Source: a virus | IMG/VR virus record: IMGVR_UViG_3300043119_000522 | Span: 1-25,239 of that record | Reading direction: 5' to 3' (one strand) | Length of the DNA: 25,239 nt | Position numbers and translations under genes: made by a program | The notes under the pieces: generated by a model | Database searches by the model: none | Told to the model about the DNA's origin: nothing | Seen by the model: only the letters and a program-made list of their open reading frames with translations | In this document: positions 1 to 25,239 of the stretch, one piece after another | How positions within the stretch are numbered: the first letter of the stretch is position 1 | How the letters are laid out: every line of letters begins with the position of its first letter

Positions 1-731
1 TCTACCTGATGGTTAATCAATTCAAATAGTTTTTGAGATTCTTTTGACCATAATCCATCTTCTCTGTACTCAATTCCTTTAATTCCATGAACAACTGGAT
101 TGGAAGTATCTAGAGAATAGATCCATTTATAGTCTGAATAGAAAGCAAACTCCTGAGGTAGTCCACATCCCAGTAGGTGATGCTTTTTATTCTCATTTAT
201 TATACCTTCTTTTAATAAATCCCCTAGAAGTTTCACTCTTCCTAGCATCCACGATACGTATTTGTTAGGGTGTGGGACTGTTTCGGTATAGTACGAATAG
301 TCAAATGAAATCGCAATCATATCTACGTTTGCAATCTTATCCATATATTCGTAGCATGCTCGGATTTGCTCATAGGTCTTTCCTTGAACAACTCCTATTT
401 TCTTGCCTGGCAGGTCTTTGTATTTTATATTCCAGTCAGCCATTTGACTGCAGGTTTTTTTAGCGTTCTCTAAAGCATCCGGTACAATATACCAGGTTGG
501 TTTTAATTCTAATATCCATCCGGCAAACTTCTCTGCATCAAACGCCTCTTCTAATTCAAAGATAGAATTGTCTAAAATTATCTCTCTACCGTTTTCTTTA
601 GCTTGTCTAAATAGGTTTAAGTATTCGGGATCTTCTTCAAAGAGATGGACTAATGCATATGAATAATCTGTTACTTTTTCAATTTCATGAAAAATACTCT
701 TTGGGGCCTCATGGGCAATTTTTATTGGCAT
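1..731 (-). CDS. dpdA: TGT/DpdA-like 7-deazaguanine transglycosylase (C-terminus cut by window edge)
   Basis: The first 243 residues are visible; the stop lies outside the window. The sequence reads as the TIM-barrel tRNA-guanine transglycosylase superfamily, in the phage form annotated as queuine tRNA-ribosyltransferase/DpdA. Visible motifs are ILDNSIFELE (D54), YIVPDALENA (D85), IGVVQGKTYEQI (VQG of the base pocket, about residues 113-124), ISFDYSYYTE (D144), HHLLGCGLPQEF and SLDTSNPVVHG (D208, a candidate catalytic Asp). DpdA enzymes replace guanine in DNA with preQ0 or a derivative; TGT does this in tRNA. folE, queD and queE in the same window favour the DNA-modifying role, but this is inferred. 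It starts 3 nt after the homing endonuclease stop. Family is fairly sure; DNA versus tRNA substrate is not settled. Confidence 0.75.
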   Translation of the reverse strand, partial: MPIKIAHEAPKSIFHEIEKVTDYSYALVHLFEEDPEYLNLFRQAKENGREIILDNSIFELEEAFDAEKFAGWILELKPTWYIVPDALENAKKTCSQMADWNIKYKDLPGKKIGVVQGKTYEQIRACYEYMDKIANVDMIAISFDYSYYTETVPHPNKYVSWMLGRVKLLGDLLKEGIINENKKHHLLGCGLPQEFAFYSDYKWIYSLDTSNPVVHGIKGIEYREDGLWSKESQKLFELINHQV

Positions 732-734
732 AGT

Positions 735-1424
735 TTATAACTTTTTATACTTTAATATATCATTTTTTTTAAATAAAAATAACTGCTCTGTAGAAGTTTT
801 TAAATAAGATCCTCTCTCTACTACGTATGTTCCTGATTTTTTTAGCTTATCAATTACTCCTGGTTTTAATCCTTTACGTACTGCTTCTGCTTTTGAATTA
901 AATTTTCCTAGTAATTCTCCATTAAGGTATATCTCAAAAGGCTTTTTATTAAAGTCTGAGTTTATAAAATGATGCATACCCTGCTCTACTCTCTTCTGTG
1001 CCCAGATTGAAGTATTCTCTGAGTTGAAATTATGTTTTCCTTGTTTTGCTAATTCTCTTTGTCTTTCACTATGTCCCATAGTCCAATAATCTGGTTTATA
1101 TCTGTAAACTACCTTATCTATACCACCTCTTGCCCATTGTTTCTGATTGTAGTACTTTTTATTATCTGCAATATTTGGACGAAAATCTAACCATTTTTGC
1201 TCTATTTTATGTAACTCTTCTAGACTATCTACAATACAATACTCCAGCACTCTTCTTTTCATCGTCCCAGGTCTTTTCCTAAAGATATTTTTTACATGAT
1301 CTCCTCCTGTAGAAGTAGTATAAGTACTTTCTGTACTACCTAAGTGGCTACCTATTATAAATTTTGAGTGTATAGTATCGTGCCAAATATATACAAATCC
1401 AAAATAATCATTACCGTATTCCAT
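735..1424 (-). CDS. GIY-YIG-type homing endonuclease with C-terminal DNA-binding repeat
   Basis: 229 residues. The N-terminus (FGFVYIWHDTIHSKFIIGSH, residues 9-28) matches the divergent GIY-YIG fold common in phages, followed by KRRVLEY and an EQKWLD segment (Glu of the active site) and KYYN. The C-terminal part (FEIYLNGELLGKFNSKAEAV, about residues 164-183) looks like a NUMOD/intron-encoded-nuclease DNA-binding repeat. It is a freestanding mobile gene lying between a small unknown gene and the dpdA-like gene, with no sign of splitting either. Its leader holds a 7-bp inverted repeat around CTATTTATAATAAA that is shared with the HNH gene at 2548-3093, so it may carry its own promoter. Confidence 0.72.
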   Translation of the reverse strand: MEYGNDYFGFVYIWHDTIHSKFIIGSHLGSTESTYTTSTGGDHVKNIFRKRPGTMKRRVLEYCIVDSLEELHKIEQKWLDFRPNIADNKKYYNQKQWARGGIDKVVYRYKPDYWTMGHSERQRELAKQGKHNFNSENTSIWAQKRVEQGMHHFINSDFNKKPFEIYLNGELLGKFNSKAEAVRKGLKPGVIDKLKKSGTYVVERGSYLKTSTEQLFLFKKNDILKYKKL

Positions 1425-1425
1425 T

Positions 1426-1470
1426 GTTTAGTTCATTTATTATAAATAGCTATACTAAACAAAAACAGTT
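1426..1470 (-). promoter_or_regulatory. Homing-gene leader: inverted repeat and shared CTATTTATAATAAA box
   Basis: GTTTAGT (1460-1454) and ACTAAAC (1432-1426) enclose CTATTTATAATAAA just before the ATG at 1424. AACTG at 1470-1466 lies 21 nt upstream of TATAATAAA. The same AACTG-N21-TATAATAAA layout, with a different enclosing stem, precedes the HNH gene. It may be a promoter of a second class, a translation-control hairpin, or both. Confidence 0.4.
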
Positions 1471-1676
1471 TAATCATTCTCTAATTCGTTTTGAATTTCA
1501 CTTACATCTATTCCTAGTTTCCCTAAACTATCCTCAATTATAGCTGTTGCGTCAAGTAACTGCTGGTCTATTGACAGCTGTATGGCTGCATAAGCTTCTG
1601 ATAATGGTATCATATCTGTTCCTAAAGTATCAACAAATACTTTATGCTTTTCTAAATGGTCTATTGCTGCTTGCAT
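1470..1676 (-). CDS. Small hypothetical protein
   Basis: 68 residues, predicted mostly helical, acidic C-terminus (EIQNELEND). No domain recognised. It starts 1 nt after the MazG-like gene ends, so the two are probably co-transcribed and translated in sequence. Its stop codon overlaps the leader of the following homing endonuclease. Confidence 0.6.
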   Translation of the reverse strand: MQAAIDHLEKHKVFVDTLGTDMIPLSEAYAAIQLSIDQQLLDATAIIEDSLGKLGIDVSEIQNELEND

Positions 1677-1677
1677 A

Positions 1678-2289
1678 CTAAAAAAATTGTTTTAAGTTAG
1701 GTCTAAAGTAGTTAACATTCTTCATTACTTTTCTATCTCTTGATCTGTACACAACAAAATAGTTTCCAACTTTTTCGTAATGACATTCTTCACCTTGCTC
1801 ACTCGATCTTTGAATGACAGTTGCTTTAGCTTCTTCTTCAGTTTGGCAAGCTTTAGATAGATTTGAAGCTTGTACCTCTTGATATGCCGGCCATATCTTA
1901 CCCTTAAGGCCATGTAACATAGTACCGTTCCCAGTGGCAACATAAGTAATATCGCACAAAGCGTCCAGAACCTCCACGATGTCTCCTCTTTCGCAAGCTT
2001 CTCTATATTCTTCAAGTTCCTCAAGGATGAAATTGTATACAAATTCCCACTCTTTTCTTTCTGGAATGATTGGTGCATAGTTGTTAGGTTTACCCATTAC
2101 GGCATTAAATTCTTCTACCTCGTCAATAAATGGTACTGAGGTTTTTAAGTCATTGATTTCATTTTTAAGTATGCTTATCTCCTCTATTACATCATCTCCA
2201 AGTTCAATCTTGGACATCATTACAAGGTCTATAATCTGTTGATGAAGTAATTCTAATAACTCATCTTGCTTTTTTTCTAATTTAGTCAT
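1678..2289 (-). CDS. MazG-like NTP pyrophosphohydrolase (all-alpha)
   Basis: 203 residues from MTKLEKKQ. A longer reading from 2346 exists but would run through the terminator/promoter element at 2305-2334, so the start at 2289, with A-rich leader AATAAAGTTATG, is preferred. After a helical N-terminus (about residues 1-60), the core resembles the MazG/HisE all-alpha pyrophosphohydrolases: ILEELEEYREACERGDIVEV supplies the metal-binding EExxE-type helix, followed by DALCDITYV (Asp of the second helix). Such enzymes hydrolyse non-canonical or alarmone nucleotides to the monophosphate. In this phage it heads a unit that continues to the dpdA-like gene, so a role in cleaning or adjusting nucleotide pools is plausible. 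Family moderately sure; substrate unknown. Confidence 0.65.
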   Translation of the reverse strand: MTKLEKKQDELLELLHQQIIDLVMMSKIELGDDVIEEISILKNEINDLKTSVPFIDEVEEFNAVMGKPNNYAPIIPERKEWEFVYNFILEELEEYREACERGDIVEVLDALCDITYVATGNGTMLHGLKGKIWPAYQEVQASNLSKACQTEEEAKATVIQRSSEQGEECHYEKVGNYFVVYRSRDRKVMKNVNYFRPNLKQFF

Positions 2290-2304
2290 AACTTTATTTT
2301 TTAT

Positions 2305-2334
2305 TAATATAAGAAATTGGCTCCGAAGAGCCAA
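2305..2334 (-). promoter_or_regulatory. Promoter for MazG-like gene (TTG-N20-TATATTA)
   Basis: TTG at 2334-2332 and TATATTA at 2311-2305 are separated by exactly 20 nt. The TTG is the first three bases of the terminator stem at 2317-2334, so the -33 box and the hairpin share sequence. Confidence 0.65.
2317..2334 (-). terminator. Intrinsic terminator after the DUF4494-like gene
   Basis: Perfect 7-bp stem TTGGCTC/GAGCCAA closed by a TTCG tetraloop and followed by TTTCTT. It lies 5 nt past the stop at 2339 and overlaps the next promoter. Confidence 0.75.
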
Positions 2335-2338
2335 CTTT

Positions 2339-2536
2339 TTATTCAATTACTTTTAGAATCTTTGATTGATTAACTCCAATGACTGTAAAGTTAGATTCTC
2401 CTTCGAACTCTGTGTAGATCTTTGCTTCAGCTTCTGTTGCTGAGATTGCATCTACTAAATAGAGTTCTCTTACTTTTTGGATACGACCTCGGTCGTTTTC
2501 GTGCTCCAATTGCACCGTTACTTGCCAGTAATCCAT
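2339..2536 (-). CDS. DUF4494-like protein
   Basis: 65 residues beginning MDYWQVTVQLEHENDRGRIQ and containing ELYLVDAISATEAEAKIY. This pattern (W at residue 4, a YLVDA box, a T/S-EAEA box, then a FTVIGV strand) matches what I recall of DUF4494, a small family common in Bacteroidota and their phages, with no known function. A predicted compact alpha/beta fold. The leader is A-rich (TTAAACAAAATG). A terminator follows immediately. Confidence 0.6.
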   Translation of the reverse strand: MDYWQVTVQLEHENDRGRIQKVRELYLVDAISATEAEAKIYTEFEGESNFTVIGVNQSKILKVIE

Positions 2537-2547
2537 TTTGTTTAATT

Positions 2548-3093
2548 TTAGTTATTATATTCGTAAACTTTTTTGCACCAGTTAATAAACTCTGTATCAG
2601 ATCGATTACTTCTCATCTGGTTTATTTCTTTATGTACCCATCTAACATTTCCTTCTACGTAACCTCTTTTACTATCGATACGGTCTAACGATGCTGTCTG
2701 TACTTTAGTCTTATTATTTATAGTTCTTGAAAGATGTATAGCTTCTCCTGTAAGTGCACATCTATGGTTCTGTTCTTCTAATAATAGCCATAAATACTTA
2801 GGTAATACATTATATTCTAAATTTCTTTTTTTAGCGCTTCTTTGTATTTGATTTAAGTGATATCCCCCTAAGTCTTCGTATCCTTTAAAACTTTCTCTCC
2901 CCATACATTTTCGGCATTTCTTAGAAATTCCTTTTTCGATTGTATACTTCCGCACTACTTTTTCTGTTCCACATTTACATCGAACTTTAATTAGTGTTGC
3001 ATTTTTTTCCTTATCGTACCAATCTTGCGATATGGCAATCCAATCGTTAAACTCTTCTCCTATTTCGACTATTTTTCTATTAGGTGCTTTCAT
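2548..3093 (-). CDS. HNH homing endonuclease with zinc-binding N-terminus
   Basis: 181 residues. The N-terminal part holds CKCG (about 39-42) and CRKC (about 60-63), a probable zinc knuckle. The central region CALTGEAIHLS followed by ASLDRIDSKRGYVEGNVRWV (about 134-153) is the phage HNH type seen in freestanding homing endonucleases: LDRIDS plus GY..GNVRWV. It sits between the DUF4494-like gene and folE, each of which looks intact. The leader carries the same CTATTTATAATAAA box inside a stem as the GIY-YIG-type gene at 735-1424. Confidence 0.8.
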   Translation of the reverse strand: MKAPNRKIVEIGEEFNDWIAISQDWYDKEKNATLIKVRCKCGTEKVVRKYTIEKGISKKCRKCMGRESFKGYEDLGGYHLNQIQRSAKKRNLEYNVLPKYLWLLLEEQNHRCALTGEAIHLSRTINNKTKVQTASLDRIDSKRGYVEGNVRWVHKEINQMRSNRSDTEFINWCKKVYEYNN

Positions 3094-3095
3094 GA

Positions 3096-3137
3096 CTTCC
3101 CTTTATTATAAATAGGTTACTTTTAGGAAAGCAGTTA
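3096..3137 (-). promoter_or_regulatory. Homing-gene leader: stem plus shared CTATTTATAATAAA box
   Basis: CTTTCC (3131-3126) pairs with GGGAAG (3101-3096), enclosing CTATTTATAATAAA, 2 nt before the ATG at 3093. AACTG (3136-3132) overlaps the folE stop and lies 21 nt upstream of TATAATAAA, as in the other homing gene. Confidence 0.4.
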
Positions 3138-3842
3138 GTGTATAGATAGTTGAATGTTTTTATAGAATTCTGATCTTGCAGCGTCTTCTTCTAGGAAGCA
3201 TCCAGATAATTTAGCAGTTTGCATTGCTGCACCTTGGTGTTTGATTCCTCTACAGCTTACGCAAGCATGAGTTGCATTTACCATTACCGCTACTCCTAGA
3301 TTACCTTCACAGATCTTATCTACTGCTGAATGTACTGCTACAGTTAGTTGCTCTTGAATAGCTCCTCTTCTTCCGAAATGCTCTACAATTCGGTTTAGTT
3401 TAGAAAGGCCAACTACTTTTCCGTCCTCAGAAGGGACATATGCAATAGAGACTGTTCCTCGAATTTGTTGGTGGTGATGTGAACACATTGATGTAACCGG
3501 TATATTACTTTCTTGTACAATTCCAGTGTACCCATCGGAAGGGAATGCTGTAATTCTTGTTAGTGGTTCAAATCGTCCGGCCCATAAATCGTTTACATAA
3601 GCCTTTGCAACTCTTTTAGGAGTATCAGAAGAGTTTGGATCATTCTTCCAATCACACCCTAAAGCTGAAAGGAAGTTGCCAAATGCTTCAGCAGCGTCTT
3701 CAATAATGTGTTGCTTTTCTACATCTGTTAGTCTTGCTTCTGGTCCTTCAGTTAACTGTTTTTTTGCTAACTGTGTTGAGATACCATTAGCGAATCCGGC
3801 CTGTACTAACTCAGTACCGTCGATAAATTTTTTATTTGACAT
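3135..3842 (-). CDS. folE: GTP cyclohydrolase I
   Basis: 235 residues, close to the family length of about 220. It converts GTP to 7,8-dihydroneopterin triphosphate, the first step of both folate and 7-deazaguanine synthesis. Zinc ligands are visible in CSHHHQQIRG (C120, H123) and THACVSCRGI (C194, with an extra C197). VVGLSKLNRIVEHFGRRG and the following QEQLT are the usual central FolE signature. With queD and queE nearby, it more likely feeds preQ0 synthesis than folate. It has its own promoter (3884-3913) and a structured leader resembling a preQ1-I riboswitch, so it may be controlled separately from queD and queE. Confidence 0.95.
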   Translation of the reverse strand: MSNKKFIDGTELVQAGFANGISTQLAKKQLTEGPEARLTDVEKQHIIEDAAEAFGNFLSALGCDWKNDPNSSDTPKRVAKAYVNDLWAGRFEPLTRITAFPSDGYTGIVQESNIPVTSMCSHHHQQIRGTVSIAYVPSEDGKVVGLSKLNRIVEHFGRRGAIQEQLTVAVHSAVDKICEGNLGVAVMVNATHACVSCRGIKHQGAAMQTAKLSGCFLEEDAARSEFYKNIQLSIH

Positions 3843-3844
3843 AT

Positions 3845-3876
3845 AAGATTGTTTTTATGGAGGTTCTACGACTCCG
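3845..3876 (-). promoter_or_regulatory. Candidate preQ1-I-like riboswitch in the folE leader
   Basis: The RNA reads CGGAG, loop UCGUAGAAC, CUCC, then AUAAAAACAAUC, ending about 4 nt before the ATG. GGAG/CUCC forms the P1-like hairpin. The loop closely resembles the Thermoanaerobacter preQ1-I aptamer loop as I recall it (UCGCAGUAAC), and the A-rich tail ending AACAA matches the L3 strand that crosses the pseudoknot. The second pseudoknot helix is weak here (AGA with UCU). It begins within a few nt of the expected transcript start and lies over the A-rich start region, consistent with translational control by a deazaguanine intermediate. Inferred from pattern only. Confidence 0.45.
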
Positions 3877-3883
3877 TTTATTA

Positions 3884-3913
3884 TAATATAACACTTTTTA
3901 TTTTATTTCACAA
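3884..3913 (-). promoter_or_regulatory. folE promoter (TTG-N20-TATATTA)
   Basis: TTG at 3913-3911 directly follows the stop codon of the phosphoribosyltransferase gene. TATATTA at 3890-3884 follows after exactly 20 nt. The expected transcript start is about 3879. Confidence 0.6.
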
Positions 3914-4315
3914 CTACTTATTCAAATAATCCTGTACCGGTATTGAATCCTTTCTTTCCCATGGATAGATGATCCACTCCTCTCCTTCGTGAGTTCCTGA
4001 ATACAGACTTGGTGTAAAGCAAGCTGTATGTGGCTTGTGATGTAGTACGGCAGTATATCTTGCTATTGTGTTTTGCAATGTTACTCCTGTATCACAAATA
4101 TCATCCACTACCAAAGTATCTTTTGTAATTCTTGTTGTGTAAGGAATGTTTAGTTTGTGGGAGATCATAACTGCTGGGATTAGTCCTCCTCTTTCAAGTC
4201 CTGTGATTGATTTAATCTTTAGCTCTGACTCTGTGATCTTTTCACAAAGATTCTCCACAAGACTGTTTACATCATCCCAACTTAGGAATATTTTGTTATC
4301 TATTTTGAGTGCCAT
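3914..4315 (-). CDS. Type I phosphoribosyltransferase (Gpt/Hpt-like)
   Basis: 133 residues. LVVDDICDTGVTL (about residues 68-80) is the PRPP-binding loop with two acidic residues. SITGLERGGLIPAVMISHKL (about 36-55) is the pyrophosphate-loop region (usually RGG), and WIIYPWE near the C-terminus is the hood segment typical of xanthine/hypoxanthine-guanine phosphoribosyltransferases. It would salvage a purine-like base with PRPP. Placement between queE and folE suggests guanine or a deazaguanine base as substrate, but nothing in the sequence proves this. It overlaps no neighbour; the folE promoter begins at its stop codon. Confidence 0.85.
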   Translation of the reverse strand: MALKIDNKIFLSWDDVNSLVENLCEKITESELKIKSITGLERGGLIPAVMISHKLNIPYTTRITKDTLVVDDICDTGVTLQNTIARYTAVLHHKPHTACFTPSLYSGTHEGEEWIIYPWERKDSIPVQDYLNK

Positions 4316-4319
4316 GGTG

Positions 4320-4619
4320 CTATACTTTAGCGATTGTAATTCCTTCTGCTCCTACAATTTTCATTTCTGAAATGATTTGATCTGCTGGTAGTTCTGGGTT
4401 AGTTTCATCTAGTACGTAGTTGATGAGCTCATCTATTGATACTTTGTCTTTGAATCCAGCCTTGCCTGAGTCGCTAGGAATTAATCTTAGTTGTAATTCA
4501 AAACTATTAGTGCCATCATACTCTAGTATGTAATCCCAGATGTAAACTCCATCTGCTTTTGGATACGATTTTGTTAAGTCTCTGTCTTGTGCTAGGTCAA
4601 TTAAATCTTTTAATGTCAT
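4320..4619 (-). CDS. Hypothetical protein in the deazaguanine cluster
   Basis: 99 residues, acidic, no recognised motif. It mixes predicted helices with a beta-rich centre (DGVYIWDYILEYDGTNSFEL, about 24-43). Leader AATAAACAAAGTTATG matches the A-rich GTTATG start context used elsewhere. It sits 4 nt upstream of the phosphoribosyltransferase gene. Confidence 0.6.
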   Translation of the reverse strand: MTLKDLIDLAQDRDLTKSYPKADGVYIWDYILEYDGTNSFELQLRLIPSDSGKAGFKDKVSIDELINYVLDETNPELPADQIISEMKIVGAEGITIAKV

Positions 4620-4627
4620 AACTTTGT

Positions 4628-4816
4628 TTATTGGTTTATTTTGTATTTACTTTTTTCGTCCTGTGCTGTTATTGATTCGTTTGCTAAACCTACTAGTTCC
4701 AAATCAAACTGCTCTTTGAGTAACCTCTTTACCTCTGATGTTGCAAGGAGGTTACTTTTCCATAACGTATGAAGTACCTTTAATGCTTCAAACTCTGTTG
4801 CTTTGTTTACTGCCAT
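4628..4816 (-). CDS. Small hypothetical protein
   Basis: 62 residues from MAVNKATEFEALKVLHTLW. A longer reading starts at 4846 inside queE, but the ATG at 4816 follows the queE stop by 1 nt (TAACATG), so it is preferred. Predicted helical, with charged residues spread throughout. No family recognised. Confidence 0.55.
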   Translation of the reverse strand: MAVNKATEFEALKVLHTLWKSNLLATSEVKRLLKEQFDLELVGLANESITAQDEKSKYKINQ

Positions 4817-4817
4817 G

Positions 4818-5597
4818 TTAGACTTCTCTTTGATCTTCAAATGCAATGATGTGTGGTCTCCAAGTTAATCTATAACCATTATCTCGAACCCAATCAAACA
4901 TTTTAGGATAGGATTTGAATAAAGCCTCTCTTGAATCACCAGCCGGCATGAACCAAACTTTGTCTTGAGGAATGTCTAGTACTTTAATGCATCCCATGAT
5001 CTCTGCCAATGCTTCTTGGTCCTCTCCGTTCCAGACCGGCTTCAGGTGATAGTCAGAATGGTATGCGATCATCTTAGACATTGCATCATAGTTAAGTCTT
5101 AACTTGTTATGTTGCTTGATCATTTTCTCATCCGTAACATCTCCCTGAGGCGTGAGTACACCAACCTGAGGAACAGAGTTACTGAACTTAGGAGAGATTG
5201 ATAATAGATTAATTGGGTAGTCTGTTTCCAGAAAGTGGCTACCTTCTGTTTCAATTGTAATGAAAATGTTTCTTTCATGTGCGAAATGTGTTAATTCATT
5301 TACTAATGCTGGATGCATTGTAGGTGATCCTCCTGTTAACATCATCTCTGTGATGTGAGGATTAGCATCATACATGTTGATAATGTCTTGGAAAGTGATG
5401 TGTCCTTTCTCAGGATGGATACTGGTGTACCAACTATCGCACCAACCACCTTCACCGAAGTAGCATCTATGAGTACATCCTGTTGTTCTAATAACAACTG
5501 TTGGATAACCTGCTCTACTTCCTTCTGATTGTACTGCTGTGTAAAGCTCTACAATAGGAAGTGTTTTGTTATAATCTTCAATTCTCTTTAATGCCAT
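4818..5597 (-). CDS. queE: 7-carboxy-7-deazaguanine synthase (radical SAM)
   Basis: 259 residues, slightly longer than most QueE. It converts 6-carboxy-tetrahydropterin to 7-carboxy-7-deazaguanine using S-adenosylmethionine and a 4Fe-4S cluster. The early block ELYTAVQSEGSRAGYPTVVI (about 17-36) is the QueE start signature, where SEG and the following TG precede the cluster. Cluster cysteines are C41, C45 and C53, a CX3CX7C spacing that differs from the usual CX3CX2C because of a YFGEGGW insert. MLTGGSPTMHPALV holds the GG(E/S)P SAM motif, ITIETEGS the SAM ribose site, and LSISPK the substrate strand. It overlaps the 80-residue gene upstream by 20 nt. Confidence 0.93.
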   Translation of the reverse strand: MALKRIEDYNKTLPIVELYTAVQSEGSRAGYPTVVIRTTGCTHRCYFGEGGWCDSWYTSIHPEKGHITFQDIINMYDANPHITEMMLTGGSPTMHPALVNELTHFAHERNIFITIETEGSHFLETDYPINLLSISPKFSNSVPQVGVLTPQGDVTDEKMIKQHNKLRLNYDAMSKMIAYHSDYHLKPVWNGEDQEALAEIMGCIKVLDIPQDKVWFMPAGDSREALFKSYPKMFDWVRDNGYRLTWRPHIIAFEDQREV

Positions 5598-5820
5598 TTT
5601 CTTTATTTATTTTATCTATTAAATCTTGCAGTCTTGTAAACTCTTCCGGAGTATATGGAGAATTGAAACATTCAAATTCAATATCATCCTTACTATGTGT
5701 TACTATCTGTACGTGATAGTCTTTTGTTAAGTCATTTTCTCCATTTATATGTTTACGAACTACATCATGTAATTCTAGTATTCTTGGTACTTTTATTATA
5801 AAAATTGGCTTACTCTCCAT
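5578..5820 (-). CDS. Hypothetical protein between queD and queE
   Basis: 80 residues, beta strands at the N-terminus (PIFIIKVPRI), helical C-terminus (EFTRLQDLIDKINKENG). No domain recognised. It overlaps queD by 11 nt at its start and queE by 20 nt at its end, so it is translationally coupled to both. Confidence 0.65.
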   Translation of the reverse strand: MESKPIFIIKVPRILELHDVVRKHINGENDLTKDYHVQIVTHSKDDIEFECFNSPYTPEEFTRLQDLIDKINKENGIKEN

Positions 5821-6271
5821 ATATTGCTGAATTTTTAGCGTGTTCTTTAAACTCTACACTTACTACTCTTACTCTGTTATTTGTTTCCTCTAAGATGAAT
5901 TCAGATACTTTGTCGTAAATAAATTTAGCAAACTGTTCTGCTCCTGTAGCTGGTACAGTTCTTAGTTGAACTATTCCTTCATTATGCATCTCTAATGCTT
6001 TATATATAAATGGGTCATCTAATGCAATGATGTAAGTGTGATCAAACATAAAGTCCATCCATTCTTTAGGTGACATACCATCAATAGTACCTTTAGCTCT
6101 TTTCATTCCTCCAAAGTCCCATACCCAGTTTCTTTCATCTAGGTCTCCTTCAAATACAATTTTGAAAGAAATACCATAGCCATGAAGAAACCTACAATGA
6201 GTACCTTCTGCTCTCCATTGACGAAATACTGTAGAGTATCCATCAAATACTTTTGTTGATTGAAATTTCAT
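5810..6271 (-). CDS. queD: 6-carboxy-5,6,7,8-tetrahydropterin synthase
   Basis: 153 residues of the T-fold QueD/PTPS family, converting dihydroneopterin triphosphate to 6-carboxy-tetrahydropterin. Motifs are THCRFLHGYG (catalytic C26 and a zinc-type H30), WVWDFGGMKR (about 49-58), MFDHTYIIALDDP (D77-H78), VPATGAEQFAKFIYDKV and SVEFKEHAKNSAIYG (catalytic Glu region). The canonical first zinc His (in AAH) is replaced by a VFRQW context, as in the subset of QueD proteins with FRQW/HGYG. It would act between FolE and QueE. It is transcribed in the unit starting at the promoter at 6732-6761. Confidence 0.92.
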   Translation of the reverse strand: MKFQSTKVFDGYSTVFRQWRAEGTHCRFLHGYGISFKIVFEGDLDERNWVWDFGGMKRAKGTIDGMSPKEWMDFMFDHTYIIALDDPFIYKALEMHNEGIVQLRTVPATGAEQFAKFIYDKVSEFILEETNNRVRVVSVEFKEHAKNSAIYGE

Positions 6272-6272
6272 A

Positions 6273-6572
6273 TTAAGTGTTTTTATATTGTTGTTCTCTT
6301 TTTATAATTTCCAGTACGTACTTCTTTACTTCTAGCCTGTCTTTGTAATCTTCTCTATCATTGATTCTCCAGCCCTCCTGGATCCCTGTATTAGAGTGGT
6401 AGTAGGTTATTTGATCACCCTCTATATGTACTAGTCCTACAATAGTTGCACCCACTCTTACCTTGTACAAGGTTTGAGAAACAATACAATCTAATACGAA
6501 ATCAGACATTTTTGTAATGTTCTGAGGTATTGTTTGTGGGTGATTTCTTTTGAATAGTTTGAATAGCTTCAT
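6273..6572 (-). CDS. Hypothetical protein
   Basis: 99 residues. A basic N-terminus (MKLFKLFKRNHPQ) precedes a beta-rich centre (LYKVRVGATIVGLVHIEGDQ) and a charged helical end. The central IVGLVHIEGD segment could be a small beta-barrel, but I recognise no family. It starts 1 nt after the 50-residue gene upstream ends and stops 1 nt before queD. Confidence 0.6.
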   Translation of the reverse strand: MKLFKLFKRNHPQTIPQNITKMSDFVLDCIVSQTLYKVRVGATIVGLVHIEGDQITYYHSNTGIQEGWRINDREDYKDRLEVKKYVLEIIKREQQYKNT

Positions 6573-6573
6573 A

Positions 6574-6726
6574 TTAATAATTAAATAAATAATAAATTAA
6601 GGACCATAGTGTTACTGTTACAGCACCTAGTACAGTCCAAACAATTGCTCTTGTGTAGTCTTTTTTTACTTTTTTCTTAGGAGTTATTCCCATAACTTCC
6701 TTTACGTGTTCGTTTATTTCTTCCAT
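6574..6726 (-). CDS. Small single-pass membrane protein
   Basis: 50 residues: a soluble charged N-terminus with a KKKVKKD stretch, then one membrane segment (about residues 28-48, AIVWTVLGAVTVTLWSLIYY). Positive residues before the segment suggest an N-in orientation. Function unknown. The ATG at 6726 lies only 5 nt after the -7 box of the promoter at 6732-6761, so its message may have almost no leader. Confidence 0.6.
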   Translation of the reverse strand: MEEINEHVKEVMGITPKKKVKKDYTRAIVWTVLGAVTVTLWSLIYYLFNY

Positions 6727-6731
6727 ACTAT

Positions 6732-6761
6732 GAATATAAGGATTTTATTTTATGATTGCAA
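6732..6761 (-). promoter_or_regulatory. Promoter for the 50-aa gene and queD-queE unit (TTG-N20-TATATTC)
   Basis: TTG at 6761-6759 lies within the last codons of the zinc-finger gene (AGT TTG CAA TCA TAA). TATATTC at 6738-6732 follows after exactly 20 nt. Confidence 0.5.
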
Positions 6762-7052
6762 ACTTTTTGGATAATATTTTTCATATAGCTCTACTTCTTT
6801 TCTTCCACAGTCATCACACTGAATTCCTCTTCCAACTGTGTTTAGCATTTGGTCATAGAAAGAAAGGCTTTCAAGCTCTTTCATTTCATCTTCAGTAAGA
6901 TCTGTTCTTTCTAAATTTTCAAACCAAGTACCTCTTCCCCACTTATCAATCTGGGCTTCTGCCTCAGGGATTGGTAAAGTCATGGAAATAAATCCGTGAT
7001 AACAATTTTCTTTTTCTTCACCACAGTGGTGACATGTTTCTAGTTTTTTCAT
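6750..7052 (-). CDS. Zinc-finger hypothetical protein
   Basis: 100 residues from MKKLETCHHCGEEKENCYHG. A longer reading from 7199 exists, but the ATG at 7052 overlaps the upstream stop as ATGA, which favours coupling. Two Cys pairs, CHHC (about 7-10) near the N-terminus and CDDC (about 80-83) near the C-terminus, can form a treble-clef or zinc-ribbon site. The middle is acidic and helical (DLTEDEMKELESL). Function unknown. Confidence 0.65.
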   Translation of the reverse strand: MKKLETCHHCGEEKENCYHGFISMTLPIPEAEAQIDKWGRGTWFENLERTDLTEDEMKELESLSFYDQMLNTVGRGIQCDDCGRKEVELYEKYYPKSLQS

Positions 7053-7387
7053 TTCCAAAATATTTGAATACCCATTATACAAACTGCTAAACCTAAACAA
7101 ACTAATGTTTTTAATGTTAGTGGCTCTCTGAACCAAGCCCATGACATGATTGTAAACACAACTGCACCTACAGCAAAGCCAAGTAGTCTGGAAGGCCAAA
7201 GCTGCCCTTCAAAGTATATTACCATATGTTTAACTGATGCTAGGTACAAAAGCGATAACGGTACTCCTATACAAGCCATTAAAAATGGATTATCTTTTGC
7301 CCATTGATACTTAAATTGACCCTGTAGTTGTATAAATGTAAGTATTTGTGCTAGTACTCCGTAAAATAATCCTATTATAAAATTCAT
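7049..7387 (-). CDS. Four-helix membrane protein resembling half a DMT/EamA transporter
   Basis: 112 residues with four predicted membrane helices (about 2-22, 33-52, 66-85, 91-110). The SRLLGFAVGAVVFTIMSW and WFREPLTLKTLVCLGLAVCI segments resemble the EamA/DMT half-unit, including the acidic residue before the last helix. Small multidrug-type proteins of this size work as dimers, but no substrate can be inferred. It overlaps both neighbours by 4 nt (ATGA), so it is part of one unit with the thioesterase and thyA. Confidence 0.6.
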   Translation of the reverse strand: MNFIIGLFYGVLAQILTFIQLQGQFKYQWAKDNPFLMACIGVPLSLLYLASVKHMVIYFEGQLWPSRLLGFAVGAVVFTIMSWAWFREPLTLKTLVCLGLAVCIMGIQIFWK

Positions 7388-7623
7388 ATAGGTAAAGTCA
7401 TTTCTATTATTAATTCTGATTTGTTCTGATGTATTTTATAGGTACAGAATTTATTGTCTGCTTTAAAGTATTTTTTAAATTTAAACACTACAATATCTTT
7501 TTCTCCATCCCAGGCATCTACCCAGTTGTATTGGTAATCAATCCCTAGTTCGGTTAATTTTCCTTCTAGGTATAGTTTCTTTGCTTGTGGTTCTAATTCG
7601 GAAACCGGTATATTAATTGTCAT
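7384..7623 (-). CDS. Hypothetical protein
   Basis: 79 residues, a predicted helix followed by strands (IDYQYNWVDAWDGEKDIVVF, FCTYKI, SELIIEM). No recognised family. Joined to both neighbours by ATGA and TAATG overlaps. Confidence 0.55.
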   Translation of the reverse strand: MTINIPVSELEPQAKKLYLEGKLTELGIDYQYNWVDAWDGEKDIVVFKFKKYFKADNKFCTYKIHQNKSELIIEMTLPI

Positions 7624-8012
7624 TATTTAGTTTTATATTTTTCTCTTACTCTATCTGAGATAGGAATTGCATCTCCGTTTTCATCTATACGAACAAATTT
7701 CATATTGGTGGATAGGATTGTTGATTGTATTCCTGAATAAACGTTGTGTGATCTAGCTTCCATATACAAAGTAACAGATGTGTTCCCTATTGTTACAACT
7801 TCACCATATACTTTGATTAGTTGTCCTTCTTTAGCAGGCTTTTTGAATACACATTGCTCAATTAGTAGTGTAACTATTCTTGGAGTGTCAGCCACTTGCA
7901 TGGCATAGGCAGCTGCCGCTGCATCCATCCAAGCCAGTAACTTTCCTCCAAATAGATTTCCATGAAACCCTAGATCAGATTTCTTAATTGGGTGTGTTGA
8001 GATTAATTCCAT
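7623..8012 (-). CDS. Hotdog-fold acyl-CoA thioesterase
   Basis: 129 residues, the usual length for single-domain hotdog acyl-CoA thioesterases of the YciA/BACH type. FHGNLFGGKLLAWMDAAAAA (about 16-35) carries the N-x-FGG and the catalytic Asp in WMD. VTLLIEQCVFKKPAKEGQLI is the following strand pair with the typical F..P...GD/Q turn. It would hydrolyse acyl-CoA to free acid and CoA in the cytoplasm. Such a gene is unusual in a phage and could adjust host lipids. It starts with a 1-nt overlap at the thyA stop (TAATG). Family is clear; substrate chain length is not. Confidence 0.85.
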   Translation of the reverse strand: MELISTHPIKKSDLGFHGNLFGGKLLAWMDAAAAAYAMQVADTPRIVTLLIEQCVFKKPAKEGQLIKVYGEVVTIGNTSVTLYMEARSHNVYSGIQSTILSTNMKFVRIDENGDAIPISDRVREKYKTK

Positions 8013-9055
8013 TAATTGCTTAAAGGTGCTTTAATTGTTGGGTGTGATTGGTAATCAAATAGTAGTACGTCTTGTATTGATGAACAATATATTCCATCCC
8101 TAACATGAACTGTTGGTAATTCAAATCCCTCTCTTTCAATCTGCTCCTTTGCTTGTTCAATATGATTTGAATACAAATGAACATCACCTAAGCTACCAAT
8201 CAATTGATCAGGAACCATATTAACTTCATCTGCTAACATCTCTAGTAACAATCCATAAGAAGCAATGTTAAACGGCAACCCAAGAAAAGAATCGACTGAT
8301 CTCTGCGACCACATTAAAGAGATTGCTCTACGAGGAATACCTTCTTTATCTAAGTAATCTGCTAGGGTACCATTTTGTTCTGCAAAAGAGCCTTTTGTTG
8401 ATATAAATGTTCTTTGTGAAAAAATAACATCTCTTTCATTCAAACTCAATTCTCTTGTATAAACTTGAAACCCATAATGACAAGGTGGAAGAACCATTTG
8501 GTCTAATTCTCCAACATTCCAAGCATTAACCATTAATCGTCTTGAGTCTGGATTTGTTTTAAGGTCGTTGATTAGGTTTTGGATTTGGTCTATTTCTATT
8601 TCTCCTTCCTTATAACCCCATTCTAATATATCTTTTTGTTTCCATTTTCTCCATTGCTTACCATAAATTGGACCTAACTCACCTATAACAGGATGTGGTT
8701 TCTCTCTATCTTTTATATATTGAATAAATTCTTCTTTAGTAAATAATCCTTTACCTTCTTTAGAATTATATCTATCTAAATAATTCTTATAAGCATCACC
8801 ATCCCAGATATGACAATTATTGTCAACTAAGTATTTAATATTTGTATCACCTCGTAAAAACCATAACAGTTCAGTTACAATTGTTTTGAATGGCATTTTC
8901 TTAGTTGTAAGTAAAGGAAAACCATCCTTCATGTTATGTCTGATAGTATAACCGAAGATTGATTTTGTTCCTGTACCTGTCCTGTCTTTCTTATCAACAC
9001 CATGTTCCAGTATGGTCTGAAGTAAGTCTGTGTATTGTTTATCTAGTTTATTCAT
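8012..9055 (-). CDS. thyA: Thymidylate synthase
   Basis: 347 residues, longer than the 264 of E. coli ThyA. It methylates dUMP to dTMP with methylenetetrahydrofolate. DRTGTGTKSIFGYTIRHNM is the N-terminal signature, SRRLMVNAWNVGELDQMVLP precedes the catalytic C192 in PPCHYGFQVY, and LGLPFNIASYGLL keeps N263, which marks dUMP rather than dCMP as substrate. DVHLYSNHIEQAKEQ is the C-terminal block. Two inserts explain the length: about residues 90-118 and about 207-234. It overlaps the 76-residue gene upstream by 8 nt. Confidence 0.97.
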   Translation of the reverse strand: MNKLDKQYTDLLQTILEHGVDKKDRTGTGTKSIFGYTIRHNMKDGFPLLTTKKMPFKTIVTELLWFLRGDTNIKYLVDNNCHIWDGDAYKNYLDRYNSKEGKGLFTKEEFIQYIKDREKPHPVIGELGPIYGKQWRKWKQKDILEWGYKEGEIEIDQIQNLINDLKTNPDSRRLMVNAWNVGELDQMVLPPCHYGFQVYTRELSLNERDVIFSQRTFISTKGSFAEQNGTLADYLDKEGIPRRAISLMWSQRSVDSFLGLPFNIASYGLLLEMLADEVNMVPDQLIGSLGDVHLYSNHIEQAKEQIEREGFELPTVHVRDGIYCSSIQDVLLFDYQSHPTIKAPLSN

Positions 9056-9278
9056 TTTCTTCTTTGTATTCTTTAAAACCTGATGTTAACCAATCCTTAC
9101 TGAAATGACCTATTGAGTATTCTTTTGCTTGAAGTACTGTTCCTTTGAAAGTTTTGCTGGAGTAGTTACATGTAGTTTTTGCACATAATACTGTTAGATC
9201 TCCACTACTATTAGCGTACTTCTTACCTTGTACGAAGAGTTTTTGTGGTACTTTAAGTCGACTATATTTATCTTCCAT
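9048..9278 (-). CDS. Hypothetical protein
   Basis: 76 residues, Lys-rich, with two Cys in VLCAKTTCNY and an acidic tail. No family recognised. Its end overlaps thyA by 8 nt. Confidence 0.55.
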   Translation of the reverse strand: MEDKYSRLKVPQKLFVQGKKYANSSGDLTVLCAKTTCNYSSKTFKGTVLQAKEYSIGHFSKDWLTSGFKEYKEENE

Positions 9279-9291
9279 TAGTTAATTTTAT

Positions 9292-9450
9292 TTATCTGTC
9301 TCGTAATCTACGTTTAACTATTTCTTCTAATTCTTGAGTAATCTCATCATTCAATTCCTCACCTATATTGTCCCACCAATCATCAAATCCTGCTCTATCA
9401 TAAAGGGCATCAAGAATTTCTAGTACGCATTTTTTAATTTCTCTGCTCAT
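9292..9450 (-). CDS. Small hypothetical protein
   Basis: 52 residues, an uninterrupted reading frame from ATG at 9450 to TAA at 9292. Strongly helical and acidic (DDWWDNIGEELNDEITQELE) with a basic end (KRRLRDR). It overlaps the gene upstream by 17 nt and fills what would otherwise be a gap in the operon. Confidence 0.5.
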   Translation of the reverse strand: MSREIKKCVLEILDALYDRAGFDDWWDNIGEELNDEITQELEEIVKRRLRDR

Positions 9451-9721
9451 ACTTTTCAATTGCTTGTTCTAATTCATATAACATTTGCTTTAACCTAAGT
9501 CCTATTAATTCATGACTCTTGTATTTTACTTCCTCTAGGGTCATTGTTGACTGACTTTTAAACCATTGTGGTGGTAAATCTTTTGTTACTCCTAGCATTC
9601 CTCCCTCAACTGATCTTGTACCTGAGTCGTACATTGTTACGTAACAATCAAATCTGATTTCACATAGACGTCTTTTATCAGCTTCTATTTCTGATACTGG
9701 TTGTATATTACTTTTATTCAT
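9434..9721 (-). CDS. Hypothetical protein
   Basis: 95 residues, with a strand-rich centre (CEIRFDCYVTMYDSGT) and a helical C-terminus (LKQMLYELEQAIEKYEQRN). No recognised family. Confidence 0.55.
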   Translation of the reverse strand: MNKSNIQPVSEIEADKRRLCEIRFDCYVTMYDSGTRSVEGGMLGVTKDLPPQWFKSQSTMTLEEVKYKSHELIGLRLKQMLYELEQAIEKYEQRN

Positions 9722-9722
9722 T

Positions 9723-9923
9723 TTAATTTATATTGTTTTTGGAATGTTGTCTGAAGTATGCAAGGGTTCTTAACTTTCTTAACATATCCCCGTCTTTGTA
9801 CATGTTATAGAAGTTATCTATTAACCTTAATGCTTTATAGAAATGCTGATTTGTTTCACAAGAGTCAATTACTTTTGTAATCCAATTGTACACATCGTAC
9901 TTGTTGTCTGATATTGCTGCCAT
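9723..9923 (-). CDS. Small hypothetical protein
   Basis: 66 residues, predicted all-helical with aromatic residues (FYKALRLIDNFYNMYKDG). No family recognised. It begins with a 1-nt TAATG overlap. Confidence 0.55.
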   Translation of the reverse strand: MAAISDNKYDVYNWITKVIDSCETNQHFYKALRLIDNFYNMYKDGDMLRKLRTLAYFRQHSKNNIN

Positions 9924-10132
9924 TATTTTTCTCTTTGTTTTAACATTGCGTCTGCCATTTTATAGCTTATTTGAGCCATATCTTCTGGTAGACTATACAT
10001 TCTATATCCTTCTCCTGTCATAACAGATTGCATTGCTTTTGCTGCAAAGTAATCTCTTAAGCTCATTCCTGAGTATCCTTCTGATTTATTGTCACAAGGA
10101 AATGCGTCTGGGTTTTTTAATTTATCTTCCAT
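9923..10132 (-). CDS. Conserved small phage protein (GMSLRDYFAAKAMQ family)
   Basis: 69 residues. The block GMSLRDYFAAKAMQ (about 22-35) followed by AQISYKMADAMLKQRE is, from memory, a very widespread small hypothetical protein of phages and prophages, with no assigned function. TAATG-type overlaps join it to both neighbours. Confidence 0.65.
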   Translation of the reverse strand: MEDKLKNPDAFPCDNKSEGYSGMSLRDYFAAKAMQSVMTGEGYRMYSLPEDMAQISYKMADAMLKQREK

Positions 10133-10353
10133 TATAATTTACTAAATTTTAGATATTGTGCTGCATCTGCTGCTGCTAAAAATTCTTTCATTACTCTTTT
10201 GAAAGAAGGTTTTTTACCTTTACGAGTTAATATCTCTATTGATGCTTTTCCTTCCTGCTTTGCTTCTCCCCAGTAGATAAGATACTGATCTTCTACCTCT
10301 ACTAGGTAAACTTCATTACCATTTACTTGTACTGTTGCTACTACTTTTCCCAT
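10132..10353 (-). CDS. Small hypothetical protein
   Basis: 73 residues; N-terminal beta strands (VVATVQVNGNEVYLVEVEDQ) then a basic stretch (TRKGKKPSFKR) and an Ala-rich helix. No family recognised. Confidence 0.55.
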   Translation of the reverse strand: MGKVVATVQVNGNEVYLVEVEDQYLIYWGEAKQEGKASIEILTRKGKKPSFKRVMKEFLAAADAAQYLKFSKL

Positions 10354-10355
10354 TG

Positions 10356-10703
10356 TTACAGACTGGTTAATACTGTTTCTAACATGTTTGTTTCATTCTT
10401 GAATAACTTTTCCTCTAATGCTTGTCGATTGTCTTCAATGTGGGTATGGATATTCTCTATGATCATATCATATGCTTTTGGATGGATAGACTTTGCAAAT
10501 GAAAATTTTGTGTTTGTTATTTGTACTCCACTATCTTTTAGTAAAACATAATAATGTTTCTGCTCATTAATAAGAAAATACTTATTTGTGAGTGGTGTCA
10601 TTCTCAAAGATGTCTTTGGATGATCTAACAATTTAGCAATAATATCTATAAATTGTTGCTCTTGTGTGGTTGGTGTGTACTTGAAAAACCTTTTAAATAT
10701 CAT
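10356..10703 (-). CDS. Hypothetical protein, first gene of the thyA operon
   Basis: 115 residues, basic N-terminus (MIFKRFFKYTP), then alternating helices and strands, and an acidic/Asn-rich C-terminus. No domain recognised. It directly follows the promoter at 10730-10759 and begins a run of tightly joined genes extending to about 6750. Confidence 0.6.
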   Translation of the reverse strand: MIFKRFFKYTPTTQEQQFIDIIAKLLDHPKTSLRMTPLTNKYFLINEQKHYYVLLKDSGVQITNTKFSFAKSIHPKAYDMIIENIHTHIEDNRQALEEKLFKNETNMLETVLTSL

Positions 10704-10729
10704 AAAACCTTTGTTTTAAATTTATACTT

Positions 10730-10759
10730 TAATATATGAACTATTTTTTATATTTCCAA
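10730..10759 (-). promoter_or_regulatory. Promoter for the thyA operon (TTG-N20-TATATTA)
   Basis: TTG at 10759-10757 and TATATTA at 10736-10730, 20 nt apart. The stretch from TTTGG to TATAAATTT is nearly identical to the promoter at 19642-19671. Confidence 0.75.
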
Positions 10760-10771
10760 ATTATTTCTAAC

Positions 10772-11482
10772 TTACTTTTTATATTTCCAAATAAATCCTC
10801 CAGCAGATTTAATTTCTTCCCTACAGCAGGATGTTATGTTGGTTACTTGAATATTTAGAACTTCTCCTGCTTCTTTAGCTGAATTCCACTCTTTGACAAA
10901 GGTACCATCTTTGCTGTACTGGATGGTAGGTTTTCGTCTATTCTGAGCTATTGCTCTACTGCCTACTTCATCTACAAATATCACTGTTTCTGTAATGTTT
11001 GTTTTATATTTCCAAATAAAACCCCCAGCAGACTTTCCTTTCCCCTTTACACATTTTGATATACTTGTTCTAAATATATTTAGAGTTTCTCCTGCTTCTT
11101 TTACTGATCTCCATTCCTTGATGAGTATTCCTTTTAGTGAATACTGTACAACTGGTTTCCAGCAATTCTGTATAAATTCTTGTGACATTCTTCCTGATTT
11201 ATCTCCAGTCTCTGTTAATCTGCAGTTTAATCCTCTTTCTCCAATAGTATTGTAGAAGTCTTGCCAATGTCTCTCACGAACGTTTAATTCCTCAACACTA
11301 CACTGTTCTATAACTTCAAAGATATGTTGAGAGAAACCATACTTTACTAGTGAATTATAAAGTTTAGGTTGTGTTTTACAATTAGTTAAGTACTTATATT
11401 CCTTTAACCTTTTACTAACATTTATACTTTGTCCTATATAAGTTTTATTACTTGGACTTGTTATTCTATAAATCCCTATCAT
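10772..11482 (-). CDS. GIY-YIG homing endonuclease with two NUMOD1-type repeats
   Basis: 236 residues from MIGIYRITSPSNKTYIGQS; an upstream in-frame Met at 11512 is less likely because GIYRI should lie near the N-terminus. GIYRI and TYIGQS form the GIY-YIG motif, followed by catalytic-type Arg in VSKRLKEY and Glu in VRERHWQDFYN. The C-terminal half has two copies of an intron-encoded-nuclease repeat: VVQYSLKGILIKEWRSVKEA and TIQYSKDGTFVKEWNSAKEA, each ending SAGGFIWKYK. These bind DNA. It is freestanding between transcription units; a short peptide-like remnant and an inverted repeat lie just upstream. Confidence 0.85.
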   Translation of the reverse strand: MIGIYRITSPSNKTYIGQSINVSKRLKEYKYLTNCKTQPKLYNSLVKYGFSQHIFEVIEQCSVEELNVRERHWQDFYNTIGERGLNCRLTETGDKSGRMSQEFIQNCWKPVVQYSLKGILIKEWRSVKEAGETLNIFRTSISKCVKGKGKSAGGFIWKYKTNITETVIFVDEVGSRAIAQNRRKPTIQYSKDGTFVKEWNSAKEAGEVLNIQVTNITSCCREEIKSAGGFIWKYKK

Positions 11483-11502
11483 ATTAACTAAAAAAGGAGA
11501 AA

Positions 11503-11577
11503 TTAAAAACAACTACCTGGTCCGTAGTAAATTTTTAAAATCTCCATAATATTTTTATCGGTAGGACCAGTACCTTT
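11503..11577 (-). other. Inverted repeat and short coding-like remnant upstream of GIY-YIG gene
   Basis: CTGGTCC (11570-11564) and GGACCAG (11523-11517) form a 7-bp inverted repeat with a 40-nt A/T-rich loop. The same stretch reads as 24 open codons (GTGPTDKNIMEIL then KIYYGPGSCF) ending in TAA, with a stop just upstream and no good start. It could be the tail of a gene displaced by the homing gene, or a structured leader. Confidence 0.3.
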
Positions 11578-11613
11578 TTATTTAATATAAATATCACAGA
11601 ATTATAAAAAATG

Positions 11614-12000
11614 TTATTTGTTTTTTACTATTTCTATTAATTTTTTAAGGCAAGCAAGTTCTGCTGCTTCGTGTTTCTTCCATTGTTCACTTAGATTTTC
11701 ATCATTCCAATCAATTTCTGAGTATATTACATAATCATACCAAGCAGTTTTAGTGGTTTTGCCTCCTTTGAATTTTACTTCACCTACTATATGGTACTTC
11801 TCTCTAAACCATCTAAATGCTTGTTGGTATAGTGGTGCTGAAAAGTAATTTATTGAATCATTATTATCTTCTTTCAAGTTTCTTAAAGACAATATAAATT
11901 GTTGTCTTCCCAAGTTATTATAATAACCAAAACAAGGTTCATCAAATCCTAATTCTTTTAAAGCTAATGCTTGTTCATAAGGTATAAATTCTTTTTCCAT
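11614..12000 (-). CDS. Conserved flavobacterial phage-type protein
   Basis: 128 residues starting MEKEFIPYEQALALKELGFD with EPCFGYY next, then AFRWFREKYHIVGEV and a C-terminal EAAELACLKKLIEIVKNK. This pattern is, from memory, very common in proteins from flavobacteria, their phages and related metagenomes, all of unknown function. The stop context AACAAATAA recurs at other gene ends here. Function cannot be assigned. Confidence 0.7.
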   Translation of the reverse strand: MEKEFIPYEQALALKELGFDEPCFGYYNNLGRQQFILSLRNLKEDNNDSINYFSAPLYQQAFRWFREKYHIVGEVKFKGGKTTKTAWYDYVIYSEIDWNDENLSEQWKKHEAAELACLKKLIEIVKNK

Positions 12001-12010
12001 AACTCTTATT

Positions 12011-12262
12011 TTAATTTTTATAAACTTTTTTGTAAGCCTCCTTTATTGCTGCATATATGAATAACCCTAATAATAAACTATCAAATACTATTACACTCCA
12101 TCTAACCCATTCTGGTGTTGGAAGTATAGTAGGTGCAAATATTATTAAAACTCCAAATCCTGTACATGCCCAGATCATAACTAAACAACCTATCATTGCT
12201 CCTACTACAAACTCTACTACAGGAGATATCAATACCCAAATAAATTCTAAAAACTTTTTCAT
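12011..12262 (-). CDS. Two-helix membrane protein
   Basis: 83 residues with two or three hydrophobic segments (about 8-45 and 54-73) and a basic C-terminus (KEAYKKVYKN). Leader AAATAAAGGTTATG. No family recognised. The size is compatible with a holin, but no sequence feature supports that beyond topology. Confidence 0.6.
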   Translation of the reverse strand: MKKFLEFIWVLISPVVEFVVGAMIGCLVMIWACTGFGVLIIFAPTILPTPEWVRWSVIVFDSLLLGLFIYAAIKEAYKKVYKN

Positions 12263-12267
12263 AACCT

Positions 12268-12501
12268 TTATTTTTTAATTACTTTTTGTATTCTGTCGAA
12301 TAGTTTTTTTAAATCTTGTTCGTCGTCAATAGACCACTTCTCTGTTTTTAAAACATAAAAACATCCTTCATCTCTATCGATTCCTAAAGATGATTCACAT
12401 TCAATTATTAGAGATTCGTATTGATCTGAGCTTGTAATACAATTCCCATCTTGTGAGAATTCAAACGTTGCTCTTTCTAAAATAATTCCTTGTTCTTCCA
12501 T
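12268..12501 (-). CDS. Hypothetical protein
   Basis: 77 residues, acidic, alternating strands and a C-terminal helix (EQDLKKLFDRIQKVIKK). No recognised family. First gene after the combined terminator/promoter at 12528-12562. Confidence 0.6.
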   Translation of the reverse strand: MEEQGIILERATFEFSQDGNCITSSDQYESLIIECESSLGIDRDEGCFYVLKTEKWSIDDEQDLKKLFDRIQKVIKK

Positions 12502-12527
12502 AACCTTTTACTTTTGATTTATATTAT

Positions 12528-12557
12528 AAAGATAAGAAAAAAGACTTGAGTAAACAA
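12528..12557 (-). promoter_or_regulatory. Promoter (TTG-N20-TATCTTT) overlapping a terminator
   Basis: TTG at 12557-12555 is inside the 5' arm of the hairpin at 12541-12562. TATCTTT at 12534-12528 follows after 20 nt. The -7 region through TATAATATAAATC is identical to that of the promoter at 18042-18071. Confidence 0.7.
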
Positions 12558-12562
12558 GCCTT
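12541..12562 (-). terminator. Intrinsic terminator after the 12577-12945 gene
   Basis: 8-bp stem AAGGCTTG/CAAGTCTT (one G-T pair) with loop TTTACT, followed by TTTT. It lies 14 nt past the stop codon and overlaps the next promoter. Confidence 0.75.
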
Positions 12563-12576
12563 TTTATAATTATTTT

Positions 12577-12945
12577 TTAAAATACTTCAATATCATCAGG
12601 ATATCTCCCTCGCTGTTTGAATACTCTTTGAATGTATGGTATCTGTTTCCAATCATCTACTCCATTTGGTGCTTCAGCATCATAGTACTTTCCTTTGTAC
12701 TTAACCCAAACATGTCCCATTGTCATACCAATACTCCAATATGTACTCCATATTTCAGCTCCTGGGTATTCTTCTCTAAACTTTTGAGCAAAGATATCAC
12801 AAAACCCATCATTACATATTTCTGGGGTAAATTCATCCCAGGTAGGTTCTGCTAGGTCTTGTTCATCTCCTGTACGTTTTAGTATACGATTAATATCATC
12901 AGGAGTAATTGTGTTCTCTTTTAGCAGATCAGCTAACTTTATCAT
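12577..12945 (-). CDS. Papain/transglutaminase-like fold protein (predicted)
   Basis: 122 residues. A Cys in CNDGFCDIFAQKF (about 44-56), a His in GMTMGHVWVKYKGKYYDAEA (about 73-92) and an Asp in YYDAE are spaced as in the Cys-His-Asp proteases/transglutaminase-like proteins, and I recall the same pattern in a family of phage hypotheticals. The N-terminus MIKLADLLKEN resembles virion-associated proteins in other phages. Activity is inferred only from the triad-like pattern. Confidence 0.5.
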   Translation of the reverse strand: MIKLADLLKENTITPDDINRILKRTGDEQDLAEPTWDEFTPEICNDGFCDIFAQKFREEYPGAEIWSTYWSIGMTMGHVWVKYKGKYYDAEAPNGVDDWKQIPYIQRVFKQRGRYPDDIEVF

Positions 12946-12969
12946 ACTTTACTTTATAATAAATATCAA

Positions 12970-13368
12970 TTACCCTACAACAATTTTATATCCTGTATCA
13001 ATTCTTTCAAATTCTTTTACAATCATTCCTTCAAATTCTTCACCATACCTGCCCATATTAGCTCCACCACCAATGTAAGGTCCTCCGGAAGGATCTACCA
13101 TGTCGATTTTATCTTTTAGTGATTCAACCATTGTAACGTATTTTGGATAGTAGTGAGTGTTTGTTTCATCATCCCATTCATGAACAGATTGTTTGAATTC
13201 ATTGAAACTTAATCTACCTCCATCCCCTACATAAGCATTATACGCTTTTGTGTAATCATTTGGATAGCCAATTCTACAGAAATTAAAATTACCTTCCCAT
13301 AAAATGTTTTGCTCACTATCTAGTGTGAAAGTGAATTGATCTCCGTATCTATTTGTATGTGTTATCAT
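12970..13368 (-). CDS. Hypothetical protein
   Basis: 132 residues, rich in Gly, Asn and Tyr, predicted mostly beta (TFTLDSEQNILWEGNFNF near the N-terminus; GGPYIGGGANMG near 94-105). No recognised family. It overlaps the phosphoesterase gene by 4 nt (ATGA). Confidence 0.6.
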   Translation of the reverse strand: MITHTNRYGDQFTFTLDSEQNILWEGNFNFCRIGYPNDYTKAYNAYVGDGGRLSFNEFKQSVHEWDDETNTHYYPKYVTMVESLKDKIDMVDPSGGPYIGGGANMGRYGEEFEGMIVKEFERIDTGYKIVVG

Positions 13369-14042
13369 ATTTCAAATATGTTTCCATTACTACTTAAAAA
13401 ACCAAACTTGTTATCAGTAACAACTGATCCATTGCTAAACCAAGTATCATATTTACTTAGTTTTTGCATACCGGCGTTAATAATGTCTTGGTAGTTGTGA
13501 ATGTGACCAAATAAGTGATACTTAGGTTGTACTTCTAATACTCTGTTCAAAAGTGATTTATCACCACACATCTCAAATCTTCTATCTCTGTTGTAAGATT
13601 TATCTAAGATACCTTTTGGTGGTCCGTGAGTAACTAGAATGTCAACGTAATTAGGTATTGCCTGAGGCCAGTATCTGTCTAGTTTAACTCTATCTTTCAT
13701 GAAAGCCCAGTTACCAAAGTTTGGTGTGTATGGATTACCATAAATCAACACTCCTTCTATATCAACTAAATCATCCTCCAAATAAAGAATACCAGCCTCT
13801 GCAAAATCTTTTTTAATAACTAATTTTTTCTCAATAGAGGTATCGTGGTTACCTGCAACATAGATTTTGTTTCTGATAGGTAGTTCTTTGTACCAGTCTA
13901 TAAACTCTCTTACTTCAGGTTCATTGTTGTAAGGATCACGAGAATTGCTACAATCACCTGAGTGTATAACCATGTCAATACCTGAGGGTACGTTTAATAA
14001 ATCGTGATACGTGTGGGTATCACCAATATGCCAAATTTTCAT
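13365..14042 (-). CDS. Calcineurin-like metallophosphoesterase
   Basis: 225 residues. The metal-binding motifs appear in order: WHIGDTHTYHD (D-x-H, about 4-14), IHSGDCSN (GD), YVAGNHDTS (GNHD, about 61-69), VTHGPPKG (GPP, typical of MPPED-type enzymes) and HLFGHIHNYQD (GHxH). It would remove or hydrolyse phosphate esters using two metal ions. In this neighbourhood (HAD and cREC genes upstream, ligase and kinase genes further upstream) a role on RNA ends is plausible, but nucleotide or protein substrates cannot be excluded. Confidence 0.9.
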   Translation of the reverse strand: MKIWHIGDTHTYHDLLNVPSGIDMVIHSGDCSNSRDPYNNEPEVREFIDWYKELPIRNKIYVAGNHDTSIEKKLVIKKDFAEAGILYLEDDLVDIEGVLIYGNPYTPNFGNWAFMKDRVKLDRYWPQAIPNYVDILVTHGPPKGILDKSYNRDRRFEMCGDKSLLNRVLEVQPKYHLFGHIHNYQDIINAGMQKLSKYDTWFSNGSVVTDNKFGFLSSNGNIFEI

Positions 14043-14047
14043 AACTT

Positions 14048-14146
14048 TTATTTTTTCCTGTCATTGTAATTAATTAGGAAATACCACAACCAAATTATTT
14101 TGGGTCTTGCTACTTCGTAGAGTAGAATTAAAAATAGATATAACAT
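14048..14146 (-). CDS. Very small membrane protein
   Basis: 32 residues: hydrophobic MLYLFLILLYEVA, then IIWLWYFLINY and a basic tail NDRKK. The TAA overlaps the A-rich leader of the next gene. It is preceded by promoter-like sequence at 14164-14193, which supports transcription, but no family is recognised. Confidence 0.4.
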   Translation of the reverse strand: MLYLFLILLYEVARPKIIWLWYFLINYNDRKK

Positions 14147-14163
14147 GTCTGCTCTTTCTAAAT

Positions 14164-14193
14164 AAATATACGAACTTTATTTCAAGTATCCTA
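14164..14193 (-). promoter_or_regulatory. Promoter inside the 3' end of the HAD gene (TAG-N20-TATATTT)
   Basis: GGATACTTGAAATAAAGTTC then GTATATTTA matches the promoters at 24331 and 24823 almost throughout. The -33 box reads TAG instead of TTG, so it may be weak. It overlaps the codons LGYLK and the stop of the HAD gene. Confidence 0.5.
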
Positions 14194-14728
14194 ATATTTT
14201 TTCTTTTATTCCTGATTGTTTTATTCCTTCAGTTGAGCGAGGAGTTAGTACAAAATTCTCTAATCCATATCCTCCATTGAATTGTGGACTCATATTCAGA
14301 TCATCAATAGCAACCCATTTGTCAACTTGGTTATTTTCTAACCATTCCTGGATCTCTAAGATCCTAATTTTTTCAAACCATCTTTTATAGTAGAATAGCT
14401 GATAAGAGCTATCATCAAAATCTTTTAATAATGGAGTAAGTGCTATAGGTTTTTTTACTATTCCTTGTGATAAGTAAAACTCTCCTAGTTCTTCTAACGT
14501 AGCCCATGTTCTCCAGTCTGATGATACTACTAGTTCAGCATCTGTTTGTTCTATGATTTGATTTAGCACTTTGATTGCTTTTTGATCAAAGTTATCAAAA
14601 CGAAGTTCAACAGATAGATCTTTATCAGCAACTGTTTCAGCTATACTTCTTTTTTGTTTTTTGAATCTACTACCCCAGTTATGGGCTAAACATATTACTC
14701 CGTCATTATCTAGAAAGATTACTTTCAT
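14177..14728 (-). CDS. HAD-superfamily phosphatase, RNA-repair type
   Basis: 183 residues. IFLDNDGVIC (about 4-13) is HAD motif I, with nucleophile D7 and D9. ELVVSSDWRTW (about 65-75) is motif II (Ser) of the HAD domain found in multi-domain RNA-repair proteins, and VAIDDLNM (about 148-155) is motif IV. That family would dephosphorylate RNA 3' ends. It overlaps the cREC gene by 4 nt (ATGA), and the pairing itself supports an RNA-end processing role. General HAD assignment is firm; the specific subfamily is from memory. Confidence 0.75.
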   Translation of the reverse strand: MKVIFLDNDGVICLAHNWGSRFKKQKRSIAETVADKDLSVELRFDNFDQKAIKVLNQIIEQTDAELVVSSDWRTWATLEELGEFYLSQGIVKKPIALTPLLKDFDDSSYQLFYYKRWFEKIRILEIQEWLENNQVDKWVAIDDLNMSPQFNGGYGLENFVLTPRSTEGIKQSGIKEKILGYLK

Positions 14729-15264
14729 ACTGTATGTTCTATTCGTACTCTTACACAGTTCTGAGGCAATCTATGGATGTGTCTGTAGTTGTTTATGTAC
14801 CCCATCATATTTGCACTACCAACTGCATTTGCAGAATGTATTACAACATCAACAACAGGAGCTCCATCCAACCATTGATTAACCAACCATTTTGTGCAAT
14901 CCATTCCAGTTTTCTCTTCAATGTTATCATAATTTAATTCGTAATTGTGATACACGTTTGAGTGCCATTCAGCCATTGCTGAAGGTCCTAAATCATGATC
15001 TAATGAAATTAATTCAATGTTTTCTAATCCATAGTAAGTAACTTGATCTACAAATTGTTCGTAATTTCTAACTACTTTCCATTCTGGATCAACTGGTGTT
15101 CTTACGTCGTCTAAGTATATTTTAATTTTATTCATCTTTTTTTTCTTTTTTGGAACTTCTTCGTTAGTTCTTGTGTTATATTTTTTACCATCTTTTATAT
15201 AGTGTTCTGGAATGTTGTGTGTGGAAATTGTTCTACCCATCCATCTTTCTGGAAAAATACTCAT
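14725..15264 (-). CDS. Cyclic-phosphate-processing receiver-domain (cREC) protein
   Basis: 179 residues. After a 43-residue basic extension, KIKIYLDDVRTPVDPEWKVV (about 47-66) starts a receiver-like domain with paired acidic residues. ELISLDHDLGP (about 84-94) gives the phospho-acceptor-like Asp, and a VVIHSANAVG strand follows with conserved His/Ser. This is the predicted cyclic-phosphate-processing receiver family described with RNA-repair systems. A second possible start lies at 15135 (MNKIKI) behind a purine-rich run. The 15264 start is kept because of its 4-nt ATGA overlap with the gene upstream. Biochemical function is family inference. Confidence 0.7.
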   Translation of the reverse strand: MSIFPERWMGRTISTHNIPEHYIKDGKKYNTRTNEEVPKKKKKMNKIKIYLDDVRTPVDPEWKVVRNYEQFVDQVTYYGLENIELISLDHDLGPSAMAEWHSNVYHNYELNYDNIEEKTGMDCTKWLVNQWLDGAPVVDVVIHSANAVGSANMMGYINNYRHIHRLPQNCVRVRIEHTV

Positions 15265-15434
15265 GATTCTTCTTCTTTTTCTAATTCATCTAATCCGTCT
15301 GCTACTGTTACGTCCCAATCTTTTAATTCTTGTGACTTAGTGTAGGCTGCCCCCTGTAACCAAAGTACTACAGCAGAAATTATTGCTACCGCTATTATTA
15401 TAAATAAAATTAAAATTCCGTCTAATCCCACCAT
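15261..15434 (-). CDS. Small membrane protein with acidic tail
   Basis: 57 residues: one membrane segment (about residues 5-27, GILILFIIIAVAIISAVVLW) and an acidic cytoplasmic-looking end (ADGLDELEKEEES). Both ends overlap neighbours: 13 nt with the 205-residue gene upstream and ATGA with the cREC gene. Function unknown. Confidence 0.6.
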   Translation of the reverse strand: MVGLDGILILFIIIAVAIISAVVLWLQGAAYTKSQELKDWDVTVADGLDELEKEEES

Positions 15435-16039
15435 GATACTATATTTTCTTGCATTATTTTAAATAACAATTTTCTTGCTCGATCTTCGTTGATGTGTCCA
15501 ATGTTCATTGCAATGATTCTTTTTAATTCAAGTTCATCTCTACCATCTAAACTAAATGGACCTTCTCCTTTGAGTACTCTTTTGTACACTAGTGGATACT
15601 TTTTAAAATATTCATCATATACTTCCCATACTACTTCACTATTGTAAAGTGAGTATCCTGGTTTGTTTTCGCAATCTGTAAACCAAACTCTATCTTTAGC
15701 ATATTCAGTACGCTCTGAGGTGTAGTCGTCATGTTGTAGCTTTTGGATTAACTTTACACATATTCTCATATTGCGAGCATCTCGTTGTGCTCTTGTGTGT
15801 CTATCCTTATCACCTATGTACTGAGCCTGAGCTTTGAGCTTGTGCTTGATAACCTCATAAATGAAGTGCGTATCCCAATTTCTATCTTTCCAGATAACTG
15901 GGAACCAGTATATTAAGTTTTTGATTCCTTGCTTAAAGTACTTGTGGTAATATCTTCCTTCGTGGTTCCACCAAAGGTAAATTCTTCTAACCAAGTTTGG
16001 TCTAGGTCTGTTTCTTAATTCTTCGAAAAAATCTTCCAT
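15422..16039 (-). CDS. Conserved phage hypothetical protein
   Basis: 205 residues, rich in aromatic and basic residues. The block YFKQGIKNLIYWFPVIWKDR, continued by NWDTHFIYEVIKHKL (about 34-68), then HTRAQRDARNMRICVKLIQK, resembles hypothetical proteins I recall from many large phages. No catalytic motif is evident. It starts in the AACAAATAA stop-start module described in the findings. Confidence 0.65.
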   Translation of the reverse strand: MEDFFEELRNRPRPNLVRRIYLWWNHEGRYYHKYFKQGIKNLIYWFPVIWKDRNWDTHFIYEVIKHKLKAQAQYIGDKDRHTRAQRDARNMRICVKLIQKLQHDDYTSERTEYAKDRVWFTDCENKPGYSLYNSEVVWEVYDEYFKKYPLVYKRVLKGEGPFSLDGRDELELKRIIAMNIGHINEDRARKLLFKIMQENIVSWWD

Positions 16040-16040
16040 A

Positions 16041-16181
16041 TTATTTGTTTTGATCTGATAAATATCTTAAGTAAAATGCCCATACTAAGAATAGTATTGC
16101 TCTGTCAATTTCTCCTGTCCATATTGCACCTATGGATAATCCTGTACTTATTCCTGATGCTACTAGTAATACTGTTTTCAT
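16041..16181 (-). CDS. Small membrane protein, likely paralogue of the next gene
   Basis: 46 residues from MKTVLLVASGIS; a longer reading starts inside the neighbour and is rejected. Two short hydrophobic segments, WTGEIDRA between them, and QNK at the end. The order MKT-hydrophobic-W(T/S)G-E-hydrophobic-Y and the NK end parallel the 52-residue gene upstream, suggesting an old tandem duplication. Confidence 0.55.
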   Translation of the reverse strand: MKTVLLVASGISTGLSIGAIWTGEIDRAILFLVWAFYLRYLSDQNK

Positions 16182-16182
16182 C

Positions 16183-16341
16183 TTATTTGTTTTTAAGTTC
16201 TTCGGTAAAATATTGTTGCATGATGTATGCAAGTATCGTGCTTTGTATTATGATTTCTGGCCCTGACCATTCTTTAGATAGACCAGAAAGTCCTATTGTA
16301 ATCAATAGTAACAATACCATAAAAAGTCCAAATGTTTTCAT
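16183..16341 (-). CDS. Small membrane protein
   Basis: 52 residues from MKTFGLFMVLLLLITIG (longer start rejected because it would lie within the upstream coding region). Two hydrophobic segments flank KEWSGPE. Ends EELKNK. See the paralogue at 16041-16181. Confidence 0.55.
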   Translation of the reverse strand: MKTFGLFMVLLLLITIGLSGLSKEWSGPEIIIQSTILAYIMQQYFTEELKNK

Positions 16342-16345
16342 AATC

Positions 16346-17452
16346 TTATTTGTTTTTAAATTGTTTAAACCATACATCTACATTTGTTGCATTTTCTGAG
16401 ATTAGATTCGTAGCAACACCCATCTTATGGGACATATCATAATAAAAATCAAATGCTAATCTTTTAACTTCTTCCTCACTATACATTCTTTCCTGTTTTT
16501 GTTTAATTTCATTTATATAAACATCAGTTTTTTTAAAAGCATTTACAGTTTCTTCAAGTGTTTCTTGTTTATTAAAATTTCTATACACCTCAAATTGTGT
16601 CTTAGTTACACCAAATGAATCTAAATAATTTTCATCATCTTGTTTATGTTTGTCAATCAACTCTTTAACACCTTGTCTCTTTTCATCATTGAAGATATCT
16701 TCTAATTTGATTTCTTCTTTAGTTCCCATCTTTTTCTTCGGTATTTCGTAATTCTCTTTTAACCATTTATTTAACGAAATAAAATTTAATTTGGGTTGGT
16801 CATAATACTCTTCAAGTATTTTATCCCAATCGTTTTCAATATCATACAAACCTAACTCTTGATCTTTTTCCATCATATTAATGATGTGTTTCTTTTGTTG
16901 TTCTTTTGAAAGATACCCATAATCAACTCCTTTTGCATCTACACAATTCTCACATTGTTCTAAACATTGTTCATCATAATCAAATTTATCTCCACAATAG
17001 AAATTCTTTTTTGGAAGAATTATTTTATAGTATTTTGAAGTTGGTTTATTTAATTCAAAAGAAATGTAAGTATGTTCAACCTCAACCTCCTCACAAGTTG
17101 GATTCTTAACAAACCATTCTAAGAACCCATCACCAATAGCTTGTACACCATTTTCGATTAAGTCTTGGTCTGTTGTTAGGATGATTTTTTTACAAAAATA
17201 ACCTCCACTTGGTAATCTATTATTTAATTTTTCAATAGCTGAACCTGTATTATTAAAATACCAATCTCCTTCTTTAATTTCTTCATCAGAAGTGATGTAG
17301 ATGTTATGTGGTTGAAAATATTCTTCACTAAACATTAAGTAATATGTTTTAGTAAATTGTCCAATTTTTACATCAGATAACTCTTTGATGCATTTTCCAA
17401 GTATATACCCATTACTTAGTTTGTCCGTTGGTAATACGTGTATGTTTTTCAT
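16346..17452 (-). CDS. Conserved Bacteroidota phage protein (NIHVLPTDK family)
   Basis: 368 residues. The N-terminal third contains KNIHVLPTDKLSNGYI, HNIYITSDEEIKEGDWYFN, KIILTTDQDLIENGVQAIGD and EFLEWFVKNPTCE-like text (about 114-122 here with LEWFVKNPTCE), a pattern I recall as very widespread in flavobacterial genomes, phages and metagenomes, function unknown. The middle has four closely spaced Cys (CGDKF, CLEQCENC), a possible metal site. The C-terminal half is helical and charged with a MYSEEEVKRLAFDFY segment. It follows the glucosaminidase by 2 nt. Confidence 0.75.
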   Translation of the reverse strand: MKNIHVLPTDKLSNGYILGKCIKELSDVKIGQFTKTYYLMFSEEYFQPHNIYITSDEEIKEGDWYFNNTGSAIEKLNNRLPSGGYFCKKIILTTDQDLIENGVQAIGDGFLEWFVKNPTCEEVEVEHTYISFELNKPTSKYYKIILPKKNFYCGDKFDYDEQCLEQCENCVDAKGVDYGYLSKEQQKKHIINMMEKDQELGLYDIENDWDKILEEYYDQPKLNFISLNKWLKENYEIPKKKMGTKEEIKLEDIFNDEKRQGVKELIDKHKQDDENYLDSFGVTKTQFEVYRNFNKQETLEETVNAFKKTDVYINEIKQKQERMYSEEEVKRLAFDFYYDMSHKMGVATNLISENATNVDVWFKQFKNK

Positions 17453-17454
17453 AA

Positions 17455-18015
17455 CTAGTTGAATTTAGCTTTTAGATTACGTTTCTTGATTAATGCTTTT
17501 AATCTTTCAACATAGGTTGGATCCTCAGCATAGTTCTGTCTTAGGTATTCAAAATACTCTCCTTCAGTTTTTATATCTGATAAGTATGTTGCGTAGTATA
17601 AAGCATAGTCTACAACTGATGATTGCCAATCTTCATAATAAGCATGTCCTCTATTTGTACCCTGTGCTACATTAGTTCTAAGCACTGCTTCTTTCATTCC
17701 AAATAGATTGTGGTTCTCTCTAAAGATACCCGATGTGTAACGTCCTGTTTCCTGATAAGACTGTGCTAGAATGATGTGAGGAAACTTAAAATTTAAAGTT
17801 TTAATCTGATCAACTAGCTTGGCTTCTGAGAATCCATTGTACTCTCTTACTACAATAAGTTTTTCTTCTGGAGTAAGATTGTGAATAGTTGCTCTTGGTA
17901 CTACACCAAATCCAATTGCTAGGGTAACTGCTAGGATAATTAATCCACCTTTAATAAATGTAGCTGTCTTGACTTGTTCAAACGCTAACTTGTCTTCGTT
18001 GTACTTGTAAAACAT
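17455..18015 (-). CDS. Membrane-anchored glucosaminidase (GH73-like)
   Basis: 186 residues. An N-terminal membrane segment (about 22-43, GGLIILAVTLAIGFGVV) is followed by a compact muramidase/N-acetylglucosaminidase domain: IILAQSYQETGRYTSGIFRE (about 81-100; Glu of SYQETG is the catalytic candidate), NHNLFGMK, then a YEDWQSSVVDYALYYATYL block typical of FlgJ/GH73 enzymes. It would cleave peptidoglycan from the membrane outward, either as a signal-anchored lysis protein or as a wall remodeller. It follows a combined terminator/promoter. No holin is recognised beside it. Confidence 0.85.
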   Translation of the reverse strand: MFYKYNEDKLAFEQVKTATFIKGGLIILAVTLAIGFGVVPRATIHNLTPEEKLIVVREYNGFSEAKLVDQIKTLNFKFPHIILAQSYQETGRYTSGIFRENHNLFGMKEAVLRTNVAQGTNRGHAYYEDWQSSVVDYALYYATYLSDIKTEGEYFEYLRQNYAEDPTYVERLKALIKKRNLKAKFN

Positions 18016-18041
18016 AACCTTTTGTTTTTGATTTATATTAT

Positions 18042-18071
18042 AAAGATAATAAAAAAAGCTTACCGAAGCAA
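18042..18071 (-). promoter_or_regulatory. Glucosaminidase promoter (TTG-N20-TATCTTT) overlapping a terminator
   Basis: TTG at 18071-18069 lies in the 5' arm of the hairpin 18056-18075; TATCTTT at 18048-18042 follows after 20 nt. Confidence 0.7.
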
Positions 18072-18075
18072 GCTT
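18056..18075 (-). terminator. Intrinsic terminator after the RNA ligase gene
   Basis: 8-bp stem AAGCTTGC/GTAAGCTT closed by TTCG, followed by TTTTT. Nearly the same hairpin as at 20496-20515. Confidence 0.8.
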
Positions 18076-18088
18076 TTTGTTAATTATT

Positions 18089-19210
18089 TTAGTGAGAATC
18101 TCCTACATCGTTCTTCTCTCCGTAGATCAAATAATCTGGATTGATTACCTTTGCTACTTTCTGTCTTTCACCTGAGATATGTTTGATTACAATTCCTTCA
18201 TGTGGTACTTTTGTTCCTTCAATGAAGTTGTTGAATACCCAGTTATCTTGAATTTGTTGATTCCATTTTCCTTCGTAAAGTACTTCTACGTGAGGAAGTT
18301 CTAATAAACCTTGAGTTATAACTTCAGTTACTTCTGTTGGTAAATATTCTCCATTTATTTTAATATCGAACGCTGCAAACTGAATATCGGTTAAACCATA
18401 CTCGTAGTTCTTTTGAATACCAGCTCCGTAAATCTCTCCATAAAGAATAAGTCCTTCTCCTAAATCAGAACCTTGACGTTTTGCTTCTTGCCAAAGCTTT
18501 GCTTTGATATCATACTTTTCAGCAATTGTTCTCCAAACATCAGTTGAATAGAATCCTTGAGAGTCACTTCCTTTCTCACAGTTATGTGAACCATAAATGT
18601 ATTCATAGTCAATTAAAGCATCAGCAATTCTAAAGAATTTTCTTACTTTATCCCAAAATGACAATTTACTTTTCTTTACAATACCGTATCTAGCATTTGT
18701 ACCGTGAATCTTTCTAGTGATTTGTACTTCATCTTGTTCAGTAAACATTCCTGCTACGTTTTTAAGGTTTGGGAATTTGTAGTAGATGTGGAAGTTTTGA
18801 TTGTCTCTCCATTTGATTTTTCTACCTGAAGCAAGTTGAATTTGTTTAACTGGTGGTTCGTATTTAGAAATTTTTAAAGCCTCCATTAAATCCTTACCTT
18901 CGTAGTTAATTCCAATAGGCAAAAATTGATCTGGGATTATTAAGCATTCAGAATATACTCCTCTTAGTTTTACAGTTCTAACTCTGTTTCCTTTTCTCAG
19001 GTAATTTGCAATTCCAATAGCATCTGCTAGTCCTTGAGGGATAACTGCATCTGTTGTTGCAACTCCTACTAGATCATTTACTTTATGTGATCCTTTTTTT
19101 ACAATACAATTCCATCCACCAATAACTGCTTGTTCGATGTTATCAGCACCTTCGATTGCTTTTACTTCGTTTATTTTTGCTATAAAGCAAACACTATTTT
19201 GATTTTCCAT
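18089..19210 (-). CDS. RNA ligase, DraRnl/Rnl5-like
   Basis: 373 residues, 5'-phosphate/3'-OH polynucleotide ligase. The N-terminal 110 residues form an OB-like domain (AKINEVKAIEGADNIEQAVI) as in Deinococcus-type Rnl. The nucleotidyltransferase domain has motif I KIHGTN (adenylated K167), a YGSHN block, motif IIIa-type GLILYGEIYGAGIQ, motif IV PHEGIVIKH and motif V KVINPDY. It seals RNA breaks through ligase-AMP and RNA-adenylate intermediates. It lies 3 nt after the kinase-like gene, forming a two-gene heal-and-seal unit, closed by a terminator. Confidence 0.9.
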   Translation of the reverse strand: MENQNSVCFIAKINEVKAIEGADNIEQAVIGGWNCIVKKGSHKVNDLVGVATTDAVIPQGLADAIGIANYLRKGNRVRTVKLRGVYSECLIIPDQFLPIGINYEGKDLMEALKISKYEPPVKQIQLASGRKIKWRDNQNFHIYYKFPNLKNVAGMFTEQDEVQITRKIHGTNARYGIVKKSKLSFWDKVRKFFRIADALIDYEYIYGSHNCEKGSDSQGFYSTDVWRTIAEKYDIKAKLWQEAKRQGSDLGEGLILYGEIYGAGIQKNYEYGLTDIQFAAFDIKINGEYLPTEVTEVITQGLLELPHVEVLYEGKWNQQIQDNWVFNNFIEGTKVPHEGIVIKHISGERQKVAKVINPDYLIYGEKNDVGDSH

Positions 19211-19213
19211 TTC

Positions 19214-19615
19214 TTATAATTTTACTTGAAATCTATTTTTCATTTCGATTAATTTTTCTACCGGTACTCCATGTTGATTTTCCCCATCATGTCTATTCTC
19301 TACAATTAAAGAATGAACTCTGTATCCGTATTTTTCTGCTAAATCAAAGTATGGTTGCATTTCCCAAGCCTGAGTGAATGTATTTGATACTATGATCTTT
19401 TCATCAGGATTTATTCCATTCCAATTTGACATTGACTCTTCAACTGCTTGTCTGCACCATTCATGAGCTGCTTTTAAATTTGAAGGATTAAATTCATACT
19501 CACCTTTCTCATTAAGAAAGAAATGATCTGCTTCAAACCATGATCCTCCTATTGAATTTGCTAATGTTGATTTTCCTGCTCCAGGTAACCCTCTTAATAA
19601 AAATAACTCTTTCAT
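19214..19615 (-). CDS. P-loop polynucleotide kinase-like protein
   Basis: 133 residues. LLRGLPGAGKSTLA (about 6-19) is the Walker A loop, EADHFFLNEKGEYEFNPSNL (about 28-47) the substrate Asp region, and IIVSNTFTQAWEMQPYFDLA (about 74-93) the strand and lid region of the T4-Pnk/NEDD4-binding-protein-like kinases. GVPVEKLIEMKNRF resembles the lid helix. It would phosphorylate RNA 5'-OH ends so the ligase 3 nt downstream can seal them. It has its own promoter (19642-19671) and leader AAATAAAAGTTATG. Confidence 0.82.
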   Translation of the reverse strand: MKELFLLRGLPGAGKSTLANSIGGSWFEADHFFLNEKGEYEFNPSNLKAAHEWCRQAVEESMSNWNGINPDEKIIVSNTFTQAWEMQPYFDLAEKYGYRVHSLIVENRHDGENQHGVPVEKLIEMKNRFQVKL

Positions 19616-19641
19616 AACTTTTATTTTAAATTTATACTTAA

Positions 19642-19671
19642 ATATACGAACTATTTTTTATATTTCCAAAT
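19642..19671 (-). promoter_or_regulatory. Kinase-ligase promoter (TTG-N20-TATATTT)
   Basis: TTG at 19671-19669, TATATTT at 19648-19642, 20 nt apart, with the GTTCG extension directly before the -7 box that recurs in other promoters here. Confidence 0.75.
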
Positions 19672-19674
19672 TAT

Positions 19675-20325
19675 TTATATTCTACGCTCATGATGATCCT
19701 TTGGTAAGGCTAGTTTTTTAATTGGTCTGTCTTTCATAATCATTAAAATCTCTCCTAATGATAAAGGTTGTAAATTATTTCCATCTACTCCAACATCCAT
19801 TGCTTTACCTTCTGCTACCCTTAGGTTAGAAGGTAAATGAACGTGGCCATGCAAATGAATTACACCTTGGTTCATATCATGCCATGAAGCAATTGGATAG
19901 TGCATACACACGAATCTATGCTTTGCTACTGTGGCTTTGTTGATAGGCTTTCTTAGATCTAAATCCAGGTATTGATGAACTGAAGAGAATAAATCTTGAA
20001 TATCTTCTCTGTTGTTCTTAATATGGTGATCATGGTTACCTAAAATCAAGTGAATGTTTTTACAAACAATTCTATTTCTAAATTCTGCGATCTTATCAAA
20101 TCCCCCAAAGGACCAATCTCCTAAGTGAATTAAAATATCATTCTCTCCTACTTTACTGTTAATGTTATCAACCAAAGTAGCATTCATATGCTCTAGTGAT
20201 TTAAAGCTACGAGCATATCCATCATTCACAGACCAGTTTGTAGTTGCTGAACAAATGTTAGCATGACCGTAGTGTGTGTCTGAGGTGAAGAATATTTGCT
20301 GGTCTTTTTCTAATACTAGTTTCAT
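19675..20325 (-). CDS. Calcineurin-like metallophosphoesterase
   Basis: 216 residues with all five metal motifs: IFFTSDTHYGHANI (D16, H18), IHLGDWSFGG (GD), LILGNHDHHIK (GNHD), CMHYPIASW (H) and IHLHGHVHLPS (GHxH). The THYGHANI start is typical of the phage/bacterial phosphoesterases often annotated as YfcE- or Icc-like. It lies in the unit directly upstream of the kinase and ligase, so an RNA 3'-phosphate or 2',3'-cyclic phosphate end is a reasonable substrate guess, but not shown. A basic tail (DRPIKKLALPKDHHERR) follows the domain. Confidence 0.9.
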   Translation of the reverse strand: MKLVLEKDQQIFFTSDTHYGHANICSATTNWSVNDGYARSFKSLEHMNATLVDNINSKVGENDILIHLGDWSFGGFDKIAEFRNRIVCKNIHLILGNHDHHIKNNREDIQDLFSSVHQYLDLDLRKPINKATVAKHRFVCMHYPIASWHDMNQGVIHLHGHVHLPSNLRVAEGKAMDVGVDGNNLQPLSLGEILMIMKDRPIKKLALPKDHHERRI

Positions 20326-20327
20326 AC

Positions 20328-20450
20328 CTAATCGTAAAATGTTATATTACATTGTGAACATGTATGATCATGTCCTGCCCAAGTTATGGCTGTAAGTTTA
20401 TGATACTTTCTATGAAAAAGATAACATATAAGTTTTTTAATACTCTTCAT
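20328..20450 (-). CDS. Very small Cys/His protein
   Basis: 40 residues: MKSIKKLICYLFHRKYHKLT, then a WAGHDHTCSQCNITFYD tail with CSQC plus His, a possible zinc knuckle. It begins 31 nt after a strong promoter and uses the AAATAAAAGTTATG start context. It ends 2 nt before the phosphoesterase ATG. No family recognised. Confidence 0.6.
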   Translation of the reverse strand: MKSIKKLICYLFHRKYHKLTAITWAGHDHTCSQCNITFYD

Positions 20451-20481
20451 AACTTTTATTTTTTAATTGTTTCTTATACCT

Positions 20482-20511
20482 AAATATACGAATAAAAGCC
20501 TGCCGAAGCAA
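20482..20511 (-). promoter_or_regulatory. Promoter (TTG-N20-TATATTT) overlapping a terminator
   Basis: TTG at 20511-20509 sits in the 5' arm of the hairpin at 20496-20515; TATATTT at 20488-20482 follows after 20 nt. Confidence 0.7.
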
Positions 20512-20515
20512 GCTT
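20496..20515 (-). terminator. Intrinsic terminator after the candidate ncRNA
   Basis: 8-bp stem AAGCTTGC/GCAGGCTT with one T-G pair and a TTCG loop, followed by TTATT. It ends the unit carrying the structured RNA. Confidence 0.8.
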
Positions 20516-20542
20516 TTTTGTAATTATTTTTAAAAAAATTGT

Positions 20543-20815
20543 TGCTGGGATGTAAAGCATATAGGCTAAGTCAAATGCAAAATCAAGGTCAAGGACCTTC
20601 CTTACCACAAAGGCAAGGACAAAAACTAAGTCTCAAAGTTGTTAGCCACTTTTAGTCTCTCTTAGGAGTAACATGTCTAACGGTTGAGTTCTATCTCAGT
20701 TTTGAAGTTTGTAAGGAAGCGTGGCTGTCTAAATGGCACGAGGCCATTTTGTGTCATAGAATGATTAAAAGTCATTTTTTATATAGCTATAATTTAAGAC
20801 TCCACTATCCCAGCA
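20543..20815 (-). ncRNA. Candidate structured noncoding RNA with pseudoknot, unknown class
   Basis: No plausible reading frame is present. The 5' and 3' ends pair perfectly over 9 bp (TGCTGGGAT at 20815-20807 with ATCCCAGCA at 20551-20543). Three long-range helices are visible: AGTCTTAAA (20801-20793) with TTTGAGACT (20637-20629), AGCCAC (20726-20721) with GTGGCT (20649-20644), and CTTCCTTAC (20719-20711) with GTAAGGAAG (20605-20597). The third crosses the first two, giving a pseudoknot. Local hairpins include AATGGC/GCCATT and AATGA/TCATT. A terminator lies 27 nt downstream and the upstream gene ends 26 nt before it, so it is probably processed from the unit starting at 22003-22032. I do not recognise a tmRNA, RNase P, 6S or group I intron core. 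Confidence 0.6.
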
Positions 20816-20841
20816 TAAAGCTTTGGAGGATCGGCTTGTGC

Positions 20842-21054
20842 TTACCTCCTTGGCACCAAATTAATATTACCTACATCATACATTTTAAGGATATGTTGTA
20901 CTTTACTCATTGATGTACTCATTCCTTCTTGTTTATCAATTGGCTTATTGTACATATCAACTCCTTCTTCTATAATTGATTCTGCATCAGCACAATCAAA
21001 GCAAAACCCAAATCTTAGATCTAAATCTCTATTACAACATTGACACTGTGCCAT
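20842..21054 (-). CDS. Small zinc-finger protein
   Basis: 70 residues. CQCC near the N-terminus (residues 4-7) and CFDC (about 18-21) form a likely zinc site, followed by an acidic helix and a basic C-terminus (LVPRR). No family recognised. It starts 1 nt after the coiled-coil gene ends. Its last codons lie in a GGAGG/CCTCC inverted repeat (20849-20825) that leads into the candidate ncRNA. Confidence 0.6.
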   Translation of the reverse strand: MAQCQCCNRDLDLRFGFCFDCADAESIIEEGVDMYNKPIDKQEGMSTSMSKVQHILKMYDVGNINLVPRR

Positions 21055-21055
21055 A

Positions 21056-21967
21056 TTATTTTAGTTGATTTAAGAACTCATCTACTACATCCTGGAATCT
21101 TCCTGCTACGTCAATTTTTAAGTTAACAGCTTCTTGAATTTTACCTTGACGTTTTTCTTCAAACTCGTGTTGAGCCTTACGTTGATCTGCAGTCCATTGC
21201 TCATATGCTAATTTATAAGCATTTGCTAGATCTGCATTTTGTTGATTCACTCTTGCTTGAATCTCACCTCTCTCTTTCTGAATTCTAGCATTCTCAGAAG
21301 TGGTAGCATTTTTTACTTTAGATTTAAAGTAATTTACTTTTTGCTCATACCCTCTATGAAGTGCTGCTAACTCTTCATGAATTGCAAGTAATTGCTCAGG
21401 AGTATGGTGGATGGTTACTTTAAGAGGAGTTTTCTTTCCTACTTCAATTTCCATAAACTCTAAAGTCTTAATGGTAGGAAGTTCTGCTCTTAATCGATCT
21501 AGAGTTCCTCTTTTGTGGATGAACTGACCGATATGTGAAGCATAGGCTTCAGCTTCTAAATACTCATTGTATTCGGCTGGGGTTAGTTGATCCCATCCAA
21601 ATTCTTCACTTACTTCTAAAGGAAGGTTCTCTGAAATTGATTGTTGACGGATCGGAGCTTCTACATCGTATATAAAGTGTTCACGTTTGATTTCGTTAAT
21701 CAATTCATCCTTGGCTTTGATGTTCTCCATCAAAAATGCTTGAGTAGCAGATAATCTTGCTTTAGCGGTTAATAACTCCACTACGTTTCCTGGGATTGGG
21801 TTTCCTTTAGTTTCAGTGTAGTTTTCAACTCCAATAGTCAATTCTTTAGACACATTGTTGATGTTGTCTAATTGAGTTGAAATTTCTTTTGCTCTTTGAT
21901 TGCACAAGTTTGAGATTGATTGTGCTTGAGACATTGATAACCCTTTTGATGCTAATAAATTTTTCAT
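21056..21967 (-). CDS. Large helical/coiled-coil hypothetical protein
   Basis: 303 residues, almost entirely helical. It starts MKNLLASKGLSMSQAQSISN, has long heptad-like runs around 65-105 (LLTAKARLSATQAFLMENIK) and 200-285 (RIQKERGEIQARVNQQNADL, then KRQGKIQEAVNLKIDVAGRF), separated by a mixed segment with ELPTIKTLEFMEIEVGKKTP. A scaffold, tail or host-interaction role could be imagined, but there is no supporting motif. First gene after a combined terminator/promoter. Confidence 0.7.
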   Translation of the reverse strand: MKNLLASKGLSMSQAQSISNLCNQRAKEISTQLDNINNVSKELTIGVENYTETKGNPIPGNVVELLTAKARLSATQAFLMENIKAKDELINEIKREHFIYDVEAPIRQQSISENLPLEVSEEFGWDQLTPAEYNEYLEAEAYASHIGQFIHKRGTLDRLRAELPTIKTLEFMEIEVGKKTPLKVTIHHTPEQLLAIHEELAALHRGYEQKVNYFKSKVKNATTSENARIQKERGEIQARVNQQNADLANAYKLAYEQWTADQRKAQHEFEEKRQGKIQEAVNLKIDVAGRFQDVVDEFLNQLK

Positions 21968-22002
21968 AACTATGATTTAAAATTAATAACTTTTATTTCT
22001 TT

Positions 22003-22032
22003 TAATATAAGAAGAAAGGTTCAGGTTTCCAA
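22003..22032 (-). promoter_or_regulatory. Promoter (TTG-N20-TATATTA) overlapping a terminator
   Basis: TTG at 22032-22030 straddles the base of the loop of the hairpin at 22013-22040; TATATTA at 22009-22003 follows after 20 nt. Confidence 0.65.
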
Positions 22033-22040
22033 ACCTTTCT
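22013..22040 (-). terminator. Intrinsic terminator ending the tRNA operon unit
   Basis: 9-bp perfect stem AGAAAGGTT/AACCTTTCT with a 10-nt loop, followed by TCTTATATT. It lies 12 nt past the stop of the 77-residue gene. The U-tract is weak. Confidence 0.6.
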
Positions 22041-22052
22041 CCGAATATTTTT

Positions 22053-22286
22053 TTATTGGTGATGACGAATATACTTTCCATGTCTATCAACTCTGACATT
22101 CATTTTAGTTAATTCAAAATACCAATTGTTAAACTTACCCAAGCCAGATTTTTGTCTTGCTTGTAGGTTTGCAGATCTTACTGCTTCTTCTCGTCCGTTC
22201 TCTGTTGTTTCAACAAAAAACGTGGGAGCCTGAACACCAGTCTTACTGGTAGGGACTACTCTCCAAATTCTCAATTTTTGAGTCAT
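22053..22286 (-). CDS. Hypothetical protein downstream of tRNA cluster
   Basis: 77 residues, basic, with strands (LRIWRVVPTSKTGVQAPTFF) and a C-terminal His/Arg-rich end (VRVDRHGKYIRHHQ). No family recognised. Its ATG lies 2 nt after a perfect 6-bp hairpin in the leader. Confidence 0.6.
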   Translation of the reverse strand: MTQKLRIWRVVPTSKTGVQAPTFFVETTENGREEAVRSANLQARQKSGLGKFNNWYFELTKMNVRVDRHGKYIRHHQ

Positions 22287-22288
22287 AA

Positions 22289-22304
22289 GTTAGCAATAGC
22301 TAAC
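22289..22304 (-). promoter_or_regulatory. Leader hairpin touching the start of the 77-aa gene
   Basis: Perfect hairpin GTTAGC-TATT-GCTAAC ending 2 nt before the ATG, covering the position where the A-rich start signal normally lies. It could limit translation or mark a cut site in the tRNA-operon transcript. Confidence 0.4.
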
Positions 22305-22349
22305 CTACATTGGAGACGATTGAATTGCTCTCATACTGGATAAATTTAG

Positions 22350-22423
22350 TGGTCCATGTAGGACTCGAACCTACGACCTTCTCGTTATGAGCGAGCTGCT
22401 CTAACCATCTGAGCTAAAGGACC
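22350..22423 (-). tRNA. tRNA with CAT anticodon (Met or Ile2)
   Basis: 74 nt, cloverleaf complete: TAGCTCAGATGGTTAGAGC D-arm, anticodon stem CTCGC-T CATAA-type loop (CTCATAA; anticodon CAT), T-arm GTAGG-TTCGAGT-CCTAC. Acceptor pairs GGTCCTT with ATGGACC (one T-T mismatch). No encoded CCA. It could be elongator Met or Ile decoding AUA after C34 modification; sequence alone does not decide. Confidence 0.9.
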
Positions 22424-22428
22424 ATTAG

Positions 22429-22502
22429 TAGCGAATGGCAGAATCGAACTACCCTTCATCCGGCTTATGAGACCGGTAAGTTCACCAGAACTTTAACTCG
22501 CA
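22429..22502 (-). tRNA. Second tRNA with CAT anticodon, unpaired position 1-72
   Basis: 74 nt: anticodon arm CCGGT-CTCATAA-GCCGG, T-arm GGTAG-TTCGATT-CTGCC, D-arm AGTT/AACT. Acceptor TGCGAGT/ATTCGCT leaves a T1-T72 mismatch, recalling the unpaired end of initiator tRNAs, but the three G-C pairs of the initiator anticodon stem are absent. Probably Met or Ile2. Confidence 0.8.
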
Positions 22503-22505
22503 ATA

Positions 22506-22582
22506 TGGCGGTCCGTACGGGACTCGAACCCGTGATCTCCTACGTGACAGGCAGGCGTCCACTCCAACTGGACTGACAGACC
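22506..22582 (-). tRNA. tRNA-Asp (GTC), CCA encoded
   Basis: Acceptor GGTCTGT/ACGGACC, discriminator G followed by encoded CCA, anticodon arm CCTGC-CTGTCAC-GTAGG (GTC), T-arm CACGGG-TTCGAGT-CCCGT. Among the tRNAs here this is the only one with an encoded CCA. Confidence 0.93.
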
Positions 22583-22746
22583 AAAATTAAAAACAACAAG
22601 TTACACAATTTACTCTACACCAAACTTAACCTTCAAGTAAATCCCTTCGACTAACTACTCGTTCGGTTCTTTCGTTAGCCTCTCTAGTACTCTTTCAAGC
22701 ATTAGGATTAGTAGCCTACCAGTCTTACCTCACTTTATTATTTTTG
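22583..22746 (-). other. tRNA spacer between Cys and Asp
   Basis: 164 nt without a convincing gene. CTAAC/GTTAG can enclose a GAAAGAACCGAACGAGTA loop (about 22650-22680). No complete tRNA is seen. Confidence 0.4.
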
Positions 22747-22818
22747 TGGAGCTATGGAGAATCGAACTCCAATTTATGAATTGCAAATCCATTGTAATAG
22801 CCGTTATACTATAACCCC
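22747..22818 (-). tRNA. tRNA-Cys (GCA)
   Basis: 72 nt: acceptor GGGGTTA/TAGCTCC, D-arm with TAGTATAACGGCTA, anticodon arm ATGGA-TTTGCAA-TTCAT (GCA), T-arm TGGAG-TTCGATT-CTCCA. No encoded CCA. Confidence 0.93.
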
Positions 22819-22823
22819 AATTA

Positions 22824-22947
22824 AATTAAATAAATAAGTCTTCGTCTCTCCTAGCTGGCCCACTTGAAGATTACTCTTCGTGCCCGACTCGAACGGGAAT
22901 GCTAGCGACTCAATCCAGCTTGCCCATAAATGGGTATTTATTTAATT
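22824..22947 (-). ncRNA. Structured tRNA-like spacer element
   Basis: A perfect 13-bp inverted repeat, AATTAAATAAATA with TATTTATTTAATT (22947-22935 and 22836-22824), encloses an inner AGCTGG/CCAGCT stem (22920-22915 and 22858-22853), a clear T-arm CCCG-TTCGAGT-CGGG (22897-22883) and a GAAGA-GTAA-TCTTC hairpin. The strand after the T-arm does not pair with any upstream acceptor, so this is not a normal tRNA. It may be a decayed or rearranged tRNA kept as a spacer. Confidence 0.4.
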
Positions 22948-22950
22948 TTG

Positions 22951-23022
22951 TACTACCGAAGGGAATCGAACCCTCGTTTCAACAGTGAAAGTGTTGTGTC
23001 CTAGCCGTTAGACGACGGTAGC
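22951..23022 (-). tRNA. tRNA-Glu (TTC)
   Basis: 72 nt: acceptor GCTACCG/CGGTAGT (G1-T72 wobble), anticodon arm CAACA-CTTTCAC-TGTTG (TTC), T-arm GAGGG-TTCGATT-CCCTT. D-arm TCGTCTAACGGCTAGGAC is typical of Glu. Confidence 0.94.
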
Positions 23023-23206
23023 AAATTAAAAATAAAACACTGCTGTGGAGCAACACCACAATCCGACTTAAGGTTTTCATCAGGTGGATAGCTAATCCGG
23101 ACTTATTCCCTTCTCACCGCAAAACAGATAATACGTACTCTCTGAATACTCTTGGTGTCGTGATAACAGGTGCTGGTTAACCTATTTTCGTCATGTTGTA
23201 TTTTAG
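23023..23206 (-). other. tRNA spacer between Gly and Glu
   Basis: 184 nt without a recognised gene. A GTGG-TGTTGCT-CCAC hairpin lies near the Glu end. Contains CTGATGA, but no hammerhead core (see rejected items). Confidence 0.4.
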
Positions 23207-23277
23207 AGCAGATAGTCGGGATCGAACCGACATCACCTGGTTGGAAGCCAGAAATAATACCATTATACGATATCTGC
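23207..23277 (-). tRNA. tRNA-Gly (TCC)
   Basis: 71 nt: acceptor GCAGATA/TATCTGC with discriminator T, anticodon arm TCTGG-CTTCCAA-CCAGG (TCC), T-arm GTCGG-TTCGATC-CCGAC. No encoded CCA. Confidence 0.94.
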
Positions 23278-23375
23278 AGTTTGAGGTTGAGAAATCCTCA
23301 GTGTTAGTCTTTACTAGTTGTTGCAACAACCGTGTAGCCACTCTATTTTCCTTTCTCAAGGGAACAACACTTTTG

Positions 23376-23447
23376 AGCCTCTACAAGGAATCGAACCCTG
23401 TTGTCTTGTGTACAAAACAAGTGCATCACCATTTATGCTTTAGAGGC
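23376..23447 (-). tRNA. tRNA-Thr (TGT)
   Basis: 72 nt: acceptor GCCTCTA/TAGAGGC with discriminator T, anticodon arm CTTGT-TTTGTAC-ACAAG (TGT), T-arm CAGGG-TTCGATT-CCTTG. The spacer before the next tRNA holds a palindrome GTTGTTGCAACAAC. Confidence 0.92.
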
Positions 23448-23454
23448 AGATAAA

Positions 23455-23520
23455 TTAGAGTGGGTGTCGGAATCCCTTCTGCAGGTTAGCCCCTGCTACT
23501 TTACTATAAGCTAACTCTAA
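23455..23520 (-). ncRNA. Degenerate tRNA-like element
   Basis: 66 nt. Acceptor-like strands TTAGAGT and ACTCTAA pair perfectly over 7 bp. A D-arm-like GCTT-ATAGTA-AAGT and an anticodon-like GCAGG-GGCTAA-CCTGC arm follow, but the loop has 6 nt, the D-loop lacks GG, and the T-arm region GGGATTCCGACACCC lacks TTCRA. It is either a decaying tRNA or a small tRNA mimic. No anticodon can be assigned. Confidence 0.45.
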
Positions 23521-23887
23521 TTTTTTTATGTAGGCGATCAGTCGCTTGGCGTCCGATCCTTCTGTCCAATTAAGGAACTAATATCCGGTAATCCGATCCT
23601 ACTATATTTTAACACATCCATCAAGATTGGGATAATCGTATAGGCCCAAACCCCTATACTCCATTCAGTCACCTCTCACAATTACTGCGGATGCTTAATG
23701 ATTATCTTACTCAACAAACATAACACTTCTTGATAGTGTTGTAATACTTCTCACTTCTGTGACTCTCTTTTGCATGTCACCTGTGCGTTGAGCTTATTAC
23801 ATCTCTTTATTAGCTTCTTATCCCTCACTCGAAGTATCCAAGCTGTTAGAATAATATTACCTGTTTGTCTTTCTATGTGTTATTTTG
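23521..23887 (-). other. Long noncoding spacer in the tRNA operon
   Basis: 367 nt with no good reading frame or tRNA. Hairpins include GCGA-CTGA-TCGC, GTATAGG-GGTTTGGG-CCTATAC (23659-23638) and AACACT-ATCAAGA-AGTGTT. GGATCGGA occurs twice (about 23540-23600). It is far longer than usual tRNA spacers and may hold an RNA of unknown kind. Confidence 0.4.
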
Positions 23888-23960
23888 TACCCAAGGAGGG
23901 ATTCGAACCCTCAGTATCTAGTTTCTAAGACTAGCGTGTCTACCGTTCCACCACTCGGGC
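23888..23960 (-). tRNA. tRNA-Leu (TAG) with short variable region
   Basis: 73 nt: acceptor GCCCGAG/CTTGGGT, D-arm TGGTGGAACGGTAGACACG typical of Leu, anticodon arm CTAGT-CTTAGAA-ACTAG (TAG), T-arm GAGGG-TTCGAAT-CCCTC. The variable region is only about 5 nt (ATACT) where tRNA-Leu normally has a long arm. First tRNA of the operon, about 10 nt after the expected transcript start. Confidence 0.9.
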
Positions 23961-23978
23961 AATTAATTATTAATACTT

Positions 23979-24008
23979 AAAGATACTAAATTAATTCTAT
24001 GTGAGCAA
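23979..24008 (-). promoter_or_regulatory. tRNA operon promoter (TTG-N20-TATCTTT)
   Basis: TTG at 24008-24006 lies in the final codons of the 105-residue gene (AAA GTT GCT); TATCTTT at 23985-23979 follows after 20 nt and continues AAGTATTAAT as in the promoter at 24331. Confidence 0.65.
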
Positions 24009-24303
24009 CTTTTTTGTCATTTATTTCCCGACTATCCAATATTGCTTTTATAGACTCTAGAACTGTCTCAGCATTAAACTCTCTATCCTCGTAGAGAGTT
24101 ATTTCACTTCTAATAACATTCAGTAACTTCATTGCTTCTATATCTCCAAAACGTTTGTTTAAGTTCTCAGCATGTTCGCAAGCTTCTATATGATCTTTGA
24201 AGTTAGATATAAGATGACCATCTCTATATACTCCCCATCCTAGTGAATAGTTATGGTAGAACTTTTCCCTAACATAGTACTGCCTCTTTGTGTATGCTCT
24301 CAT
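23986..24303 (-). CDS. Hypothetical protein upstream of tRNA operon
   Basis: 105 residues. N-terminal basic strands (KRQYYVREKF), LGWGVYRDGHLISNFKDHIE (about 21-40) reminiscent of small domains that show residues as W-x-V-x-x-D-G repeats, then helices. No firm family. Its last codons carry the -33 box of the tRNA promoter. Confidence 0.6.
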   Translation of the reverse strand: MRAYTKRQYYVREKFYHNYSLGWGVYRDGHLISNFKDHIEACEHAENLNKRFGDIEAMKLLNVIRSEITLYEDREFNAETVLESIKAILDSREINDKKVAHIELI

Positions 24304-24330
24304 CTTTATTTGTCTTAATTAATAATACTT

Positions 24331-24360
24331 AAAGATACGAACTATATTTCTAGTATCCAA
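24331..24360 (-). promoter_or_regulatory. Promoter (TTG-N20-TATCTTT)
   Basis: TTGGATACT at 24360 onward, GTTCG then TATCTTTAAG (24337-24331), spacing 20. Nearly identical to the promoter at 24823-24852. Confidence 0.75.
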
Positions 24361-24367
24361 GCTTTTT

Positions 24368-24454
24368 TTAATCTTTTTTATCTTTTTTATGAATTGTTAT
24401 TCTAACTCCAAAAAACATAAAGAATACAACTACACAAATAAAACCTATTACCAT
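24368..24454 (-). CDS. Very small membrane peptide
   Basis: 28 residues: MVIGFICVVVFFMFFGVRIT then a basic tail IHKKDKKD. One membrane segment, N-out or N-in uncertain. It begins 15 nt after the second tRNA-Cys with an A-rich leader (AAAAAAATAAATTATG). Reading frame is real, expression is a guess. Confidence 0.4.
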   Translation of the reverse strand: MVIGFICVVVFFMFFGVRITIHKKDKKD

Positions 24455-24468
24455 AATTTATTTTTTTG

Positions 24469-24540
24469 AGGTCCTCCAGAGAATCGAACTCTGAATCTCA
24501 CATTTTGCAGACATGAAGCTTAACCATCAGCCTGAGGACC
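24469..24540 (-). tRNA. tRNA-Cys (GCA), second copy
   Basis: 72 nt: acceptor GGTCCTC/GAGGACC, discriminator T, T-arm CAGAG-TTCGATT-CTCTG. Anticodon arm CATGT-CTGCAAA-ATGTG gives GCA but has two G-T pairs, and the D stem is only about 3 bp. Divergent from the other Cys tRNA and separated from the main cluster. Confidence 0.8.
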
Positions 24541-24544
24541 AATT

Positions 24545-24604
24545 TCACCTGATCTGACCTTCCAGACAGTACGTGTCGTCGATCGTGCGTTACGTAGTAG
24601 GTGA
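24545..24604 (-). ncRNA. Possible three-way-junction RNA element
   Basis: 60 nt between a stop codon and tRNA-Cys. TCACCT/AGGTGA (6 bp) encloses TACGT/ACGTA with a GC-rich loop and CTGTCT-GGAA-GGTCAG. The segment is much richer in CG dinucleotides than its surroundings. Function unknown. Confidence 0.4.
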
Positions 24605-24605
24605 T

Positions 24606-24803
24606 TTATTTTAAATTTTGTAATTCTTCAACTGCACTATTATTTATACTAGTACAAAAGTCTCTTTCCAACATATTGGCTAAAGCCTGTTCAGCATCTA
24701 ACCCATTTTCATTTGTTGCTAATGCAATACACTCATCATCTGTTTTATTATGCCAATATGATAAGTGTTTTAATAATTCACTTCCATCTATTTTAATTTT
24801 CAT
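24606..24803 (-). CDS. Small hypothetical protein
   Basis: 65 residues, acidic, predicted helical after an initial strand (MKIKIDGSELLKHLSYWHNK). Two Cys far apart. No family recognised. Follows the promoter at 24823-24852 and is co-transcribed with tRNA-Cys. Confidence 0.6.
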   Translation of the reverse strand: MKIKIDGSELLKHLSYWHNKTDDECIALATNENGLDAEQALANMLERDFCTSINNSAVEELQNLK

Positions 24804-24822
24804 ATCTTAATTTCTTATACTT

Positions 24823-24852
24823 AAATATACGAACTTATTTTTGAGTATCCAA
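24823..24852 (-). promoter_or_regulatory. Promoter (TTG-N20-TATATTT)
   Basis: TTGGATACT at 24852 onward, GTTCG then TATATTTAAG (24829-24823), spacing 20. It lies just past the stop of the HNH gene. Confidence 0.75.
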
Positions 24853-25239
24853 CTAGAAAAACAAAAATGGTTCCCATTCTTTTGGTATATAATGTACTTG
24901 TTTCATCAGCATTAAGTAGTGAGGTCTTTTTGGTTCAGGTATTTCCTTTCCGTATTCCTCTAGTGTTAAGTCTGATTTTTCACTATTACACATTCTACAT
25001 GCTGTTACTAAGTTGTCCCAACTATCCTTTCCTCCTTTTGATTGAGGGATGACGTGATCCAACGTTAGTGTCTTTACGTTTGAGCAACCACAATAAACAC
25101 ATTCGTAATTATCTCTTCGATAGATGTTCTCTCTTGATAGAGGTACTTTATGTATGTGTTGCTTTACGTATTTATAAACCCTAATGATTGAAGGTTTATT
25201 AATTTGTAATTCTGGATTTACTAATCCAAATGTTTCTGG
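24853..25239 (-). CDS. HNH endonuclease (N-terminus cut by window edge)
   Basis: 129 residues visible, open to the edge of the window; no start is needed inside it. LSRENIYRRDNYECVYCGCS (about 45-64) gives the first Cys pair, TLTLDHVIPQSKGGKDSWDN (about 69-88) the HNH core with His and Asn, and TACRMCNSEKSD the second Cys pair. This is the compact RRD..C.YCG / LDHV.P.S.GG..W.N family found in McrA-like and many phage and bacterial nucleases. Unlike the mobile HNH at 2548-3093, it lacks the GY..GNVRWV signature, so it may be a general nuclease rather than a homing enzyme. Confidence 0.85.
   Translation of the reverse strand, partial: PETFGLVNPELQINKPSIIRVYKYVKQHIHKVPLSRENIYRRDNYECVYCGCSNVKTLTLDHVIPQSKGGKDSWDNLVTACRMCNSEKSDLTLEEYGKEIPEPKRPHYLMLMKQVHYIPKEWEPFLFF

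Follow-up and report, generated by a model that had tools for sequence, protein, structure and literature searches.

The question raised by this locus is whether the short hairpin lying immediately before the start codon of a phage folE gene is a riboswitch, and if so, which ligand it would sense and how it would act. The window, i.e. the whole stretch of 25,239 nucleotides analysed here (positions 1 to 25,239 of the IMG/VR virus record IMGVR_UViG_3300043119_000522), bears on its minus strand a gene for GTP cyclohydrolase I, in whose leader the original prediction had placed a preQ1-I-like riboswitch built on GGAG and CUCC arms. Read on the minus strand, this leader is ...UAUAUUAUAAUAAAC-GGAG-UCGUAGAAC-CUCC-AUAAAAA-CAAUCUUAU-AUG (also written with UUAUAUUAUAAUAAAC directly 5' of GGAG), and the element, GGAG-UCGUAGAAC-CUCC-AUAAAAA-CAAU, occupies positions 3875-3848, its 3' end being 5 nt before the folE AUG. 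The surrounding genes and the parts of the element are as follows.

3135..3842, minus strand: folE, GTP cyclohydrolase I of 235 aa (PF01227, E=4e-43), AUG at 3842-3840; the gene regulated in our proposal
3848..3851, minus strand: pseudoknot 3' strand, C30 A31 A32 U33; C30, at 3851, pairs with G11
3852..3858, minus strand: A-rich strand L3, AUAAAAA, whose last base is A29
3859..3862, minus strand: P1 3' strand, CUCC, whose first base is C16
3863..3871, minus strand: aptamer loop UCGUAGAAC, read as U6 C7 G8 U9 A10 G11 A13 A14 C15 in Tte numbering
3872..3875, minus strand: P1 5' strand, GGAG, ending in G5, which is the pocket floor; P1 pairs conserved at 99.7%, with compensatory changes
3885..3913, minus strand: promoter-like boxes TTGTGA and TATATT with 17 nt between them (consensus scan), lying 5' of the aptamer, with the start predicted near 3877
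3914..4315, minus strand: phosphoribosyltransferase-like ORF directly upstream of the folE leader (PF00156, E=8e-7)
4818..5597, minus strand: QueE-like radical SAM protein (PF04055, E=1.2e-6, just under the family cut-off), positioned like QueE of phage immuto
5810..6271, minus strand: QueD-like 6-pyruvoyl tetrahydropterin synthase (PF01242, E=8.8e-13)

Elsewhere in the window, at 22350-24540 on the minus strand, nine tRNA genes are clustered.

The window sequence by itself would not settle the identity of the element. Folded as a single sequence, the leader forms only the 4-bp P1 (-3.9 kcal/mol, z -0.61), and thus energy alone cannot tell the element from chance. Moreover, U9 stands against U33 in this copy, where pair 9-33 is not possible and one sure canonical P2 pair is left; the doubt about a weak second helix, expressed from the beginning, is therefore justified for the window copy, but not for the family, in which pair 9-33 covaries. 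With promoter-like boxes ending at 3885, the start of the aptamer would fall at +1 or close to it. This agrees with the earlier claim of a start close to that of the transcript, and a TATATT-like box is visible 5' of the element in most relatives among the FolE-similarity loci, but sigma-70-like box matches in the window leader are no commoner in the consensus scan than in shuffles. The Rfam model RF00522, proposed as a check, found no match at gathering in the window and none at E<=10 on the folE leader.

As the single sequence is indecisive, the evidence is mainly comparative. By FolE protein similarity alone 80 viral loci were gathered, and the same element, counted by eye, is present in about 56 of the 79 folE leaders that are readable, so that the GGAG...CUCC element of the original prediction is both found in the window and conserved outside it; many other leaders of this set keep the promoter-like box with the element absent. 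A 22-letter pattern matches viral contigs in at least 119 stretches, and has only 7 matches in bacterial and archaeal genomes amounting to 257 Gb, the host Bacteroidota genomes being covered by this exact pattern only. Those 7 matches were rejected as chance, with no ATG-started ORF in range and with RF00522 empty in 4 of their genomes. A covariance model gives one or two strong copies in each phage record, with E below 1e-6 in almost every case; the 22-bit matches of this model that were examined in phiST and phi13:1 (at 26282 and 24191) resemble terminators rather than elements. It should be noted that most elements were gathered with patterns fixing many pocket positions, where conservation counts are partly built in, and the protein-only set, unaffected by such selection, is the cleaner evidence for these positions. 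Altogether the element is real, as confirmed by its conservation. A chance resemblance in an AT-rich leader, to which the weak single-sequence fold and the lack of an Rfam match in the window would lend themselves, is already refuted by the comparative data, namely the conservation and enrichment across those viral stretches and a linkage exclusive to one pathway. The carriers are phages of marine and freshwater Bacteroidota, and the tiny RNA is almost certainly a form of preQ1 riboswitch.

The pattern of variation among the copies is that of a paired RNA. The arms vary jointly (GGAG/CUCC, UGAG/CUCA, UGUG/CACA, AGUG/CACU, GGUG/CACC) around a loop that is nearly always UCGUAGAAC or UCGUAGCAC. 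P1 is paired at 99.2% over 65 aligned elements with 43 double-change cells, against 30-66% in slid controls, and at 99.7% over 74 gap-free elements; across the two sets AU/GC/UA and UA/AU exchanges occur and the slid controls are 25-67% paired. For pair 9-33, the 74 elements have U-A in 38, U-G in 12, C-G in 8, G-C in 1 and no pair in 15 (79.7% paired), and the covariation is 0.47 versus at most 0.12 when slid; G33 accompanies C9 in 8/8 elements and the comparable U9 in 12/48. These counts are made without phylogeny correction, P1 has only 4 bp of which two are invariant, and P2 generally consists of two canonical pairs. An alternative pseudoknot register, 8-32/9-31/11-30, was rejected for showing no covariation. 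As for the pocket, the covarying P1 hairpin is closed by an invariant G5-C16, G11-C30 is invariant as well, C7 is found in 86/89 collected elements, and the bases U6 in L1 and A29 in L3 are invariant, their ligand-edge contacts and the packing of adenines against P1 being inferred and not observable from sequence. The dinucleotide AC just before the P1 3' strand, with C15 of the loop UCGUAGAAC as the putative ligand-pairing base, is present in the window, in 89/89 collected elements (partly pattern-selected) and in the protein-selected set, with the exception of two loci having CC. In these two (L049:1933-1969 and L077:1934-1970) the variant UCGUAGCCC is seen, with C in place of the A before the ligand-pairing C, and it may be altered or decayed. 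Accordingly, the comparison with related phages that had been suggested, for the loop and for P1, comes out in favour of the aptamer: loop and pocket are conserved and P1 covaries.

Such data also bear on two readings without a ligand. A short inverted repeat near a promoter-like box could be a DNA operator, to which a transcription factor would bind downstream of the promoter; however, single genomes have two copies with different arms (UGAG/CUCA and AGUG/CACU in L038), both of which one factor could hardly read, the pairing is kept, and there is conservation also of the loop, of the A-rich strand and of the AUG spacing (28-36 nt), which makes this explanation most improbable. Alternatively, the leader hairpin or pseudoknot might be the binding site of a protein, of the phage or of the host, that represses translation of the pathway genes. 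Hairpin or pseudoknot operators near start codons occur in phages, for example in T4 gene 32, and the loop is highly conserved, which counts for a protein operator; yet conservation falls on the bases of the preQ1-I pocket, the covariation or persistence of pair 9-33 and of the A-rich strand is what that fold shows, and bacterial preQ1 aptamers are recovered by a model built on the phage elements only, hence we consider a protein operator very unlikely.

The genes headed by the element point to a single pathway. Every element with readable downstream genes heads a 7-deazaguanine gene or operon, and the assignment of the controlled gene to preQ0/preQ1 synthesis is borne out by PF01227 for the window folE and by the relatives, without exception. 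By motif, the distinct copies comprise 46 before folE, 53 at small-protein operon heads, 3 before queD, 2 before queE and 2 before folE2; the unclassified ones stand before two further small proteins, a lipoprotein at the head of the same operon and a small protein that is truncated, or lie at contig edges. In many phages a second copy, 2-3.6 kb upstream of folE, precedes the gene of a small membrane-like protein (67-107 aa) at the head of a queD-queE operon; queD or queE follows the small protein wherever the sequence suffices. Copies lie directly before queE in L009 and L112, and directly before queD in L091, L101 and L151. Moreover, at L147:8367-8942 (PF02649, E=1.6e-25) and L185:3064-4062 (by sequence motif only) a FolE2-like protein is encoded in place of FolE with the element kept, the gene occupying the folE position after the phosphoribosyltransferase gene. 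Short of metabolic control, it is difficult to see why the element would stay with the pathway when FolE is swapped for the unrelated FolE2.

The small protein at the operon head merits a description of its own. It has the motif PDPKLHQxxSFIKSxIRI...EIVGIxEELV and a hydrophobic C-terminal half (L038:2780-2983, L002:1412-1735 and about 50 other loci), has no match in Pfam or PHROG, and is perhaps tied to the 7-deazaguanine pathway.

The ligand can be approached through the distribution of QueF, the enzyme that makes preQ1. The element is present at E<1e-4 in 33/38 phage records, and QueF in 33/33 of these; G016, G017, phiST and phi13:1 have no element, no QueF over the cut-off and no QueC, and G032 has QueF and no element, its contig stopping before the queD operon. 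The association, observed inside this one lineage of phages, gives a Fisher value of 6.8e-5 (38 phage records, relatedness uncorrected). An element-bearing record of 95 kb, G008, has QueF and no QueC match; phiSM, an unrelated phage, lacks the element and has a QueF of a different kind. Flavobacterium phage immuto, which is in culture, has the element before folE (L028) and encodes QueC, QueD, QueE, QueF, FolE and the DNA transglycosylase DpdA. Since the element-bearing records all encode QueF, and since Streptococcus phage Dp-1, with QueF and DpdA, has dPreQ1 in its DNA (PMC6884629), preQ1 is the likely ligand; without binding data preQ0 is not excluded. In fact, the same aptamer fold might have preQ0 or another 7-deazaguanine (CDG, 7-amido) as its physiological ligand: the four element-less records without QueF are also without QueC, so that co-occurrence cannot separate preQ0 from preQ1, the phage loops differ in length from the bacterial ones, and the Bsu and Tte type II aptamers bind preQ0 too (PMC11625349). 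However, the pocket bases are identical to those of type II aptamers, whose preference is for preQ1 (by a factor of 17 in Tte; PMC11625349), and QueF accompanies the element in all bearing records including the one without a QueC match; a physiological ligand other than preQ1 is thus considered unlikely, though it cannot be dismissed.

With preQ1 as the likely ligand, the mode of action can be inferred from the place of the element. The distance from the element start to the AUG is only 28-36 nt, which leaves no room for a terminator, and control of initiation is therefore the natural reading. Bacteroidota are without Shine-Dalgarno (SD) sequences. In F. johnsoniae, initiation is favoured by A at -3, -6, -12 and -13 together with a lack of structure, with no SD (PMC6847099). 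In the operon-head group an A-run is located at -12 to -8, and only a few bases separate the end of the pseudoknot 3' strand from the AUG; since both lie in the initiation region, closure of the pseudoknot would structure just that region. It is proposed that the mRNA would start close to the aptamer and that, when free preQ1 accumulates, C15 would pair with it, upon which the loop and the A-rich strand would close into an H-type pseudoknot (G11-C30, usually with 9-33) that stacks on P1. Structure would then extend over the A-rich strand and on to about 3-9 nt before the AUG, the 30S subunit could not load, and FolE (QueD/QueE or FolE2 in relatives) would no longer be made, which amounts to a feedback OFF switch. 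To our knowledge, all tested members of the preQ1-I class are OFF switches. The ligand identity, the OFF direction and the block of the SD-less initiation region are inferences, and that preQ1 binding causes the closure is assumed by analogy with the known class. In this way the phages would probably switch off the modified-guanine genes for their DNA once enough has been made.

To sum up, the reading as a preQ1-I-like riboswitch is supported comparatively by the pocket, the P1 covariation and the linkage to 7-deazaguanine genes, with no ligand data. We consider it quite likely that the element is a phage-borne variant of the preQ1-I type II riboswitch, SD-independent and acting in feedback as a translational OFF switch, where ligand binding and gene control are inferred. 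With less assurance, though still with the balance in its favour, a phage-specific preQ1-I subtype may be proposed, SD-less and locking the A-rich initiation region, with a feedback regulon of folE/folE2, queD, queE and the small membrane protein. No prior description of an SD-less element of phages was found in the literature searched, the coverage of which is incomplete; that such an SD-less, phage-borne variant of type II is new seems to us a well-founded expectation, and its formal membership awaits ligand binding. Riboswitches in non-SD organisms are predicted in a 2024 review of the preQ1 family, where finding them is named a challenge (PMC11625349), and the element is a widespread and conserved candidate for one, for which an isolated phage exists (Flavobacterium phage immuto, host LMO8). 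If this is true, the phage senses its own DNA-modification precursor. The study of such modification systems (PMC6884629), where riboswitches are unmentioned (0 occurrences), left open whether the substrate of phage QueF is free preQ0 or the base once it is in the DNA; if free preQ1 is what a riboswitch senses, infected cells should contain a pool of it, which bears on the question of the QueF substrate. The Dp-1-type 7-deazaguanine DNA modification systems (QueF, DpdA) have the same pathway genes as the element-bearing phages (PMC6884629).

The relation to the known riboswitches has to be judged first by RF00522, the gathering cut-off of which is 39 bits. This model gives nothing at gathering on eight loci and no phage record over the cut-off; in two phage records its best match is the element, with 21.8 and 14.6 bits, and a second match in G008 (28346-28388) was set aside as it precedes an unrelated gene. 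In 299 Bacillota genomes, the RF00522 search gives type II aptamers before queF, queT and yhhQ (gene names read from translation), for example GGCGG-UCGUAGCCAC-CCGCC-UUAAAAAA-CAAGGAG in L255 and GGCGG-UCGCAGCCUAC-CCGCC-UCAAAAAAA-CAAGGAGG in L264. Because these bacterial aptamers (L252-L265), with 27-34 bits, are also below the cut-off, the failure on the phage element is weak evidence; type II cannot be judged fairly by a 39-bit threshold, and the result suggests that, at the current cut-off, many type II members probably go unannotated in Rfam. In the reciprocal direction, the phage-only model places 6 of its 8 best matches in 81 kb of Bacillota DNA exactly on RF00522 aptamers, with weak scores of 10.9-17 bits. 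Canonical SD-type patterns in viral contigs yielded one convincing case, the rest being chance matches. This case, in a 9-kb viral contig (L272:2484-2540), is a type II aptamer of the canonical SD type, GGUCGCAGUCACCCGCUUUAGAAAAAAACAAGGAGG, that precedes the gene of a QueT-like transporter, and it is not called by Rfam.

Class I type II is defined by AC before the P1 3' strand, with a pocket made of G5-C16, U6, C7-G11-C30 and the L3 adenines (PMC11625349), and the C9-G33 pair is present in the Tte type II structure (PMC10622847). The pocket bases of the phage element equal those of seven bacterial type II aptamers. More specifically, it has in common with preQ1-I type II (Tte, Bsu; RF00522) the G5-C16 floor, U6, C7, G11-C30, AC with C15, and A27-A29 (PMC11625349, PMC10622847), as well as the location before 7-deazaguanine genes and, in the family though not in the window copy, the register of pair 9-33. 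Types I and III are H-type pseudoknots with the same alpha pocket, whereas their signatures, UC before the P1 3' strand with binding of two preQ1 in type I, and a pyrimidine-rich loop with a buried AAGG in type III, are absent in the phage element (PMC11625349). When the loop UCGUAGAAC is set beside bacterial type II loops such as UCGUAGCCAC, the phage loop is usually 9 nt versus 10-11 in the bacterial examples. Moreover, unlike bacterial type II, the phage form has a 4-bp P1, an A-rich strand of usually 7 nt and no AAGG or SD (AAGGAG) in its tail, is unrecognised by RF00522, and is carried by phages, where it controls folE, folE2, queD and queE.

Follow-up and report, generated by a model that had tools for sequence, protein, structure and literature searches.

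Among the closest described systems, ROOL is a structured RNA of phages and prophages, often located near tRNA islands, with no known function and no identified protein-binding partner, and GOLLD comprises members that often exceed 800 nt, for which the same source describes no dedicated protein; both ROOL and GOLLD assemble into cages without protein (PMC12286853). It is the lack of a known protein partner and function that makes these RNAs puzzling. In addition, OLE, a cellular RNA of the Bacillota of about 600 nt (PMC12054373), is a large structured RNA that works with the dedicated proteins OapA and OapC (PMC12286853, PMC11332333). The HEARO/OMEGA RNAs (with IsrB or TnpB) and TIGR-Tas are also encoded next to a protein of their own.

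The locus presented here encodes a structured RNA that occurs in large phages, has not been classified before, and has no Rfam match. As a phage RNA in a tRNA-island setting it resembles both ROOL and GOLLD, the latter also in its ornate fold, but differs from ROOL in its length of about 350 nt, its obligate protein partner, and its secondary structure, and from GOLLD in its size and in the presence of a dedicated gene. It shares with OLE, one of whose proteins (OapA) is a membrane protein, the place of a structured RNA beside dedicated protein(s), the partnership here being known from gene linkage, whereas OLE is cellular, longer, and unrelated in sequence, and the partner described below is predicted to be helical with two β-hairpins. 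Compared to HEARO/OMEGA RNAs and TIGR-Tas, the new RNA has a partner without a matched nuclease domain, and its alignments contain neither a guide segment of variable sequence nor an array of repeats. A literature search covering few subscription papers did not find the RNA, which may have been listed earlier as an unnamed candidate.

The window is a 25,239-nucleotide (25-kb) IMG/VR virus fragment whose identified genes all lie on the minus strand; it is related to Flavobacterium phage immuto, with which it shares 78% DNA identity in one gene. Eight predicted tRNA genes (22349-24540, minus) lie upstream of the module formed by the RNA and its partner gene, all on the same strand as the module, and Rfam adds a ninth, weaker tRNA at 22429-22502; an RNA ligase and a small ATPase/polynucleotide-kinase-like gene (18089-19615, minus), possibly involved in tRNA repair, are located near the tRNA array. 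The first-pass annotation had proposed that the segment 20543-20815 is noncoding and forms a structured RNA, and both statements are borne out: the ORF list of the window displays only short chance ORFs there, and the segment makes up most of a structured noncoding RNA without an Rfam match. Compared with shuffled sequences, the segment folds more stably on both strands (z -2.7 on plus and -4.1 on minus).

The first homologues were the loci around relatives of the neighbouring phosphoesterase, and the set was extended by two conserved-motif pattern scans and then by profile searches, resulting in 69 distinct RNA homologues (Neff 59 at 90% identity). The weak similarity of loci L077-L080 proved to be chance, and the profile did not recover them. 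Conservation passes 20815 to about 20869 and reaches its 3' limit near 20536. The complete RNA accordingly occupies 20536..20869 on the minus strand, as defined by (i) the conserved block in the 69 distinct homologues, (ii) covariation, and (iii) G-U/A-C asymmetry, with approximate ends (5' near 20869-20858 and 3' near 20540-20520); the ends first assigned, 20543 and 20815, had missed about 50 nt of the 5' end. The strand first assigned was also incorrect. The consensus fold energy is -58.9 kcal/mol for the minus strand versus -40.6 for the plus strand, and the 53 proposed pairs, read on the minus strand, comprise 280 G-U cells versus 64 A-C cells; since the opposite strand would swap these two counts, the RNA is the minus strand, and energy and asymmetry together rule out a plus-strand RNA. 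The minus strand is also that of the surrounding genes and tRNAs.

The comparison with known RNA classes, which the first-pass annotation had recommended, gave no match to the RNA among 4227 Rfam families in the window, L101, and L146, where the models of RNase P, GOLLD, and ROOL are all unmatched. The absence of a tmRNA agrees with ARAGORN, which finds none in the window, where Rfam gives a sub-threshold mitochondrial tmRNA match elsewhere, at 14032-14109. A group I intron had likewise been discounted, in line with the unmatched Rfam group I models and with the position of the RNA after the stop codon of the partner gene at all placeable loci.

The RNA is a conserved structure of the minus strand with a secondary structure supported by compensatory changes. 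Covariation among the 69 homologues lies far above a tree-based null, in which the same number of substitutions is replayed on the tree without pairing, the summed covariation being 1632 versus 2.4 ± 33 and the canonical cells over the proposed pairs 90% versus 74%. After correction for the set, 27 of the 53 proposed pairs are individually significant, a figure that is not independent because the model, derived from the fold of 13 sequences and refined by viewing covariation in the larger set, was tested on a set that includes those 13. The null is heavy-tailed, and this figure refers to proposed pairs, as opposed to the search over all column pairs, in which five pairs reach E < 0.05 and two more fall below 0.3, all seven belonging to the model. 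Strand asymmetry and the re-pairing of helix P0 provide separate checks.

Overall, P0, P1, and P2 meet in a three-way junction, P3-P5 form inner stems, and a tract of 36 nt displays a six-base periodicity. The terminal helix P0 (20540..20858, minus) joins the two ends of the RNA (for example, AAAACUGGG/CCCAGUUUU): what precedes GGU pairs with what follows AAC. It is short in the window (20858-20857/20540-20541) and extends up to 8-10 pairs in relatives. Alignment pair 37/364 of P0 is 100% canonical (UA 42, AU 18, GU 4, and GC 4), and the outward helix scores 5.25 versus 2.95 ± 0.27 for re-paired arms. P1, a hairpin at the 5' end (20820..20854, minus), comprises GGAGG/CCUCC, an internal loop in which UAA faces GAU and which resembles the UAA/GAN motif, and GC[ACAA]GC. 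Covariation supports P1: the majority of pairs in P1a and P1b are significant, as is one of the two in P1c, and the inner pair alternates between GC (56), AU (8), and UA (4). The terminator postulated after 20815 corresponds to this stem, the G+C-rich hairpin there being P1, and none is called on the plus strand.

P2, the long closing stem (20543..20815, minus), has 9 of its 14 pairs individually significant and consists of P2a (20808-20815/20543-20550) and P2b (20800-20805/20552-20557). P2a is the end helix of the first-pass annotation, described there as nine base pairs (20543-20551/20807-20815); it is indeed perfect in the window, and eight of the nine pairs are 91-99% canonical in the 69 homologues, with compensatory changes. 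Inside P2 are variable hairpins, the long-range stem P3, the near-invariant P4 hairpin, and the arm P5/P6. One variable hairpin, AAAUGGC-CUCGU-GCCAUUU (20731..20749, minus), has one significant pair in the alignments and is replaced in relatives by AAACACC-UUCG-GGUGUUU. P3 (20597..20719, minus; 20713-20719/20597-20602) is 99-100% canonical at five positions, its first five pairs, with UA/CG changes, and confirms the long-range helix 20719/20597 proposed earlier. P4, UGAG[AUAGAA]CUCA (20685..20698, minus), is too conserved in the alignments for a covariation test. P5 (20641..20681, minus; 20673-20681/20641-20649), capped by the variable P6, covaries, and its pairs 20677/20645 and 20680/20642 are among the strongest covarying of all. 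A further helix, P8 (AAAAC/GUUUU), is plausible and falls below significance in the covariation test. The two other long-range helices proposed initially fared differently: 20726/20644 is 9-71% canonical in the homologues, and 20801/20629 has zero compensatory changes, is broken at 20799 in one-third of the homologues, and competes with P2b. With both unsupported, the crossing helix, and thus the pseudoknot, has no support.

Between P3 and P2 lies a tract of constant length, 36 nt, that aligns as six GNYNUN hexads (20561..20596, minus). The first position is G in 81-100% of sequences at every hexad, and the fifth is U in 96-100% in hexads 1-5 and A in the sixth, the other positions being mostly freer; the entropy by itself shows a modest periodicity (period 6, p = 0.035). 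A Watson-Crick partner for the tract was sought in the homologues and not found. One reading frame is stop-free in 53 of 53 distinct sequences; beyond this, peptide coding has no support, synonymous change not exceeding that of shuffled columns and no start codon being conserved.

Directly 3' of the RNA, a hairpin AAAAGCTTGC-TTCG-GCAGGCTTTT (20494..20517, minus) is a likely terminator, recognized by eye and not called by the scan, and in the alignments of many close relatives the RNA is followed by a similar hairpin. The intergenic spacer 20448-20535, comprising a hairpin and a promoter-like sequence, resembles 10-11 places in immuto phage genomes and is likely a repeated terminator-promoter unit; the best blastn matches to cultured phages fall in the intergenic spacer downstream of the RNA.

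The most informative feature of the locus, an obligate partner gene upstream of the RNA, lies outside the coordinates initially annotated. In the window this gene (21056..21967, minus) is co-oriented with the RNA, lies 5' of it, and encodes a protein of about 303 amino acids that represents a new family. From the RNA side, the partner gene is found upstream in 66 of the 69 distinct loci, the other three being cut off without flank; from the protein side, 77 of 80 loci collected by protein search alone carry the RNA, the other three being truncated within the gene. Among the other neighbours none is universal, the next commonest neighbour occurring in 26 loci, a count biased by the initial way of collecting loci. 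Such linkage bears on an assembly of RNA alone, as for ROOL or GOLLD, in which the upstream protein would be kept by position or act separately. The similar setting in phages and tRNA islands, the ornate fold, and the protein-free cages of ROOL and GOLLD (PMC12286853) speak for it, and the earlier analogy with these RNAs stands as far as a large, ornate, tRNA-island-associated RNA outside Rfam is concerned, but falls in its orientation, ends, pseudoknot, and terminator. An RNA-only assembly is nevertheless unlikely: one gene accompanies the RNA here at every locus that allows the test, as against no identified protein partner for ROOL (PMC12286853), and the RNA is much smaller. The consistent place of the RNA behind the partner gene suggests instead that the two probably work together.

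In 53 of the 66 loci the RNA starts 0-11 nt past the stop codon of the partner gene (one overlaps by a base), with nothing between the two, and P0 often takes in that stop codon. This proximity is what a cis-acting 3' element of the partner mRNA would predict, such as a processing or autoregulatory site to which the protein binds. Such an element would, however, be unusual in its size and closed end helix, and in the remaining 13 loci, including the window, the RNA is 74-743 nt away, with intervening genes in the cases examined. In the window a 70-aa gene (20842..21054, minus; ORF list) separates partner and RNA, and its final codons and stop enter P0 and P1. Since both partners are kept at these 13 loci despite the spacing, the pairing does not depend on contact, and its persistence across inserted genes argues for a joint function and not for a cis element, which we consider marginally less probable than an RNA-only assembly.

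The RNA is also frequently located in tRNA arrays. tRNA genes occur in the retrieved flank of 55 of the 69 loci, the nearest at a median of 1.4 kb, in arrays of up to 25 tRNAs (L104), and all 485 of 485 flanking tRNAs lie on the strand of the RNA. The contigs reach 434 kb, indicating that the module is common to phages of very different size.

The partner family has many invariant positions and resembles no described family. In scans of Pfam with the window member and of NCBIfam with 28 members, nothing reaches the cut-off, including any nuclease or Nop domain; a sequence search of the PDB gives no match; and PHROG and PADLOC return only weak, scattered, and inconsistent matches. The protein is found in none of 50,697 cultured phage records, and neither it nor the module occurs in the GTDB bacterial and archaeal genomes scanned. 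The AF2 model (pLDDT 83) displays long helices with two β-hairpins, and structure searches disclose no convincing resemblance to any solved structure (Foldseek best E 0.09; VIA best Z 6.8, over long helices), BFVD yielding one homologue from an uncultured phage. An internal duplication into two helix-hairpin-helix units was considered and is without sequence support. Exactly where the GQFIH motif has its invariant Q, the partner gene of L136 (2796-3713) instead carries an in-frame TAA, either a mutation or a recoded or suppressed stop. In L219 (2674-2751) and L227 (2843-2920), the partner gene is directly preceded by ARAGORN-predicted tRNAs whose anticodon is TTA and which may be ochre suppressors.

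tRNA-rich phages can face anticodon nucleases, and in type III systems the antitoxin consists of tandem repeats that precede the toxin. If the module were a counter-defence pair or one resembling a toxin-antitoxin system, with the RNA neutralising the protein or acting as a decoy for a host nuclease, it would fit the first of these facts together with the RNA ligase and kinase-like gene nearby, but its layout differs from the second. Matches of the partner to defence and toxin families are no better than weak noise, and the module is missing from all GTDB genomes scanned. Obligate RNA-protein pairs are nonetheless known, including type III toxin-antitoxin systems and AbiF with its RNA (PMC12373285), yet this is the least probable of the explanations considered.

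The reading we prefer, with somewhat better than even confidence, is that a trans-acting RNA and the 303-aa protein form a ribonucleoprotein (RNP) serving phage translation or tRNA handling. The RNA, phage-encoded, of about 330-350 nt and transcribed from the minus strand, would be the last part of a transcription unit comprising tRNAs, partner protein, and RNA, and would probably be cut out of the transcript like the tRNAs, with P0 holding its ends together. It would most likely assemble with the upstream-encoded protein, and the resulting RNP may act in translation or tRNA handling during infection. The location in tRNA arrays offers circumstantial support for such a role, and the mild acidity of the partner (pI about 5.5-6.5), unlike many RNA-binding proteins, calls for caution. 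More speculatively, and with the balance of probability against it, the module may represent a new class of viral RNP machine in which the hexad tract docks several copies of the protein or, less likely, encodes a short peptide.

What distinguishes the locus is a separate RNA class, with strong covariation, accompanied by one dedicated gene, which makes its function directly testable. It also shows that large phages may carry, next to their tRNA arrays, RNA-protein modules that escape standard annotation altogether because neither half matches any family. If the proposed reading is true, this would be a viral RNP machine in which RNA and protein are both without known relatives, encoded together with a set of tRNAs.
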